NCBI RefSeq assembly: GCF_900109935.1
Contig: NZ_FOBV01000001.1
Span: 496,001-560,000, forward strand
Length of the DNA stretch: 64,000 bases
From: Chryseobacterium taichungense
GTDB taxonomy: Bacteria; Bacteroidota; Bacteroidia; Flavobacteriales; Weeksellaceae
Direction of reading: 5' to 3'
Within the stretch, counting starts at the first letter, position 1, and each line of letters begins with the position of its first letter. This document shows, piece after piece, positions 1 to 64,000 of this stretch. The position numbers and the translations under genes were made by a program. The notes under the pieces were generated by a model, which did not search any database, was not told where the DNA came from, and saw nothing but the letters and a program-made list of their open reading frames with translations.

Positions 1-307
1 TTAATTTTAGTGTTCTAACAATGGACCGTACGACCATCATTTTTCCTGAAATGTATTCAATGGGAAGACATATCAAAGCCGTATTGCCTTCAACTAAATC
101 TAAGAAATTACAGGTCATTTCTGCTGAAGCGATCATTTTCTTTTTCTCAATATCAAAAACCTTTGGAGCACCTGTAGAGCCGGAAGTCTGCACTTGTACT
201 GTTTCTATTTCAGAAAACCATTCTTTTAGAAAACCTTTGATTTTATTTTCAAACTCCGTTTCAGAAGGTAATTGATTAACATTGAGATTTTTGAAGTCTA
301 TCAGCAT
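1..307 (-). CDS. menE: O-succinylbenzoate-CoA ligase, N-terminal part (cut by window edge)
   Basis: Reading the minus strand from the ATG at 305-307 gives 102 codons with no stop before the window edge, so the C-terminal part lies outside. The visible protein carries TSGSTGAPK at about residues 42-50, the phosphate-binding motif of the AMP-forming acyl-CoA synthetase superfamily, followed by a CLPIEYISGKMM stretch that I associate with Bacteroidota MenE. MenE activates o-succinylbenzoate to its CoA ester in menaquinone synthesis, in the cytoplasm. The short N-terminus before the motif fits the compact MenE branch better than long acyl-CoA synthetases. The superfamily is certain from the motif; the MenE assignment is from pattern memory, and without the C-terminal half another AMP ligase is possible. 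Confidence 0.8.
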   Translation of the reverse strand, partial: MLIDFKNLNVNQLPSETEFENKIKGFLKEWFSEIETVQVQTSGSTGAPKVFDIEKKKMIASAEMTCNFLDLVEGNTALICLPIEYISGKMMVVRSIVRTLKL

Positions 308-358
308 AATGATCGTAAATAAAGACTCAGTAAATTTAAAAAAAACTTCAAAAAGTTC

Positions 359-388
359 TTGCAAATAATGAAAAAAGCTGTAAATTTG
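359..388 (+). promoter_or_regulatory. Promoter of tRNA-Gln
   Basis: TTG at 359-361, a 19-bp spacer, then TAAATTTG at 381-388: a full match to the Bacteroidota sigma-ABfr form TTG-N19/20-TAnnTTTG. Transcription would start near 394, about 13 nt before the tRNA. Confidence 0.75.
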
Positions 389-406
389 CACCACTCAAAC
401 AGAGAA

Positions 407-477
407 AGACTCATGGTGTAGCGGTAACACTACTGATTTTGGTTCAGTCATCTGGGGTTCGAATCCCTGTGAGTCTA
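407..477 (+). tRNA. tRNA-Gln (anticodon TTG)
   Basis: The acceptor arms AGACTCA (407-413) and TGAGTCT (470-476) pair over 7 bp. The anticodon stem ACTGA/TCAGT encloses the 7-nt loop TTTTGGT, placing anticodon TTG at 439-441, which reads CAA glutamine codons. The T arm contains GGTTCGAATCC. No CCA is encoded; position 477 is the discriminator A. A consensus promoter lies upstream and a perfect palindromic terminator directly downstream, so it is a single-gene transcription unit. Confidence 0.95.
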
Positions 478-478
478 C

Positions 479-512
479 AAAACGGGAAAAATGATATCAT
501 TTTTCCCGTTTT
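479..512. terminator. Bidirectional terminator between tRNA-Gln and the DUF6624-like gene
   Basis: A perfect 34-bp palindrome centred between 495 and 496, with GGG/CCC in the stem and A/T tracts at both ends. It can terminate the tRNA on the plus strand and the convergent minus-strand gene ending at 516. Confidence 0.85.
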
Positions 513-515
513 TGT

Positions 516-1469
516 TTATTTATTTAACTTTTCTAATTCTGGTAGCTCATTCTTATATTTTTCAACATCCCAGATCAAATTCCAATTTTTAACATAATCA
601 GACATTAAACCTAAGCCCACTTCTTGTCTTCTTTTATCTACATTGTCCGGATCAATTAAAGGTAAAACATATTGAATATTAGTATCTGGATATGTTCCTA
701 TTTGACTTCCATATATTTGTTTTCTGCCTTCTCGAATTTCTATCCTGTCAATTAACAAAGCTAAAGAACCCGGATTGGCATTTCCTTTTGTTACAGCTTC
801 TTTCATCATTGGTAAGTATTTTTTTTGTGTTTCCAAATCTGAATGCTGAATAACAAGAAATAATGCGCTATTGGCTTGTGCACCTACTTTGTCTTTGCCT
901 ACCCAACCTTTTTCATCCAATATTTTTTTTACTTTTAATAAGTTAATAGAATCTTTCTGAATTATTATTTTCCAAAGGTCTTGCATTTCTTTAGAATCTT
1001 GAGCGAATTTTTTCTGAGTTTCATTGATTTGCATTCTATATTTTTGGTCTTCATCAAGAATTGTTAATAATTCAGCCTGCAAGGGTTTGTCATAATTCGC
1101 TTCTGTTAACTCTATTTTTCTTTTTAATTTTTCAATTGTTTTTCCCCACTCTTTTTTTGAATGTAAATTTTCTAAATCAATATCAGAATTTAAGTGCTTT
1201 AAATTTGTCCAGCCATTTTCTATTGATAAATTCAACCATTTAAATGCTTTTTTTGTATTTCCTGCCAAAGAAGATGCGCATGCGCCATTATACAAGTGAT
1301 TTGGATTTTTACTTTCGATTTTAAATGCTTTATTATATAAGTCCGTAGACATTTTATAATCTTTTGTCCTATATAACTGATCTGCTTCACTTATTAATTT
1401 TGAATATTCCTGAGCATAAGCGCTTGTGAATAAAAGTAATAACAACAAAGTATAAATATTGTTTCTCAT
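516..1469 (-). CDS. Secreted TPR-like protein with a DUF6624-like C-terminal region
   Basis: 317 residues beginning with a clear signal peptide (MRNNIYTLLLLLLFTSAYAQ, cleavage probably before or after Q20), so it is exported. Residues about 25-85 look like TPR-type helices (SEADQLYRTKDYKMSTDLYNKAF and a following helical pair). The second half contains LTILDEDQKYR, ending with a helix-rich tail, the arrangement I associate with DUF6624 proteins common in Bacteroidota. No catalytic motif is recognised and the role is unknown. It is convergent with tRNA-Gln and shares its palindromic terminator. The TPR and DUF6624 assignments are by eye. Confidence 0.75.
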   Translation of the reverse strand: MRNNIYTLLLLLLFTSAYAQEYSKLISEADQLYRTKDYKMSTDLYNKAFKIESKNPNHLYNGACASSLAGNTKKAFKWLNLSIENGWTNLKHLNSDIDLENLHSKKEWGKTIEKLKRKIELTEANYDKPLQAELLTILDEDQKYRMQINETQKKFAQDSKEMQDLWKIIIQKDSINLLKVKKILDEKGWVGKDKVGAQANSALFLVIQHSDLETQKKYLPMMKEAVTKGNANPGSLALLIDRIEIREGRKQIYGSQIGTYPDTNIQYVLPLIDPDNVDKRRQEVGLGLMSDYVKNWNLIWDVEKYKNELPELEKLNK

Positions 1470-1542
1470 TTTCCTGTTTTGTTTTATTTTTTATGAGAGT
1501 TCAACAGATAATTTTAATTTAAACCCTGTAACAAAATTAGTA

Positions 1543-1749
1543 TTATTTCTTCTGAATCAACCGATAATGATTACCAATACTAACAGCCATAGAAATCATC
1601 AACCCTCTTACAAATGACCAAAACAAGATTTCATTGACATTGTCTTTGGTAAAATCAGAATCATTGTAAAAATTAATATCAATGTAAAATAAAACAATCG
1701 TCATTGCCAAAGCTCCCAACAAAAAAACTCCTGATCTTTTTAACTTCAT
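1543..1749 (-). CDS. Small two-helix membrane protein
   Basis: 68 residues: a basic start (MKLKRSG), a hydrophobic helix at about 7-25, an acidic loop (DINFYNDSDFTKDN), then a second hydrophobic segment at about 42-60 and a basic C-terminus. The positive charge at both ends suggests that both termini lie in the cytoplasm. I do not recognise a family. It lies between the DUF6624-like gene and the XRE regulator on the same strand, and may be co-transcribed with the latter (27 bp gap to its stop). Confidence 0.6.
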   Translation of the reverse strand: MKLKRSGVFLLGALAMTIVLFYIDINFYNDSDFTKDNVNEILFWSFVRGLMISMAVSIGNHYRLIQKK

Positions 1750-1775
1750 TTTGAAATTAGTTTAATTATAATTAT

Positions 1776-2069
1776 TTACTGAAAATCATCCGGGAGAGAT
1801 ATTCCTTTTTTCTTCATATATTCCAGCAGTCCATTATATTTCTCTTCATAATCATTAGTTCCGCATTTATCAGAAATACTGCAGATCTCAGAAGGCTTTA
1901 TCTCTAAAATATCAGAAATTTTAGTGAGAATTTCCAGATTGATTTTCACTTTAGAATTTTCAATGTCTGAATACGCTTTTTGTGATATTCCCATTTCAAA
2001 AGCCATATATTCCTGCGTAAAATCCTTGCTCCTTCGGATTTTCCTTATGTTTTGACCACATATTTTCAT
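1776..2069 (-). CDS. XRE-family helix-turn-helix regulator
   Basis: 97 residues from the ATG at 2067-2069. The frame is open a further 29 codons upstream, but the Cro/C1-type HTH starts right at this Met, so the shorter start is chosen. The HTH spans residues about 5-58: helix 2/3 reads TQEYMAFEMGISQKAYSDIENSK, followed by the typical LEILTKISDILEI helix. The C-terminal 40 residues (to PDDFQ) are a charged tail with no recognised domain. Such proteins are DNA-binding repressors or activators in the cytoplasm; the target is unknown. It lies upstream of and divergent from ccoNO, so control of the oxidase is possible but unsupported. Confidence 0.8.
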   Translation of the reverse strand: MKICGQNIRKIRRSKDFTQEYMAFEMGISQKAYSDIENSKVKINLEILTKISDILEIKPSEICSISDKCGTNDYEEKYNGLLEYMKKKGISLPDDFQ

Positions 2070-2266
2070 ACCATGCCGTTTTAGTAGTTTTCGGTATATT
2101 TTAGAAGTATATCTATTAGACTTACACAAAGTTAGTGAATACCTTTGGCAAAACATTATTACGCTACATGATATTTTTATTTATTGAGACTTAAGTTAAA
2201 AATTTACATTAAAAACTTCAGTTTTTAAAATAAGAGATATCACTTCAGGACAACACTTTAGGAATT

Positions 2267-4546
2267 ATGGAGACGCAAAAATTTAATTATGACAATAATA
2301 TTGTCAGAGCATTTCTCTATGCTACAATTGCATTCGGTCTGGTTGGTTTTTTACTCGGTCTTACCGCTGCACTGATGCTTTTTTATCCCGAACTTCCCGA
2401 ATTTTTATTCGGAACGGATGATACCACCATCAAAAGTCTGGCTTCAGGAAATATCCAGGGATTAATTAACACGCAAGGAGCTTTAGGCTTCGGAAGAATC
2501 AGAATGTTGCATACAAGTGCCGTGATTTTTGCCTTTGTATGTAATTCCTTTTTCTGTGGTGCTTACTATAGTATGCAGAGGCTACTTAAAACGAGAATGT
2601 ACAGCGATACCTTATCGTGGATGCATTTCTGGACATGGCAAATCATGATTGTCTCTGTAGTTATTACCTTCCTTATGGGAATTAATACTTCTAAAGAATA
2701 TGCCGAACACGAATGGCCGATCGATATTTTGATTACTATTTCTTGGGTAATTTTTGGGATCAATATGTTTGGAACTATTGCTAAACGAAGAGTGAGACAT
2801 TTATACGTAGCCATCTGGTTCTACATCGGAACCTGGCTTGCAGTGGCAATGCTTCATATTTTCAACAACCTTGAAGTGCCTTTATCATTTACAACATGGA
2901 AATCATATTCCATCTACGCAGGAGCTAAAGACGCTTTGGTACAATGGTGGTATGGCCACAATGCGGTTGCATTTGTACTGACTACTCCGGTCTTAGGTTT
3001 GATGTATTATTTCTTACCAAAAGCTGCGGACAGACCCGTATTCTCTTATAAATTATCAATTATTCACTTCTGGTCATTGATCTTCGTTTATCTTTGGGCA
3101 GGTCCTCACCACCTTCAGTACACCGCGTTACCAGCATGGGCGCAGGCAGTGGGAACAGGATTCTCAATTATGCTTATTGCCCCATCCTGGGGAGGAATGC
3201 TTAACGGACTTCTGACATTAAGAGGAGCCTGGGATAAGGTAAGAGAAAATCCGATATTAAAATTCTTTGTTGTGGCAGTTACCTGTTACGGTATGGCAAC
3301 TTTCGAGGGACCATTATTGGCTACAAAATCTTTAAATAAAATAGGCCACTACACCGACTGGGTAATCGGTCACGTACACATCGGAGCATTGGGCTGGAAC
3401 GGTTTCATGGCATTCGGTATCGTATATTATCTGATTCCTGTAATGTGGAGAACCTCTCTTTGGTCCAAAAAACTCGCCAACTGGCATTTCTGGTTGGGAA
3501 CATTAGGAATTATTTTCTATGCAGTTCCAATGTATATTTCAGGTTTCACGCAAGGATTAATGTGGAAACAGTTCAACCCGGACGGAACGTTAGTTTGGAA
3601 AAACTGGCTGGATACCGTAACAGCAATTATCCCATACTACAAAATGAGATTTTTAGGCGGTCTGTTCTATATTTCAGGTGCAGTATTAATGGTGGTAAAT
3701 GTGATAAAAACCATTAAAGCCGGCTCGTTCCAGAAAAATGTTCCTGCAGAAGCTCCGGCTTTGGCAAACATCGGAAGCGCAAGAAAAGAAGGAGAAGGAT
3801 TACACCTCTGGATCGAAAGAACCCCGAGAGTAATGGCAATCCTTGCGTTCATTACCGTTGCAATCGGTGGTTTGGTAGAAATCATTCCTACATTAACATT
3901 AAAACAAAGTGTACCAACCATTACAGCTGTAAAACCATATTCTCCGCTGGAACTGGAAGGAAGAGACTTATATATAAGAGAAGGATGTAATGCCTGTCAC
4001 TCTCAGATGATCAGACCTTTCCGTGACGAAATCGTAAGATTTGAAGGTAAAAACGGACAATATTCAAAAGCAGGAGAATTCGTATACGACAGACCATTCC
4101 TTTGGGGATCAAAAAGAACCGGACCAGATCTTCACAGAGAAGGCGGAAGAAACCCCGATTCATGGCACTTTAAACATATGTATAATCCAAGAATTACTTC
4201 AGCGGGTTCTATCATGCCTCGTTTCCCATGGCTGATTACCAATAAACTGGATAAAGGTCAGATGGCAGACAAAATGAAACTGATGAAAAACTATTTCGAT
4301 GTTCCTTACACAAAAGCTGAAATCGATTCAGCCAATCAGTGGGCTGATAATCAAGCGAAAGGTATTGTTAAAAGAATTTATTCTGAAGCAGCAGACGTAA
4401 AGCAACAGATAGAAAAAGACAGAATAGCAAAAGGATCTTCTTTCGTTCCGCTTGAGAATAGAGAAATCGTAGCAATGATTGCTTATCTGCAGAGACTCGG
4501 GACAGATATTAAAACGACTCAGATCCAAACTGCAAGTGTAGAATAA
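2267..4546 (+). CDS. ccoN: cbb3-type cytochrome c oxidase, fused subunit I/II (CcoN-CcoO)
   Basis: 759 residues. The first ~500 form the 12-helix heme-copper oxidase subunit I, with histidine motifs WYGHNAVAF, GPHHL and GHVHIGALGWNG that supply heme b/b3 and copper-B ligands. After a linker and one more membrane helix (about 525-545) comes the CcoO-type mono-heme domain with CNACH at about 573-577 and a candidate axial Met in SIMPRFPW (about residue 648). The complex reduces oxygen to water with high affinity in the inner membrane. The N-O fusion is usual in Bacteroidota. ccoP follows 16 bp downstream on the same strand. There is no ccoS or ccoI before it. The start ATG is preceded by 110 bp of non-coding DNA in which I see no clear FNR box. 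Confidence 0.95.
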   Translation: METQKFNYDNNIVRAFLYATIAFGLVGFLLGLTAALMLFYPELPEFLFGTDDTTIKSLASGNIQGLINTQGALGFGRIRMLHTSAVIFAFVCNSFFCGAYYSMQRLLKTRMYSDTLSWMHFWTWQIMIVSVVITFLMGINTSKEYAEHEWPIDILITISWVIFGINMFGTIAKRRVRHLYVAIWFYIGTWLAVAMLHIFNNLEVPLSFTTWKSYSIYAGAKDALVQWWYGHNAVAFVLTTPVLGLMYYFLPKAADRPVFSYKLSIIHFWSLIFVYLWAGPHHLQYTALPAWAQAVGTGFSIMLIAPSWGGMLNGLLTLRGAWDKVRENPILKFFVVAVTCYGMATFEGPLLATKSLNKIGHYTDWVIGHVHIGALGWNGFMAFGIVYYLIPVMWRTSLWSKKLANWHFWLGTLGIIFYAVPMYISGFTQGLMWKQFNPDGTLVWKNWLDTVTAIIPYYKMRFLGGLFYISGAVLMVVNVIKTIKAGSFQKNVPAEAPALANIGSARKEGEGLHLWIERTPRVMAILAFITVAIGGLVEIIPTLTLKQSVPTITAVKPYSPLELEGRDLYIREGCNACHSQMIRPFRDEIVRFEGKNGQYSKAGEFVYDRPFLWGSKRTGPDLHREGGRNPDSWHFKHMYNPRITSAGSIMPRFPWLITNKLDKGQMADKMKLMKNYFDVPYTKAEIDSANQWADNQAKGIVKRIYSEAADVKQQIEKDRIAKGSSFVPLENREIVAMIAYLQRLGTDIKTTQIQTASVE

Positions 4547-4562
4547 TTTAAATTAATTAGCA

Positions 4563-5450
4563 ATGAAAACAAGAACCCCAATTTCAATATACATCATTGT
4601 CACAATAGGTTTGACGATCATGGCGTTCGAAATGTTCGCGCACGATTCAGGATACTTTTCTTCTCCTTTTTTCTGGGGACTCATGCTGATCGCAGTTATT
4701 CTTCTTTTGATCATGAATTCTATCGGAGACCTGATCGAAAACCAGAATTTCACCAACCTGTCAGATGAAGAGAAAGCTTTATACCTAAAAGAAAAAAGCA
4801 CCCCTTATTTTCAGAAGCTTTGGAATTCAGCATTTAAAAAACAGTCTGCAACAGAGGAAAAAGACATTCTTATTGATCATGGATTCGACGGGATCACAGA
4901 GCTCGACAACTCACTGCCAAAATGGTGGATCGGTCTTTTCTGGTTCGGATGTATTTTCTGTGCCGTGTATCTTACCGCATTTTCTTTCACCGATTATGCA
5001 CATCCTGACGCAGAATTGGCGCACGAAACAAAAACAATGCTCGCTTCAATTGCAGAATATGAAAAGACTGCGCCTCAGGTGAATCTTGAAACAGCAAAAT
5101 ACAGCGCCGACAATATTGCAGAAGGTCAGGAACTCTTTAAAACCAATTGCGCAACCTGCCACGGAGAAGGAGGAAAAGGAGGAATCGGGCCCAACCTCAC
5201 CGATAGCCACTGGATCAATGTAAAACAGAAAAGCCTCTTTAAAAATGTAATCTGGATGCTTGAAAACGGATCTCCAAATAACCCAACAATGCGCCCTCTG
5301 ATTAAAGAAGGAACCATTACCGGAAGAGATGCCGAAAAAATCGCGGCCTATATTTATCATATCAACCAAGAAACAGCTCCTATCACACCGGCTCAGGGAG
5401 GGGCAGCTCCGCAGGGAGAAGAAGTACATTGGGAAAACGGAAATAACTAA
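4563..5450 (+). CDS. ccoP: cbb3-type cytochrome c oxidase subunit III (CcoP), mono-heme
   Basis: 295 residues with two N-terminal membrane helices (about 8-24 and 35-50), a cytoplasmic loop, then the CcoP signature LPKWWIGLFWFG (about 118-129) starting a further helix. One heme-binding CATCH motif lies at about 195-199; proteobacterial CcoP has two, so this is the short mono-heme form found in Bacteroidota. It passes electrons from periplasmic cytochrome to CcoO/CcoN. The C-terminal tail (PAQGGAAPQGEE) is low complexity. The usual accessory genes ccoG, ccoH and ccoS do not follow: the next gene, after 300 bp and a hairpin, is tamB. Confidence 0.92.
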   Translation: MKTRTPISIYIIVTIGLTIMAFEMFAHDSGYFSSPFFWGLMLIAVILLLIMNSIGDLIENQNFTNLSDEEKALYLKEKSTPYFQKLWNSAFKKQSATEEKDILIDHGFDGITELDNSLPKWWIGLFWFGCIFCAVYLTAFSFTDYAHPDAELAHETKTMLASIAEYEKTAPQVNLETAKYSADNIAEGQELFKTNCATCHGEGGKGGIGPNLTDSHWINVKQKSLFKNVIWMLENGSPNNPTMRPLIKEGTITGRDAEKIAAYIYHINQETAPITPAQGGAAPQGEEVHWENGNN

Positions 5451-5487
5451 ACTTATAATATTAAAAATATAGTCTTTAAACCATGCC

Positions 5488-5576
5488 AAGCCCCCTTTTG
5501 AATAACTAAACTAACATTTATAAATTCATTTTTGCTAAAACCTTTTCAATTAAAAGAAAATGAAAAAAGGGGGCTT
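5488..5576 (+). terminator. Long-loop hairpin after ccoP, probable terminator
   Basis: AAGCCCCCTTTT (5488-5499) pairs perfectly with AAAAGGGGGCTT (5565-5576), followed by a T run. The 65-nt loop contains a smaller CTTTT/AAAAG hairpin. The loop is longer than in a standard terminator, so a regulatory RNA structure is an alternative. The rest of the 5451-5751 gap holds only a possible -7 element (TATATTTG, 5726-5733) for tamB. Confidence 0.5.
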
Positions 5577-5751
5577 TTTACAACATAAAATCCAGGCTTT
5601 GACTGTCAGCATCAACTATTCACTTGACACTCAACTAAACTAAATTCCATTAGATTGGCAGTCAAGGCAGGATTTTTGCATACGCAAAGCGTACCACAAC
5701 AAATAAGCAGTACAATTAGTATTGCTATATTTGTTTTAAACCCAATCACTC

Positions 5752-8700
5752 TTGAAACTGAAAATCAACAAAAGAAAACTCTTACGGCGTTTTATAATTA
5801 CCATTATATCCATTTTGGTATTTATTACGCTACTTATTCTTAGCTTAAGACTTCCGGCAGTTCAGAACTTTGTTAAAGACAAGCTGGTTGTTTATCTCGA
5901 AAAGAAAATTAAAACAAAAGTAAGCCTGGAAAGGGTTTACATAGGTTTCCCTAACAGTCTTGTTATGGAAAATCTTTATTTAAAAGGTCAGAATATTGAT
6001 ACCCTTCTCGCCGTAAAAAAGCTTGATGTAGGTTTAAATATGCTTAAACTTATCAATTCTACAGCAGACATCACATCCGTGGATCTGGAAGGTGCACGCG
6101 CCAATGTGGTAAGAAAACCTGACGGCACTTTCAACTTCGATTATATTATTGATGCTTTTGCCACAACCGACAAAGAAGAAAGCCCTTCAAAACCATTCAT
6201 TATCTCATTAGATAAAATAAATCTGAAAGATATTGGTGTAACCTTTAATGACCAACAGTCCAGAAATGATATTAAACTTTACTTTAAATCCTTCGATACG
6301 AGGGTGAAAACTTTTGACCTGCAAAATAATAAGTACGCCGTCAATGACATTAACCTTGACGGCTTGAAGCTTAAACTGAAACAGGATCTTGTGGAGGAAG
6401 TTTCCAAAAAAGTTGAAAAGAAAGTTGATTCTCTCAACAATAAAAAGCCGATGCAAATCGGGCTTCGTGGGATAAAGCTGACCAATTTCGATATTGATTA
6501 TGACGATGATAATACAAAGACTTTTGCAAAAGTGCTGTTTAAAGAACTTAGCACAAAGGTCAACAAACTCGATCTGGAAAATAACGCTTACAACGTTGAC
6601 AATGTTTTCCTTTCAGGAGCCAACATCAATGCTAATCTTTACCTCCCAACAAAAAATGCTGATCCTAAAGCAGATCATAACAATGAAGATTCTAAAACCA
6701 CTGATCAAGAGAAAGCTTTAAGCCTTTTACTCGGGAAGCTGGTTCTTAATGATGTAAAAGTCGCTTACAACAATACCGCTATCGCTCCTACAAGACAGGG
6801 AATGGATTTCAATCACCTTAACTTTTCAAAACTGAATGTCGAGGTGAAGGATTTTAAAATGCAGAACAATACGTTTGCAGGGTCTGTGAATTCTGCAGAA
6901 ATACAGGAAGCCAGAGGCCTTGATATCCGTGAATTCAATACCGATTTTGTGTACAATGAAAAAGAAGCTTATCTCAAAGATCTCTACCTGGAAACATCGA
7001 GAACGGTTCTTCGTGATGAAGTGGTGTTAAATTATAATTCTATCGAACAGCTAAGTTCAAATTTAGGAGCCGTAAAGATTTCTGCAAACATTAAAGATTC
7101 AAAAGTAGGTTTCGCAGACATTTTAAATCTTGCTCCGGATCTTCGTAATACCGCACCATTCAACAAATATCCGAATGCTATTCTAAATGTTAATGCTAAT
7201 GTAAAAGGCAATGTGAATGATCTCTTGATCAACAATCTTAAAGTATCAGGTCTTGATCAGCTGAGAGTGGCAGCATCGGGAAGAGTAAAAAATGCAACCA
7301 ATCCCAACAATCTGTACTATGACCTGAAAATTGCGGAATTGTCGTCTTCAGCCAGAACAATTTATAATCTGGTCCCGAAAAACACCATTCCAAATAACAT
7401 TTCCCTTCCCTCAAACATGAGTATTAAAGGAACGGCGAAAGGAACAACCAAAGTTGTAGATGCCAACCTCAACCTCTACTCTACTTCCGGAAATGCGGCT
7501 GTGGTGGCGAAGGTCGACATGCGCAGAAAAAACCGTGAACTCTATGATGTAAAAGCCAATCTGCAGGGATTACAGATCGGCAGAATCATTAAAAATAAAG
7601 ACATCGGGCCTATTTCGGCTCAAATTTATGCTAAAGGAGAAAGCTTTGACTTCAAAAATGCCAATGCAGATCTCAGAGGACACGTTGCTTCTGCCGTTTA
7701 CAAAGGCTATCGTTACCAGAATATGAACCTTACGGGAAAAATAAGACGTGGAGCATATAACATTATATTGAATTCCAAAGATCCTAATGCCAATATGCAA
7801 CTGACCGCATCAGGAGTTTACAACGAAAAAAATCCTACAGTAAAGGTTAACGGAAACATCCTGAAGCTTGATCTTAATAAACTTGGATTCTATAAAGATC
7901 AGATGATCCTCGCAGGAAAAATTGACGGCGACTTTACCAATCTGGATCCCGATCATCTGAATGGATATTTAAATTTAAAAGATTTTGCCTTCTCGGATAC
8001 AAAAGAAATTTATCCTATTCAGGAAATTAATTTAAAAGCCTCATCAACCGCTGATTCCACGAATATCATTTTCAATTCGCAAATCGCTGATGTGGAATTA
8101 AAAGGAAAATACAGGCTTACCCAAATATTCGGAGCGTTGAGCCAGACGATCAATCAATATTACCAGTTCCAGAAGCCGGCGAAAAATGAAAAAATCGAGG
8201 CAGGACAGTTTTTTACTTTTAATGCAAAAATTAAAAATGATGATCTGATCAGGAAATTTGTTCCGGATTTGAAGAGTTTTGAAACCATTAATCTGACTGG
8301 AAATTATAATGCTGATTCCCAGAAAATAGAAATCGATGGACAAATCCCGCAACTGCTGTATGGAGAGAATTCTATCGAAAACGCAACCTTAAAAGTCACC
8401 AATGAAAATCAGGCGTTACAGTATAACCTGAACGTTGCTGCATTGAAGAGTTCAAGTTTTGCTTTGAATAAAGTGAATATCGGGGGAGACGTTGCCAACA
8501 ACATTATCAATTACAACATCACGACAAAAGATGCGAAAGATGAAACCCAATTCCTGATCGCCGGAAATGCAAAATCACTGAATGACATTACTGAAATTTC
8601 GTTGAATCCGGATGGTTTAAAACTGAATTACACCAACTGGACCGTTGCAGAAGGCAACAAAATACAGATCAGCAGCAAAGGTATTGTGGCAGACAATTTC

Positions 8701-10788
8701 AGATTGTCCAATTCAGGAAGTGAAATCCTTTTACAATCGGAAACCCAGTCGCCCAATGCTCCGTTGAACGTTTCTTTGAAAGATTTTAAAATCGAAACCA
8801 TTACCGAGCTCATTAAAAAAGACACCTTGCTGGCAAGAGGAACCATCAATGGAACGGCTCAGTTACGTGATCTGACCAAAAATATGACCTTCACATCAGA
8901 TTTAAATATCACCAATCTGATCGTTTATGAAAATCCTATCGGTAATCTTGCTGTAAAAGTGAATAATACTTCACCGAAGATTTTAAATGCTGATATTGCC
9001 CTTTCCGGAAATAACAATGATGTAAAAATTTTGGGAGACTACAATACTTCATCAAGCACATTTGATCTGAACATGGCGATCAATCAGCTGCAAATGAAAT
9101 CTGTACAAGGTTTTTCGATGAATGCTGTAACAAATACCGAAGGCTATCTTTCCGGGAATTTAAAGATCACCGGAACAACTTCGCAACCGAATATTTTAGG
9201 TAAGATAAAATTCAATAATGTCGGACTGGAAATTGCCAAAACAGGAAGTGACTTCCGAAAACTTAATGACGAAATTGATTTTACCAGCCGCGGAATTGAA
9301 TTTAATAACTTTAAGATCAACGATAAAGATGGTAATTCTTTAAATATTGACGGGCAGGTTCTTACGCAGACGTACAGGGATTTCGCCTTTAATCTCGATC
9401 TGAATGCCAAAGACTTTAAAGTCGTTAATTCCGAAAAGTCCAATGATGCGATCATGTACGGAATTCTTTCTATTGATGCCGCATTACATATCAAAGGGAA
9501 CCTGGATCTGCCGAAAGTCGATGGCCGTCTTTCTGTTGCCGATGATACCGATTTCACATTTGTTCTTCCTCAGTCCTCTCCTACGTTACAGGAAAGAGAA
9601 GGTATCGTAGAATTCATTGATCAGGATCAGGTAGCTTTAAATAAAACCATTAAGGCAGACTCTTTAAATTCTCAAACCAGGATTAAAGGAATGGATGTCA
9701 ATGTAAATATTGAGTTGAGCAAAGAAGCCAAATTATCTTTATTAATTGATAAAGCCAACGGAGATTTTGTAAAACTTCAGGGTGAGGCCGAGCTTACCGG
9801 CGGAATTGATCCTTCAGGAAAAACCACGCTTGTCGGAGTTTATGAAGTAGAATCCGGAAGCTATGAAATGTCGGTAAGTGTACTGAAAAGAAAGTTTGAT
9901 ATCCAGAAAGGAAGCACCATCACCTGGACCGGCGAGCCTACGACTGCTACACTCGATATTACGGCTGTCTACAAAACCGAAGCCGCACCGATCGATCTCG
10001 TAGAACAGCAGATCAGTGGAGAAAGCGCCGCAACGCTCAACCAGTTTAAGCAGAGAATTCCTTTCAACACCTTATTAAAAATGAAAGGCGAACTGCTAAA
10101 ACCTGTGATCACTTTTGATATTACCACGGACGAGAAAAACAATGCTGTTTCTTCTAATGTTACCGATATTGTAGACCAGAAGCTATCACAACTGAGAACG
10201 CAGGAATCAGAAATGAACAAACAGGTTTTTGCTTTATTATTGCTCAACAGATTCATCGGTGAAAATCCTTTCGAATCCGGAGCCGGGCTTTCAGGAGAAA
10301 TGATGGCGAGACAGAGTGTGAGTAAAATTCTTTCACAGCAATTAAATAATCTTGCCTCTGATCTTATTAAAGGGGTTGATCTGAATTTCGATCTTGAATC
10401 TTCCGAAGATTATTCTTCCGGTGCCAAAAATACAAGAACCGACCTGAATGTAGATATCAGTAAAAAACTCTTGAACGATCGTCTGAAAGTTTCTGTGGGC
10501 AGCAATTTCGGACTGGAAGGTGAAGCACGTCAGAATGAAAACATGACCAACATTGCGGGAGACGTAACGGTAGATTACAGCCTGTCCAAAGATGGCCGAT
10601 ACATGCTTCGTGCTTACCGTAAGAACGAGTATCAGGTAGCACTTCAGGGACAGATCGTTGAAACGGGACTAGGATTTATCATTACGCTGGACTATGATAA
10701 GTTCCGTGATATCTTCCAGAGATCAAGAAATAAAAAACAAAGAGAAGAAAGAAAAAACAAACAGAACCAAGCCGTAGAATTTAAATAA
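5752..10788 (+). CDS. tamB: TamB-like translocation/assembly module protein
   Basis: 1678 residues. An N-terminal signal anchor (about 11-33) is followed by a very long beta-rich region of AsmA/TamB type repeats, and a C-terminal TamB (DUF490) domain in the last ~350 residues. TamB spans the periplasm and works with an outer-membrane TamA-type barrel in protein and lipid traffic to the outer membrane. The start is TTG: an in-frame TAA lies at 5737-5739 and no ATG is available between it and the conserved LKINKRKLLRR anchor start. A -7 match TATATTTG at 5726-5733 would give a leader of about 12 nt. The stop codon overlaps the tamL ATG by one base, so the two are translationally linked. Confidence 0.9.
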   Translation: MKLKINKRKLLRRFIITIISILVFITLLILSLRLPAVQNFVKDKLVVYLEKKIKTKVSLERVYIGFPNSLVMENLYLKGQNIDTLLAVKKLDVGLNMLKLINSTADITSVDLEGARANVVRKPDGTFNFDYIIDAFATTDKEESPSKPFIISLDKINLKDIGVTFNDQQSRNDIKLYFKSFDTRVKTFDLQNNKYAVNDINLDGLKLKLKQDLVEEVSKKVEKKVDSLNNKKPMQIGLRGIKLTNFDIDYDDDNTKTFAKVLFKELSTKVNKLDLENNAYNVDNVFLSGANINANLYLPTKNADPKADHNNEDSKTTDQEKALSLLLGKLVLNDVKVAYNNTAIAPTRQGMDFNHLNFSKLNVEVKDFKMQNNTFAGSVNSAEIQEARGLDIREFNTDFVYNEKEAYLKDLYLETSRTVLRDEVVLNYNSIEQLSSNLGAVKISANIKDSKVGFADILNLAPDLRNTAPFNKYPNAILNVNANVKGNVNDLLINNLKVSGLDQLRVAASGRVKNATNPNNLYYDLKIAELSSSARTIYNLVPKNTIPNNISLPSNMSIKGTAKGTTKVVDANLNLYSTSGNAAVVAKVDMRRKNRELYDVKANLQGLQIGRIIKNKDIGPISAQIYAKGESFDFKNANADLRGHVASAVYKGYRYQNMNLTGKIRRGAYNIILNSKDPNANMQLTASGVYNEKNPTVKVNGNILKLDLNKLGFYKDQMILAGKIDGDFTNLDPDHLNGYLNLKDFAFSDTKEIYPIQEINLKASSTADSTNIIFNSQIADVELKGKYRLTQIFGALSQTINQYYQFQKPAKNEKIEAGQFFTFNAKIKNDDLIRKFVPDLKSFETINLTGNYNADSQKIEIDGQIPQLLYGENSIENATLKVTNENQALQYNLNVAALKSSSFALNKVNIGGDVANNIINYNITTKDAKDETQFLIAGNAKSLNDITEISLNPDGLKLNYTNWTVAEGNKIQISSKGIVADNFRLSNSGSEILLQSETQSPNAPLNVSLKDFKIETITELIKKDTLLARGTINGTAQLRDLTKNMTFTSDLNITNLIVYENPIGNLAVKVNNTSPKILNADIALSGNNNDVKILGDYNTSSSTFDLNMAINQLQMKSVQGFSMNAVTNTEGYLSGNLKITGTTSQPNILGKIKFNNVGLEIAKTGSDFRKLNDEIDFTSRGIEFNNFKINDKDGNSLNIDGQVLTQTYRDFAFNLDLNAKDFKVVNSEKSNDAIMYGILSIDAALHIKGNLDLPKVDGRLSVADDTDFTFVLPQSSPTLQEREGIVEFIDQDQVALNKTIKADSLNSQTRIKGMDVNVNIELSKEAKLSLLIDKANGDFVKLQGEAELTGGIDPSGKTTLVGVYEVESGSYEMSVSVLKRKFDIQKGSTITWTGEPTTATLDITAVYKTEAAPIDLVEQQISGESAATLNQFKQRIPFNTLLKMKGELLKPVITFDITTDEKNNAVSSNVTDIVDQKLSQLRTQESEMNKQVFALLLLNRFIGENPFESGAGLSGEMMARQSVSKILSQQLNNLASDLIKGVDLNFDLESSEDYSSGAKNTRTDLNVDISKKLLNDRLKVSVGSNFGLEGEARQNENMTNIAGDVTVDYSLSKDGRYMLRAYRKNEYQVALQGQIVETGLGFIITLDYDKFRDIFQRSRNKKQREERKNKQNQAVEFK

Positions 10789-13112
10789 TGAAAAGAAATT
10801 ATCACATATACTTCAAATATGCGCTTACCTTCGGGATTGCCTCTGCTGTGGTCTCGTGCAACACACGATACCTGAAAGAAGGTCAGATGCTGTACACCGG
10901 TGCAGAAATCAATATCGAAAATGATACGATTTCCAAAGGAGAAAAGAAAGACTTAAAGGCCGGGCTGGAAGCGAATCTTACTCCGAAACCCAATTCAAGC
11001 TTTCTTGGTTTAAGGCCGAAACTTTTTTTCTATAATATTGCCAAAGAGCCTAAAAAAGAAAAGGGATTCAATTACTGGCTGAAATACAAATTGGGTGAAA
11101 AGCCTGTGCTTCTCGGCGATGTAGATCGTGAATTCAACAAAGATATTATTGAAAATTATTCTGAGAACAAAGGTTATTTTAATGCGCGGGCAACATACGA
11201 CACGGTTGCCAAAAACAAGAAGGCGAAGGTGATCTACACTGTAAGGCCCGGAGCAAGATACCTCATCAGCGATGTAAAATTCCAACAGGATTCTACTTTG
11301 GTTAACCGGGAAATCCAAAATCTTACTGACAAAACCTTTCTGAAAAAAGGACAGCCTTTTGATCTTGATGTGATAAAATCTGAGAGAGAGCGTATTGATA
11401 ACGGATTAAAGGAAAGAGGCTTTTATTATTTCCATCCCGACAACATCATCGTTCAGGCAGACAGTACGGTAAGCAAGAACCATAAAGTTGAGATGAATGT
11501 AAAGCTGAAGGACAATACACCGGAACTTTCTACCCAGCAGTTCAGCATCGATAAGGTGATTGTCTTCCCGAATTACAATATTCAGGATGTGAAAAACGGG
11601 AAATACAGCGTTCCGATGGATACTGATTCTCTCGGTAAATATGCCTATAATGACATTTACGTCATCGATCCTCAGCATAAATTCAAACCCAGAATTTTTG
11701 ACAGGGCGCTGTACTTCAAAAAAGGAGACCTTTATAACAGAACCAATCATAACCTTACCTTAAACAGGCTTATCAGTCTTGGTGTTTTCAAATTTGTAAA
11801 GAATGAATTCATTGTTTCAGATTCGTTACAGCATAAATTTGACGCTTATTATTTATTAACACCAAGAGAACTTCAGTCGCTACGCCTGGAAGCATTGGGA
11901 AGAACGAATTCTGCCAACTATGCAGGAAGCGAGCTCAACCTCAACTGGACGCACAGAAACTTTTTCAGAGGTGCAGAACAATTCAAAGCATCGGTGTACG
12001 GAGCTTTTGATGTACAGATCGGAGGACCGGAAAATGCTAAAAACATATTCAGGGCCGGAACCAATGTACAGCTTTCCATTCCGAGGATTGTGGCGCCATT
12101 CAGGTTTAACTCATCCAGTGCTTTTGTTCCGAGAACGAATATCACCTTAGGCTATGAATTCCAGAACCGTACGGAATATTATACTTTAAACACGTTCAGC
12201 GGATCATTCGGCTATGTCTGGAAAGAAAATGCAAGAAAGGAGCACGACTTGAAAATCCTTGACGTCACTTATGTTTCACCAGCCAACATTACCCCTTTAT
12301 ATGATTCCATTTCGCGAAAAAGTGATGCGATGAGAAGAGTGGTAGAGCGCCAGCTGATCTTTGGACCGACTTATTCTTATACGTACACCAACACGATGCT
12401 GTCTAAACCCAGCACCATCTATTATAAAGGAACCCTGGATCTTGCGGGAAATATTACCGGACTGCTTACGGGAGCGAATGTAAAAAAAGACAAGGAAAAA
12501 ACGATCTTCGGGGTACCATTTAGTCAGTATGCAAAAATTGAAAACGATTTCCGTTTTTATCATAAATTCAACGAGAAAACATCATTGGCCACACGAGCAA
12601 TTGCCGGACTCGCCTATCCTTACGGAAACTCTGATCACATTCCTTTTTCAAGACAGTTTTTTTCGGGAGGTAGTAACAGTGTAAGAGCATTCAGGGCAAG
12701 AACTTTAGGTCCGGGAAGCTTTGATCCGAGAACGATAGAATCCGGATATTATTTTGATCAGTCGGGAGACATAAAGCTTGAGCTGAATGCCGAATACAGA
12801 GCCAATTTATATAAATTTTTAAACGTCGCCGTCTTTGCCGATGCAGGAAACGTGTGGCTGGTAAATGAAGATCCCGACAGACCCGGCGCAAAATTTTCGA
12901 AAGAATTTTTAAGCGAAATTGCCGTAGGAGCCGGAGTTGGTCTGAGACTTGATTTCTCTATTTTAATTCTGAGACTTGACCTCGCCATGCCACTGAGAGT
13001 ACCTTACTATGAAAGAGGCGACCGATGGACTTTCGACAAAATTAATTTCGGAGATTCGAGCTGGAGAAGAGATAATCTTATCCTGAATATTGCGATCGGA
13101 TATCCTTTCTAA
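10788..13112 (+). CDS. tamL: TamL: lipoprotein-type TamA/BamA family outer-membrane barrel
   Basis: 774 residues. The N-terminus has a lipoprotein signal with a lipobox ending in VVSC (Cys about residue 24), the feature that separates Bacteroidota TamL from ordinary TamA. POTRA-like repeats fill about residues 30-350, with segments such as GARYLISDVKF and KSERERIDNGLKERGFYYF. The rest is an Omp85 barrel, with the FSGGSNSVRAFRARTLGPGSF motif near 625-645 and a terminal strand ending in IAIGYPF. It should insert in the outer membrane and act with TamB, whose gene it overlaps by 1 bp. The Omp85 family is certain; the TamL name follows from lipobox plus tamB neighbour. Confidence 0.9.
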   Translation: MKRNYHIYFKYALTFGIASAVVSCNTRYLKEGQMLYTGAEINIENDTISKGEKKDLKAGLEANLTPKPNSSFLGLRPKLFFYNIAKEPKKEKGFNYWLKYKLGEKPVLLGDVDREFNKDIIENYSENKGYFNARATYDTVAKNKKAKVIYTVRPGARYLISDVKFQQDSTLVNREIQNLTDKTFLKKGQPFDLDVIKSERERIDNGLKERGFYYFHPDNIIVQADSTVSKNHKVEMNVKLKDNTPELSTQQFSIDKVIVFPNYNIQDVKNGKYSVPMDTDSLGKYAYNDIYVIDPQHKFKPRIFDRALYFKKGDLYNRTNHNLTLNRLISLGVFKFVKNEFIVSDSLQHKFDAYYLLTPRELQSLRLEALGRTNSANYAGSELNLNWTHRNFFRGAEQFKASVYGAFDVQIGGPENAKNIFRAGTNVQLSIPRIVAPFRFNSSSAFVPRTNITLGYEFQNRTEYYTLNTFSGSFGYVWKENARKEHDLKILDVTYVSPANITPLYDSISRKSDAMRRVVERQLIFGPTYSYTYTNTMLSKPSTIYYKGTLDLAGNITGLLTGANVKKDKEKTIFGVPFSQYAKIENDFRFYHKFNEKTSLATRAIAGLAYPYGNSDHIPFSRQFFSGGSNSVRAFRARTLGPGSFDPRTIESGYYFDQSGDIKLELNAEYRANLYKFLNVAVFADAGNVWLVNEDPDRPGAKFSKEFLSEIAVGAGVGLRLDFSILILRLDLAMPLRVPYYERGDRWTFDKINFGDSSWRRDNLILNIAIGYPF

Positions 13113-13122
13113 ATTTTTATAC

Positions 13123-14055
13123 ATGATAAAAAGAATAAAATTCTTCTGGGAAGCTTTAAAAGAAACTTATACAAAATGGAACGATTCGACCGCTTCCAAT
13201 GATTCTGCGAGTCTGGCATATTATGCTATTTTCTCAATTCCTGGTTTGCTGATTATTATCATATGGATTGCCGGATATTTCTTCGGTGAGGAAGCGATTC
13301 GGGGACAGATCACCAGCCAGATCAGCGGTCTTATGGGACAGGATGCAGCCAAAAGCGTGCAGGATATGATTGCAGGAGCTTTGATTGATAAGGAAAATAT
13401 ATTCATGAAAGCAATTGGTGTAGGTTCTCTTGTTTTTGGTTCGACAACATTATTCTTTCAGCTTCAGCGTTCCCTGAACAGCTTATGGGACGTACAGCCT
13501 GCACCAAAAAAAGCTTTTGTTAAATTTCTCCTCGACAGAGCCAACTCCTTAGGAATGATCCTGATCATCGGCTTTTTACTCATGATTACCATGGTGCTTT
13601 CGTCTTTAATCAGCTTACTTAATAACTGGATCACGAATTATTTCGGACTGGAGACCTATATGGTGGTAGAGCTTGTGAATTACCTCATCGGGTTTACTGT
13701 GACTATGCTTTTATTCGCTTTAATGTTTAAAGTATTACCGGATGTTGAGATCAGCTGGAGGCCCGTATGGAGAGGTTCCTTTCTTACGACGATCTTATTT
13801 ACCTTGGGAAAATTCCTTTTAAGTCTTTATTTCGGAACAGCCAAACCTACTTCAGCGTTTGGGGCAGCGGGAACTGTTATCCTGATTATGATGTGGATTA
13901 ATTATTCGTGCATGCTCATTTTCTTCGGAGCAGAATTTACCAAAATATACGCTAACAAAAGAGGCTTTAAAATCGTCCCTTCCAAACATGCGAAATGGAG
14001 TGATGCCAAATTGTATGAAGACAGCCAGAGAATGAAAGACCCGTCTGAAAGCTAA
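13123..14055 (+). CDS. YihY/BrkB family inner-membrane protein
   Basis: 310 residues from the ATG at 13123, 10 bp after tamL; an upstream extension would overlap tamL and is not needed. Family hallmarks are visible: ASLAYYAIFSIPGLLIIIIW near the start, LFFQLQRSLNSLWDV in the middle, and SAFGAAGTVILIMMWINYS then IFFGAEFTKIYA near the end. About six membrane helices. The family was once annotated as ribonuclease BN, which is wrong for this group; its biochemical role is unsettled, though envelope transport is often proposed. Position as third gene of the tamB-tamL operon suggests a role linked to the envelope. Confidence 0.9.
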   Translation: MIKRIKFFWEALKETYTKWNDSTASNDSASLAYYAIFSIPGLLIIIIWIAGYFFGEEAIRGQITSQISGLMGQDAAKSVQDMIAGALIDKENIFMKAIGVGSLVFGSTTLFFQLQRSLNSLWDVQPAPKKAFVKFLLDRANSLGMILIIGFLLMITMVLSSLISLLNNWITNYFGLETYMVVELVNYLIGFTVTMLLFALMFKVLPDVEISWRPVWRGSFLTTILFTLGKFLLSLYFGTAKPTSAFGAAGTVILIMMWINYSCMLIFFGAEFTKIYANKRGFKIVPSKHAKWSDAKLYEDSQRMKDPSES

Positions 14056-14152
14056 ATAAAGCTATATGCACGTATCTTTTTCTACTGTAAATAGCGAATA
14101 TTTTGGGTTCTTATTAAAAGAAATTCACAAGCGTTACAAAAATAGATGCTGA

Positions 14153-14230
14153 AGAGTTACTCAACTCTTGCTGTAGAGTTGCTCAACTTCTGCTGTAGAG
14201 TTGTCCAACTCCTGCGCAGGAGTTGAATGA
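14153..14230. repeat. Degenerate 22-bp tandem repeat between yihY and argS
   Basis: Three to four units: 14153-14174, 14175-14196, 14197-14217 and a partial unit from 14218. Each unit has an internal GAGTTG/CAACTC dyad, so the stretch can fold into a row of small hairpins directly before the strong terminator. Confidence 0.7.
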
Positions 14231-14267
14231 AAGATGCGCAGGTTTCGGGCGAAACCTGCGCATCTTT
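14230..14267. terminator. Terminator between yihY and argS (convergent)
   Basis: 17-bp perfect arms AAAGATGCGCAGGTTTC (14230-14246) and GAAACCTGCGCATCTTT (14251-14267) with a 4-nt loop, followed by a T8 run on the plus strand. Very stable; it ends the tamB-tamL-yihY transcript. Confidence 0.9.
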
Positions 14268-14319
14268 TTTTTATATTCAGAATACATGATTAAATATCAT
14301 ATACTAATTCTGAGAATCC

Positions 14320-16080
14320 TTACATTCTGTTTACCGTTGTGATCCCGAGAAGATTCAGCGATTTCTTTATGGTTTTGGCTGTAAGATCTGAAAGATTTAA
14401 TCTGCTCTGCTTTACATTTTCATCCTCATGATTCATGATCGGATTGCTCTGATAGAACGAGTTGTACGTTTTCACCAGATCATATACATAATTGGCCACC
14501 AGAGCCGGACTTAATACTTCTGCTGCTTTCTGAACAACAACTTTATAATTGGCCAGCTGCATCACCAATGCCTTCTCATATTCATTTAAGACAACGCTAT
14601 CCACTGCTTTATATTCAAAATCAGCCTTAGCCAATAAAGACTGAATACGCGCATAAGTATACTGAATGAACGGCCCCGTATTTCCGTTGAAATCAATACT
14701 CTCTTCAGGATTGAAGAGCATTTTTTTCTTCGGATCCACTTTCAGCATAAAATATTTCAGCGCTCCCATTCCTACACTTTCGTAGTTTTGGGCTTTTTCT
14801 TCCTCCGTTAAATTCTCCAGCTTTCCAAGTTCTTCTGCTGCTGACTTTGCGATGTTGTGCATCTCCTGCATCAGGTCGTCTGCATCAACTACCGTTCCTT
14901 CACGGGATTTCATCTTACCGTTCGGAAGCTCAACCATTCCGTAAGACAGGTGATACAATTGATCTGCCCATGAATAACCAAGTTTCCCTAATATTTTAAA
15001 TAAAACCTGGAAATGGTAATCCTGTTCGTTTCCTACCGTATAGATCAGCTTTTGAATATCGTTTTGTTTAAAACGCTCAACAGCCGTACCCAGGTCCTGG
15101 GTCATATATACTGAAGTTCCGTCAGAACGCAATAGTAATTTCTGATCCAGGCCTTCATCCGTAAGATCGCACCATACCGAACCGTCTTCTTTCTGATACA
15201 GCACTCCTTTATCCAAACCTTCCTGAATAAGGTCTTTCCCTAAAATATAGGTATTGCTTTCGTACTGAACCTGATCGAAATCTACTCCCAGTCTTTTATA
15301 TGTTTCATCAAAGCCTTTGTAGACCCATGAGTTCATTTCATTCCATAGGGTGCGTACTTTTTCGTCTCCTTTTTCCCAATCGAGAAGCATTTGTTGCGCT
15401 TCCTTCATGAGAGGCGCCTCCTTTTTCGCCTGTTCTTCTGTGATACCTTGTGCGACAAGTTCAGCAATTTCCTTTTTATATTCTTGGTCGAACTTTACAT
15501 AGTAGTTTCCGACAAATTTATCACCTTTAATACCAGTGGTCTCAGGAGTCTCTCCATTCCCGAACTTTTCCCAAGCCAACATTGATTTGCAAATGTGGAT
15601 CCCTCTGTCGTTGATAATCTGTGTTTTGATCACGTTATATCCGGCTTCTTCAAGAATTTGTGCAACAGAAAAGCCTAATAAATTATTTCTGATATGTCCA
15701 AGGTGAAGGGGTTTGTTGGTATTCGGTGAAGAATACTCCACCATTACTGTTGAATTTTTCTTTTCCACGGCATCAAAGTTTTCTGCCAATCCTTTAAAGT
15801 TATCGATAAAGAATTGATTTTTAACTTTAATATTAAGAAAGCCTTTCACGACATTAAAACTTTCGACAAGTTCCGTCTGCTGAGTTAAAGCATCTCCCAG
15901 TTCAACCCCGATGGCTTCGGGATTTTTTTTCAGCTGTTTCACCAAAGGAAAAGTTACGATGGTAAAATCTCCTTCAAACTCCGTTTTATTTTCCTGAACT
16001 TCCAAAGCAATGCCTTTCAGCTGATAGACATTAAGGATCACTTCCAAAAGTTTTTCTTCTATGATATTTTTAATATTCAT
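14320..16080 (-). CDS. argS: Arginyl-tRNA synthetase
   Basis: 586 residues, normal length for class I ArgRS. An N-terminal Add1-type domain fills about the first 110 residues; the signature SSPNTNKPLHLGHIRNN (about 117-133) contains the HIGH-type HLGH at 126-129. YGMVELPNGKMKSREGTVV provides the KMSK-like region. The C-terminal DALR anticodon-binding domain ends in LLGITTVNRM, with the family's usual terminal Met. It charges tRNA-Arg with arginine in the cytoplasm. A single-gene unit convergent with yihY. Confidence 0.97.
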   Translation of the reverse strand: MNIKNIIEEKLLEVILNVYQLKGIALEVQENKTEFEGDFTIVTFPLVKQLKKNPEAIGVELGDALTQQTELVESFNVVKGFLNIKVKNQFFIDNFKGLAENFDAVEKKNSTVMVEYSSPNTNKPLHLGHIRNNLLGFSVAQILEEAGYNVIKTQIINDRGIHICKSMLAWEKFGNGETPETTGIKGDKFVGNYYVKFDQEYKKEIAELVAQGITEEQAKKEAPLMKEAQQMLLDWEKGDEKVRTLWNEMNSWVYKGFDETYKRLGVDFDQVQYESNTYILGKDLIQEGLDKGVLYQKEDGSVWCDLTDEGLDQKLLLRSDGTSVYMTQDLGTAVERFKQNDIQKLIYTVGNEQDYHFQVLFKILGKLGYSWADQLYHLSYGMVELPNGKMKSREGTVVDADDLMQEMHNIAKSAAEELGKLENLTEEEKAQNYESVGMGALKYFMLKVDPKKKMLFNPEESIDFNGNTGPFIQYTYARIQSLLAKADFEYKAVDSVVLNEYEKALVMQLANYKVVVQKAAEVLSPALVANYVYDLVKTYNSFYQSNPIMNHEDENVKQSRLNLSDLTAKTIKKSLNLLGITTVNRM

Positions 16081-16137
16081 TATCTGTTATTTTACAATAG
16101 CCGACCGGCCATATTCTGAACCGCAAATATACGGAAA

Positions 16138-16160
16138 TAAAAAAACCGCCCGAAGGCGGA
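16138..16160 (-). terminator. Terminator of susD pair 1
   Basis: On the minus strand CCGCC-TTCG-GGCGG (16146-16159) is followed by a T run (A run at 16139-16145 on the plus strand). The tetraloop hairpin and 3' context nearly match the one at 20833-20858. Confidence 0.85.
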
Positions 16161-16186
16161 TCGATATGAATATTAAAACTAGAAGA

Positions 16187-17557
16187 TTAATTGGCCCACC
16201 ACACCGGGGTGTACATGGATGACACTACAGTGGCGTTTTGATTCAATATCCTTTCTGACTTTGGAGTCATTAATCTCAATGGAATCTTTTTCGTCTGGCT
16301 GTTTTGGTTGGGAGTTAAAGTTGGGAATCCTGTTCGTCTCCAGTCGTTGTATGGCTCCATCGTCGTAAATAAAGCAATATACTTTTGATTCATAATATTC
16401 TCCAGAGTAACTGTGGATGACACCGATGTGGCATACGTGTCATTTGCCGTTCCTGTAACCTCCTTGATGGAAGAAGCGACGGCATCTTTCAACGCAGCCT
16501 GGGCTGAAGCAAGATTTCCCAATCTGAAGTAGGCTTCAGCCTGGATAAATTTGATTTCGCTATACCCAAAAATAATATTTGGGGTTGAGGGTGAACCAGC
16601 AAAATAACTTCCGAAAGGTGAAGCATCCGAATCTGCATCTTCAGGCGCAGATCCTGAATACCCTTGTGGGTTATGGCTATCCGGAGACACAAAAAAAGGA
16701 AGTCTGGGATCAGCATTATTTTTCAGAAGGTCAACAAAATATTTCCCCATAGACATATATCCAGACCTTGCATTGTTAAATCCATACCAGAGATTCTGGT
16801 TGTTTCCCCCATCAAATGTTGCTACCAGGTTATCACTGTCTGAAGCCAGTGAAAGCTGTGAATAATCTAAGGCTTTCTGTGCGGCTGTATTGTCTTTTTT
16901 TGATAATCTGAGGGCATATCTTGCTTTTAAAGCATATGCCAGTTTTTTCCACTGTAATACATCACCTCCATAAAATAAATCGTCAGTCTTCGGTAAACTT
17001 TTATTGGCATTTTGAGGTTTTTCAAAATCGGCAATGGCTTTATCCAGGTAAGATTGAATCTGTGTGATCACCTGTTGTTGCGTATCATACTTTGGACTTA
17101 GATTGACAGTTCCCTGAAAAGCCTGAGAGAAAGGGACATCTCCCCAGGCATCTGTGGCATATCCTATATTCATGGATATCAACACTCTTGCAATGCCGTC
17201 GTAATATGGATTTTCTGCACCAAACTGATTGATGATCTGGTTAAGATTCACACCAGCCTGATAGATATTCGCCCAGTCGGTTTCAACATCGGTTTCGGTA
17301 AGGAAATAATTGGTATAATCTAAGGACTGTAGCTGATTCCCATTCGTATGCTGTGTAAAAAGACTTAATGTTCTGGGCAGATTGCCTGTTGAATTGCTGA
17401 TCGTACCAATTTCTGCTCCGGTAAGTAAAGTTTTCGGGCTTGATAATTGTGTAGGGCTGTTGGGGTTATCATTAAAAGTATCCAGTTCATGCTCGCAGGA
17501 GAGCAGGCAAGATATGATCATCAGTGATGCCCCTGCTGTATAGATAAATTTTTTCAT
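16187..17557 (-). CDS. SusD/RagB-like surface lipoprotein, pair 1
   Basis: 456 residues with a lipoprotein signal peptide (lipobox LLSC, Cys about 21, then acidic EHELD as in surface-exported Bacteroidota lipoproteins). The body is helix-rich, with SusD-family stretches such as WANIYQAGVNLNQII, ISMNIGYATDAWGDVPFSQAF and the terminal PVWWAN; the form resembles the SusD-like_2 group. SusD proteins sit on the outer membrane as lids over SusC barrels and bind the substrate. It starts 2 bp after the susC stop at 17560, so the pair is co-transcribed. No glycosidase or protease is nearby, so the substrate (glycan, peptide or other) cannot be told. Confidence 0.93.
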   Translation of the reverse strand: MKKFIYTAGASLMIISCLLSCEHELDTFNDNPNSPTQLSSPKTLLTGAEIGTISNSTGNLPRTLSLFTQHTNGNQLQSLDYTNYFLTETDVETDWANIYQAGVNLNQIINQFGAENPYYDGIARVLISMNIGYATDAWGDVPFSQAFQGTVNLSPKYDTQQQVITQIQSYLDKAIADFEKPQNANKSLPKTDDLFYGGDVLQWKKLAYALKARYALRLSKKDNTAAQKALDYSQLSLASDSDNLVATFDGGNNQNLWYGFNNARSGYMSMGKYFVDLLKNNADPRLPFFVSPDSHNPQGYSGSAPEDADSDASPFGSYFAGSPSTPNIIFGYSEIKFIQAEAYFRLGNLASAQAALKDAVASSIKEVTGTANDTYATSVSSTVTLENIMNQKYIALFTTMEPYNDWRRTGFPTLTPNQNSQTKKIPLRLMTPKSERILNQNATVVSSMYTPVWWAN

Positions 17558-17559
17558 AA

Positions 17560-20475
17560 TTAAAATCCGAATTTGAATGTTAAAAAATAGCTTCGTGTAT
17601 TAGGATTATTAAAATAATCAAACCCTAACGTGTTGGATGCTGATCCGGCGAATGAATTTTCGGGATCAATCCCTTTATAATTGGTTATTAGGAATAAATT
17701 TCTGGCACTGAAGGTCACTTCTGCACTTCTGATAAATGTTAAGCCTGCCGATTGGGAAAGAACTTTACCTATATTGTAACTAAGGCTTACATCTCTTAAT
17801 CTTACCCAGTTAATATCTTTTTCGATAGCGGTTTCATTTGCGCTGAACGATCCGTCTCCGAGATAGCTTACATAGTATGCTTTATTTGAAATGGCAATAT
17901 TGTTGGGCTGTCCATTTTCCAATACTCCAGGAATGATATATGTACCTTGTCGGTTATCTGCCGATGCCTGGGTCATTCCCAACCTGTTCAACCTGGCTAA
18001 AGTACCATTCCAGATATCTCCTCCTTTTCTTACATCTAGCAAGAAACTCAGAGATATATTTTTATATCTGAAATTATTCCTGAAGCCACCAGTCCAATCA
18101 GGATTTGGATTTCCAATCAACTGTGCTCCTTCCGCCAATATTGGGAGACCGTTTGATCCTATAATTAAATTACCGGCATTATCTCTTTGATAAGCTGTTC
18201 CATAAAATACACCTAACGGCTGACCGAGGGTAATAGTAGGCGTTAAATTTCCACTAAAATAATCACTTCCTTGCGGCGCATTATCGTCAACACCATTTAA
18301 GTCGGTAACTTTATTTCTGTTGAGCGTCCAGTTAGCTGTAAAATTCCAGTCAAAGTTTTCATTTTTAAGAATATCATAACCTAGACTAACTTCCAAACCT
18401 TTATTTTCTACAGTAGGACCATTCGTATAATAAATCTGATAGCCGTTAGATGCGGCAACAGGACGTCTGATCAGGAGATCATAATTGGTTGATTTGTAAG
18501 CACTGGCGTTAAAATGTAATCTTTTAAACATTTCTAATTCCAACCCTAGTTCGAACTCTTTGTTGTGCTCCGGCTTCAAATTATTGTTATATAAAGTTGT
18601 TGAAATTCCATAGGCTCCTGTGCCGTTATAAGGGGAAGATAATTGCGGGCCGAAAGAATCGTAAAAAGTAGGGGTTACATAAGGGGTTATAATACTATAT
18701 GGGCCGGGAGATGCATATGTACTAGAATAAGCAGCTCTTAATTTTCCAAGATTTACCCAATCCGGCATTCCCAGTGTTTTATTGAAAATCCAGGAAGCAG
18801 ATAAGGAGGGATAAAAATAAGATCTGTTTTGTTTTGGGAGAGAAGAACTCCAATCGTTCCTGCCGGTAACTGTTAAATAAAACTGATCATAAAACGCAAA
18901 TTCTAAAGAAGCAAAGACCCCTCTTTTCAAATATTTGCTGTCCCCATTCTGCGCTTTAAGGGTAGAAAAATTACTTAAATTAAATTGATTGGGTTCAAGC
19001 ATAGATGAACCGACACTGTACTGATCATTTGAAAATATCGAGTTTATCTGGCCTCCGATATTGTAATTAAGATTAATATTATCCGTAAAATTTACGATTC
19101 CGTTGAATATCAAATCTAAGTTATACAGGCTTTTAGTAAAGCTGTCGACAATGACCTGTCCGGATCCGTCTGCAGTAGAGTTTCCGTTACTCGTAAAAGA
19201 ATAATTCTGCTGTGCATGGGTCGTGTAAGTATCTACTCCGGCTCTTACCAATACATTCAACCATTTGCTGTAGTTGTAATTAATATGTCCATTAAAGATC
19301 ACACGATTCGTTTCATCCTTATAAGGGTTGTTATACACTGTATAAAGAGGATTATCATAGGCCGCGAAATAATTTTTATTGTATCCCTGATCCGTTTGAT
19401 AGTCTCTCACATCATAAGAAGAAGGCATACGCAATAGGGACAACATGATTCCCGCAGTATTACTTCCCTTTTGTGCTCTGACTCCCAACGTATTGGTATA
19501 TAGAACATCTGCACCAACTTTCACTTTATCGGTGAGCCTGTATTCACTATTGAAATTGAATGATGTTTTTTTCAGGCTTGTATTCGGAACGATACCTGTT
19601 TGATCTATATGTCCGAAGGACGCTCTGAAATTGCCATTGTCTCCACCCCCAGATAATGCTAAATTATAATTATTGGTAACTCCTGTCTGATAGAAATTTT
19701 TAACATTATCATACGCTTTCAATCCTTCAACACTAGAAATCAGCGGGCCCCAGCTTTGATTGGTTCCGGAGGTAACGGCAAATCCGTCTGAGCTATATTG
19801 GGCAGGCTGAATATAAGTGGTTCCATTGGTACCTGCAGCATAACTTTTCTGTAGATTTATCATATTGCTAAGCTGATCAAAACCTACAGAGGTTGAGAAA
19901 TCGATACCTATACCTTTTCTTTTTCTGCCCTTTTTAGAAACATAGATAATTACACCGTTCCTGGCTCCTTCACCATAAAGTGCGGCGGCTGCCCCACCTT
20001 TTAAGACAGAAACACTTTCTATATCATCCGGGTTGATATCCACAGCCCTGTTTGAATCATCTACTCCACCGATATTTGTTCCTGATCCCGCATTGTTGTT
20101 GTAGGAGTTGTCGATGATCTGACCATCCAATACAATTAAAGGCTGACTGGTAAGCTCGATTGATTTTTGTCCCCTGATCACAATTCTACTTGATGCCCCG
20201 GGTGTTCCGGAGGCTCCGGTAACCTGTACACCGGCTACTTTCCCGGCCAATCCCTGGATAACGTTTGATTCACCAGACTTTTGCAGGTCTCCTCCTGCTA
20301 CCTGTGAGACGGAATAGCCGATTGCTTTTTTCTCTCTTTTAATGCCTAGCGCAGTAACGACTACGCCTTCAATTTCACCTGTTCTCAGCGTATCACTCTT
20401 TTTTTGCTGTGCCTGGGCTAGGGCCACAGAAGAGGACAGAACCAATGAAAGTACACTGATTGATAATTTCTTCAT
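17560..20475 (-). CDS. SusC/RagA-like TonB-dependent outer-membrane transporter, pair 1
   Basis: 971 residues from the ATG at 20475 (a second ATG two codons upstream is possible). A signal peptide ends near ALAQAQ, then the plug starts almost at once (EIEGVVVTALGIKREKK at about 35). The carboxypeptidase-regulatory-like N-terminal domain common in Bacteroides SusC is absent. Plug motifs VIRGQKSIELTSQPLIVLDG and VSVLKGGAAAALYGEGARNGVI are clear; the barrel ends in an aromatic strand (FLTFKFGF). It imports its ligand across the outer membrane with energy from TonB, with the SusD partner 2 bp downstream. Similarity to pair 2 suggests paralogy. Confidence 0.93.
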   Translation of the reverse strand: MKKLSISVLSLVLSSSVALAQAQQKKSDTLRTGEIEGVVVTALGIKREKKAIGYSVSQVAGGDLQKSGESNVIQGLAGKVAGVQVTGASGTPGASSRIVIRGQKSIELTSQPLIVLDGQIIDNSYNNNAGSGTNIGGVDDSNRAVDINPDDIESVSVLKGGAAAALYGEGARNGVIIYVSKKGRKRKGIGIDFSTSVGFDQLSNMINLQKSYAAGTNGTTYIQPAQYSSDGFAVTSGTNQSWGPLISSVEGLKAYDNVKNFYQTGVTNNYNLALSGGGDNGNFRASFGHIDQTGIVPNTSLKKTSFNFNSEYRLTDKVKVGADVLYTNTLGVRAQKGSNTAGIMLSLLRMPSSYDVRDYQTDQGYNKNYFAAYDNPLYTVYNNPYKDETNRVIFNGHINYNYSKWLNVLVRAGVDTYTTHAQQNYSFTSNGNSTADGSGQVIVDSFTKSLYNLDLIFNGIVNFTDNINLNYNIGGQINSIFSNDQYSVGSSMLEPNQFNLSNFSTLKAQNGDSKYLKRGVFASLEFAFYDQFYLTVTGRNDWSSSLPKQNRSYFYPSLSASWIFNKTLGMPDWVNLGKLRAAYSSTYASPGPYSIITPYVTPTFYDSFGPQLSSPYNGTGAYGISTTLYNNNLKPEHNKEFELGLELEMFKRLHFNASAYKSTNYDLLIRRPVAASNGYQIYYTNGPTVENKGLEVSLGYDILKNENFDWNFTANWTLNRNKVTDLNGVDDNAPQGSDYFSGNLTPTITLGQPLGVFYGTAYQRDNAGNLIIGSNGLPILAEGAQLIGNPNPDWTGGFRNNFRYKNISLSFLLDVRKGGDIWNGTLARLNRLGMTQASADNRQGTYIIPGVLENGQPNNIAISNKAYYVSYLGDGSFSANETAIEKDINWVRLRDVSLSYNIGKVLSQSAGLTFIRSAEVTFSARNLFLITNYKGIDPENSFAGSASNTLGFDYFNNPNTRSYFLTFKFGF

Positions 20476-20496
20476 ATACATCTAATTTTTGCAAAA

Positions 20497-20518
20497 CAAA
20501 GTTTAAAAAGTTTATCAA
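20497..20518 (-). promoter_or_regulatory. Shared upstream box, susC pair 1
   Basis: Plus-strand CAAAGTTTAAAAAGTTTATC, 22 bp upstream of the gene, resembles the boxes at 25935 and 30986. On the minus strand it ends in AAACTTTG, one base off TAnnTTTG, so it probably covers the -7 region. Confidence 0.5.
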
Positions 20519-20832
20519 AAATTCAAAGAAAAACATGAAAAAATTACAATATATTCAATAAAAATAAATAAAAATTATATAAAAATTAAAAAACAAAGAT
20601 CATATATAATTATGACACAATATATCATTTTAATAATTTATTATGATTACATTAAAAATAATATTTTAAAAGTATGTAATTCATTTAAATATTACTCTAC
20701 AAGAAGGAAATTATATACTGATAACCAGTTTATTACCTCTTGATCCAGATTATCAAGCATTATTTTAGCATGTCATAATGAAATGCCTTGCATAGTACTT
20801 CATTTTTATTAAAATAAAATTTTAACACTTAC
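20519..20832. other. Non-coding AT-rich gap between susC pair 1 and the lipocalin-like gene
   Basis: Very AT-rich sequence with no credible gene on either strand and no tRNA-like or repeat structure that I can see. It separates susC pair 1 from the upstream terminator at 20833, so pair 1 has its own promoter. Confidence 0.6.
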
Positions 20833-20858
20833 GCAAAAAAAAACCGCCCGAAGGCGGA
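20833..20858 (-). terminator. Terminator of the lipocalin-like gene
   Basis: On the minus strand CCGCC-TTCG-GGCGG (20844-20857) is followed by nine T. It ends the susC2-susD2-lipocalin transcript. Confidence 0.85.
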
Positions 20859-20886
20859 TCAATATGAAGGTTAAAATTAAATTTAT

Positions 20887-21342
20887 TTATTGTTTCACGA
20901 AAACGAGACTCGCTTCATCATTTCCAGGCACATTATCCAAATCTTTTGAAGCGTCAAGAATCTTTAGTTCGTTATCTGAAAAGTCAAGTATCTCTTTTTT
21001 TAATGTCTGGGCTGTTCCGTTCTCATTATAGGTAAGCGTTAAATCTTTTGTAACTTCATCATATACCCACTTTCCGGCAAAGGAATCATCCAGATTGCAG
21101 TTTCCGGTGGAAGCAGACACTCCGTATCTTTCGTAAATTCCTGAAAGACTAGCATTGACGACGATCTGGCCCTTTCTTTCACATTCTGTTAAAGGGTATG
21201 TTTTACCTTTATACTCATATCTCTGAGGTTTCCAAGTTCCGGTCAGGTTGGGCTTTTCGATAATTGTGTCTTCTACAGCATCATTACCTGAACACGATAT
21301 AGCAACCACCATGATTATAATTATTTTAGAAAGTAATTTCAT
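20887..21342 (-). CDS. Lipocalin-like lipoprotein
   Basis: 151 residues with a lipoprotein signal (lipobox AISC, Cys about 17). The mature part has the short lipocalin-like pattern of Bacteroidota (LTGTWKPQRYEYKGKTY, then FAGKWVYDEVTKDLTLTYNENG), a small beta barrel of unknown ligand. Two further Cys (in TECERK and TGNCNL) could form a disulfide. It lies 51 bp downstream of susD pair 2 on the same strand and before the terminator, so it probably belongs to that operon and may act as an accessory binding protein. Family call from the GTW pattern; function unknown. Confidence 0.7.
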   Translation of the reverse strand: MKLLSKIIIIMVVAISCSGNDAVEDTIIEKPNLTGTWKPQRYEYKGKTYPLTECERKGQIVVNASLSGIYERYGVSASTGNCNLDDSFAGKWVYDEVTKDLTLTYNENGTAQTLKKEILDFSDNELKILDASKDLDNVPGNDEASLVFVKQ

Positions 21343-21393
21343 ATTTTATTGTTTATAATATTCCTATAATGATACAGTAATAATTTTATATTA

Positions 21394-22902
21394 TCAATAT
21401 ACATCCCAGAAAACTTTTGTTGTTACCTGATCCCCACCAATTTTTTGTGCTGCGGCCGTGACGTTATTTTTATTTAACAAATATTCCTGATCAGAATATT
21501 TCATTCTTACCGGAACTCCATCTACTGTAGAGTCATCGGGATTCACAAATACAGGATAATCAAGTCTTCTTGCAAAATTCCACGCCTGGAATCCTTTATT
21601 AAACATGGCTACCCATGCCTGAAAGCCAATAGATTGCTTCCAGTTTGATGCATTGAATGGATTGGCCGCAATAAAAGCCGTTGCATTTGTACTTGCGATT
21701 CCATATTCTGTCATTGAAGCTGTTATTGCCTGAGCATATAAAGCCGAAGCTGATCCTCCTACACTATAGCCCCTGGCTGCTGCCTCTGCTCTTAAAAACA
21801 TGATTTCAGTATAATCTAATAAATAGCCCTGAGCATTTTCCGTAATTAGCATATATCCCCCATCTTCTCCTACGTCCGGATTTCCATTTGTAACTTTTGG
21901 CGACGTCATGTGCGAATAACCTAAAAATGAGTTATTGCTACCATAAATTCCTCCTTTATATACACCTTCTATTTTTGTAAACCAGCGATCTCTTCTCGGA
22001 TCTGCAGTAGAATTCATATAGTCTACAATTACGTCTGAAGGAATAAAGTCGTTTCTCCCTGACTGTATCGCTTCCTGATATACCGGATTAGCAAATAACC
22101 CTGAAGGAAATGCGGATAATCCCCAACTGTCTTCTTTGCTATCGAAAAGTCCGGCATTATAGGCAGCTTCTGCATTGGTCTTTGCGATAGCCGGTTCTAC
22201 ATCTGACAAGGTAACTGCTAATCTGAATTTCAGAGAATTGGCCATTTTTTTCCACTTCGCCATATTACCATTGTAAAAAAGATCTTCCGTATAACCCGCC
22301 TGATTAATATTAATCATAGCACTCGCCGCATCAATTCTTTTCAGCAAATCCAGATAAATAGTCTTGGCATCATCATAAGGGATCTCAGACACTCCTGGAT
22401 TTCCAGGTACAGCTTGCAAGGCTCCGAAGTATGGAATATCGCCGTAAGTATCAACAAGATTTGCCCACGCATAAACATTTATCAATTCTATAATGGCCAT
22501 ATTGTTATTTTTCTTTGTGGCATCCAATCCTTCATTCTCTAAAGACTGTTTTGCATCTCTCAGCGCAGATAATACTCCTGGCGAATGAACAATTGCGGAA
22601 CTTGATGCCATCATCCTATTATAATGATTTCTAGGAATAGGTCTTGTTACCATATCATAGTTGGATTCATCAATATAGGTTGTCTGAGCCCATTGTTGCG
22701 TAAAAAATCTTGCTATATTGTTATTTACATTGGGCGTAAGTAATTGCGAAATCAATTCCTGCTGAGCACTTGCGACCAATAGTCCTGATGGAACTACGGT
22801 AGGGTGTTTCGGGTCTTCATTCAGTGAGGTAATATCACTTTCACAAGAATTTGTGACCACTGTTAAAGAAAGTATGCTGAGTATAAAAAGTATTTTTTTC
22901 AT
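21394..22902 (-). CDS. SusD/RagB-like surface lipoprotein, pair 2
   Basis: 502 residues with lipoprotein signal (lipobox VTNSC, Cys about 20, followed by ESD). SusD family features: TQQWAQTTYIDESNYD near the N-terminus, IIELINVYAWANLVDTYGDIPYFGAL, and the substrate-side segment FLGYSHM near 330. The C-terminus VTTKVFWDVY is typical of the SusD-like_2 group. Starts 3 bp after the susC stop. It binds the ligand at the cell surface for the partner barrel; ligand unknown. Confidence 0.93.
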   Translation of the reverse strand: MKKILFILSILSLTVVTNSCESDITSLNEDPKHPTVVPSGLLVASAQQELISQLLTPNVNNNIARFFTQQWAQTTYIDESNYDMVTRPIPRNHYNRMMASSSAIVHSPGVLSALRDAKQSLENEGLDATKKNNNMAIIELINVYAWANLVDTYGDIPYFGALQAVPGNPGVSEIPYDDAKTIYLDLLKRIDAASAMININQAGYTEDLFYNGNMAKWKKMANSLKFRLAVTLSDVEPAIAKTNAEAAYNAGLFDSKEDSWGLSAFPSGLFANPVYQEAIQSGRNDFIPSDVIVDYMNSTADPRRDRWFTKIEGVYKGGIYGSNNSFLGYSHMTSPKVTNGNPDVGEDGGYMLITENAQGYLLDYTEIMFLRAEAAARGYSVGGSASALYAQAITASMTEYGIASTNATAFIAANPFNASNWKQSIGFQAWVAMFNKGFQAWNFARRLDYPVFVNPDDSTVDGVPVRMKYSDQEYLLNKNNVTAAAQKIGGDQVTTKVFWDVY

Positions 22903-22905
22903 TTT

Positions 22906-25900
22906 CTAGAATTTTAAAGTTACGTTAATACCTAAATCACGTGTAGTAGGGAGCACTCCGATTGAATTTCCTTTTGAAGAAAGACCATTTCCTGTTCCTG
23001 CCTCGGGATCTGCATAAGGTAAATTTTTATGAATGATCCATAAGTTTCTTCCTACTAAAGAAATTTTAACTTCCTGGAATGAAGTATTAGCTAATACAGA
23101 TTTAGGAAGACTATAGCCGATGCTTGCTTCTCTTAATTTAACATATGACGCATCATAAACAAATCGCGAATTTGGCATTCTTCTGTATCCGTCAACATTT
23201 CCAAATGTATCCGGTGCTGAAGTAGGCGTTGTATTTACCTGTCCGTTTGGATTCACACCCGGATTGACTACCCCAGCTGTTCTATAATCTCCAATTGCCG
23301 TTTCCTCATAAAGTCCAGTAGCCAGACCATAGTACATATCTGTTGAAAAAACGTCTCCTCCATGTTTTACGTCGATAAGGAAACTTACCGACAAACCTTT
23401 GTAATTGAAACTGTTTCTTACACCTCCTATCCAGTCTGGCGTAATATTTCCAATTACCTGATTCGGGTTTGTTAAGTATCTACCATTCGCCGGATTAATA
23501 ACTTTTTCTCCGTTTAAATATACATAATCAGATCCTACAAGGGCTCCGAAAGCTTCACCTACTCTTGCATTAAGTGAAACCCCTCCTTGATAAGAAGCTA
23601 ATAAATAGTTTTGAGAATCTCCATATAGTGAAACGACTTCGTTTTCATTTTTAGACCAGTTTATATCAATATCCCATTTGAAATTATCGTTCTTTACAGG
23701 CGTTCCATTTAATTGTACTTCGATACCCTTATTATTAATTTGTCCTGCATTTACAAGGAAGGTTCTATATCCTGTTGCAGATGACACCGGAAGATTAATA
23801 ATTTGATCGAAAGTACGTGTTTTATATAATGCTACGTCAAATCCTAATCTATTTTTAAAGAACTGCCCTTCCATACCAAATTCAACTTCTTTTGATCTTT
23901 GAGGTTTCAGATTTGGATTTGCAAGAAAATAAGATTGATCAACAAGTCCTACATTCCCAAAACCACCTCTTACTCTGTATGTATTTTGTAATTGATAATT
24001 TTTTGTTGAAGACCCTACTTCAGCATAATTACCTCTAATTTTCCAGAAGCTCATCCATGAAGGCTTCCAAAGTTCAGAAAGTATTAAAGATCCTGTAACT
24101 GATGGATAGAAGTAAGAATTATCTGCTTTAGGAAGATTAGAACTTTGATCGATTCTAAAAGTTCCGTCTACGTATAACAAATTTTTATATCCGAATGATG
24201 CTGTTGCATAAGCACCTGAAGTTAACCATTTTTCATAATTTTCATCTGGTGAAATAATTGGGCTGGCAGAGTTTGAAATGGCAAATAATCCCGGAGTGGC
24301 CAAACCACCTTCAGTACTTGCATAAACATTATCAATCAAATTTCTTCTGACATTTCCTCCAACAATCCCACTTACATTTAAATCGGGAGTGATATCGAAT
24401 TTATAATTTAAGAATAAGTCGAAGTTTGTTTCAGTAGTACGAACATCCTGACGCGAATATCCTGAGGTAACATTATTTCCTGATGCTCCGAAAGCCTGTG
24501 GTAGAGAGCCGTTCATCAGTCTTTCTTCAATCAGCATTTGCATCTGATCATAAGAAAGCTTTCCTGTAAGACCAAAATTTTTAGAAATATCATATTTTAC
24601 TTGAGCATAGCTAAAGCTTCTTGTTCTGGTATCTGACTGATAATTTTGATATCTTTGAAAATAAGGATTATTCCAGTAGGCCGGAGTTCCATCCGAACCA
24701 GAACTTCTGTTCCAGGTTAGGTTTGAGTTACTTCTTTCGTATGCGTCTCTCAATTCATAAACATCAACATTGGTTTGCCACCATTGTCTAAAACCGGTTA
24801 CAATGTTATCAGAATATCCTGTTTCATTTCTCCCTTTAGTATCCTGAATTGTTAATGTTGAAAATACACTGGCATGAAGCTTATCCGTAAAATCATAATT
24901 GAATTTGGCTGATAGACTATTCTTTCTTAAATCTGAGTTTGGCAACAAACCGTTGGAAAGCATATTAGTATAGGACAGAGAAACATTGGACGACTTATTT
25001 CCTTTTTCTAATGAAATTGTGTTGACGTACGTCACAGGTGTCTCAAAAAATTTAATAGGTCCGTTTTTAGCGGCCACCCAAGGTGTTGCTTTTCCGTAGT
25101 TTGGGGAGTCAGGATTATATGAATCCCACTGTCTCACCATTAAGTTGGGATTAAATTCAGCTCCGTATGATGCATCTTCTGTAAATGGTACCTGTAATTG
25201 CTGTGTATCAGGATCATAATTAAAGTATTCATCCGGATTACCATCTCCATTTGTATCATTTCCATAAACCCTACCATATCCTGCACCATATCTTGTCTGA
25301 TATTTCGGAAAGGTAGATTTATCAATAAATCCGGCTGTAATACCTGAATTTAGTGTTACTCCCCAACTTCCGTCCTGCTTCCCTCTTCCATTTTTAGTAA
25401 CAATTAAAATTACACCATCACTACCTCGCTCTCCATACAGTGCCGATGCTGCTGCTCCTTTGAGAACGTTTATACTTTCGATGTCATCCTGATTGATATC
25501 GGACAAGAAATTGCCGTAATCGAAAATAGCTCCGCCTACAGTTCCATTATTGACAGGAGATCCATCTATAACGATGAGCGGGCTTCCCCCAGATAAAGAT
25601 TTGTAACCTCTGATAAGTAAGTTGGCAGAACCGCCGAAATTGTTATTTGTATTAACTTGTAATCCGGAAACTTTTCCCGATAGCAAAGAAGCTACGTTTC
25701 CCGTGTTAGTTGTACCTCCTGTTAAAGCTTCCGCTTTCACTTCTTCTGAAGCATACCCCAAGGATTTTTTCTCTCTTTTAATTCCCAGTGCAGTTACCAC
25801 CACACCTTCGATGTCTTGCGTTCTTACTGTATCACTCTTTTGTTGTTGCGCTTGTGCGATCGCCAAAGAGGATGACAGTACTGAAGCCAGTACACCCATT

Positions 25901-25914
25901 GTTATTTTCTTCAT
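22906..25914 (-). CDS. SusC/RagA-like TonB-dependent outer-membrane transporter, pair 2
   Basis: 1002 residues. Signal peptide ending near AIAQAQ, then the plug from DIEGVVVTALGIKREKK (about 34), again without the N-terminal carboxypeptidase-like domain. Plug motifs LIRGYKSLSGGSPLIVIDG and INVLKGAAASALYGERGSDGVI. The barrel contains a Ca-type run NDTNGDGNPDEYFNYD at about 217-232, which looks like an EF-hand-like metal loop on an extracellular segment. Ends NVTLKF. Function: TonB-driven import of an unknown ligand. Leads the operon susC2-susD2-lipocalin. Confidence 0.93.
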   Translation of the reverse strand: MKKITMGVLASVLSSSLAIAQAQQQKSDTVRTQDIEGVVVTALGIKREKKSLGYASEEVKAEALTGGTTNTGNVASLLSGKVSGLQVNTNNNFGGSANLLIRGYKSLSGGSPLIVIDGSPVNNGTVGGAIFDYGNFLSDINQDDIESINVLKGAAASALYGERGSDGVILIVTKNGRGKQDGSWGVTLNSGITAGFIDKSTFPKYQTRYGAGYGRVYGNDTNGDGNPDEYFNYDPDTQQLQVPFTEDASYGAEFNPNLMVRQWDSYNPDSPNYGKATPWVAAKNGPIKFFETPVTYVNTISLEKGNKSSNVSLSYTNMLSNGLLPNSDLRKNSLSAKFNYDFTDKLHASVFSTLTIQDTKGRNETGYSDNIVTGFRQWWQTNVDVYELRDAYERSNSNLTWNRSSGSDGTPAYWNNPYFQRYQNYQSDTRTRSFSYAQVKYDISKNFGLTGKLSYDQMQMLIEERLMNGSLPQAFGASGNNVTSGYSRQDVRTTETNFDLFLNYKFDITPDLNVSGIVGGNVRRNLIDNVYASTEGGLATPGLFAISNSASPIISPDENYEKWLTSGAYATASFGYKNLLYVDGTFRIDQSSNLPKADNSYFYPSVTGSLILSELWKPSWMSFWKIRGNYAEVGSSTKNYQLQNTYRVRGGFGNVGLVDQSYFLANPNLKPQRSKEVEFGMEGQFFKNRLGFDVALYKTRTFDQIINLPVSSATGYRTFLVNAGQINNKGIEVQLNGTPVKNDNFKWDIDINWSKNENEVVSLYGDSQNYLLASYQGGVSLNARVGEAFGALVGSDYVYLNGEKVINPANGRYLTNPNQVIGNITPDWIGGVRNSFNYKGLSVSFLIDVKHGGDVFSTDMYYGLATGLYEETAIGDYRTAGVVNPGVNPNGQVNTTPTSAPDTFGNVDGYRRMPNSRFVYDASYVKLREASIGYSLPKSVLANTSFQEVKISLVGRNLWIIHKNLPYADPEAGTGNGLSSKGNSIGVLPTTRDLGINVTLKF

Positions 25915-25934
25915 ATTAATTAAATTTTGCTAGA

Positions 25935-25956
25935 CAAAGTTTAAAAACTTTCTTAA
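25935..25956 (-). promoter_or_regulatory. Shared upstream box, susC pair 2
   Basis: 22-bp box CAAAGTTTAAAAACTTTC plus TTAA on the plus strand, 21 bp upstream of the ATG. The last 13 bases are identical to the box upstream of susC pair 3 and the first 13 to that of pair 1. On the minus strand it ends in AAACTTTG, close to the -7 form. Confidence 0.55.
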
Positions 25957-26135
25957 AACAGCAAAATAAAATTGGCAAAAATTAACAAATATTCATTTCT
26001 ATTCAATTATTTTAATTAATTATTTAAAATAAATTGTTAATAAATATATTTTTAACAAAAATGAATTATTACAAAAGAAATAAAATTACATTAAAAGCAA
26101 TTTTTTTCGATTGTTATTATCTATATTTTTGCTGC

Positions 26136-26261
26136 ATGAAAAAAATGTCTATATGTGGTGATAAACAACGTCTTAGAATATCAGAAGAGTTTATTGAAGA
26201 TGAAAATTATGATGCATTGCATATATGTTATTTTTTGGATATTCCAAATTTTAACATTTAA
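26136..26261 (+). CDS. Possible small ORF opposite the SusCD block
   Basis: 41 codons on the plus strand starting MKKMSICGDKQRLRISEEF, ending 10 bp before the susD3 terminator region. I recognise no family. TATTTTTG at 26124-26131 fits the -7 form, but no TTG lies at the right distance and it would leave almost no leader. Charged and acidic composition is protein-like, but chance cannot be excluded. The rest of the 25957-26270 gap holds nothing I can support. Confidence 0.25.
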   Translation: MKKMSICGDKQRLRISEEFIEDENYDALHICYFLDIPNFNI

Positions 26262-26265
26262 AATA

Positions 26266-26293
26266 AAAAAAACCGCCATAAAAATGACGGTTT
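26266..26293 (-). terminator. Terminator of susD pair 3
   Basis: AAACCGCCAT (26270-26279) and ATGACGGTTT (26284-26293) pair with one mismatch; on the minus strand a T run follows (A run at 26262-26272). Confidence 0.75.
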
Positions 26294-26316
26294 ATATTTA
26301 TTACTAATTTTTAGTA

Positions 26317-27981
26317 TTAGTTTTGATTCCAGAAAGGAGTGTATTGGTTTTTAGTAAACACTTGAGCCTGACTTACATTTGGAACATTACTAGAGTTTCC
26401 AGTATATTCTGAAGAAGGATAAATTAACCTATAAGGTTTGTTCGGATAGATTGCGTTATCTGCTACAGGAATATTTGGATAGCCCGTCTTAAGGAAGTTG
26501 ATGTAAGTTTCAACTTGTCTTAAATTTGCAAGAGAAGCAAATCTTTGGTATTGAATTGCTGCAATTTTGTTTGGAGCTCCCGTCCAACCAACAGCAGTGG
26601 TATTTAAGGCAGAAAGATAAGCACCAGCTCTTTCAGGAATCTCATAGAAAGCAAACGAGTCTTGAACCGCTGCTTCATATTGAGCCTGAGCGCTAAAAGT
26701 AAATATTGTTGGATATAATACTGCAGCTTCAGCAAGAAGAAGTTTATTTTCAGATCCTAAAGCTAAATAACCATCCATGGCAGAACCTCTTGTAGCAATC
26801 TCAGCTCCTGCAGAAGTATCACCGCTTAACATTCCGTATACTAATAGATTACTATCATCTGGATTATTGCTTTGAGGAATAACTGTACCGTCAAAATTTT
26901 GTTCACCAATAAATTTCCAGCCAATAAATGAAACCTGCCATTCACTGCCACTAAGTTTTGGAGCTCCCTGTTTAAGGCCAACCACACTAGTCGGATTCTG
27001 TTGCGCCGGACTTGTTGAAAGTCTTCTAAACATCTGACTACCACGATAATCTCTTGCAGATGTACCATAAAGGGTTCCGTTTACTGAGTTTGCATAATAT
27101 TGAGCTGCTTTATACAATCTCCAACCATTAGTATTCAAAGAACTTCCTTGATAATTGACCATACCATAATTACTAAACCATGGGTTTGGAGTTGATGAAT
27201 TTAAATTACTGTAACCAGGATTAATAGCTACATCGCCAATATAAAATTTCGAAGTATCTGCGCTAGCTAAGCTTTGAAGTTGTGCGTCAACAAATGATCT
27301 CACAGTAGCATCAGTAACTTTAGATTGTCTTAGAAGAATTTTAAGTTTAATATTATTGGCAAATAATTTCCACTTATCCATGTCTCCCTGAAATATAACA
27401 TCTTCGGCCTGCCCTACATTATTATCCCCTGTAACTACTGTCGCATCTATATCAGCTATAGCCTTATTGATTTCTAAAACCAATTCTCTGTAGATACTTG
27501 CATCATCATCATACTTTGGAGCAAGATTCTGCTGTCCTTTAAAAGCCTCAGAATATGGTGCATCACCATAGAAATCAACAATATATTGCATAGTATAAGC
27601 TTTCAAAATTCTTGCAATTGCAGAGTGCAATGGAAGAGATGCCCCATTGTTAATTATTCCTTGTAAGTTGTTAGCTGCAACATAGCTACTCGACCAAATT
27701 CCTGTGCTAAAAGTATTTGAAATATCGAGAGAATATTCTCTTGTTAAAGGATTACCAAAATAAAAATTATTACCTGCCCAAGTATTAGTCCATACATTAG
27801 ACAGTGAATTCATTGTACCCGCTTGAGTTGAAAAAACTAAGTTTTCAGAAGCTGCTAATGTTTGTCTAGGTGATATAAGTGACGGGTCAACATTATTTGG
27901 AGAAATGTTATCATCCATCTCTCTACAAGACGATACGAAAGCCATGAGAGCAATCGATGAATATAAGAATATTTTTTTCAT
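26317..27981 (-). CDS. SusD/RagB-like surface lipoprotein, pair 3
   Basis: 554 residues, lipoprotein signal with lipobox VSSC (Cys about 19) followed by REMDD. SusD-like stretches: ILKAYTMQYIVDFYGDAPYSEAFKGQQN, KWKLFANNIKLKILLRQSK and the C-terminal KNQYTPFWNQN. Longer than the other two SusD proteins of this window because of extra loops around residues 250-400. It starts 11 bp after susC pair 3 and should form the lid of that transporter. Ligand unknown. Confidence 0.92.
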   Translation of the reverse strand: MKKIFLYSSIALMAFVSSCREMDDNISPNNVDPSLISPRQTLAASENLVFSTQAGTMNSLSNVWTNTWAGNNFYFGNPLTREYSLDISNTFSTGIWSSSYVAANNLQGIINNGASLPLHSAIARILKAYTMQYIVDFYGDAPYSEAFKGQQNLAPKYDDDASIYRELVLEINKAIADIDATVVTGDNNVGQAEDVIFQGDMDKWKLFANNIKLKILLRQSKVTDATVRSFVDAQLQSLASADTSKFYIGDVAINPGYSNLNSSTPNPWFSNYGMVNYQGSSLNTNGWRLYKAAQYYANSVNGTLYGTSARDYRGSQMFRRLSTSPAQQNPTSVVGLKQGAPKLSGSEWQVSFIGWKFIGEQNFDGTVIPQSNNPDDSNLLVYGMLSGDTSAGAEIATRGSAMDGYLALGSENKLLLAEAAVLYPTIFTFSAQAQYEAAVQDSFAFYEIPERAGAYLSALNTTAVGWTGAPNKIAAIQYQRFASLANLRQVETYINFLKTGYPNIPVADNAIYPNKPYRLIYPSSEYTGNSSNVPNVSQAQVFTKNQYTPFWNQN

Positions 27982-27992
27982 TTTTTACTTAA

Positions 27993-30959
27993 TTAAAAAT
28001 TAACATTTACACTAAAACCATAAGATTTTATCGATGGATATTGTCCTACTGTTGCATATCCTTGCGCATTTCCTGTAGTGTAAGCAGATTCCGGATCAAC
28101 AAAATTCCTATTGTTATCAGAATATTTTACAAAAGGATTTCTTGCATGAACACCAATTGTAAGACCTGTTAATCCACTATTTTTTAGCATATCTGATGAG
28201 AAAGTATAAGAAAGTGCAACTTCTCTAAGTTTAAAATAAGAAGCCGAAACAACCTGATTAGCACCTACCGTTCCAAACTGGTTCTGATAATAGTATTCTA
28301 CGCCATCATATAAAGGATTTCCTGTACCTCCACTCGCATATTGATAATAAACATCATTATTAGCCACATACTGCCCATTAGATAAGTAAGAAGAATTTGG
28401 CATAATAAAACCAGCTTCTCTATCGAAGTTACCACTTTCAGGTAAACTACCACTAAACGCCATATTTTGTAGAAGTTCCGTTGTAATCTTTCCACCAATT
28501 CTCCAATCCGCTGTAGCAGTAAGCTTGAATCCTTTGTAATTTACGCTCGTATTGAAACCCCAAAGATATTTAGGATTAACAGAGCCTAAATTCTGTAGTG
28601 TAGAAGTTACAGACGGTCTACCAGTAGTTGCATCTACAATTACTCTCCCCTGATCATCTCTCACAAAATCAGTACCCATTAATTGAAGCCCTTTCATACC
28701 TTTTATCGCATAGATACCTACTAACGTTGTTCCTCCGATTGCTACTCTATCCGTATCAGGAGCTACCTCTAATACTTCTGTCTCGTATGTTGTAAAGTTT
28801 GCACCAATCTCCCATCTGAAATCTTGGCTCTTCAAAGCTGTAACGTTAATATCGGCATCAATACCTCTGTTTCTTAATTTACCAACATTTGTTAATAAGC
28901 TAGCGATACCCGATGCTACAGAAGTAGTTCTGTTTGTAATCATATCTGTTGTATCATCTTGGTAAACAGATCCATTAAGTAAAATTCTATTATTAAAGAA
29001 TCCTAATGATAAACCTACTTCTTTTTTAGATACTTTTTCAGGTTTGATGTTTTTATCCGTTTGAGAAGTCGGAGAAAGGAAACTTAACCCACCTGTTGGT
29101 GTAAATGGAAAACCAGCCCCAAGACCAAAATAGTTTCGTATGCTATAAGCACCTACTGAAGAAGCATTAGCAGTACCACTAATATTACCATATACTTTTA
29201 AATAATTCAAAACATTACCTCCAAAATCAGTAAGCTTTGTTGGAATAAAACTTACACCAACTGATGGAAAGAAATAACTTCTTTCACCTTCAGGAAGTAC
29301 TGAATTCCACTCATTTCTTGCCGTAGCAGTTAAGAATAAATAATCCTTATATCCTAAATCCAAGTTAGCAAATACAGCTTGCGAGTTATAAGACCCTCTT
29401 GTATTATCTAAATTATAAGGATTAGTAGGATTGGCTAAGTTCCATATTTGATATAGTCCAGGAATAATTAAACCTGATCCTCCAGCACTTGTTGTATTAT
29501 AACTAAAGTTTTGAAAGTTATGCCCTACATTAAGCTTCATATTCAAATCATCCGTAAGATCATAGTTGAAGTTTACTAATAAATCACCGTAATACTTCGT
29601 CTGACTAGCATTTGACTGCGCATATGAAGATGTAATTGCGGTTGCATCAGTAACAAGGGTACTACTCCATCCATCATTCCATTGATTACTAGAACTACCT
29701 AAGTATTGAAGATTTGACCTGTATAAAACATCAATGTTCTTATTAATTTTATATCCTACTGTACCTATTAGGTTTAATCGGTCGGTTGTGTTGTTGAATC
29801 TTACATGTTTGATACTCCAATATGGGTTTTGATAAAAAATATTCCAAGCATATCCATTATCAGGATAATCTTTCCATCTTGTAATAGGAATATCTGTAGA
29901 TGACATCATCAAATCTTCATACAAATTTGAATCTGTGGTATTTGTTGTTTGACGGGTATAATTTACAATAGCATCAAAGTTCCATTTACCAAATTTTGTT
30001 CCAGCTTTTAAGAAAGCTGACATTCTTTTTAACTTGTCATCAGGAACAACAAATTCTCTTTGAAGGTGGTCTAATGATAATAATAAATAACTATTTTCAT
30101 CTCCAATATTTGCAGTTATACCATTTTGGTAAACAGTTCCTGTTTTGAAAAAATCTTTAACATTATTTTTACCATAAGGAGCATATGTAGACATAATCGA
30201 AGATGCATCATCCGGTCCAGGAGTATTATCATCTTGATTTACTGATATATGCCCATCTCCATTAACATCATATAATGGGATACCATAAGGCACAACCTGA
30301 CCGCCTAGCGGTCCATTGAATGAAGCACCCCAAGAACCATTTTCAACATTAATTTTTCCTCCATACCATCCTTGTCCATAATTCCTTTGTCTCTCAGGAG
30401 TATTTAAAACAGATTCAAAGTCAATAGATCCATTATAAGTAACTCTCATTCTTCCTTTAGCGCCCTTTTTAGTGGTTACCAAAACAACGCCATTCACACC
30501 ATCAGAACCATAAAGCGCTGCAGCTTGAGACCCTTTAAGGATATTCATTGACTCAATTAATTCAGGAGCCAATTGTTGCAATGCTGACGCTGACGAAATC
30601 ACATTATCAATAACAACTAAAGCATTATTGTTACCAGTAAGAGATCGCATACCCCTGATTTGAATTTTAGGAGTACCTGTTACACTACTGTTTGTATTTG
30701 TAATACTAACACCGGAAACTTTACCCTGTAGTGAAAAGATTGCACTTGGGTTTGAAGCTGCAGTAATCTGATCGCTATTAACTACTTGCACAGCAGCAGT
30801 CTGAGCATCAGCCTTTTTTTGAATACCTAATGCTCCAGTAATAACTACTTCGCCTATGTTACCTTCTCTGATGGAATCATTTCTTTTCTTCTGTGCATTC
30901 ACCATTGCAAAAGAAGAAGACAAAACTACCAGTAGAACACTTGCTGTTAATTTCTTCAT
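27993..30959 (-). CDS. SusC/RagA-like TonB-dependent outer-membrane transporter, pair 3
   Basis: 988 residues from the ATG at 30959; a longer in-frame start at 31016 would add 19 residues before a perfect signal peptide (MKKLTASVLLVVLSSSFAMV) and is rejected. The plug begins near IGEVVITGALGIQKKAD, with IQIRGMRSLTGNNNALVVIDN and MNILKGSQAAALYGSDGVNGVV. Sequence differs more from pairs 1 and 2 than they do from each other. A DVNGDGHISVNQDDN segment near 255 looks like a calcium-binding loop. Ends GFSVNVNF. Imports an unknown ligand using TonB. Confidence 0.92.
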   Translation of the reverse strand: MKKLTASVLLVVLSSSFAMVNAQKKRNDSIREGNIGEVVITGALGIQKKADAQTAAVQVVNSDQITAASNPSAIFSLQGKVSGVSITNTNSSVTGTPKIQIRGMRSLTGNNNALVVIDNVISSASALQQLAPELIESMNILKGSQAAALYGSDGVNGVVLVTTKKGAKGRMRVTYNGSIDFESVLNTPERQRNYGQGWYGGKINVENGSWGASFNGPLGGQVVPYGIPLYDVNGDGHISVNQDDNTPGPDDASSIMSTYAPYGKNNVKDFFKTGTVYQNGITANIGDENSYLLLSLDHLQREFVVPDDKLKRMSAFLKAGTKFGKWNFDAIVNYTRQTTNTTDSNLYEDLMMSSTDIPITRWKDYPDNGYAWNIFYQNPYWSIKHVRFNNTTDRLNLIGTVGYKINKNIDVLYRSNLQYLGSSSNQWNDGWSSTLVTDATAITSSYAQSNASQTKYYGDLLVNFNYDLTDDLNMKLNVGHNFQNFSYNTTSAGGSGLIIPGLYQIWNLANPTNPYNLDNTRGSYNSQAVFANLDLGYKDYLFLTATARNEWNSVLPEGERSYFFPSVGVSFIPTKLTDFGGNVLNYLKVYGNISGTANASSVGAYSIRNYFGLGAGFPFTPTGGLSFLSPTSQTDKNIKPEKVSKKEVGLSLGFFNNRILLNGSVYQDDTTDMITNRTTSVASGIASLLTNVGKLRNRGIDADINVTALKSQDFRWEIGANFTTYETEVLEVAPDTDRVAIGGTTLVGIYAIKGMKGLQLMGTDFVRDDQGRVIVDATTGRPSVTSTLQNLGSVNPKYLWGFNTSVNYKGFKLTATADWRIGGKITTELLQNMAFSGSLPESGNFDREAGFIMPNSSYLSNGQYVANNDVYYQYASGGTGNPLYDGVEYYYQNQFGTVGANQVVSASYFKLREVALSYTFSSDMLKNSGLTGLTIGVHARNPFVKYSDNNRNFVDPESAYTTGNAQGYATVGQYPSIKSYGFSVNVNF

Positions 30960-30985
30960 ATTTAAATTGATTATTTTTATTTCTG

Positions 30986-31007
30986 CAAATATGTAAAACT
31001 TTCTTAA
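30986..31007 (-). promoter_or_regulatory. Shared upstream box, susC pair 3
   Basis: 22 bp, 27 bp upstream of the ATG; its last 13 bases (AAAACTTTCTTAA) are identical to those of the box before susC pair 2. On the minus strand CATATTTG is one base off TAnnTTTG. Confidence 0.5.
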
Positions 31008-31377
31008 CGTAAACAAATATTTTTGTTAAAAATATTTAATTTTCTATGTTTACATGGTATAATAAATAACATAATTATGAATATGTTAAAAAAAAACTCA
31101 TTTTTTTTTGAGTTGAAAAAGTTTAAGAGATAAATAAAGGATGGATATGAAGAATGATACGCTAAAAGGAATATACATCTCTAATAATTTAACCAAAATT
31201 TAGTTAATGATTTTTAAAATTTGAATCTTAAAACAAGAATAGATTTGATTAGTTTATCAATATAGAATGTCCTTATAGAACTTTTCAATTATTGTATTAA
31301 TTGAACTGTGCAATTTCAATACAAAATTATCTCACAAAATACTTAATTTTACATGTTTTTATATCTCATCATACAAT
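31008..31377. other. Non-coding AT-rich gap between susC pair 3 and rnhB
   Basis: No gene seen. One hairpin, AACTCA (31095-31100) with TGAGTT (31109-31114), has a T run on the minus-strand side, but no minus-strand gene ends upstream of it, so its role is unclear. Confidence 0.55.
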
Positions 31378-31977
31378 ATGGATTTATTAAGAAAGGGATC
31401 GGTCTTTTATATTGAAGCAGGATGCGACGAAGTTGGCAGAGGGTGCTTATGTGGTCCTGTGGTGGCAGCAGCAGTCATTTTGGATCGTAATTTCAACCAG
31501 AGTTTAGTTAATGATTCCAAAAAACTAAATTTTAAAACAAGAATGGATCTTGATCAGTATATAAAAGATAACGTAAAAGATTATGCCATTGCCGAACTTC
31601 CTGCCGGATTTATCGATGAGCATAATATCCTTAACGCAAGTATTCATGCCATGCACTTGGCTTTGGATAAACTTACAATTCGCCCTGAACTCATTTTAGT
31701 TGACGGAAACAGATTTCATCCTTATAATTATATTCCTCATGAATGCATTATCAAAGGAGATTCTAAAGTGCTTTCTATTGCCGCAGCATCTATTTTAGCA
31801 AAAAATTACAGGGATAAATTAATGATTGAACTCCATGATGAACATCCTGAATATGGTTGGAATACTAATTTTGGCTATGCAACCAAAAAACATCAACAGG
31901 CTTTAATTGAATTTGGCCCAACAAAATATCACAGGAGATCATTTCGCTTAGATTACAGCATGGAAGATGAATGCTAA
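31378..31977 (+). CDS. rnhB: Ribonuclease HII
   Basis: 199 residues. The type 2 RNase H motif DEVGRG lies at 17-22 (catalytic D17, E18), with the third acidic residue D109 in LILVDGN, and DSKKL at 46-50. The glycine-proline turn reads CGPVV where AGPVV is more common. The enzyme cuts RNA-DNA hybrids and removes misincorporated ribonucleotides, in the cytoplasm. Single gene, convergent with yidC and sharing a bidirectional terminator. Confidence 0.96.
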   Translation: MDLLRKGSVFYIEAGCDEVGRGCLCGPVVAAAVILDRNFNQSLVNDSKKLNFKTRMDLDQYIKDNVKDYAIAELPAGFIDEHNILNASIHAMHLALDKLTIRPELILVDGNRFHPYNYIPHECIIKGDSKVLSIAAASILAKNYRDKLMIELHDEHPEYGWNTNFGYATKKHQQALIEFGPTKYHRRSFRLDYSMEDEC

Positions 31978-31993
31978 TTAACTTATCTTAATA

Positions 31994-32027
31994 CAAAAAA
32001 AGAGAAGCAAATTGCTTCTCTTTTTTT
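31994..32027. terminator. Bidirectional terminator between rnhB and yidC
   Basis: AGAGAAGCAA and TTGCTTCTCT form a stem around a single central A, with A7 before and T7 after, so it can serve both convergent genes. Confidence 0.88.
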
Positions 32028-32030
32028 ATT

Positions 32031-33827
32031 TTATTTCTTTTTTCTTTGTTGCTCCTGATATTTCTGTTGTTCCTGAGCTTTCTCCATCATTTCCCTCATC
32101 CGTTTCTGGAATTTCCCTTCCGTTTTAGGCTTTTCTTTATTCGCCTGAATCTGTGCATGAATTTTCTTCTCGTCAAGAATTACATATTTAATAACAAGAA
32201 TAATCAAGATATTGATCGCATTCGATACAAAATAATACCATGATAAACCAGACGCAGACGTATTAAGGAAGAATAAGAATGTAACAGGGAAAATGTACAT
32301 TAACACTTTCATATTTGGCATTCCTTCCTGCTGTGGCTGTTGCATGTTTCCTGAAGTCATTATGGTATAAATTAAAATCACGATCGTACAAGCCAAAGCG
32401 AAAATACTTAAATGATCTCCTAAGAACGGAACTTTAAATGGTAATTTAATCAAATCATCATAAGCCGTTAAATCTTTTGCAAACCAGAAACCTTTACCTC
32501 TCAAATCAATAAAATTCGGGAAGAAACGGAATAATGCATAAAATATAGGAATCTGAACCAAGGCCGGCAGACATCCTGCCATCTGATTTACACCAGCTTT
32601 CCGATAAACTTCCATCGTTGCCTGCTGCTTCTTCATCGGATCTGCATCTTTAAGCTTGGCATTCACCTCATCAATTTCAGGACGGATTACCCTCATCATG
32701 GCACTCAGTTTATGCTGTTTGTACATGATCGGTGATAAGATCAATTTAACAATAATGGTCATCAGGAAAATCACCCAACCTGCTGTAAGCCCCCAATCGG
32801 CAATAATATTGTACATCGGAATAAAGAAACCTCTGTTCATCCAACCTATAAAAGACCAGCCTAATGGGAGAATCTCATCAAAGTTTTTATCATAAGATTT
32901 TAATAAAGGTAAATCCAATGGCATAAAATACCATGTAAAATCCTGATTAAGCTCGCTTCCGGTCATTTGAACAAAACCTTCATAATTCAGTTTTTTAAGA
33001 TATTCACCTTCTTCAACGGTTTCCTGATTTCCTTTACTTTGTGTAAATCCTGTTTTAGATTCAATCACGGAAGCAAAGAACTGCTGTTTTACACCAATCC
33101 AGTTAAGCGTTTCCTTTTCTTCTTCCATGGTAGTTCTTCCGTCATAATCATAATCTTTATAATTATTGAAAGCATAAGAGAATTCCGAGTGAGATTGCTC
33201 CTGAGCTCTACCTTTTTCAAGATTTCTTACATTATAATCCCAGATAAAATCAGCTTTGTTATCTGAAGTAATTTTAGCAAGCCCCTGCGTTCTTACTTTA
33301 AAATCAAGGGTATATTTCGGAAGCAAAGTATAAATAAACTGAATGACAGCACCATTATAATTAGCCGTCATCGTTACCGCATTTCCGTTAACTGTAGGAG
33401 AAAATACAAGATCCTTTGTATTAATAACTTTTCCTGTTTTATCTTTAAACTGAAAACCGTAATTGGAATTATTTTTAGTGATCAGGTAAAGCGGAAGATC
33501 TGCCTTATCCGTTTTATGATCGTATGCTTTGTACTCCGCAAGCTCTACTTTTGAGACTTGTCCTCCAAGACTATTAAATTCAACTTTCAGCTCTTTGTTG
33601 GAAAGATTCGCAGTCTGAATAGCATTGGGAGTTACATTAGGATTGATATTATTTGCCTGAGATGGTTTTACGGCATTTTTTACCTGCTCGGTTTTCTGTT
33701 GCTCAGCTTTTACCTGTTCTTCTTTGGATTGTTTGTTCTGGAAATAAAACATAAATCCGAAAAGTACCAAACATAAAACCGCAAAACTAATAATCTGACT
33801 TTTATCGAGTCCGTTGTTCTGTTGCAT
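32031..33827 (-). CDS. yidC: Membrane protein insertase YidC
   Basis: 598 residues. N-terminal helix (about 10-27), a Gln/Lys-rich linker, then the large periplasmic beta domain (about 70-340), then the conserved insertase core with five helices: WVIFLMTIIVKLILSPIMYKQHKLSAMMRVIRPEIDEV, MAGCLPALVQIPIFYALFRFFP and SWYYFVSNAINILIILVIKY. The C-terminal tail is a Lys/Gln-rich cytoplasmic extension ending in QQRKKK, typical for contact with ribosomes. It inserts membrane proteins with or without SecYEG. Downstream of pyrG on the same strand but separated by a hairpin. Confidence 0.97.
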   Translation of the reverse strand: MQQNNGLDKSQIISFAVLCLVLFGFMFYFQNKQSKEEQVKAEQQKTEQVKNAVKPSQANNINPNVTPNAIQTANLSNKELKVEFNSLGGQVSKVELAEYKAYDHKTDKADLPLYLITKNNSNYGFQFKDKTGKVINTKDLVFSPTVNGNAVTMTANYNGAVIQFIYTLLPKYTLDFKVRTQGLAKITSDNKADFIWDYNVRNLEKGRAQEQSHSEFSYAFNNYKDYDYDGRTTMEEEKETLNWIGVKQQFFASVIESKTGFTQSKGNQETVEEGEYLKKLNYEGFVQMTGSELNQDFTWYFMPLDLPLLKSYDKNFDEILPLGWSFIGWMNRGFFIPMYNIIADWGLTAGWVIFLMTIIVKLILSPIMYKQHKLSAMMRVIRPEIDEVNAKLKDADPMKKQQATMEVYRKAGVNQMAGCLPALVQIPIFYALFRFFPNFIDLRGKGFWFAKDLTAYDDLIKLPFKVPFLGDHLSIFALACTIVILIYTIMTSGNMQQPQQEGMPNMKVLMYIFPVTFLFFLNTSASGLSWYYFVSNAINILIILVIKYVILDEKKIHAQIQANKEKPKTEGKFQKRMREMMEKAQEQQKYQEQQRKKK

Positions 33828-33936
33828 TTTATTTTTATTAAAATTTTTACCTATTTAAATATATTATGTCTGTAATATATTTTGAGTCGACAAAAATACT
33901 GTTTTTTTATCAAAACTCTATACTATAATACATTAC

Positions 33937-33984
33937 TATATAATAAACTCAGGCTGAGAATAATCAGTCTGAGTTTATTATATA
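33937..33984 (-). terminator. Hairpin terminator after pyrG
   Basis: TATATAATAAACTCAG (33937-33952) and CTGAGTTTATTATATA (33969-33984) form a 16-bp stem with an inner CTGA/TCAG extension. No strong U run follows, so efficiency is uncertain. Confidence 0.6.
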
Positions 33985-34004
33985 TAACGATCGTAAACGA
34001 TGAA

Positions 34005-35618
34005 TTACTTTACTTCTTTGCCACAAGCTTTAATGAAAGCTCTGAATAAAGGATGTGGTGTCGCTACCGTACTTTTGTATTCCGGATGATACTGTACCCC
34101 TACATAGAAAGGATGATCCGGCATCTCAAGTGCCTCAACAAGACCTGTTTCAGGATTTGTACCTGTTGCCAGGAAACCGTTTTTCTCAAATTCACCAAGA
34201 TAATCACTGTTGAATTCGTATCTGTGGCGGTGTCTTTCCGTGATATTTTTATTTCCGTAAATATCATTTAATTTAGAACCGTTTTTCAAGGTGCATTTCC
34301 AAGCTCCGAGACGCATTGTTCCTCCTTTATCAACAATATTTTTCTGCTCTTCCATTATTGAAATTACGGGATGTGCTGTAGAAGTATCGAACTCCATTGA
34401 GTTGGCTTTCGTGTATCCTAAAACATTTCTGGCAAACTCAACCGTCATGATCTGCATTCCAAGACAAATTCCCAGCATAGGAACTTTATTTTCTCTTGCA
34501 TACTGAGCGGTAAGCACTTTTCCTTCTATCCCTCTGTCACCAAAACCTGGCGCCACAAGAATTCCGTCTACTCCTTTTAACGTATCTTGAATATTCTCTT
34601 CGGTAATATCACCGCTGTATACCCATCTTATTTTCACTTCTGTTTCAAGATCTGCACCCGCATGTTTGAAGGCTTCAGCAATAGAAATATATGAATCCTG
34701 AAGAGAAACATATTTTCCAACCAATGCAATTTCCACCGATTTTTTAGGATTCTGAAATTTCTTTAAGAAAGATTTCCACTCTTTAAGATCTGCATCTTTA
34801 TCACTTTTAAGATCTAATTCCTTAAGAACCACATCATCAAAATTTTGTTTTTGAAGATACATAGGAACTTCATAGATCGTATCAAGATCCTTACATTCAA
34901 TAACGTTGTCTAAAGGAACGTTGCAGAACTGAGCCAATTTTGCACGCTGATCTTTAGGGATTTTATGTTCTGTACGGCAAACCAAAACATCCGCCATTAT
35001 TCCGCTTTCCATCAGCTGACGAACGGAATGCTGAGAAGGTTTTGTTTTTAATTCTCCACTAGAAGCCAGATATGGCAATAAGGTCAAATGAATGACCATT
35101 GAATTTTTCTCACCTAATTCCCATTTCAACTGACGAACAGTTTCGATGTAAGGCAGAGATTCAATATCACCCACAGTTCCACCAATCTCAGTAATAATGA
35201 TATCGTAGTTCTGTTTTGATAAAATTTTGATTCTTCTTTTGATTTCGTTCGTAATATGAGGAATTACCTGAACTGTTTTTCCAAGGAAATCTCCTTTTCT
35301 TTCTTTTTCGATGACCGTCTGGTAGATTTTCCCGGTTGTAACGTTGTTGTTTTGGGAAGTAGGAGCATCAAGATAACGCTCGTAGTGACCTAAATCCAGA
35401 TCCGTTTCCGCACCATCTTCGGTTACATAGCATTCTCCATGTTCATAAGGATTCAGCGTTCCCGGGTCGATGTTGATATAAGGATCAAGCTTTTGAATGG
35501 TTACGTTGAAGCCGCGTGATTTTAGAAGAAGGCCCAGAGAAGCAGAAACGATTCCCTTTCCCAAAGATGAAGTTACACCTCCTGTCACAAAGATGTACTT
35601 TGTATTCTTTTTACTCAT
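34005..35618 (-). CDS. pyrG: CTP synthase
   Basis: 537 residues from the ATG at 35618 (MSKKNTKYIFVTGG); an ATG six codons upstream lies too near the promoter to be likely. The N-terminal amidoligase domain shows GGVTSSLGKGI with the nucleotide-binding loop; the C-terminal class I glutaminase domain contains APGFGDRG, the nucleophile motif LGICLGMQ, and the terminal HPEYKS. It makes CTP from UTP, ATP and glutamine in the cytoplasm. It is upstream of yidC with a hairpin in between. Confidence 0.97.
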   Translation of the reverse strand: MSKKNTKYIFVTGGVTSSLGKGIVSASLGLLLKSRGFNVTIQKLDPYINIDPGTLNPYEHGECYVTEDGAETDLDLGHYERYLDAPTSQNNNVTTGKIYQTVIEKERKGDFLGKTVQVIPHITNEIKRRIKILSKQNYDIIITEIGGTVGDIESLPYIETVRQLKWELGEKNSMVIHLTLLPYLASSGELKTKPSQHSVRQLMESGIMADVLVCRTEHKIPKDQRAKLAQFCNVPLDNVIECKDLDTIYEVPMYLQKQNFDDVVLKELDLKSDKDADLKEWKSFLKKFQNPKKSVEIALVGKYVSLQDSYISIAEAFKHAGADLETEVKIRWVYSGDITEENIQDTLKGVDGILVAPGFGDRGIEGKVLTAQYARENKVPMLGICLGMQIMTVEFARNVLGYTKANSMEFDTSTAHPVISIMEEQKNIVDKGGTMRLGAWKCTLKNGSKLNDIYGNKNITERHRHRYEFNSDYLGEFEKNGFLATGTNPETGLVEALEMPDHPFYVGVQYHPEYKSTVATPHPLFRAFIKACGKEVK

Positions 35619-35633
35619 TAGATTAGGTTTGTG

Positions 35634-35664
35634 CAAAGTTATGGGAAAAAGAAATACAAAGCAA
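35634..35664 (-). promoter_or_regulatory. Promoter of pyrG
   Basis: On the minus strand TTG (35664-35662), 20-bp spacer, TAACTTTG (35641-35634): a full match to TTG-N20-TAnnTTTG. Transcription would start near 35628, giving a very short leader before the ATG at 35618. Confidence 0.65.
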
Positions 35665-35714
35665 TTTTGTATTAAAATTTGATTGTGTATTTTAGGAAAG
35701 ATAAAATTTTAACA

Positions 35715-36140
35715 ATGAAAATTCTCAATAAACTAGTTTATTTGAAAAATGTAGAACTATTATCTGAAAACGGTTTATTACTAAAATTCGACAATTTACC
35801 AATCTGGAGAAGTAATCAGTTTAATATTTATTTTACAGATCGTCATCATGATTATTACGAATGTATTTTTATTTACTTTAAAAAGAATATTCTAAACTAC
35901 CATATGATATTTAAAAGTCTTATTGGCGAACAATTATATATCGAAATTTCAAATCATTTATTAAATGTTTGGTATGCCAAATATTTCGACCATATTGAAG
36001 ATAGAAATACGGTAGACAATCTTGAAGAAATTGAAGTTTTTAATTTTAAGTTTGAGAAAATAGAGAAAACCGCTCAGGACTGGAAAAACGAATACACCAG
36101 TTTAGAAAAAACCTATCTTGATTTGCTTGCAGGAAAATAA
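35715..36140 (+). CDS. Hypothetical protein, unrecognised
   Basis: 141 residues from the ATG at 35715; a longer start at 35679 would add 12 unconserved-looking residues and overlap the pyrG promoter region. The sequence is rich in aromatic residues and lysine (for example YFTDRHHDYYECIFIYFKKN), has no signal peptide or membrane helix, and ends in a helical charged stretch (KTAQDWKNEYTSLEKTYLDLLAGK). I do not recognise a family. Single gene, convergent with the YceI-like gene. Confidence 0.6.
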   Translation: MKILNKLVYLKNVELLSENGLLLKFDNLPIWRSNQFNIYFTDRHHDYYECIFIYFKKNILNYHMIFKSLIGEQLYIEISNHLLNVWYAKYFDHIEDRNTVDNLEEIEVFNFKFEKIEKTAQDWKNEYTSLEKTYLDLLAGK

Positions 36141-36142
36141 GC

Positions 36143-36174
36143 AAAAAGGTTCCCAGAAAACTGAAAACCTTTTT
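36143..36174. terminator. Bidirectional terminator
   Basis: AAAAAGGTT (36143-36151) pairs with AACCTTTTT (36166-36174), with an inner CAG-AAAA-CTG hairpin. Lies between two convergent genes. Confidence 0.65.
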
Positions 36175-36197
36175 TAAACCAAATTTATATATGAAAA

Positions 36198-36767
36198 TTA
36201 TTGCTTAACCATTTCAAAGTATAGATTCACATCAACGTCTTTCGCTACACCCGCTCCTGTAGGATCATATTTGATATTGTAATCCAAACGGTTTACTTTA
36301 AATGCAGCCTGGAAGCCCATTACTTCTTTTCCCTGCTGGTTTTTGGTAACCCCTCCGAAAGTCACAGGAACGCTGATTTCTTTAGTAACATCTTTTATTG
36401 TCAGTTTACCTTTAACCACATAAGAATTGTTCTTTTCTTTAACAACCGAACTTGTTACAAAAGTCATGGCAGGAAATTTTTCAGCATCAAAGAAATCTGC
36501 ACTTTTCAGGTGATTATCTCTCATCTCTACACCGGTATTGATGGAAGCTACATTTACATTAAAGCTAAGTTCTGCATTATCAAGAGTATTGCCTTTAGTA
36601 ACAGCCTTACCGTCAAACTTATCAAATCTTCCCTGCACAAAGCTAATCCCCATGTGCTTGATATTGAAATTAACGGAAGAATGCATCGGATCTACCTGCC
36701 AAGCAGTCTGTGCAAAACTTACAACACTTAAAAGTGCAAATACAAAAGTTAAAAATACCTTTTTCAT
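36198..36767 (-). CDS. YceI-family periplasmic lipid-binding-like protein
   Basis: 189 residues with a signal peptide ending VVSFAQ, then the YceI pattern: WQVDPMHSSVNFNIKHMG, VQGRFDKFDGKA, MRDNHLKSADFFDAEKFPAMTF, LTIKDVTKEISVPVTFGG. YceI proteins form a small beta barrel that holds a long isoprenoid such as polyisoprenoid quinone or a related lipid; their physiological role is not settled. Single gene. Confidence 0.92.
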   Translation of the reverse strand: MKKVFLTFVFALLSVVSFAQTAWQVDPMHSSVNFNIKHMGISFVQGRFDKFDGKAVTKGNTLDNAELSFNVNVASINTGVEMRDNHLKSADFFDAEKFPAMTFVTSSVVKEKNNSYVVKGKLTIKDVTKEISVPVTFGGVTKNQQGKEVMGFQAAFKVNRLDYNIKYDPTGAGVAKDVDVNLYFEMVKQ

Positions 36768-36837
36768 TGTATATATTTTTTAAATTAAATTCTGATACAA
36801 AAGTAAGCCTGTTCTGATAAACCGACGTTGATCTATG

Positions 36838-37245
36838 TTAGTTTTTTGATTTGGATAAAATTATTTTGGAATAAATTAATTGAATCAAATACATAATAAG
36901 TAAAACGACAAATGAAATTACATACATGAAAATTTTCAGGAGATTTTCATTATTAGAGTCTGAAAAATAAACAAAAGGGTTATTTCCTGAAATTAGTAAA
37001 AACAACAAATAAATAATTTCAAACAAGATTGCAATCCGCAGAATTGAATAATAATGTTTTCTAAAAATAATAACTGTTACTAAACCGATCGTTGTAATAA
37101 CTGAACAGAAAATAAGAATAAATATTGAGTACATGCCATAATCTCCTCCTGGAAGACGTAGATATTTCACAGCCCAGTCCGTCAACTGCATATGTAAAAG
37201 TGACATTACCACAAAAATCATCAAACTCAAAAAAATATTTTTCAT
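36838..37245 (-). CDS. Small four-helix membrane protein
   Basis: 135 residues with about four hydrophobic helices (around 3-20, 38-60, 68-85 and 103-127) and basic ends (KSKN at the C-terminus). No family recognised. It lies divergent from radA; the 59 bp between the two starts must contain both promoters. Confidence 0.6.
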   Translation of the reverse strand: MKNIFLSLMIFVVMSLLHMQLTDWAVKYLRLPGGDYGMYSIFILIFCSVITTIGLVTVIIFRKHYYSILRIAILFEIIYLLFLLISGNNPFVYFSDSNNENLLKIFMYVISFVVLLIMYLIQLIYSKIILSKSKN

Positions 37246-37304
37246 GCTCGAAAATTAACTAAAAATCGAAAGAAAAATTCAAAAAAAATTTTGAACTTCG
37301 CAGT

Positions 37305-38657
37305 ATGGCAAAACTAAAAACAGCATATTTCTGTCAAAACTGTGGCGCACAGTATTCCCAATGGATGGGACAATGCAAAAACTGCGGACAATGGAATACT
37401 TTGGTAGAAGAAATCGTAGAAAAAACCTCATCTCATAAAACACCTCCGTTCTCAAAATCGAAACAGCATGTCATCAATATTGTAGAAGTAGAAGCTAATG
37501 AAGAACCTAGAATAAAAACACCTTCCGAAGAGCTCAATCGAGTTCTGGGTGGCGGAATTGTCTTAGGATCTGTAACTTTGATCGGTGGCGAACCAGGAAT
37601 CGGAAAATCTACTTTACTGCTTCAGTTAGCTTTAAAGATGAAAAAAAAGATCTTCTACGTTTCAGGTGAGGAAAGTGCCTCGCAGATTAAAATGAGGGCC
37701 GACCGTCTTACCGAGGTCCAGAATCCGAACTGTTTTCTTTTCACAGAAACCAATCTGGAGAAAATTCTTCATGAAGCCAACAAACTGGATCCTGATTTTG
37801 TCATTATCGATTCCATCCAGACACTGCAATCTCAGTTAATTGAAAGTTCACCCGGAACGGTTTCCCAGATCAGAGAATGTTCAAACGAGATTATTAAATA
37901 CGCTAAAGAAAATAATGTTCCTGTTTTCTTAGTTGGCCATATTACTAAAGACGGACAAATTGCAGGCCCAAAAGTACTGGAGCACATGGTTGATGTCGTT
38001 TTAAATTTTGATGGTGACAGAAATCATCTGTTCCGACTGTTAAGAGCAAATAAAAACCGTTTCGGATCAACCTCTGAGATTGGAATTTATGAAATGGTTT
38101 CACAAGGTTTGAAAGAAATTAAAAATCCTTCCGAAATTTTAATTACTAAAAAATTTGAAGAACTATCCGGAAATTCAGTAGCCGTAACGCTGGAAGGAAA
38201 CCGCCCGATGTTGCTGGAAATTCAGGCATTAGTAAGTACCGCAGTTTACGGAACACCACAAAGAAGCTCCACCGGTTTTGATGCCAAAAGATTAAACATG
38301 CTTCTCGCCGTCCTTGAAAAAAGGGCAGGATTTCAGCTTGGTGCAAAAGACGTTTTTCTAAATATTACAGGAGGAATTAAAACCGACGATCCGGCCCTTG
38401 ATTTAGCCGTTGTAGCATCCATTCTTTCTTCCAACGAAGATATTGCCATTTCCGAACATTATTGTTTCGCCGGAGAAATCGGATTAAGCGGAGAAATACG
38501 ACCAATTGCCCAGGCAGAACAACGTATTACGGAAGCAGAGAAACTTGGTTATGAGAAGATTTTTATCTCTAATTTAAATAAACTACCAAAGAAAAAATTT
38601 GGGATCAAGATCGAAGAAGTAAGTAAAATTGAAGATTTCCACGAAAGATTATTCTAA
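37305..38657 (+). CDS. radA: DNA repair protein RadA (Sms)
   Basis: 450 residues. Zinc finger with Cys10, 13, 24 and 27 (CQNCG...CKNCG); RecA-like ATPase with Walker A GGEPGIGKST at 94-103; the RadA signature KNRFG at 250-254; C-terminal Lon-protease-like domain (LNITGGIKTDDPALDLAVVASI). RadA is a branch-migration ATPase helping RecA during recombinational repair. Full length and intact. Confidence 0.97.
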   Translation: MAKLKTAYFCQNCGAQYSQWMGQCKNCGQWNTLVEEIVEKTSSHKTPPFSKSKQHVINIVEVEANEEPRIKTPSEELNRVLGGGIVLGSVTLIGGEPGIGKSTLLLQLALKMKKKIFYVSGEESASQIKMRADRLTEVQNPNCFLFTETNLEKILHEANKLDPDFVIIDSIQTLQSQLIESSPGTVSQIRECSNEIIKYAKENNVPVFLVGHITKDGQIAGPKVLEHMVDVVLNFDGDRNHLFRLLRANKNRFGSTSEIGIYEMVSQGLKEIKNPSEILITKKFEELSGNSVAVTLEGNRPMLLEIQALVSTAVYGTPQRSSTGFDAKRLNMLLAVLEKRAGFQLGAKDVFLNITGGIKTDDPALDLAVVASILSSNEDIAISEHYCFAGEIGLSGEIRPIAQAEQRITEAEKLGYEKIFISNLNKLPKKKFGIKIEEVSKIEDFHERLF

Positions 38658-38662
38658 AGGCA

Positions 38663-38686
38663 GTTAGAGCTTAGAGCTCTAACAAC
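38663..38686. repeat. REP-like hairpin upstream of the RAYT transposase
   Basis: GTTAGAGC and GCTCTAAC arms around TTAGA, followed by AAC. 23 of 24 bases equal the copy at 39254-39277. Confidence 0.75.
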
Positions 38687-38701
38687 TTTAACAACACAAC
38701 T

Positions 38702-39244
38702 ATGAAAAAAAATATTTACCCCTTAGAGGCAGGATGCTTCTATCACATTTACAATAGAGGAATTAATAGTCAAAAGCTGTTTTTTAATGATAAGAATTAT
38801 CATTATTTTCTTAACCTAATGGAGTCTAAAATATCTTCCGTTGTTACTGTTTATGCGTACTGCCTTATGCAAAATCATTTTCATATTCTCGTCCGCACAA
38901 AATCGGAAATGGAAATAAGAAAATTCTTTCCGGAAAAAGATAAAACTGAAATTTCTAAAATCATAAGTCAGCAATTTTCCAATATGTTTAACAGCTATAC
39001 CCAAGCCATTAACAAACATTACGGAAGAACAGGAAAACTTTTTGAATTGCCTTTCAGAAGAAAGTTTATAAGCTCCCATACGCAATTAATCAACACCATT
39101 CATTATATTCATAATAATCCCGTGAAGCATAGAATTATTTTGAATGCTGAAAATTATCGACATTCTTCGCTGTGTAAAATTAAAAATGGAATTGATGACT
39201 CACTGCTACCGGTTGAAGCTATTAGAAAACTGTTAGGTTGGTAG
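38702..39244 (+). CDS. REP-associated tyrosine transposase (RAYT, IS200-like Y1)
   Basis: 180 residues. Signature of the Y1 transposase family: GCFYHIYNRGINSQKLFF at the start, the HUH-type motif MQNHFHILVRT (about 56-66), SYTQAINKHYGRTGKLFELPFRRKFI with the catalytic Tyr probably in the SYTQ or HYGRTG segment, then INTIHYIHNNPVKHRI. RAYTs act on REP hairpins as single-stranded DNA and are usually domesticated, single-copy genes. Matching REP-like hairpins flank this gene. It may be active or only maintained with its repeats; the rest of the genome would show which. Confidence 0.92.
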   Translation: MKKNIYPLEAGCFYHIYNRGINSQKLFFNDKNYHYFLNLMESKISSVVTVYAYCLMQNHFHILVRTKSEMEIRKFFPEKDKTEISKIISQQFSNMFNSYTQAINKHYGRTGKLFELPFRRKFISSHTQLINTIHYIHNNPVKHRIILNAENYRHSSLCKIKNGIDDSLLPVEAIRKLLGW

Positions 39245-39286
39245 CGAAGCGTTGTTAGAGCTTAGAGCTCTAGCAACGCTTCGCTA
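39242..39286. repeat. REP-like long hairpin downstream of the RAYT transposase
   Basis: TAGCGAAGCGTTG and CAACGCTTCGCTA form a 13-bp outer stem around the 24-bp core shared with the upstream copy (39254-39277), giving about 20 bp of stem with one mismatch. It overlaps the RAYT stop codon. Confidence 0.8.
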
Positions 39287-39311
39287 GCCAGAAATTTCTT
39301 ATCTTCACTTT

Positions 39312-39905
39312 ATGAATTACCTTGCGCATTCTTTCCTTACCTTCACCGACGGGCAGATCGTTGGCCAGTTTCTGGAAGACTTTATCCGGAACAGAGATCG
39401 GTTTTCTTTTCCGAAAGACATTCAGGATGGGATTACCTTACACCGAGCCATCGATACTTTTACAGATTCTCATCCTGCCATTCATGAAGCGAAAAAAGTG
39501 TTTGCACCATTGGTAAGACTGTATGCCGGAGCTTTTGTTGATGTAGCGATGGATTATTTCGTGGCTAATGATATGAGTTTACATTCAAAGCAGGGATGGA
39601 AAGACCATTCTTCAAAAGTCTATCGTGTCCTGAATCAGAATTATGAATTTCTTCCTGAGAATTTCAGAAGAATGCTTGTAAAAATGGAAGAAGGAGATTG
39701 GCTTTATAATTACCGTCATGAAGAGAACATTGGTTACAGCATGAGAAATGTTCTCAATAAAGCAAAATATTTACATCCGGATATTCCCGTTCACGACGCT
39801 TTTTTAAAAAATAAAGACTTTCTTCAGCAATGCTATGATGAATTCTTTCCTGATGTATTGGAACATGCAAAAGGAATCAATGCCCTTCTGCAATTGGAAA
39901 ACTAA
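39312..39905 (+). CDS. ACP phosphodiesterase-like protein (DUF479/AcpH family)
   Basis: 197 residues starting MNYLAHSFLTF with the family pattern GQFLEDFIRNR, IQDGITLHRAIDTFTDSHP and FVDVAMDYFVANDM. AcpH removes the phosphopantetheine arm from acyl carrier protein; the conserved His and Asp residues of this HD-like family (H31-type in LHRAIDTFTDSHP and D in VAMDYF) are present. Cytoplasmic. Its stop overlaps the convergent PAP2 gene stop by 4 bp. Confidence 0.9.
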   Translation: MNYLAHSFLTFTDGQIVGQFLEDFIRNRDRFSFPKDIQDGITLHRAIDTFTDSHPAIHEAKKVFAPLVRLYAGAFVDVAMDYFVANDMSLHSKQGWKDHSSKVYRVLNQNYEFLPENFRRMLVKMEEGDWLYNYRHEENIGYSMRNVLNKAKYLHPDIPVHDAFLKNKDFLQQCYDEFFPDVLEHAKGINALLQLEN

Positions 39906-40849
39906 AAACGTCCGACAACTCCCAGGCCTAAAGGTCCGGCATTAATATTCCAGGCAATTTTACCAACAGCACGCTGTTCCATAATATATTTTTTATCCTC
40001 TTCATATTTCCCGTTCTTTTTCATAAACTTATCGATTCCTTCTACAATGGCAATACTCATAATTGCACTTAATGTTACATCAGAAAACCAATGGGCACCA
40101 TCAAGCACCCTTGAGATAGGGACAATGGATCCTACCGCCAGAATACCTCCTTTTACCCATGGATTTTTAAACTGTTTAGACAATGCATAGCTCGTGGTGA
40201 CTGAAAGAACAGTATGTCCAGAAGGGAAACTCCTGAAATTGGCATCCTGGCCGAAGGGTTTAAAAAAATGCTTTCCCAATCCCGCTCCCGGTCGGGCTCT
40301 TCCAGTAACTGTTTTTGAAACCTGCTGAATAACTCCCGTGGCACTTGCAGCGGTAATCATTAAAACACCTGTCCTGCGAAGTTTTTCATTATTAATTAAA
40401 AGTCCTGTCGCATAAATGGCACCGGTAATTCCATAATTAATCTGAGGGCTGCCAAAATACCATCCAAATTTTCTGAAAACATTAGGAACATGCTCTCTGT
40501 TTCGTATAAAAGTACGGCTTATGTCCTCATCTGCAAGATAAATAGCTCCTACTGTAGCAACCGTAGCCCCCAATCTCACATAATCTTTTTTCTCCCAGGA
40601 CAAAGGACGCGTAAAAGCATTTCCGAAGCCACCAGCCATCGTCACAACATCATACTTCAAATGTCCCCAGATATCATTTTTCCTATCCTGATTTTTCGTG
40701 AAAGAATATTCAGCGGACTCATTAGAATAAGACAATAGTGAATCCTTCTGAGTTGCGACAGTATCAGAAATAGTAACATTTCCTTCCTGTCCATTTATCA
40801 CTACAAACAATAATATACTAAAAATAGTAATTGCTTTTCTCATCTTCAT
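39902..40849 (-). CDS. PAP2-family phosphatase, secreted or membrane-linked
   Basis: 315 residues from MKMRKAIT at 40849 (longer start at 40867 would add six residues before the signal peptide). Signal peptide ends near VVINGQ. The type 2 phosphatidic acid phosphatase motifs are present: KTVTGRARP (K-x6-RP), PSGHT, and SRVLDGAHWFSD (SR-x5-H). Such enzymes dephosphorylate lipid phosphates such as undecaprenyl pyrophosphate or phosphatidylglycerol phosphate on the outer face of the membrane. The particular substrate cannot be read from the sequence. Confidence 0.92.
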   Translation of the reverse strand: MKMRKAITIFSILLFVVINGQEGNVTISDTVATQKDSLLSYSNESAEYSFTKNQDRKNDIWGHLKYDVVTMAGGFGNAFTRPLSWEKKDYVRLGATVATVGAIYLADEDISRTFIRNREHVPNVFRKFGWYFGSPQINYGITGAIYATGLLINNEKLRRTGVLMITAASATGVIQQVSKTVTGRARPGAGLGKHFFKPFGQDANFRSFPSGHTVLSVTTSYALSKQFKNPWVKGGILAVGSIVPISRVLDGAHWFSDVTLSAIMSIAIVEGIDKFMKKNGKYEEDKKYIMEQRAVGKIAWNINAGPLGLGVVGRF

Positions 40850-40930
40850 TATAAAAATAAGCAGCAAAGTTACCTAATTTGCACTATATTATGTTAAATC
40901 ACAATAAATTTATTAATTAGATAGAAGCAA

Positions 40931-41431
40931 TTAAAACTGCTGAAACAAATAACGATTGGGATAAGTCAGTTTCTCACTCTTCCTTTCTCCGTTTACGATG
41001 ATATGAACGATATTCAGCTGGTCATCAAATAAGTTGTAAAGAAAGCTTACCGCGGCCTCCACTTTTTTAGGATTGTCGATTTTTTCAGACTCGAGATAAA
41101 TATTTACCGACTCGTGATCTTCTTCGTAGCCAACGAAATTTACGTTTAAGAATTTGTTGTTTGTTTTAAGTTTAAAATATTCTGCGGAATAATTTTTAAG
41201 TGATTCATTAAGATGGCTTTTAAATTTAGCATCATTGAAATGCAGCGATTTTCCGTATTTGGCATTTAATCCGTTTTCAAGATCATCCAAAAAAAAGCGA
41301 CCTGTAATTTCAAAAGTCTTTGATTTCTGATTATAATTAATTTCTACAGAACCAACATGATAAGGATGTTTCGTCTTGGTAAAAGATAAAACAACAAGTA
41401 AAACAGAAAAAAAGAAAAACAGTTTTTTCAT
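40931..41431 (-). CDS. DUF6702 family secreted protein
   Basis: 166 residues with signal peptide (MKKLFFFFSVLLVVLSF), then HPYHVGSVEINYNQKSKTFEITGRFFLDDLENGL, the pattern I associate with DUF6702 proteins of Flavobacteriia. Function unknown. Homologues are, to my memory, next to HupE/UreJ-like and M1 peptidase genes, which is the case here too. Its ATG overlaps the stop of the upstream toxin-like gene by 4 bp. Confidence 0.8.
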   Translation of the reverse strand: MKKLFFFFSVLLVVLSFTKTKHPYHVGSVEINYNQKSKTFEITGRFFLDDLENGLNAKYGKSLHFNDAKFKSHLNESLKNYSAEYFKLKTNNKFLNVNFVGYEEDHESVNIYLESEKIDNPKKVEAAVSFLYNLFDDQLNIVHIIVNGERKSEKLTYPNRYLFQQF

Positions 41432-41730
41432 TTCAATAAGTCGAGTATTTTTTGCGGATCCTGGCGCATATCAAAGAAAAGAAGGATTTTTATCAGATGG
41501 TCATTTTCTTTTCTGAAAAACATCCGCACATGTTTTTTACCGATCAAAGCAGAATGGACATTATGAGAATATCTCTGGTAAAGATTAAAGTTCCCTTTTT
41601 TCAAATTATCCGACACTTTCCTGATATCCCCAAGAAACAATACAATCTCTCGATTACTCCATATGTTTTCAAGAAATATGATTTGGTCCCGAAGCGTTTG
41701 TTTTGCTATTTCTGAGAATTCAACCTGCAT
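41428..41730 (-). CDS. ParE/RelE-superfamily toxin-like protein
   Basis: 100 residues: an N-terminal helix pair (VEFSEIAKQTLRDQIIFLENIW), then the beta-strand pattern of the RelE/ParE fold (YSHNVHSALIGKKHVRMFFRKENDHLIKILLFFDMRQDP). RelE/ParE toxins cut mRNA at the ribosome or poison gyrase; the residues here do not decide which. It follows a small acidic antitoxin-like gene with a 25-bp overlap, the usual antitoxin-first order, and its stop overlaps the DUF6702 start. Confidence 0.75.
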   Translation of the reverse strand: MQVEFSEIAKQTLRDQIIFLENIWSNREIVLFLGDIRKVSDNLKKGNFNLYQRYSHNVHSALIGKKHVRMFFRKENDHLIKILLFFDMRQDPQKILDLLK

Positions 41731-41957
41731 ATTTCTTCATCAACATATTTAAAAAACTCTTCTTCAGAAATCATGTCTTTCGCTTCCAGACGATCTGCAT
41801 AATCTGCAAGCCTATCAATAAACCATTTGGGAGTTCCATCTTCATAAAACTCTTCATTATCTTCTACAGAAACAGATTTAATTCCTTTTATATTTTCTAA
41901 AAGTTTTTTTATAAATGCAAAATCTGCCGTATTATCCAGTTCTATATTGACAATCAT
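41706..41957 (-). CDS. Antitoxin-like protein partner of the ParE/RelE-like toxin
   Basis: 83 residues, acidic (VEDNEEFYEDGTP, ISEEEFFKYVDEEICRL). The first half, MIVNIELDNTADFAFIKKLLENIKGI, looks like a short strand-helix module; the rest is helical. No standard ribbon-helix-helix or HTH is certain. It overlaps the toxin gene by 25 bp. The identification as antitoxin rests on gene order, size and charge. Confidence 0.7.
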   Translation of the reverse strand: MIVNIELDNTADFAFIKKLLENIKGIKSVSVEDNEEFYEDGTPKWFIDRLADYADRLEAKDMISEEEFFKYVDEEICRLNSQK

Positions 41958-42023
41958 AACATTTAATTTTACACAAAGTTAAAATAAATTTTGTATCATC
42001 GCATTCCAATAATATTTTAGAAA

Positions 42024-42602
42024 ATGCAGGATTTTTTATTCTACCTCAAGCTCGGCTGGGAACATATTATTTCATTAGATGCACTGGATCATCAGCTTTT
42101 CGTGTTGGCCCTGATTGCCGTTTACTCGTTTAATGATTTGAAGAAAATCTTAATTCTTGTCACCGCTTTTACCATTGGGCATTCAATTACGCTGGCGTTA
42201 AGCACTTTTGATATCGTTAGAATTAATTCTGCCTGGGTAGAGTTTCTCATTCCTCTGACGATTGTTCTGACTTCATTGGATAACATTCTCATGAAGAATA
42301 AAAAGCAGACGCTGATGAAAGCCAATTATTATTTAGCTCTCATTTTCGGACTTATCCACGGAATGGGTTTTGCCAATACCGCAAGAGTAATGATTGCCAA
42401 AAGCCAGAACATTGCCCTACCTCTTTTAGGCTTTAATATCGGATTGGAACTGGGACAAATTGCCATTGTTTTCGGAATTTTAATCATTCTGTTTATTTTA
42501 CTTAAAATTTTTAAGGTGAATCAGAAAGACTGGGTACTTTTTGTCTCTTCAGGAGTTTTTGCCTTATCATTAAAAATGACTTTAGAAAGAATTCCATTTT
42601 AG
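42024..42602 (+). CDS. HupE/UreJ-like membrane protein
   Basis: 192 residues with about six helices. Family motifs: GWEHIISLDALDHQLFVLAL at 12-31, TAFTIGHSITLAL, and FGLIHGMGFANTARV, with histidines inside helices that could bind metal. HupE/UreJ proteins are implicated in nickel or cobalt uptake; this shorter Bacteroidota form lacks a hydrogenase or urease context here, so the substrate is unclear. Followed 67 bp later by the M1 peptidase. Confidence 0.85.
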   Translation: MQDFLFYLKLGWEHIISLDALDHQLFVLALIAVYSFNDLKKILILVTAFTIGHSITLALSTFDIVRINSAWVEFLIPLTIVLTSLDNILMKNKKQTLMKANYYLALIFGLIHGMGFANTARVMIAKSQNIALPLLGFNIGLELGQIAIVFGILIILFILLKIFKVNQKDWVLFVSSGVFALSLKMTLERIPF

Positions 42603-42637
42603 GGATGAACATTTCTAAATTTTCAACTACTTATTAT

Positions 42638-42645
42638 TATATTTG
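42638..42645 (+). promoter_or_regulatory. -7 element of the M1 peptidase promoter
   Basis: TATATTTG matches TAnnTTTG. Transcription would start near 42651, about 19 nt before the ATG at 42670. No TTG lies at the ideal distance upstream. Confidence 0.5.
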
Positions 42646-42669
42646 AAAATTCTTAAACAAATTTCGGTT

Positions 42670-45054
42670 ATGAAGCTAAAAGTTGCCATACTTTCCCTTT
42701 CTGTATTTACATATGCAGGTTTCACCGCACAAAATATTCAGAATAATCCCGGAAGCAACCACGGAAATAAATTCGAACAGCTGGGAACTATTCTTCCCAC
42801 ACTCAATATTTACAGAACAGCTTCAGGAGCTCCTGGCCATGGCTATTGGCAAAACAGAGCCGATTATGATATCACCGCATATCTTGATGAAGATAAAAGA
42901 AACCTGAAAGGTTCTGAAACCATAACCTACTACAACAATTCTCCGGATGATCTTGATTACATATGGCTGCAATTAGATGAAAATCAACAGTCAAACGTAA
43001 AAAAAGCAGACTTCCCTTATTCTTCTACCCTTCCGAAGGCTTCAAATGATCAGCAGCTGCGTCCTACTGATTTGCCAGCAACTGATAACGGATATGGCGT
43101 AAATCTTGAAAAAGTAACGGACGCTTCCGGAAATCCTTTAAAATACACGGTAAACAAAACGATGATGCGTATTGATTTACCCAAAATTTTAAAGAAAGGC
43201 GAAAAGCTTGTTTTTAAAGTAGACTGGAATTATAACATTCCTAACAGAATAAAAATGGGCGGCCGCGGAGGTTACGAAAATTTTGCAGAAGACGGAAACG
43301 ATCTTTACACCATGACCCAATGGTATCCGAGAATGTGTGTATACAGTGATTTCCACGGATGGCAGAACCATCAGTTTACCGGAAGAGGAGAATTTGCACT
43401 GGTTTTCGGAAATTTTAAAGTTTCAATGAATGTTCCTGCAGATCATATTGTAGGAGGAACGGGAGAATGTAAAAACTACGATCAGGTTTTAACATCTGAA
43501 CAATTAGCAAGATATAACAAATCCAAAACAGCAACAGAACCTGTAGAAATTGTTACATTGGATGAAGCGAAAAAAGCGGAAAAGAACCACTCTAAACAAA
43601 GAAAGACCTGGAATTTTGAAGCAAATGATGTAAGGGATTTTGCATGGACATCTTCCAGAAAATTCGTTTGGGACGGAATGGGCGTTCTTATTCCTGAAAA
43701 TAACAATAAAGTAATGGCGATGAGCTATTATCCAAAAGAAGCTTATGGTTTATACCGAAAATATTCGACTAAAGCTGTTGCACATACGATAAAAACGTAT
43801 TCAGAATTTACGATTCCTTATCCTTATCCAGTGGCACAGTCTGTAGAGGCGGCCAACGGAATGGAATATCCGATGATCTGCTTCAACTACGGAAGAACTG
43901 AAAAAGACGGAACCTATTCAGAAGGTATTAAAAACGGAATGCTGGGCGTAGTGATCCATGAAGTAGGACACAACTTTTTCCCGATGATCATCAACTCCGA
44001 TGAAAGACAATGGACATGGATGGATGAAGGTCTAAACACTTTTGTGGAATACCTTACAGAAGAAAGATGGGACAATAAATTCCCGTCAAAAAGAGGTCCG
44101 GCATGGACAATCGTTGATTACATGAAACTTCCGAAAGATCAGCTGGAACCGATCATGACCAACTCTGAAAATATCGTTCAGTTTGGCCCGAATGCCTATT
44201 CAAAACCGGCAACAGGCTTGAATATTCTTCGTGAAACCATCATGGGAAGAGAACTTTTCGATAAAGCTTTTAAAACATATGCTAAAAGATGGGCTTTCAA
44301 ACATCCTGAACCTGCAGACTTCTTCAGAACAATGGAAGATGCGAGCGGTGAAGATCTTGACTGGTTCTGGAGAGGATGGTTTTACGGAACAGATCCTGTC
44401 GATATCGCCATCGATAAAGTAACGATCGCAACGCCTGATCTCAACACGCCACCAAGAGAAGCAAAAGAAATCAAATATAAAGTTGACAAACCAGCTGTAA
44501 ATGAATTTGAAGACATTTCAAAAATCAGAAACAGAGAAGATAAAAATATCACGTTCTACGTAGATAAGGATAAAGAAGCCCAGGATTTTTACTACAGATA
44601 CGACAGAGGACAGGAGAAAGTTGACAATAATAAAGAGTACACTTCTAAATTTGAAGGAACTGAGCCTTTAACGCAAAAAGAAAAAGATAAATTTAAAAAT
44701 CTTACGGCATATCAGATTGATTTCGTGAATAAAGGTGGCCTAGTGATGCCGATTATTCTTGAATTCACTTTTGAGGACGGCACAAAACTGACAGACAAGT
44801 CTTCCGCACAGATCTGGAGAATGAACGAGCAGAAGGCTTCCAAAACCTATTATTTTGACAAGAAGCTTAAGTCAATCCAGCTGGATCCGATGAGAGAAAC
44901 GGCAGATATCGACACTTCAAACAATTTCTGGAGCAACGATGGCGGAACTTCCCAGGTATCAAAATTTGAATTATTCAAACAGAAAGAAGGTACAAACACA
45001 AGAGGAGCTTCCAACGGAAAGGTAAACCCAATGCAGGCTGCCGGAAAAAAGTAA
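42670..45054 (+). CDS. Secreted M1-family zinc metallopeptidase
   Basis: 794 residues from the ATG at 42670 (MKLKVAILSLSVFTYAGFTAQ, a signal peptide); the frame is open nine codons further but only from a TTG inside the promoter. Zinc motif HEVGH at about 430-434 with the third ligand Glu in WMDEGLNTF about 19 residues on, the gluzincin M1 layout. The M1 N-terminal beta domain spans about residues 45-330 (including a KVDWNYNIP stretch). C-terminal ~200 residues are beta-rich and charged and may be a substrate-binding or sorting part. It should cut peptides from their N-terminus outside the cytoplasm. Confidence 0.92.
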   Translation: MKLKVAILSLSVFTYAGFTAQNIQNNPGSNHGNKFEQLGTILPTLNIYRTASGAPGHGYWQNRADYDITAYLDEDKRNLKGSETITYYNNSPDDLDYIWLQLDENQQSNVKKADFPYSSTLPKASNDQQLRPTDLPATDNGYGVNLEKVTDASGNPLKYTVNKTMMRIDLPKILKKGEKLVFKVDWNYNIPNRIKMGGRGGYENFAEDGNDLYTMTQWYPRMCVYSDFHGWQNHQFTGRGEFALVFGNFKVSMNVPADHIVGGTGECKNYDQVLTSEQLARYNKSKTATEPVEIVTLDEAKKAEKNHSKQRKTWNFEANDVRDFAWTSSRKFVWDGMGVLIPENNNKVMAMSYYPKEAYGLYRKYSTKAVAHTIKTYSEFTIPYPYPVAQSVEAANGMEYPMICFNYGRTEKDGTYSEGIKNGMLGVVIHEVGHNFFPMIINSDERQWTWMDEGLNTFVEYLTEERWDNKFPSKRGPAWTIVDYMKLPKDQLEPIMTNSENIVQFGPNAYSKPATGLNILRETIMGRELFDKAFKTYAKRWAFKHPEPADFFRTMEDASGEDLDWFWRGWFYGTDPVDIAIDKVTIATPDLNTPPREAKEIKYKVDKPAVNEFEDISKIRNREDKNITFYVDKDKEAQDFYYRYDRGQEKVDNNKEYTSKFEGTEPLTQKEKDKFKNLTAYQIDFVNKGGLVMPIILEFTFEDGTKLTDKSSAQIWRMNEQKASKTYYFDKKLKSIQLDPMRETADIDTSNNFWSNDGGTSQVSKFELFKQKEGTNTRGASNGKVNPMQAAGKK

Positions 45055-45108
45055 CAGAAAAGTAATGTAACTTTAAGATAAAAGGCACTACTTATTATTA
45101 AAAAAATC

Positions 45109-45831
45109 ATGAGAATATATCTGATCCTTTTAATAATGAGCAGTGCCAATTTTTTTGCTCAAAAAACACTAAATCCAGGAAACGTAAAGCTTGAATCCAA
45201 ATTCATAAAAGATGAAACTTCCAATGCGGTATGGTACGCCGAGAAAGGAGATCAAAAAATAGAAATCGGGAAAGTCACCACCGAAATAAAAAAGATAGAC
45301 AAAGCAAAACTTCTGATTAAAACAACGGTAGAAATGAATCAGGCGCCGGGGAAACCTTGGGTAGATTCCACATTAGTCAGGGTTTCGGACTTCCAGCCTA
45401 TCTATCATTCCTCTTATAATTTGATGAGAGATATGGTGTTAAATTTTGAAAAAAATAAAGCCACCGGCTATTATCTTGATAAAAAGTCTCAGAAGAAAGA
45501 TCAGATTGATGAAAAAATTTCCACTGAATATTTCGACAGCAATTCGTATCCCGGATTAATAAGGTTCTTACCTTTAAAAGAGCACTACTCTATCGAAATC
45601 CCGATCTTCGATTATAATCCCTCAGCAAAAAAAGGAGTCATAAAAGCTTATATTGAAGAGGTAAATAGCGGCGAGTTTAATGACAAACAAGTCTGGATCG
45701 TAAAAACAACGGATGACATTCAGGACAGAAAAACAGTCATCACTTATTTTATTGATAAGTCAACCAGAGAAGTTTTAAAACAGGAAATTGATGCAGGCGG
45801 AAGAAAAATGGTTATAGAATCCGTAAAATAA
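45109..45831 (+). CDS. Secreted protein, DUF3108-like
   Basis: 240 residues with signal peptide (MRIYLILLIMSSANFFAQ). The mature part is beta-rich and the segment IPIFDYNPSAKKGVIKAYIEEV plus the closing DKSTREVLKQEIDAGGRKMVIESV resembles DUF3108/outer-membrane lipoprotein-like folds that I know from Bacteroidota. No catalytic motif. It lies 54 bp after the M1 peptidase on the same strand and could be co-transcribed; it ends in a terminator hairpin. Confidence 0.65.
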   Translation: MRIYLILLIMSSANFFAQKTLNPGNVKLESKFIKDETSNAVWYAEKGDQKIEIGKVTTEIKKIDKAKLLIKTTVEMNQAPGKPWVDSTLVRVSDFQPIYHSSYNLMRDMVLNFEKNKATGYYLDKKSQKKDQIDEKISTEYFDSNSYPGLIRFLPLKEHYSIEIPIFDYNPSAKKGVIKAYIEEVNSGEFNDKQVWIVKTTDDIQDRKTVITYFIDKSTREVLKQEIDAGGRKMVIESVK

Positions 45832-45845
45832 AACAATATATTCTT

Positions 45846-45879
45846 AAAAAGTATTCAGTTTCTGGATACTTTTTTTTTA
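45846..45879 (+). terminator. Terminator after the DUF3108-like gene
   Basis: AAAAAGTAT (45846-45854) and ATACTTTTT (45866-45874) with an inner CAG-TTT-CTG pair, followed by a T run. Confidence 0.8.
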
Positions 45880-45911
45880 GATTTGCCGCAGATTAAAAAC
45901 TTTCAAAATCC

Positions 45912-46799
45912 ATGAAAAAACTCATTACATTTTTAGTGTTCATATTTACAATGCAAAATATGATTGCGCAGTCTTTACAATTTTATACAGGGAAAAGAGA
46001 TTTTATACCTATTGAAATTTTAATGGAAGACGGCAGCACCAAAAAAGGATTTGCGCAGGATTTTATGCTTCCCGATGTTGCCACTTTCAGCATTATGGGA
46101 AAAGGTCCGAAATATGCCAACCTTGATAGAAAAGATGTAAAATTCAAAACCTTGAAAAGTGATACCGAAATACAATCGATTCCCGTTTCTGATATCAAAA
46201 GCCTTATTTATACCAACGAAGAAACCCAGGAGCATTTTCAGCTCGATAAACGTCTGGTAAAAGACATCAACAACGATCTGGAAATGGAATCAGAAGGAAA
46301 AGTTTTAATGCTTCCCTTAATGGAAAAAGGCCCCATTAACCTGTATGGCTACAGAAGTATGATGTGTAAGGCAGACTTTGGTGATAATTTCGCTGTGGGA
46401 TCTAATGGTGGTGAAGACAACTGCCAACTTACCTATGTTATGATTTACCTCAGCAAACCTGATGAAACGTATGCCGTGGCACCGGTAGATTACAGCTCAT
46501 TAAGCCCGCTGGCATTACTTAACATGAAAACGCTTTATAAAAAGTTTTACAAAGCCTATGAAATTGTAGGCGCAGATTGTCCCGAATTTCTGAAAAAAGT
46601 AGATGAAGCCAGGCAGAATGATTACTTTTCCAATAAAACGTTCAGGGAAAATAAAAAAGCAACAGATGCCGAACGAAAAGCTTTATTGAAAGGAAAAAAA
46701 GGAGCCGAAGCATCAAGAATCAATATGAAATACCGAACAGAACTATTCACGAATATCTATAAAAAACTGATCGACGATTACAAAGAATCATGCAAGTAA
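45912..46799 (+). CDS. Secreted hypothetical protein
   Basis: 295 residues with signal peptide (MKKLITFLVFIFTMQNMIAQ). The first half is beta-rich (strands around FIPIEILMEDGSTKKGFAQDF, FKTLKSDTEIQSIPVSDIKSLIY, as in small surface-turn proteins), the second half helical and basic, ending YKKLIDDYKESCK. Four Cys at CKADFG, DNCQLT, ADCPEF and the last-but-one residue could pair in the periplasm. I do not recognise a family. Ends before a terminator. Confidence 0.65.
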   Translation: MKKLITFLVFIFTMQNMIAQSLQFYTGKRDFIPIEILMEDGSTKKGFAQDFMLPDVATFSIMGKGPKYANLDRKDVKFKTLKSDTEIQSIPVSDIKSLIYTNEETQEHFQLDKRLVKDINNDLEMESEGKVLMLPLMEKGPINLYGYRSMMCKADFGDNFAVGSNGGEDNCQLTYVMIYLSKPDETYAVAPVDYSSLSPLALLNMKTLYKKFYKAYEIVGADCPEFLKKVDEARQNDYFSNKTFRENKKATDAERKALLKGKKGAEASRINMKYRTELFTNIYKKLIDDYKESCK

Positions 46800-46810
46800 T
46801 CAGCGCACAC

Positions 46811-46841
46811 AAGTCACCTCAAAAACGGGGTGACTTTTTTT
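46811..46841 (+). terminator. Terminator upstream of groES
   Basis: AAGTCACC (46811-46818) pairs with GGTGACTT (46829-46836), followed by a T run. It isolates groES from the gene before it. Confidence 0.85.
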
Positions 46842-46915
46842 CTGCCAAATTTTCCGCTCCCTAAAAATAAGTCTGCCAAAATTTTCTTTTGCCTTCGTTG
46901 GCATACAATTAGAGA
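46841..46915 (+). promoter_or_regulatory. groES upstream control region
   Basis: Two TCTGCCAAA(A)TTTTC copies (46841 and 46872) and TTGGCATACAAT at 46898. The second TGCCAA (46874-46879) and TTGGCA (46898-46903) form a dyad. The TTGGCAT element looks like a sigma-54 or heat-shock type box. No CIRCE element (TTAGCACTC dyad) is present. Assignment by pattern only. Confidence 0.45.
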
Positions 46916-46952
46916 ATTAGAAGACAGAAATAATTAAAAAATTAAATATATT

Positions 46953-47231
46953 ATGTCAGTAAACTTTAAACCATTAGCAGACAGAGTTTTGATCGAACCG
47001 ATCGCTGCAGAAACTAAAACAGCTTCAGGTATTATTATTCCGGACACCGCTAAAGAAAAGCCGCAGGAAGGTACTGTAGTGGCAGTTGGTCCAGGTAAAA
47101 AAGATGAGCCTACAACTGTTCAGGTAGGTGACAAAGTTCTTTACGGAAAATATTCAGGTTCTGAATTGAAATTGGAAGGAAAAGATTATTTAATTGTAAA
47201 AGAAGGAGATCTTTTAGGAATTATAGGCTAA
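46953..47231 (+). CDS. groES: Co-chaperonin GroES
   Basis: 92 residues, normal length. Motifs: [36 protein letters not shown] with the mobile loop at about 17-33, and [33 protein letters not shown] at the end. It caps GroEL during protein folding. Normally followed directly by groEL; here a 480-bp insertion with a four-helix-bundle gene intervenes. The stop codon lies inside the left repeat of that insertion. Confidence 0.97.
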
Positions 47232-47250
47232 TAGCTGATAGCTTTTGGCT
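47226..47250. repeat. Left repeat of the four-helix-bundle insertion
   Basis: GGCTAATAGCT (47226-47236) and GCTTTTGGCT (47241-47250). The same words appear inverted at 47672-47702, on the other side of the gene. Overlaps the groES stop codon. Confidence 0.55.
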
Positions 47251-47278
47251 AATGGCTTTCCAGCATTGAAAATAGTAT

Positions 47279-47635
47279 ATGAGAGATTTTAAAAGGTTTG
47301 AAGTTTGGCAATTAAGCCATCAATTAACTTTAAAAATTTATACTTCAACCAAAAACTTTCCTAAAGAAGAAATTTTTGGATTGACCTCTCAGATCAGAAG
47401 ATCATTTGCTTCCATCGGATATAACATTTCGGAAGGAAGCGGAAGAAATTCTGATAAAGAATTTGCTAATTTCATCAATATTGCATTAGGATCGTCCAAC
47501 GAAGCCGAAAACCAATTAATTCTTGCTAAAGATTTGGATTACATTGAGGAAAATGATTATCAAAATCTTTTATCCGAATTAATAACCTTAAAAAAGAAGC
47601 TTGTAACCCTTTGGAACAGGCTAAACGGAAATTAA
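47279..47635 (+). CDS. Four-helix-bundle protein (23S rRNA intervening-sequence protein-like)
   Basis: 118 residues starting MRDFKRFEVWQLSHQLTLKIY, with SQIRRSFASIGYNISEGSGRNSDKEFANFINIALGSSNEAENQL: the pattern of the four-helix-bundle family first seen in 23S rRNA intervening sequences and related to the Avd accessory of diversity-generating retroelements. Probable nucleic-acid binding. Such genes often move with flanking repeats. Here it sits between groES and groEL on the same strand; inverted repeat words flank it (47226-47250 and 47672-47702). The groEL start lies only 75 bp after its stop, so it should be co-transcribed with the chaperonins. Confidence 0.9.
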   Translation: MRDFKRFEVWQLSHQLTLKIYTSTKNFPKEEIFGLTSQIRRSFASIGYNISEGSGRNSDKEFANFINIALGSSNEAENQLILAKDLDYIEENDYQNLLSELITLKKKLVTLWNRLNGN

Positions 47636-47671
47636 AAATCAAGTTATAAAATTAAACCCGCGAATTGCTAA

Positions 47672-49336
<1,665 letters not shown>

Positions 49337-49363
49337 CGGTCAGCGACCGAGGCAAATATATAT

Positions 49364-49394
49364 AAAAACCGTTCTGATTTTCAGAGCGGTTTTT
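49364..49394 (+). terminator. groEL terminator, copy 1
   Basis: AAAAACCGTTCTGA-TTT-TCAGAGCGGTTTTT with one T.G wobble and a T run. The same hairpin recurs at 51955-51983 and 52729-52758. Confidence 0.92.
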
Positions 49395-49582
49395 GTTTTG
49401 TATTTTTAATTATATTTGAGACAAAACTAATAATCATATGGTAGAGAAAATTGACAAGATCACTCAATAAAGTGTTTTATTGACAGCATACTCAAAGATA
49501 TTTGGATTATGACACAGCGACAACAAAACCTGCAGAAAGAATCATAAAATTATCTTTAACAAATGAGAAACACCGAACCGAT

Positions 49583-49708
49583 AACAGGGTATTGCCAAAG
49601 CAGTGTTGAAGGAATTCTATTAAACTTTTTTACTATATTTGGGCCCTGGTATTTATATGAAGTTCGGCGCTAAAAATCCCCGCCTTCGGCAATCCCCTGT
49701 ATGTTAGC
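49583..49708. repeat. attC-like imperfect dyad
   Basis: AACAGGGTATTGCC (49583-49596) faces GGCAATCCCCTGTATGTTAG (49688-49707) across about 90 bp: CAGGG-ATTGCC words are complementary, and the right end closes in GTTAGC. Long imperfect inverted repeats ending in GTTAG resemble integron attC sites or the cassette-like repeats of Bacteroidota. No integrase is in the window. The rest of 49395-49746 holds nothing else I can support. Confidence 0.4.
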
Positions 49709-49746
49709 AGATATTTTAAAATCAAGAAAAACTATATATTTAACAC

Positions 49747-50850
49747 ATGAAATTAACTTATTACAAGAACTTAGATGGGGTTAGAGCAATTGCCGCATTG
49801 ATGGTTATGGTATTTCATTTCTTTCAAAGTATTGAGATTAATACCCCCACTTTATCACGATTATCAAAAATATCTATATTTGGACAGACAGGAGTTACAC
49901 TTTTTTTTGTTTTATCAGGTTTTCTTATAACCAGAATTTTGATTTTCACGAAAAGCAATACAGACTACTTTAAGAACTTCTATTTGAGAAGAACTCTGAG
50001 AATATTCCCATTGTATTACTTGTTTCTGCTAATTTTCTATTATGCTTATCCCTTTATTTTTAAATCTGAATTTATTCCAATAGGACAACAAATCTTTTAC
50101 TATACATATCTTCAGAACTTTGCCATTACTTTTAATTGGGCTACTGATGGTCCAGGACATTTTTGGTCTTTAGCTGTTGAAGAACAGTTTTATTTGTTTT
50201 GGCCATTAGTTGTTTATCTCTTTAGTAACAAGAATCTGTATAGAATTATTGTAGGAATTATTGCAGGTTCCTTTATCTTGAGAATAATAATGTTAATGCA
50301 CAATTATGAAGTATTTTATTTTACATTTACTCGATTTGACTCTCTTGCCATAGGCGCTTTATTGTCATTATTAGAAATTCGTCAGATTTTTAATAAGAGA
50401 AATGCAAACAAATTCTTGTTACTTACTGTAGGAATTTTAGCACCTACACTTGTGTTGTGGACATTTGTAACGGGTGAAGCAAACAATATAATTCAGGCTA
50501 TTAAATATGTATTGCTGTCATTTACATATTTTGCTTTGATTGGATACGTTCTTTCAATTAATGCAGGAAACTTTGTTAATACAATTTTAGAGTCTAAGTT
50601 TTTCGCTTATACAGGAAAAATTAGCTATGGATTATATGTGTATCATCCTTTTGCATATATGCTCTCAAAGAGATTTATGTATACAGAAAACTGGATCCTA
50701 AATATGATAATTGGATTTGCGTTAACTTATATATTAGCCGCTTTGAGTTATCATCTGTATGAATCCAATTTCCTTAAATTGAAAAAGTACTTTGAGTATT
50801 CAGGAAAAAAAGAAATGATTCAAAAAAAAACAACCACTAACATTGTGTAG
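49747..50850 (+). CDS. Acyltransferase family 3 membrane protein (OafA/YrhL-like)
   Basis: 367 residues, ten or more helices. Motifs of the family: LDGVRAIAALMVMVFHFF with the active-site His at about 23, RRTLRIFPLYY, and GHFWSLAVEEQFYLFWP. The enzymes move acetyl or other acyl groups across the membrane onto surface sugars (O-antigen, peptidoglycan, exopolysaccharide). It lies in the accessory region after groEL, 38 bp after the attC-like dyad, with no sugar genes near it; AT-rich codon use suggests an acquired gene. The substrate is not readable. Confidence 0.92.
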   Translation: MKLTYYKNLDGVRAIAALMVMVFHFFQSIEINTPTLSRLSKISIFGQTGVTLFFVLSGFLITRILIFTKSNTDYFKNFYLRRTLRIFPLYYLFLLIFYYAYPFIFKSEFIPIGQQIFYYTYLQNFAITFNWATDGPGHFWSLAVEEQFYLFWPLVVYLFSNKNLYRIIVGIIAGSFILRIIMLMHNYEVFYFTFTRFDSLAIGALLSLLEIRQIFNKRNANKFLLLTVGILAPTLVLWTFVTGEANNIIQAIKYVLLSFTYFALIGYVLSINAGNFVNTILESKFFAYTGKISYGLYVYHPFAYMLSKRFMYTENWILNMIIGFALTYILAALSYHLYESNFLKLKKYFEYSGKKEMIQKKTTTNIV

Positions 50851-50879
50851 CAGCGTGTCGCTGAGACAATTTAATATAC

Positions 50880-50910
50880 TAACCGCTCTATCTTTATAGG
50901 CGGTTTTTTT
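50880..50910 (+). terminator. Terminator after the acyltransferase
   Basis: AACCGC (50881-50886) pairs with GCGGTT (50900-50905), followed by T7. Confidence 0.75.
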
Positions 50911-51047
50911 ATATAGAAAAACCAATGAACTTTCTACTTGAAATTTTATCTGTAATTGTACACATTATATATGAGCGCAATACGTAAATTTGAATATTAT
51001 CTGCAATCCGATGAACTAATGATATACAAAATTTAATAAAGAATTGA

Positions 51048-51662
51048 ATGACAAAAAAAATAGCAGTTTTGATAATAACCTGGTTCGTTTTTGCTTTTGC
51101 TGACTACTTTTATCTCCCCTATTTTGTTCAACCATTTTCTTGGCTTTTAGTGTGTATAATTTTGCTAATTTTAACAGTAAGACAGGTCATAAAATTAATC
51201 AAAGAAAAGAAAAACATAAAGACAAACAGAATAATAAATCTTTCAGTAACATTGAGTTTATTTGTTCTAACATTTTACAATTTCAACAAAATCCCAAACT
51301 CAATTATTGAAAAAATTGACTGGAGTATTTCTTACAATAAGCGCAATCAAATAGTAAAAGATGTTTTAACAGAAAAATTGAAACCAAATACAAAAATGAA
51401 TAATAGTATTTGTAAACTTTCATTTGACTTCCCCATTACTTCAAATGGCGGAAATGATATTTGGATTTATCAAAATAAAACAGAAGGCACAAAAACTATC
51501 AAATTTTGGATTTCTCGTGGCTTTTTCGAATCTCCACAAACTTATTTTATATTCACAAATGATAATGAGACACAAAAGCAATACGAAGAACTAATAAAAG
51601 TAAAACCTGAATATAATTGGAAATTAGAAAAAAATTGGTACCGTATAATGGAACGAGATTAA
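51048..51662 (+). CDS. Hypothetical membrane-anchored protein
   Basis: 204 residues. Three hydrophobic helices in the first 90 residues (about 4-22, 28-47, 62-80), then a soluble part with KLSFDFPITSNGGNDIWIYQNKTEG and TYFIFTNDNETQKQYEEL, rich in Lys and Asn. No family recognised. It is AT-rich and lies between two copies of the groEL 3' end, in the accessory region. A TAAATTTG at 50985-50992 may be its -7 element, though the upstream TTG is too far. Confidence 0.6.
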   Translation: MTKKIAVLIITWFVFAFADYFYLPYFVQPFSWLLVCIILLILTVRQVIKLIKEKKNIKTNRIINLSVTLSLFVLTFYNFNKIPNSIIEKIDWSISYNKRNQIVKDVLTEKLKPNTKMNNSICKLSFDFPITSNGGNDIWIYQNKTEGTKTIKFWISRGFFESPQTYFIFTNDNETQKQYEELIKVKPEYNWKLEKNWYRIMERD

Positions 51663-51718
51663 TTTTTTTAATAAAAATTATCGCACTCGATAGAGATGCT
51701 AAACTATACGTTATTAGA

Positions 51719-51923
51719 TGACTTCGGGTACAACGTAAAAACTGACGAGTATGTAAATATGCCTGAAGCAGGAATCATCGACCCTACAAAAGTAACAAGA
51801 GTTGCCCTTGAAAACGCAGCTTCCGTATCCGGAATGTTATTAACCACTGAATGTGTCATCACTGAAGTGAAAAAAGACGAACCGGCAATGCCAATGGGCG
51901 GAGGAATGCCAGGAATGATGTAA
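51719..51923 (+). pseudogene. Diverged duplicate of the groEL 3' end
   Basis: The 205 bp from TGACTTCGGG to the stop match 49132-49336 at 197 of 205 positions, without indels. Six of the eight differences are synonymous; the other two give A-to-V and L-to-P (NMPEAG). The frame is open and runs from an unrelated start ([12 protein letters not shown] at 51696), so a 75-residue product could be made, but it would hold only the end of GroEL and cannot fold as a chaperonin. The terminator is copied with it. The mostly synonymous changes suggest that it came from a working groEL of a related strain rather than from recent copying here. Confidence 0.92.
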
Positions 51924-51954
51924 TGCGGTCAGCAACCGAGGCAATTTATATAAT

Positions 51955-51983
51955 AACCGTTCTGATTTTCAGAGCGGTTTTTT
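51955..51983 (+). terminator. groEL-type terminator, copy 2
   Basis: AACCGTTCTGA-TTT-TCAGAGCGGTT followed by T run, preceded by the same GGTCAGCAACCGAGGCAA context as copy 1. Confidence 0.88.
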
Positions 51984-52078
51984 ATTTTGTATTATTGCTT
52001 TACATAAGGAAATAGTATCTTTACATAATATATCACTGCTTATAAGCGACAATCTTTATTCAAAATACCAATCGATAA

Positions 52079-52699
52079 ATGAGACAAACACTTTTAATAT
52101 TAACTTTTATACTGACAAGTTTTATGAGTTTCGGACAAACTCAACATCTAGAACCAGCTAAAGACTTTAAACAGTATGAGGGAGATCTGAAAGAGTATTA
52201 TGACAATGTATTTCCATTGCTGTATAAAGATTATTCTGATAAACCAATTGCCCGGTACACTTCAATGCCTTCCTTTTCTAACGAATATTCATTTTCCATA
52301 GAGAAAATAGAAGGCAAAAACTTCGTTGTTAGCAACAGAATGTCTGAAAATTTTTGGTATGCAAAAAAACGAAAGAAAGTCAAAGTAATTACAAGCAAAA
52401 CAGAACTGACTAATGACTTATACCTCAAAATAGTTGACTTATTTAAACTTTTAGAAGAACAGACAAAGAAACCAGAAAAAAATATAACGGGATTTGACGG
52501 AGTGACTTATTATTTTGCAACGACTGACAAAAATGGACAAATAAAAATCGGTGAGACTTGGTCACCGGACGACAATTCTCTGCTCGACAGACTTGTTAAA
52601 ATTTGTGATAATGTTTATTCATTGGGAAATAGAAATAACGTATCACAAACCGACATTTTAAGAGACATTGAAAATTTATTAAACGATTTGAAAAAATAA
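52079..52699 (+). CDS. Secreted hypothetical protein
   Basis: 206 residues with a signal peptide (MRQTLLILTFILTSFMSFGQ). The mature part has mixed strands and helices (MPSFSNEYSFSIEKIEGKNFVVSN, GFDGVTYYFATTDKNGQIKIGETWSP) and an amphipathic C-terminal helix. No family recognised. It lies between terminator copies 2 and 3, as if it were one cargo unit. Confidence 0.65.
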   Translation: MRQTLLILTFILTSFMSFGQTQHLEPAKDFKQYEGDLKEYYDNVFPLLYKDYSDKPIARYTSMPSFSNEYSFSIEKIEGKNFVVSNRMSENFWYAKKRKKVKVITSKTELTNDLYLKIVDLFKLLEEQTKKPEKNITGFDGVTYYFATTDKNGQIKIGETWSPDDNSLLDRLVKICDNVYSLGNRNNVSQTDILRDIENLLNDLKK

Positions 52700-52728
52700 T
52701 ATATACATAATCTCATCTCGCGGATTTA

Positions 52729-52797
52729 CAAACCGTTCTGATTTTCAGAGCGGTTTTTATTTTGTATTATTTTTTTAATTATATTTGAGAAAAACTA
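52729..52797 (+). terminator. groEL-type terminator, copy 3, with downstream flank
   Basis: AAACCGTTCTGA-TTT-TCAGAGCGGTTTTT (52729-52758). The sequence after it (TTTTTAATTATATTTGAGA and AAAACTAA) also matches what follows copy 1, at 49404-49430. So this is a copy of the original groEL downstream boundary. Confidence 0.88.
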
Positions 52798-52879
52798 AAA
52801 CAATGAAAGCAAATCAATTAAATCTTTTTATATCTTAAGTTTCAAAACTTACATTTCATTTTAGAATATTTTGTAATAA

Positions 52880-52904
52880 ACTGTAATTTATTAGTAATTA
52901 CAGT
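52880..52904. promoter_or_regulatory. Dyad upstream of the ATPase operon
   Basis: ACTGTAATT (52880-52888) and AATTACAGT (52896-52904) are perfect inverted arms around 7 bp. Size and symmetry fit an operator; no regulator gene lies beside it. The rest of 52798-52993 is AT-rich with no gene seen. Confidence 0.4.
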
Positions 52905-52993
52905 GAAGGATTGCAAAGCTAGAATAATTTAGATATTACTTAAATAATTACAAAATAATTTACAAAGCTGTTTCTAACTTATCACTAATAATC

Positions 52994-53023
52994 TTGACTG
53001 CATAAATATTAATTGTAAATTTG
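52994..53023 (+). promoter_or_regulatory. Promoter of the ATPase-nuclease pair
   Basis: TTG (52994-52996), 19-bp spacer, TAAATTTG (53016-53023): full match to TTG-N19-TAnnTTTG. Transcription would start near 53029, about 14 nt before the ATG. Confidence 0.75.
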
Positions 53024-53042
53024 ACTAATAAATGAGTAATTG

Positions 53043-54269
53043 ATGAGTAAAATAAAAATAAAAAATTTTGGACCAATTAAAGATGGTTATCAAGAAAACA
53101 ATGGTTGGTTTGATATAAAAAAAGTTACAGTATTTATAGGAAATCAAGGTTCGGGTAAAAGTACTGTAGCGAAGTTAATTTCAACTTTCACATGGATCGA
53201 GAAAGCTTTATATAAACAGCTTGTAAATAAAGGTGAAGTTACACGAAAATCAAAGTTTGAAAATTATTACTGTGAATATCAAAATCTAAAAAATTACTTT
53301 AACCATAATACTGAAATAGAATTCGAAGGTAAAGCGTACAAATTTCATTATAAAAATGGCAGGCTAAATATTGATGAAGTTAAGGGACTTAAATACTTAG
53401 TTCCTAAAATTATGTATGTTCCTGCTGAAAGAAATTTTGTAAGTGCAGTTTCACAACCTGAAAAATTAAAATATTTACCTAAAACACTCTATACATTTCT
53501 AGAAGAATTTGAACGTTCAAAAAATGAACTAGTTGATTCTTTACACTTACCAATAAATAATTTAAGTTTTTCATATGACAGCAAAAAAAGGGTTTCTAAA
53601 ATTATTGGTGAAGGATATGACTTACCTCTTTATGAAGCTTCTAGTGGGCTTCAATCTTCAATTCCACTTTTTCTAGTATCTAAAAACCTAGCTGAGGGAA
53701 TTGATAGAATAAGTGATAATTCGATAAGTAAAGTTAGTTTGGAAGAAATGCAAACTTTAAGAACACGACTTCTTTCTTTACTTCGAAATGAAAAACTAAC
53801 AGAAGAGCTTAGAAATCAAGCAATCGAAGTATTATCATCAGTTACAAAAAATGATTGCTTTATTAATGTCGTAGAAGAACCCGAACAAAATCTTTTCCCA
53901 TCTTCACAAAGAAGTATATTAAATAGTTTGTTAAAGTTTAATTCTATAAATGTAGGCAATATGCTAATAATGACAACCCATAGTCCTTATCTAATAAATT
54001 ACTTGACATTGGCTGTGGAAGCAGATAAATTAAAACTCCGAGTTAATGATAAAGAATTAAGATCGGAATTAAACAAAATTGTCCCTTTAGATTCAACTTT
54101 AAATGGAGACGATCTGGTTGTTTATCAATTAGATGAAAAGGAAGGAAAGATCATGAAACTTAAATCTTATAAGGGTCTTCCATCAGATGAAAATTATTTA
54201 AATATTGGTTTAGCTGAATCAAATGATGAATTTTCGAAACTATTAGATATTGAAGACTTATGCCAGTAG
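53043..54269 (+). CDS. ABC/OLD-like AAA ATPase of a two-gene unit
   Basis: 408 residues from the ATG at 53043 (a TTG one codon upstream is ignored). SMC/ABC-type ATPase: Walker A GNQGSGKST at 33-41, an insert of about 150 residues, ABC signature-like ASSGLQSS at about 201-208, Walker B INVVEEPEQNLFP at about 273-285 with the catalytic glutamates, and the H-loop MTTHSPYL near 311. This is the layout of OLD/RecF-like ATPases found in phage-defence systems (as in Gabija, Septu, retron and abortive-infection units). No TOPRIM domain follows. It overlaps the next gene by 10 bp. AT-rich and in an accessory region. Confidence 0.85.
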   Translation: MSKIKIKNFGPIKDGYQENNGWFDIKKVTVFIGNQGSGKSTVAKLISTFTWIEKALYKQLVNKGEVTRKSKFENYYCEYQNLKNYFNHNTEIEFEGKAYKFHYKNGRLNIDEVKGLKYLVPKIMYVPAERNFVSAVSQPEKLKYLPKTLYTFLEEFERSKNELVDSLHLPINNLSFSYDSKKRVSKIIGEGYDLPLYEASSGLQSSIPLFLVSKNLAEGIDRISDNSISKVSLEEMQTLRTRLLSLLRNEKLTEELRNQAIEVLSSVTKNDCFINVVEEPEQNLFPSSQRSILNSLLKFNSINVGNMLIMTTHSPYLINYLTLAVEADKLKLRVNDKELRSELNKIVPLDSTLNGDDLVVYQLDEKEGKIMKLKSYKGLPSDENYLNIGLAESNDEFSKLLDIEDLCQ

Positions 54270-54865
54270 ATTTTTTTATTACTCCTTGTACAAATCCGGT
54301 TTGTAATTGCACAGCATATCCACATCATTGCTTAGAAAATATTCCTCAAACATCGTTTGGTATTACGGATGAAGATGGTGGCAATAGTACACCAGCCAAG
54401 ATTGATACTACCGCTCCAACAATTTGGGATTTGACAGTTACAAATAATTCAGGTACTGATGTAAAATTTAAAGCAATAGATTGGTGTGTTCCAATTTATA
54501 GGACTGGAACATATAATTTGAATGATGAATCAAGAACTTCAACTCAATTTTCATCAAATAATATTGGCACTGAATTAATAAAAAGATGTGAAGGTTTTCT
54601 TCAATTTGACTCTAAAATAATTTTTATCGAAATAAAAAAACGTCCAAAAAATGCGCGTGAATGGATTAAGGATGCAAGAGAAAAATTTGAAGAAACAATA
54701 TTAAGCTTTAAGGAACATCATCCACATTTAATATCTCAAATTGAGAAACCTATTTTAGCGAACACATTACATGTTGGCGTTGCTAGTAGTGAAATGGTAC
54801 AAAAAAAAATACTGAAGGATAAAATAGGTATTGAATTTATTAGAAAAAACAATTTAACTATATAA
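54260..54865 (+). CDS. Putative PD-(D/E)xK nuclease-like partner of the ATPase
   Basis: 201 residues overlapping the ATPase gene by 10 bp. The N-terminus is Cys/His-rich (CTNPVCNCTAYPHHC, residues 10-24), a possible metal site. The centre reads KRCEGFLQFDSKIIFIEIKKR (109-128): a strand, an acidic residue (E111 or D117), then E124-x-K126 at the end of a hydrophobic strand, as in the catalytic core of PD-(D/E)xK nucleases. A helix (EWIKDAREKFEETILSF) follows as expected. The rest has no known domain. The nuclease reading is inference from the motif; a sensor or inhibitor is possible. No close family is known to me. Confidence 0.65.
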   Translation: MPVDFFITPCTNPVCNCTAYPHHCLENIPQTSFGITDEDGGNSTPAKIDTTAPTIWDLTVTNNSGTDVKFKAIDWCVPIYRTGTYNLNDESRTSTQFSSNNIGTELIKRCEGFLQFDSKIIFIEIKKRPKNAREWIKDAREKFEETILSFKEHHPHLISQIEKPILANTLHVGVASSEMVQKKILKDKIGIEFIRKNNLTI

Positions 54866-55028
54866 ATAAGCATCTTAATTAACTTTATATTGATTTACAA
54901 TACGGTCAACTTTCTACAAAAATAAAACATAATAGATCATTATTTAAATTAATAAAAATAAACCACTAATTCTATATAGTGGAGTCGTTTTACTATTTTT
55001 AATAAGTCAAGAGGATATATGCTAACTA

Positions 55029-55265
55029 TCATTCTGATTTCTGATCCATTTCAAAATCAAACAATTCTTGCGGATGAACTTCTAAACCTTTTGCCAATTC
55101 CTGTATGGTAGAAATTCTTACATCAACTTCACCCTTTTCAATTTTACTGATATTACTATGGTCGACATCACATTTTTGAGCTAACTGCCGATAGCTCAAT
55201 CCCAATTTCTTTCTACATTCTTCAACTTTTTTTCCAAAAGCTATTCGAAATTCAATTTTATCCAT
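55029..55265 (-). CDS. XRE-family regulator divergent from the SymE-like gene
   Basis: 78 residues, almost all one Cro/C1-type HTH: LGLSYRQLAQKCDVDHSNISKIEKGEVDVRISTIQELAKGLEV. Short acidic tail (FDFEMDQKSE). A DNA-binding repressor. It is divergently placed to a SymE-like gene, and the 24-bp palindrome at 55311-55334 between them is a likely operator, so the pair is probably autoregulated like a toxin-antitoxin unit. Confidence 0.88.
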   Translation of the reverse strand: MDKIEFRIAFGKKVEECRKKLGLSYRQLAQKCDVDHSNISKIEKGEVDVRISTIQELAKGLEVHPQELFDFEMDQKSE

Positions 55266-55310
55266 TGTAATGATCGTTGTAGCAGCAATTTGGAAAGTTT
55301 ATAATAAAAG

Positions 55311-55334
55311 TTTGTAGGTTAATTAACCCACAAA
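55311..55334. promoter_or_regulatory. 24-bp operator palindrome between xre and the symE-like gene
   Basis: TTTGTAGGTTAA and TTAACCCACAAA: 12-bp half-sites with a single mismatch and no spacer. It lies about 16 bp upstream of the -7 element TATATTTG (55350-55357) of the SymE-like gene, so binding there would cover its -33 region. Confidence 0.65.
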
Positions 55335-55416
55335 TCGAAAAAATTATTTTATATTTGCAATAAATTACTTATCAAAGAAAAACACAATCTATCATATTAC
55401 CTTGGTTTGTACAGGC

Positions 55417-55445
55417 AGGAAGTTCAGGTGTTATCAGGACTTCCT
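55417..55445 (+). promoter_or_regulatory. Leader hairpin of the SymE-like gene
   Basis: AGGAAGT (55417-55423) pairs with ACTTCCT (55439-55445) in the ~118-nt leader, 35 nt before the ATG. It could limit translation or be an antisense RNA target. Confidence 0.4.
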
Positions 55446-55480
55446 CCTCTACAGCCGACAAAAACTAAAAAAAAATAACC

Positions 55481-55660
55481 ATGATGAACGCAAGAAAAAT
55501 TAAAATCCACACCAGATACCAGAAAAGCAATCACCGGATGATCACCGTCCCGGAAATCCGGCTTCAAGGAAAATGGCTTGATGCGCTGGGTTTCGGAAAA
55601 GGAAAAACCGTACACATCCAACAAAAGAAAAACAAGCTAACGATTACTGTCGCAAAATAG
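55481..55660 (+). CDS. SymE-like toxin
   Basis: 59 residues starting MMNARKIKIHTRYQ, with the SymE-type core VPEIRLQGKWLDALGFGKGKTVHI and a closing KLTITVAK strand. In E. coli SymE is an AbrB-fold protein of the SOS response that binds or cuts nucleic acid and is kept low by the antisense RNA SymR. The same IRLxGKWLxxxGFxxG pattern is clear here. No antisense RNA can be read with confidence. The GC content is higher than in the surrounding accessory genes. It is divergent from an XRE gene with an operator palindrome between them. Confidence 0.85.
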   Translation: MMNARKIKIHTRYQKSNHRMITVPEIRLQGKWLDALGFGKGKTVHIQQKKNKLTITVAK

Positions 55661-55731
55661 CATAACCATAAAACAGTGTTTGGTTTCCCGCAAATTGCGT
55701 AAGACGATCCAATATTGCAGATTTGTAATCC

Positions 55732-56016
55732 GTGATTTTTAAAAACCATTACGTTAGTCGGCACAATCAGTCTGATGATTTCTTCAACCGCTCAGAACCG
55801 GCATCCAGATATTCAGTTGAGGCAAACAACCACTGCTTCAGGACGATCAAGAGTTCCGTTAAAGCAATCAACCATTCCGAAGAGCCAATCAACTCCTCCG
55901 AAGAGCCGATCAACCAGTCCGAAGAGCCAATCAACCGCTTAGAAGAGCCGATCAACCACCCAGAAGAGGCAATCAAGTACAATTTGTTATATAACAGCTC
56001 TTTACAGCCCTTTTGA
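55732..56016 (+). CDS. Possible short protein with heptapeptide repeats
   Basis: 94 codons covering the 21-bp tandem repeat. In this frame each unit reads (I/F)NxSEEP, for example INHSEEP INSSEEP as neighbours, with the third and fourth residues variable. The frame is open throughout and the units decay upstream. An opposite-strand frame is also open across the repeats, as expected for 21-bp units, so openness proves little. No ribosome site or promoter is clear. Coding status uncertain. Confidence 0.3.
   Translation: MIFKNHYVSRHNQSDDFFNRSEPASRYSVEANNHCFRTIKSSVKAINHSEEPINSSEEPINQSEEPINRLEEPINHPEEAIKYNLLYNSSLQPF
55782..55977. repeat. 21-bp tandem repeat with variable centre
   Basis: Nine units of 21 bp (55782, 55803, 55824, 55845, 55866, 55887, 55908, 55929, 55950) plus a partial. 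The last five share (A/G)ATCAAC at the start and GAAGAGCC at the end, while about 6 bp in the middle differ in every unit; the first four are degenerate. Confidence 0.9.
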
Positions 56017-56111
56017 AAATACCGTGAAGATTTACCGTCTCCTCAGGCGTGAACCTCTCACTGGTATCAACAAATAAAAATGCCTACTTAACGGCTACCA
56101 CATCAGACTAA

Positions 56112-56477
56112 TTAATTTTCAACATTCAGGCGTTTCAAAATAACCGATCGCAAATGTTCTTCATGGGTATCACCCCAATTTCCCAACATCGCAATGACGG
56201 GAACCAACGTCTTTCCGAAATCAGTTAAGCTGTACTCTACTTTCGGTGGGACTACGGGATAGATTTTTTTGGTAATCAGCTCATGATCTTCCAGTTCCTT
56301 CAGCTGAATATTCAGTACCCGTCTCGTGGCATCCGGGATTTTTCGCTGCAATTCGCTGGGCCGTTGATGTCCCTGATGAATAAACCACAGCAAACGGATT
56401 TTCCATTTGCCGTATAGCACTTCGCCAATCAGATCCAAACCGCAGTTCAGGTTGGGTAAAATTTTCCTTTCATACAT
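56112..56477 (-). CDS. HxlR-family winged-helix regulator
   Basis: 121 residues. HxlR pattern: CGLDLIGEVLYGKWKIRLLWFIHQGHQRPSELQRKIPDATRRVLNIQLKELEDHELI then VEYSLTDFGKTLVPVI. The Cys near the start of the domain (C12) is one used for redox or aldehyde sensing in this family. It binds DNA as a dimer, usually at the promoter of a divergent gene. It is divergent from the SDR gene with promoters for both in the 127-bp gap, so it should control that operon. Confidence 0.93.
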   Translation of the reverse strand: MYERKILPNLNCGLDLIGEVLYGKWKIRLLWFIHQGHQRPSELQRKIPDATRRVLNIQLKELEDHELITKKIYPVVPPKVEYSLTDFGKTLVPVIAMLGNWGDTHEEHLRSVILKRLNVEN

Positions 56478-56481
56478 AAAG

Positions 56482-56512
56482 CAAATGTAAACCTATGTTC
56501 CAAATTGTGCAA
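56482..56512 (-). promoter_or_regulatory. Promoter of the hxlR gene
   Basis: On the minus strand TTG (56512-56510), 20-bp spacer, TACATTTG (56489-56482): full match to the Bacteroidota promoter form. Confidence 0.7.
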
Positions 56513-56553
56513 TAGGGGAAAAATTGTTCCCTATCCGAATCGTAACTCCGTAC

Positions 56554-56584
56554 TTGTGAGGGGCGTACATAAGTCTCAACTTTG
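56554..56584 (+). promoter_or_regulatory. Promoter of the SDR operon
   Basis: TTG (56554-56556), 20-bp spacer, CAACTTTG (56577-56584): -7 matches except the first base. 20 bp before the ATG. Confidence 0.55.
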
Positions 56585-56604
56585 CCTTAAACAATGTACA
56601 TACA

Positions 56605-57399
56605 ATGGAACAACAATTTAATTTCAACAATGAACTATCAGGCAAAATCGCCTTGGTAACAGGAGGAACAAAGGGAGCTGGAAAAGCAATTGCAGAAAGG
56701 CTTTTGCAAGCGGGCGCAACGGTCATCATTACCGCAAGAAACACACCGGAAAAAGAAAATAGCAGCCTGCGTTTTATTGCTGCGGATTTAAGTAAAGCAG
56801 AAGGTGCACAAAAAGTAATCCGTGAAGTGCTGTCGACCTATGGAAGACTGGACATCCTTGTCAACAATCTCGGATCTTCAGAAACACCTGCAGGAGGTTT
56901 TGCGGCATTAACGGATGAAAACTGGGAATCGACACTTCAAGCCAATCTGCTTGCTCCCGTTCGCCTGGACAGAGGGTTTTTACCCCAAATGATCGAGCAG
57001 AAAAGCGGTGTTATTATTCATATCGCTTCTATCCAGGGCAAACTTCCGCTCTATGATTCTACCCTTCCTTATGCCGCTGCCAAAGCAGGATTAATCAATT
57101 ACAGTAAAAGTTTATCTAATGAAGTGACGCCAAAAGGTGTTCGTGTGCTAACCGTTTCACCAGGATGGATCAATACAACAGCATCCGTAGCCTGGTTGGG
57201 CGAAATCGCAAGAAATGCAAACAGTACTGTAGAAGAAGCTCAGCAGAGTGTCATGGATGCATTGGGCGGAATTCCTTACGGCAGACCCGCCGAACCGGAA
57301 GAAGTAGCGGAATTCGTCGGATTTCTTGTTTCGTCGAGAGCCAATTATTTAACAGGAACAAATTTTGTAATCGACGGCGGAACCGTGCCAACCATTTAA
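56605..57399 (+). CDS. Short-chain dehydrogenase/reductase (SDR)
   Basis: 264 residues. Rossmann motif TGGTKGAGKAIAE near 19-31, NNLGSS (NNAG equivalent) at about 92, catalytic Ser in IASIQGK and Tyr-x3-Lys in YAAAKAG at about 156-162, and the terminal NFVIDGG. NAD(P)-dependent oxidoreductase; substrate not readable. It is followed 20 bp later by a SnoaL-like gene and preceded divergently by hxlR, an arrangement common for stress- or xenobiotic-linked SDRs. Confidence 0.93.
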   Translation: MEQQFNFNNELSGKIALVTGGTKGAGKAIAERLLQAGATVIITARNTPEKENSSLRFIAADLSKAEGAQKVIREVLSTYGRLDILVNNLGSSETPAGGFAALTDENWESTLQANLLAPVRLDRGFLPQMIEQKSGVIIHIASIQGKLPLYDSTLPYAAAKAGLINYSKSLSNEVTPKGVRVLTVSPGWINTTASVAWLGEIARNANSTVEEAQQSVMDALGGIPYGRPAEPEEVAEFVGFLVSSRANYLTGTNFVIDGGTVPTI

Positions 57400-57419
57400 T
57401 CATCTTAAAATTAAATACA

Positions 57420-57734
57420 ATGAATTTACCAAACGTAGTAACCGAATTAATAAAAACACAAAACAATTTCGACAGCACAGCATACGCCAATTGTTTTACC
57501 GAAACAGCTATAGTATTTGACGAAGGAAAAACACACAACGGAAGAACCGAAATAAAAAATTGGATCGATAAAGCCAATCAAGAATATCATGCGGTAATGA
57601 AACCGTTAGAATATTCAGAAGCCGAACATACCTTGAAAGCAGAAGTTTCAGGGACATTTCCCGGAAGTCCGATTGTAATGATATATTATTTTGAATTTGA
57701 AGACGGATTAATTCAGTCATTGAAAATAGTATAA
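57420..57734 (+). CDS. SnoaL-like/NTF2-fold protein
   Basis: 104 residues from the ATG at 57420. NTF2-fold pattern: YANCFTETAIVFDEGKTHNGRTEIKNWIDKANQEYHAVMKPLEY, then YYFEFEDGLIQSLKIV. The fold serves as a small cyclase, isomerase or binding pocket; in this operon it probably acts with the SDR. The frame is open further upstream through the SDR gene in another frame, which is a shadow. The terminator follows at 57773. Confidence 0.88.
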   Translation: MNLPNVVTELIKTQNNFDSTAYANCFTETAIVFDEGKTHNGRTEIKNWIDKANQEYHAVMKPLEYSEAEHTLKAEVSGTFPGSPIVMIYYFEFEDGLIQSLKIV

Positions 57735-57772
57735 ATCCATTTAGCAAAAGTTAAAACCATTTGAAAAAGCAG

Positions 57773-57807
57773 AGAGGCTGTCCTAAAAGTTTGGGCAGCC
57801 TCTTTTT
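57773..57807 (+). terminator. Terminator of the SDR operon
   Basis: AGAGGCTGTCC (57773-57783) and GGGCAGCCTCT (57793-57803) with one T.G wobble, then T5. Confidence 0.9.
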
Positions 57808-57835
57808 CGTCAACAAAAATCAACAGATTATTTTT

Positions 57836-57967
57836 GGAGCAATATCTGCGTAGACCTACATCAGCATCTTGTCATACGAGAACTCCGGAGGAGTTCTATC
57901 TCATCATAGCACACCTACGGCGTGCTTACATATTCTATTGTTTTTTCTGCTACACAGATATTGCTCC
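57836..57967. mobile_element. MITE-like non-coding element with terminal and internal hairpins
   Basis: 18-bp inverted ends (57836-57853 and 57950-57967, 17 of 18 matching: GGAGCAATATCTG(C/T)GTAG) enclose two small hairpins, GAACTCC/GGAGTTC near 57880 and GCAC/GTGC near 57910. There is no coding frame. The structure fits a non-autonomous palindromic element. It occupies most of the gap between the SnoaL-like and DUF2461 genes. Confidence 0.65.
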
Positions 57968-58129
57968 TCTGGAGCACATTAAAATGATGACTCCAAGCAC
58001 TATGGTATAAAATGATGATTAAAACCTGAAAAAAGTCTTAATAAAAAAGACTATGAAAAGTTTTTGCTTTAAATATTGAAGAATATCATATACCGAATAA
58101 AATATCATAATTTTGCTAAAATCATCAGC

Positions 58130-58789
58130 ATGAAAAAAGCCTTTCAATTCCTTAAACAGCTGAAAAAAAACAATACCCGTGAATGGTTTGCCGCACATAA
58201 AGAAGAATACGACTCGGCTGTAAAAGAAAATAAGGAGCTTTTCACTCAGATCTACGCTGAACTCCAGAAATATGACCGTGTGAACGCCATGCATATTTTC
58301 AGGATTTACCGGGATGTCCGGTTTTCAAAAGACCAGACACCATACAAAACCAATTTCGGAGTCGGTTATTCCCGCTTAAAACCCATGTTGAGAGGAGGGC
58401 ATTATATTCATCTTGAACCCGGCAACAGTTTCGTAGGTGGCGGATTCTGGGGTCCGGATGCCAAAGACCTGCTCCGTATCCGTAAAGAATTTGAAATCAG
58501 CACCGCAGAAATTGAAAAGGTCACTTCGGATAAGACATTCGTAAACTATTTCAAGGAAATAAAAGGCGATGCCGTGAAAACAGCGCCAAGAGGTTTTGAT
58601 AAGAATCATCCCGCCATCGACCTCATCAGAAAAAAGCAGTATGTCGTCATGAGACCATTTACTGACAAGGAAGTTTTATCCGATGATTTTCATAAAGAAG
58701 CAGTGCTTGCCTTATTAGCCATGCGTCCTTTCTTTGATTATATGAGCGAAGTGCTCACTACCGATCTGGATGGGCAACCTTTAATTTAA
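58130..58789 (+). CDS. DUF2461 family protein
   Basis: 219 residues from the ATG at 58130, 14 bp after a TAATTTTG -7 element (58108-58115); the frame is open 18 codons upstream but that would include the promoter. Pattern of DUF2461/TIGR02453: FLKQLKKNNTREWFAAHKEEYDSAVKE at the start, RIYRDVRFSKDQTPYKTNFG, then GFWGPDAKDLLRIRKE. Cytoplasmic. The function of the family is not known. Confidence 0.9.
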   Translation: MKKAFQFLKQLKKNNTREWFAAHKEEYDSAVKENKELFTQIYAELQKYDRVNAMHIFRIYRDVRFSKDQTPYKTNFGVGYSRLKPMLRGGHYIHLEPGNSFVGGGFWGPDAKDLLRIRKEFEISTAEIEKVTSDKTFVNYFKEIKGDAVKTAPRGFDKNHPAIDLIRKKQYVVMRPFTDKEVLSDDFHKEAVLALLAMRPFFDYMSEVLTTDLDGQPLI

Positions 58790-58875
58790 ATATAAAAGGT
58801 GATTTAGAATTTTTCCAAATATAAACCAGTTGATATTTTACTTATTTTTAAGACACCAATCATTAAGCAAAAACA

Positions 58876-59595
58876 ATGAAAAAAATTCTTTCAGTTATTT
58901 TAGTTTCAACCGCTTCTATTCTTTTCTCTCAAGGTAAAGATGTTACCGGAATTTATGCTATGGGACTAATTGGTAAATTCAACCCTGGAACGAATTATAT
59001 TGAATTGAAACCCGACTCCACCTTCATCTACAATCTGTATGGCAAAAAATACGAGGGCAACTGGAAACTTTCTGAAAATAAAATTTTATTAAATCCTGAC
59101 ATCAAAAAAGAGTTTGCTACAGTAAAGATGAAAGAATCTAAAAATGATTCTGATTCTGTCACCATTAAAATCAATCATATTCCCAAAAGGGATGATTCCG
59201 GCAAGTTAAGAGGAAATGGCTTCATCATGGCAACCGTTTATTTTGATAAAAAGGGAAATTATATCAACATCCTTAAATCACCTTACGTAAGAAACTGCGG
59301 CTGGGCTCCGCGTGTGAGAAGACAACATATTCTTGATAATGAAAATTCGGTAACCGTTCCTAAAAAAGACTTTTCACAAATCGGCTTTATGACCTACAAC
59401 CTCAAGGATTATATTATTTTCAATAAGGCCGACAAAGATTCCAATGTATTTGAATTTGAAATCGAGGATATTGCAAAAGACGAAGACATCATCAGGGACG
59501 ATTTCTTTATTCTTGATGGAAAATCACTATACTATCCCAATAAAAAAGGAAAAATCGATGTTATGCAGTTGCCTTTAGTAAAAAAGAAAATGTAA
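58876..59595 (+). CDS. Secreted hypothetical protein
   Basis: 239 residues with a signal peptide (MKKILSVILVSTASILFSQG). The first half has the short beta pattern of lipocalin-like or copper-resistance-like folds (YIELKPDSTFIYNLYGKKYEGNWKLSENKILLNPD), the second half is charged. Single Cys in RNCGW. No family recognised with confidence. It is followed by the repeat-rich gap 59596-60449. Confidence 0.65.
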   Translation: MKKILSVILVSTASILFSQGKDVTGIYAMGLIGKFNPGTNYIELKPDSTFIYNLYGKKYEGNWKLSENKILLNPDIKKEFATVKMKESKNDSDSVTIKINHIPKRDDSGKLRGNGFIMATVYFDKKGNYINILKSPYVRNCGWAPRVRRQHILDNENSVTVPKKDFSQIGFMTYNLKDYIIFNKADKDSNVFEFEIEDIAKDEDIIRDDFFILDGKSLYYPNKKGKIDVMQLPLVKKKM

Positions 59596-59606
59596 TTTAT
59601 TCTTTA

Positions 59607-59995
59607 ACGCAAAGATTTTATTTAAAAAGCTATTTAAACTTTTTATATAACCACAAAAGTCACAAAAGATGAGCTCAATTTTATCTAAAGTTGATGACGA
59701 TAAATGAAAAAAGGGCACAATAGCCTTAAAAAATCTTCGATTTTTATTCTTTTGAGAGCTTTGATTGTTCTAATCATTGCGTTAAGATTATCTTTTGTGA
59801 CTTTTGACTACGTCGAACCTTTGGTTTGCGGTTAATTCTGCAATTAGTTTTAAACAAGCTTTAAATTAATATTTATTTCAAGAAGAGCAAAGACAGATAA
59901 AATCTGCACAAAGCTCACCCAATAGCTTCATCAATCAGCTTGCTGATTATTCTTAGCCCACTTAAAACAGAAGCATTACCATTAAATCTTTGCGT
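59607..59995. mobile_element. MITE-like unit 1 (ACGCAAAGATTT ends)
   Basis: Bounded by ACGCAAAGATTT (59607-59618) and its exact inverse AAATCTTTGCGT (59984-59995). Inside is another perfect 17-bp inverted pair (59654-59670 and 59790-59806, CAAAAGTCACAAAAGAT). Its right part (59879-60013) is repeated at 60127-60246. No gene seen. Confidence 0.6.
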
Positions 59996-60094
59996 GAAAA
60001 AAACATTCGGTATAATTTATCAATATTTTAAGACAAGCTTTCAAATCAGCCAGCTATCCATCTTAAATTATTTGAGTAGTTTTAAATGATTCAA

Positions 60095-60230
60095 ACGCAA
60101 AGTTTTATTTAAGTAATATGTACCTTCAGGAAGAGCAAAGACAAATAAAATCTGCACAAAGCTCACCGAATAGCTTGCTTATTATTCTTAGCCCACTTAA
60201 AACAGAAGCATTACAATTAAATCTTTGCGT
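60095..60230. mobile_element. MITE-like unit 2 (ACGCAAAG ends)
   Basis: Bounded by ACGCAAAGTTTT (60095-60106) and AAATCTTTGCGT (60219-60230). Its body 60127-60246 is a direct copy of 59879-60013, except that unit 1 has about 15 extra bases in the middle. No gene seen; with unit 1 it fills the 59596-60449 gap. Confidence 0.6.
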
Positions 60231-60449
60231 GAAAAAACATTCGGTATTACATATTTGTAATGAAAAACATCAATCCGGTAATTCATAAAAGGATTAACAT
60301 ATATAGAGCAACCACTCAATAAAACGAGTGTTTTTTTAATTATTATTCATAAATCAACCGGTACAATTATCATTATCAAATTGTCATAAACATTCTTTTT
60401 GCCCGTTTTTTGCTTTCACCAAATTACCAAATCACAAAATAGTAAAATC

Positions 60450-61205
60450 ATGAAAAAAATCCTACTCCTCGCATCTTGCTTTGCACTCTCGGTATGCAAA
60501 GCACAGGAAGCTCCCCTTTCGGTTCCGCCTTCGGAAAAAATGAATATTATAAAAACAAACGTTACGGCTTACGCATTCAGAAATATTAACCTTACTTATG
60601 AAAGAGCCATTAACCGCTGGCTGTCCGTAAATATGGGCTTTGGAGCCATGCCTGAAGGAAAAATCCCTTTTATCAATTCTTTCTTAAGTGACAATGACGA
60701 AAGAAGATTTCAGAATCTGGAAGCAAAATCTTTCAACTTCACCATAGAGCCCCGCTTTTATCTCGGAGCAGGCTATGGAAAAGGATTCTATTTAGCACCT
60801 TATTACCGCTATTCAAAAATTACGACCAATACTTTCGATTTTTATTACGACTTTACATATAGTGGAACAACGTATCAAATCCCTTTGAAAGGCTTTGGAA
60901 ATGCTAACGGAAATAGTGGAGGTGTAATGGTAGGTGCACAGTTCTTCCTCACCAATAGCCGTAATCTCGTGCTCGACTTTTGGATTGCCGGAGCTCATTA
61001 TGGGGCAGGAAAAGGAGACTTTACCATGACAAGCGATATTCCGCTTACTCCTGAAATGCAGGCTCAGCTGAAAAAAGAAATTGAAGATCTGGATGTTCCA
61101 TTCGTCAATTATACGGTAGAAACCAACACCAACGGCGCAAGAGTCATTATCGATGGTCCGTGGATCGGTTTCAGAACCGGGCTGTCACTGGGATACAGAT
61201 TTTAA
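60450..61205 (+). CDS. Outer-membrane beta-barrel protein, DUF3575-like
   Basis: 251 residues from the ATG at 60450 (MKKILLLASCFALSVCKAQ, signal peptide); an upstream TTG frame is ignored. Pattern NIIKTNVTAYAFRNINLTYERAINRWLSVNMGFGAMP, then FTIEPRFYLGAGYGKGFYLAPYYRYSK, and the last strand GFRTGLSLGYRF: an eight- to ten-strand outer-membrane barrel of the DUF3575 kind. Role unknown. Terminator follows. Confidence 0.8.
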   Translation: MKKILLLASCFALSVCKAQEAPLSVPPSEKMNIIKTNVTAYAFRNINLTYERAINRWLSVNMGFGAMPEGKIPFINSFLSDNDERRFQNLEAKSFNFTIEPRFYLGAGYGKGFYLAPYYRYSKITTNTFDFYYDFTYSGTTYQIPLKGFGNANGNSGGVMVGAQFFLTNSRNLVLDFWIAGAHYGAGKGDFTMTSDIPLTPEMQAQLKKEIEDLDVPFVNYTVETNTNGARVIIDGPWIGFRTGLSLGYRF

Positions 61206-61224
61206 AAATATAAGCATATAATAG

Positions 61225-61250
61225 AAAAACCGTCCCTGCGACGGCTTTTT
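61225..61250 (+). terminator. Terminator after the barrel protein
   Basis: CCGTC (61230-61234) and GACGG (61240-61244) with A run before and T5 after. Confidence 0.8.
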
Positions 61251-61310
61251 ATATCTTAAAGTTTGATAAAGCATGTTTTGTATTTATTTAAAAAGAAATA
61301 TCTTTCCGGG

Positions 61311-62603
61311 ATGAAAACGTCTCAAATCACCACAGCCCAGCGAATCAAAGCAATTGTGGGCGGCTCGATAGGAAATCTTGTAGAATGGTACGACTGGTAT
61401 GCTTACGCAGCGTTTGCCATTTATTTTTCAAACTCCTTCTTTCCAAATTCTGATATGACGGCACAGCTTCTCAACACGGCCGGAATTTTTGCGGTAGGAT
61501 TTCTTATGCGCCCCGTCGGAGGATGGCTCTTCGGAAGCCTTGCAGACCGGATCGGAAGAAAAAAGGCGATGACACTTTCGGTTTTATTAATGTCTTTCGG
61601 ATCATTACTGATTGCACTTACTCCAACATATAATACAATAGGTGTTCTCGCACCTCTGTTGTTATTGATTGCCCGATTGCTCCAGGGACTAAGCGTTGGC
61701 GGAGAATACGGTGTTTCAGCAACATACCTCAGCGAGATGGCGACCTCCGACCGACGGGGATTTTATTCCAGCTTTCAATATGTGACGCTGATCGGAGGAC
61801 AACTGATCGCCCTAGGCATTCAGCTGATTTTACAGAAACTTTTACTCACAGAAAGTCAGCTGGAAAACTGGGGTTGGAGAATTCCTTTCGTGATCGGTGC
61901 CATACTTTCCGTAATTGCATTGTATTTAAGATCAAACCTTCATGAGACTGAAGCTTTCGAAAATAAAAAAAGCGTCAGTGAAAATAAAAAAGGTACCATT
62001 AAAGAATTATTAAAGCATCCTAAAGCCTTGCTTACCGTTGTAGGACTCACCTTGGGCGGAACACTGGCATTTTATACGTATACTACTTATATGCAGAAGT
62101 TTTTGGTTAATACCGTTCATCTTACGAAAGAAGAATCTACATTAATCTCTTTTATTTCATTATTTATCTTTGCCTGCCTTCAGCCTGTTTTCGGTGCTTT
62201 GTCAGACCGTATCGGAAGGAGACCTTTATTATTAAGCTTCAGAATTCTGGGAACCATATTTACATATCCCCTGCTGAATGCATTAAGTACAACCACTTCC
62301 ATGTGGGGTGCTTTTTTCCTGATCATGTCGGCACTGATTATTGTAAGTGGCTACACCTCAATAAATGCTGTGGTAAAAGCCGAGCTTTTCCCTTCGGAAG
62401 TAAGAGCTTTGGGAGTCGGCCTTCCCTATGCTTTAACAGTGGCCATCTTCGGAGGAACTGCAGAATATATCGCATTGTGGTGTAAGCAGCAAAATGTGGA
62501 ACATTACTTTTACTGGTACATTACTGCCTGCATCTTCTTTTCGTTTGTTGTTTATTCGCGTATGAAAGACACGAAGAAGACCTCTTCCCTTGATCAGGAT
62601 TAA
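61311..62603 (+). CDS. MFS transporter, metabolite:H+ symporter (MHS) type
   Basis: 430 residues from the ATG at 61311 after CCGGG; a frame extension to 61263 starts at TTG. Twelve helices. Hallmarks of the MHS/KgtP group: GGSIGNLVEWYDWYAYAAFAIYF at the start, MRPVGGWLFGSLADRIGRKKAM between helices 2 and 3, RLLQGLSVGGEYG, and the mirrored GALSDRIGRRPLL in the second half. Members import 2-oxoglutarate, proline/betaine, citrate or shikimate with protons; the substrate here is open, though the closest pattern I recall is alpha-ketoglutarate permease. Single gene. Confidence 0.9.
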   Translation: MKTSQITTAQRIKAIVGGSIGNLVEWYDWYAYAAFAIYFSNSFFPNSDMTAQLLNTAGIFAVGFLMRPVGGWLFGSLADRIGRKKAMTLSVLLMSFGSLLIALTPTYNTIGVLAPLLLLIARLLQGLSVGGEYGVSATYLSEMATSDRRGFYSSFQYVTLIGGQLIALGIQLILQKLLLTESQLENWGWRIPFVIGAILSVIALYLRSNLHETEAFENKKSVSENKKGTIKELLKHPKALLTVVGLTLGGTLAFYTYTTYMQKFLVNTVHLTKEESTLISFISLFIFACLQPVFGALSDRIGRRPLLLSFRILGTIFTYPLLNALSTTTSMWGAFFLIMSALIIVSGYTSINAVVKAELFPSEVRALGVGLPYALTVAIFGGTAEYIALWCKQQNVEHYFYWYITACIFFSFVVYSRMKDTKKTSSLDQD

Positions 62604-62613
62604 AATATAAAAA

Positions 62614-62650
62614 ATTCCGCGGCTCAGATTCTCTGAGCCGCGGCTGTATT
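62614..62650. terminator. Bidirectional terminator after the MFS gene
   Basis: CCGCGGCTCAGA (62617-62628) and TCTGAGCCGCGG (62632-62643), loop TTC. The T run lies on the minus-strand side, so it best serves the convergent small gene. Confidence 0.85.
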
Positions 62651-62861
62651 AATGATAGGCTTGCTTAAATTTCTGGAGAATATTATCCAGATTATGTCGC
62701 TGGACATATACGCTCTTTACATCTTCGTATCTCGGTGATTTGTAAAATACCTCGTGGAAATCCATACTGCCGTTCCCCACTTTCACCACTTTCTGAACTT
62801 CGATATTCAACTTTCTCAATTCATCTTTAAAAACCTGAAATTCGTCTTGGATATTTTTCAT
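62649..62861 (-). CDS. Small hypothetical protein
   Basis: 70 residues, MKNIQDEFQVFKDELRKLNIEVQKV then FHEVFYKSPRYEDVKSVYVQRHNLDNILQKFKQAYH: a helix, a short strand region and a second amphipathic helix, charged and soluble. Family not recognised. It ends at the edge of the terminator stem, which supports it being a real gene. The 62862-63149 gap upstream holds nothing I can support. Confidence 0.6.
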   Translation of the reverse strand: MKNIQDEFQVFKDELRKLNIEVQKVVKVGNGSMDFHEVFYKSPRYEDVKSVYVQRHNLDNILQKFKQAYH

Positions 62862-63149
62862 CTATATTTTTGGATTTTAATTAAAATTACATTTTTATAT
62901 CAAACACCCTACCAAAATCCGGGGGTCTATCTTAAATTCAGCATAAAGATAATGAATTTTTCGATACAAATATCATATTTACTTAACATTTTCTCAATAC
63001 TTCATTCATATAAAAATCATTTTAACAAAATTTATACCAATTAAATAATTTTCAGATCCACCCTAAAAATTAAACAATATTTTTCCGGTTATCTTACAAA
63101 CACCCTGTAACAATACGTCTTTTTATAAAACTTATTAATAAAAATTTCC

Positions 63150-63821
63150 GTGAATTATTTTGTCAAGCTCAAAAGCGATGCTGTAGATCTTTTAGAATTT
63201 ATAAAAAAACCAGATGATGTTCAGATAAAACGCACATCCCTTCAAAAGTTTTTTCTGCTTTTTAATTTGCTCCTTTTTGAAATTATCTTTTTGTTGATCT
63301 TTGTATTTCCGGCTAATTATATTGCTGAAAAATTCATCACTGTAAAAGAAACAGAGACATTTAAATATCTTACATTATTTGACGCTCTGTTCTTAACGGT
63401 TCTGCTCGCGCCTTTGATTGAAGAATTTATTTTCCGTTATTTCCTGCGATACAGAAAACTATTTTCAAAAGCGATCACCAGAGAAAAATGGCAGAGAGTC
63501 TTTCCTTTTCTTGTTTATATTTCCTCACTCCTGTTTGGATTTGTACATCTGGAAAATTATGTGAATGATTCGTGGAAATTTTATGCTTTATCTCCATTAA
63601 TTATCATTTCGCAATTATCCGGCGGTCTTATCTTAAGCTATATCAGAGTAAGGTTAAATATTTTCTGCAGCATGCTCTACCATGCCACCTGGAACTTATT
63701 ATTCGCTATCATTGTTCCTTCAGTTTTTCTTTTATTTACGCCTACTTTTATAAATAACACTTCAAATTACCATCTGAAGATTGAACATCAAGTCTTTATT
63801 AGCCGCAGCCAACCAATTTAA
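63150..63821 (+). CDS. CPBP-family intramembrane metalloprotease, stop at 63819
   Basis: 223 residues from a GTG start at 63150 (no ATG fits before the conserved part). CPBP/Abi motifs: LIEEFIFRYFLRY (EExxxR) at about 90, FGFVH with the second His, and LYHATWN (HxxxN) at about 181. Several membrane helices. Members process CAAX-like or unknown membrane substrates in the inner membrane. The reading frame stops at TAA (63819-63821) but then stays open in the same frame for 59 codons to the window end, so the product may be truncated. Confidence 0.85.
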   Translation: MNYFVKLKSDAVDLLEFIKKPDDVQIKRTSLQKFFLLFNLLLFEIIFLLIFVFPANYIAEKFITVKETETFKYLTLFDALFLTVLLAPLIEEFIFRYFLRYRKLFSKAITREKWQRVFPFLVYISSLLFGFVHLENYVNDSWKFYALSPLIIISQLSGGLILSYIRVRLNIFCSMLYHATWNLLFAIIVPSVFLLFTPTFINNTSNYHLKIEHQVFISRSQPI

Positions 63822-64000
63822 TTTGACACACAGATAACCGATAAGAAAATTTACCGGATTGAAGCAAAACAATACCACTTTCAGGATTTGCTTGATTATA
63901 TTTACGGTAAAGACAAGTTGAGTACAGATGAAGGCTTGATCAACATCAGCTTCAAATCAGAAAAAGGAATTTCCAGGCAGGAGTTTTTAAAGATTTTGCA
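63822..64000 (+). pseudogene. In-frame continuation of the CPBP gene after a stop codon
   Basis: After the TAA at 63819-63821 the same frame continues without a stop to the window edge (59 codons), reading FDTQITDKKIYRIEAKQ and later KGISRQEFLKIL. The composition is protein-like and the preceding codons (SQPI) run on naturally. A single C-to-T change of CAA to TAA would explain it. It may be the severed C-terminal domain of the CPBP protein. Confidence 0.6.

Follow-up and report, generated by a model that had tools for sequence, protein, structure and literature searches.

Introduction

Septu and the PtuAB arm of retrons combine a PtuA-type ATPase with an HNH nuclease. Septu is reported to cleave tRNA-Tyr (PMC13096335). 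Besides such named systems, databases list candidates: PDC names denote putative defence genes proposed by a guilt-by-embedding screen, and most of those that the source discusses still await validation (PMC12988326). Candidates in PADLOC can also fail when tested: defence was not evident for two other PDCs in one native host (PMC12409345). Here we analyze a gene pair that matches one of these candidates, together with the region downstream of groEL in which it is encoded.

Results

A two-gene unit catalogued as PDC-M29

The DNA investigated is a stretch of 64,000 nt from Chryseobacterium taichungense (GCF_900109935.1, contig NZ_FOBV01000001.1, positions 496,001-560,000 of the forward strand), here called the window; all coordinates are relative to it. 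The first-pass annotation of this DNA had described an ATPase gene overlapping the gene of a nuclease-like partner by 10 bp as a candidate undescribed defence system. The two-gene unit is present as described, with both genes on the plus strand:

53043..54269, plus strand: PDC-M29A, SMC/Rad50/PtuA-like ABC ATPase, 408 aa (PADLOC, Pfam AAA_15, AlphaFold2 model, PtuA structural match)
54260..54865, plus strand: PDC-M29B, probable PD-(D/E)xK nuclease, 201 aa, long Cys-headed branch (PADLOC, core conservation, HsdR_N_2 profile)

The 408 aa of the ATPase are counted from the ATG at 53043; the start in the ORF list is the TTG at 53040. The PADLOC model PDC-M29A matches the ATPase with 571 bits over residues 1-405 of 408, the model PDC-M29B matches the partner with 88 bits (E 1.4e-25), and the PDC-M29 arrangement, A first and B adjoining on the same strand, is found in the window. 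Calling the system undescribed was too strong, since PADLOC-DB 2.0.0 (2023) already lists the pair as candidate PDC-M29, though we found no description of its function. A literature search, with preprints and supplements outside its range, returned no paper with the name PDC-M29; the search for HEC-02 gave nothing relevant. As judged from its sequence, the window pair is a new long-headed member of a catalogued, uncharacterised candidate defence family. A retron reading of the pair was discarded: by eye, none of the adjoining genes looks like one for a reverse transcriptase.

The ATPase is predicted to form a PtuA/Rad50-like head

The motifs previously assigned to the ATPase were all recovered: Walker A GNQGSGKST at residues 33-41, the signature SSGLQS at 200-205, a Walker B that closes with E278/E279, and H313. 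When 15 sequences are aligned, G33, G38-S40, S200-G202, S205, E278-L284 and H313 are invariant. Pfam assigns the protein to AAA_15 (59.8 bits, which exceeds the cut-off), and the Pfam scan found no TOPRIM domain in it. AriA is the second-best PADLOC model with 65 bits. The sequence models of PtuA match weakly (PADLOC 43 bits; NCBIfam retron PtuA 36 bits, with a cut-off of 500), and a PDB sequence search returned no match.

An AlphaFold2 model of the ATPase (pLDDT 78.5, pTM 0.80) was compared with the PDB. The top match is PtuA of Septu/retron Ec78 (Z 16.6, 270 residues, 4.0 Å), and the titles of entries among the matches name PtuAB and HNH nuclease. Rad50 and SMC heads follow with Z scores of about 13-15, nearly equal to PtuA, and that other families do not head this list excludes nothing. 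The predicted structure thus models as a PtuA/Rad50-like head.

The partner is probably a PD-(D/E)xK nuclease

For the partner, a PD-(D/E)xK-like core (E111/D117, E124, K126) and a Cys/His head had been proposed. In an alignment of 33 partners, E124 and K126 are present in all and residue 111 is acidic throughout (25 D, 8 E), which retains E111, E124 and K126 as the core, whereas D117 drops out with D in 14/33. The residues of the head, C10, C15, C17, H22, H23 and C24, are present as written but mostly unconserved, and the weight laid on them found no support. C15, H22 and H23 are found in the window partner alone; C10, C17 and C24 are common to five long-headed partners (the window, L019, L020, L043 and L044), C17 and C24 being restricted to these. 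One N-terminal Cys occurs in 32/33 partners, placed at C10 in one alignment and at C24 in another. Two further cysteines are conserved, C110 in 33/33 and C76 in 30/33. The long-headed partners form a clade (support 0.999) with an extra Cys segment and, in four of the five, a loop around residues 83-105; they carry K at position 142, where the other 28 partners have Q. The PDC-M29B score is 88 bits for the window partner versus 145-180 for the short-headed relatives L034-L037 and L058.

Searches of Pfam, NCBIfam and PHROG gave no noteworthy match for the partner, and a single-protein search of PDB sequences was without a match; helicase, HNH, PtuB and AriB had no match in its 201 aa with Pfam and PADLOC. 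The partner profile had a single PDB match, ribosomal eL13 (E 0.13-0.16), which was taken as chance. Single distant partners gave sub-threshold matches to HSDR_N_2, DUF2726, SfsA and Cas4, which also hint at a PD-(D/E)xK nuclease but occur among about equally strong unrelated chance matches, and HsdR_N_2 was picked for comparison after one distant relative's sub-threshold match. The profile search that had been suggested for the partner was carried out with hhalign, aligning the 33 partners with 27 HsdR_N_2 domains, and gave a probability of 76.7 (E 2.1e-5, score 35.3), compared with scores of 13.9 for the reversed profile and 16.0 for the best of 20 column shuffles. Over 58 columns the RC(D/E) of the partners is placed on the RxD of HsdR_N and ExK on ExK. 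The probability drops to 24.7 with the 24 closer partners alone, leaving out nine distant ones. When all eight families that could be assembled from the collected ORFs were compared, the partner itself ranked first; next came the family of 28 members taken from the HsdR_N_2 loci (36.7, probability 71), and the six others scored at most 13.8. Two candidate nuclease relatives were rejected: with the complete partner set Cas4 scored lower than its reversed null, and DUF2726 scored 19-20 with the wrong stretch aligned.

An AlphaFold2 model of the partner, built from four sequences, reached a pLDDT of 40.5, too poor for a reading of the fold. Since the core and the HsdR_N profile match point to a PD-(D/E)xK nuclease but the model is this poor, we call the partner a probable rather than a proven nuclease. 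It might instead share the fold but be inactive or serve as a scaffold, or be an unrelated ExK protein, with the ATPase as the effector, for example by DNA clamping. The lack of a confident fold, the shortness of the profile match and the K that replaces Q142 in the window's branch would suit such a protein; however, all 33 partners retain the acidic residue together with E124 and K126, and outside the window's own branch these are otherwise only 22-29% identical to the window protein, which makes this explanation unlikely. We continue with the partner as a probable nuclease.

The pair is conserved together and patchily distributed

PDC-M29B was detected in 15/395 genomes of the order. Relatives of the window partner are present in 12/395 genomes of the phylum with a single-protein query and in 25/345 by profile; the order and phylum samples overlap, and each of these counts includes the window's own genome. 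The 51 partner matches correspond to 35 distinct places, 12 matches being second fetches of listed places. Not counted among the 35 are two L040 fragments, which lie at a contig end where no ATPase is visible, and two damaged partners, one truncated (L086) and one interrupted by a stop (L084), both of which have ATPase sequence upstream.

All 35 distinct places with a full-length partner have an ATPase directly upstream on the same strand, confirming that the pair is conserved together across the phylum. Of these places 32 were found via the partner; L054, L058 and L059 were found via the ATPase and are for this reason unable to test the pairing. The two genes overlap by 4 to 26 nt in 33/35 places, by 80 nt in L083 (mechanical start), and are 4 nt apart in L058; the ATPase of L048 is split into two ORFs. 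The reverse direction is looser, as L055 contains a related ATPase next to a protein that the partner profile missed.

A lone PDC-M29A-like ATPase is encoded by the Microcystis phage Mic1 (L057, positions 16586-17824 of the record). It is 50.6% identical to that of the window, its Walker B region reads EEIEQN versus EEPEQN, and no partner adjoins it; it may be an anti-defence decoy or the remains of a degraded system. Viral contigs yielded no partner beyond L054, found via its ATPase, and L064, which is the same place again, and a further ATPase-family query returned the same three contigs only. A single-protein search of plasmid and phage records found no partner relative; with the partner profile, two plasmid records, L058 and L059, proved to encode one. 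On the Persicobacter plasmid L058 (6001-7750) the pair is flanked by a DUF262-like gene on one side and is directly followed on the other by two genes resembling Mod and Res of type III restriction, by eye a typical embedded-defence setting.

In four genomes of another genus (L038, L039, L042 and L045) a distant ATPase-partner pair was seen by eye beside a lysS-like gene, as if vertically inherited. Such a form, and the close structural match to Rad50 and SMC heads, would be expected of a housekeeping pair of ATPase and nuclease that works in DNA repair or recombination, Rad50/Mre11-like in spirit. The patchy occurrence in the order and the phylum and surroundings that vary between genomes argue against it, and we regard a housekeeping role as very improbable.

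The pair is located in a hotspot behind groEL

The pair is encoded downstream of an ORF that we take, from its sequence, to be groEL. The region between this gene and a small HTH gene contains a truncated copy of the groEL 3' end and further genes:

47711..49336, plus strand: groEL, the hotspot anchor; its 3' end, 49129-49336, is the repeat reference
49747..50850, plus strand: cargo, 367-aa protein, acyltransferase-like by eye, no PADLOC match
51048..51662, plus strand: cargo, 204-aa membrane-type protein, no PADLOC match
51716..51923, plus strand: groEL 3'-end remnant, 208 bp, 96% identical to 49129-49336 (repeat comparison)
51948..52004, plus strand: second copy of the groEL terminator repeat, the first being 49360-49416 (repeat comparison)
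52079..52699, plus strand: cargo, secreted-type protein of 206 aa with the third terminator copy behind it, no PADLOC match
52730..52756, plus strand: intrinsic terminator shortly before the pair, the groEL terminator repeat in its third copy (repeat comparison)
52994..53023, plus strand: possible Bacteroidota-type promoter TTG-N19-TAnnTTTG (motif match)
55029..55265, minus strand: small HTH (XRE-like) gene, distal hotspot edge (by eye)

The groEL terminator hairpin is thus present in three copies in the window. The DNA is AT-rich as had been stated: the two kilobases that hold the pair have a GC content of 0.275 and 0.286; values of 0.28-0.31 extend across the whole 50-55 kb stretch and rise to 0.32-0.44 on the flanks. 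A small protein gene is located between groES and groEL (47279-47635), presumably a four-helix-bundle gene of the 23S intervening-sequence type, and a repetitive ORF with SEEPINH-like units (55732-56016) lies between the HTH gene of the hotspot and a gene for an HxlR-type regulator.

Of the signals upstream of the pair, the promoter that had been termed full consensus, TTGACT-16-TAAATT, scores 9/12; sigma-70 sites of this type occur 22 times in the stretch versus 17.6 +/- 3.7 times in shuffles, not above chance. Promoters of the Bacteroidota type follow the rule TTG-N19-TAnnTTTG, and the possible match at 52994-53023 is of a kind that also arises in 57/2000 shuffles of the 343-bp upstream stretch. 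The reported 9-bp dyad exists (52880-52888 / 52896-52904), but its proposed role as a regulator site found no support: the 371 AT-rich bases around it contain 8 inverted pairs in all, so that nothing points to such a site. The terminator at 52730-52756 is the only dyad with a clear reading.

Extra groEL 3' ends lie downstream of groEL in 22 of 40 genus genomes

We surveyed 40 genus genomes, scoring at most 16 candidates in each; extra matches to the groEL 3' end were found in 22, with up to 8 matches per genome. By their listed positions, the extra ends in these 22 genomes share contig and strand with groEL and follow it within about 6 kb. The 3' end of pyrG, the sole control gene, had extra matches in 3/40 genomes, each of 23-46 bp and elsewhere, and in 0/40 nearby. 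Extra copies were also detected in at least 6 of the 10 genus genomes of the order sample, a lower bound with at most 5 candidates scored per genome. The four other genomes of the family have one groEL-end match each among the matches listed. In the rest of the order sample at least six genomes show a second match; judged by position, four of these six matches come from another part of the same gene, and two are on a different contig. One genome of the genus has some of its remnants about 46-51 kb from groEL (G049:C4:24784-76203), which hints at a large later insertion.

We laid out 20 loci, the window and 19 others (L161-L179). Since 13 of the 19 were chosen partly for many copies, remnant frequencies are taken from the 40-genome survey. 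Remnants are present in 13/20 loci, comprising 35 matched pieces, none on the opposite strand. Almost all (32/35) end at position 435-437 of the 437-bp probe, the groEL end; of the three exceptions, two represent the front half of a remnant that is interrupted. The 5' breakpoints take 26 different values. Breakpoint 321-322 looks inherited, because the upstream flank is shared in five places; breakpoint 298 is found six times, and its flanks differ in part. With 5' breakpoints this variable, site-specific integration is not our first choice as the origin of the remnants, yet the recurrence of breakpoint 298 in partly different flanks lends it some plausibility. By eye, no recombinase was seen in the hotspot loci. 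A palindromic repeat (GTCAAGGTTTTAAACCTTGAC-like) is located just upstream of groEL remnants in L164, L165, L166, L169 and L170.

Among the pieces from the first 14 loci, 23 of 30 match the groEL of another species better than their own, with 3 ties, which is weak evidence because each piece has 13 rivals. The genome with the nearest groEL end (L174, 95%) has the same genes farther downstream, an HxlR-type regulator and a dehydrogenase, and other cargo; no partner gene was found in this genome. A small HTH gene marks the distal edge in most loci and is, by eye, of the same type in L162, L164, L168, L171 and L179. A hotspot anchored in groEL is unexpected, and a literature search for it gave nothing relevant.

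Part of the hotspot cargo matches defence models

Relatives of the window's 204-aa gene precede groEL remnants in L166, where the gene is split into two ORFs, and in L170. Another cargo gene recurs with a remnant behind it in L163, L164, L169 and L177, which belong to different species. PADLOC was run at 1e-8 on all 50 listed proteins of at least 120 aa from 13 loci and on 10 chosen proteins from six loci. Matches were obtained for 16/60 cargo proteins (13/50 and 3/10), in 10 of the 19 related loci:

L161: DndC-like
L162: OLD/AriA-like ATPase and Mrr-like PDC-S02
L165: NsnB of Menshen; PDC-M12A and B
L166: DzbA of Dazbog
L169: PDC-S59, PDC-S32 and SoFic
L170: AbiU
L172: partial match to a pAgo model
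L173: PDC-S59
L176: two genes of a type III-A retron
L177: NsnB of Menshen

At the same threshold no cargo match was found in L163, L164, L167, L168, L171, L174, L175, L178 and L179. Several of the matches are single genes of multi-gene systems, and those of ATPases are partly generic. The matching proteins are encoded by the larger, mostly distal genes, which were scanned first; among the proteins scanned last there are 0/23. The three other cargo genes of the window gave 0/3 matches and ten window proteins from outside the hotspot, used as controls, 0/10. Compared with these controls, Fisher p is 0.009 for the 37 first-picked cargo proteins and 0.06 for all 60, and because of the latter value we consider the enrichment of defence genes suggestive rather than proven. 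The defence role that the first-pass annotation had assumed for the pair is consistent with the PADLOC models and the hotspot neighbors.

The same evidence bears on an addiction pair resembling a toxin-antitoxin system, in which the partner would be a toxic nuclease restrained by the ATPase and would stabilise a plasmid or island, phage defence taking second place at best. The genes form a tight overlapping pair, the AAA_21 model bears an AbiEii label, and one copy is located on a plasmid and others in variable regions. The neighbor of the partner is, however, a PtuA-type ATPase and no small antitoxin, and many hotspot neighbors match defence models, so that we consider an addiction pair improbable.

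Discussion

We propose that the pair is a two-gene antiviral operon of type PDC-M29, in which a Septu-like ATPase gate works with another nuclease, carried as cargo of a groEL hotspot; this is the reading that we hold to be probable, if by no wide measure. We read it as Septu-like with a different nuclease because the ATPase models as a PtuA/Rad50-like head. The product of gene A would dimerise on ATP and serve as sensor and gate. Gene B, with its overlapping start, would be co-produced with A, and its product would be held by A until infection alters the ATP or nucleic-acid state of A. The partner would then cut phage DNA or a host nucleic acid, for example tRNA, and the infection would stop.

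The operon may have arrived as cargo behind groEL, in a hotspot where genes are swapped and stacked. Incoming DNA would pair through groEL, carrying its own groEL end and cargo, and the joint to the resident DNA would form without homology inside the old groEL end. In this event groEL would stay whole because the donor supplies the 3' end, and the old end would be pushed downstream with its terminator and become a remnant. Repeated rounds would build a stack of cassettes, which could pass from one species to another when the repeated groEL ends recombine. The remnant pattern and the defence-matching cargo suggest accretion without an integrase, anchored in groEL. That the groEL 3' end is an integrase-free landing site for defence genes in this genus, where cassettes stack and spread and PDC-M29 is one of them, appears to us an evenly balanced proposition.

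If PDC-M29 is active, a PtuA-type ATPase gate would work with exchangeable nucleases, HNH in Septu versus PD-(D/E)xK here, and a database candidate would become a testable system with the named residues E111, E124 and K126. The hotspot would be of wider interest as a route by which defence genes gather beside a core gene without an integrase. It would also offer a readable record of earlier insertions and a place to seek new defence genes genus-wide.

Comparison with known systems

The closest entry is PDC-M29 itself, which both window genes match in the same order and on the same strand, with the window partner in the long-headed branch. Septu and the PtuAB arm of retron Ec78 share with the window the two-gene plan of ATPase and nuclease, and their PtuA-type head is the best structural match of the window ATPase. 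The likeness to Septu rests on this ATPase, with Rad50 and SMC heads scoring nearly as high; PtuB is an HNH nuclease, whereas the window partner is without an HNH or PtuB match and has an ExK core instead. PARIS (AriA and AriB) offers the next-best PADLOC model for the window ATPase, AriA, but the partner has no AriB match. In Gabija and OLD a TOPRIM domain is fused to the ATPase, a domain without a match in the window's gene A, and the UvrD-like helicase of Gabija is unmatched by gene B. The N-terminal nuclease domain of HsdR (Pfam HSDR_N_2) aligns with the partner through its RxD...ExK core; in contrast to that domain, the partner is a stand-alone protein with conserved cysteines (C76, C110 and one near the N-terminus).

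For the hotspot, the nearest parallel is found in T6SS/Rhs arrays. Homology-facilitated illegitimate recombination has been proposed for orphan immunity arrays (PMC5361080), and the same recombination model is reported for effector swapping in Pseudomonas aeruginosa (PMC11751169). The orphan arrays resemble the groEL hotspot in that successive insertions push old 3' ends downstream and are anchored in an upstream conserved gene. Unlike in T6SS/Rhs arrays, the anchor of the groEL hotspot is an intact core gene, groEL, and its cargo is functionally untied to the anchor.
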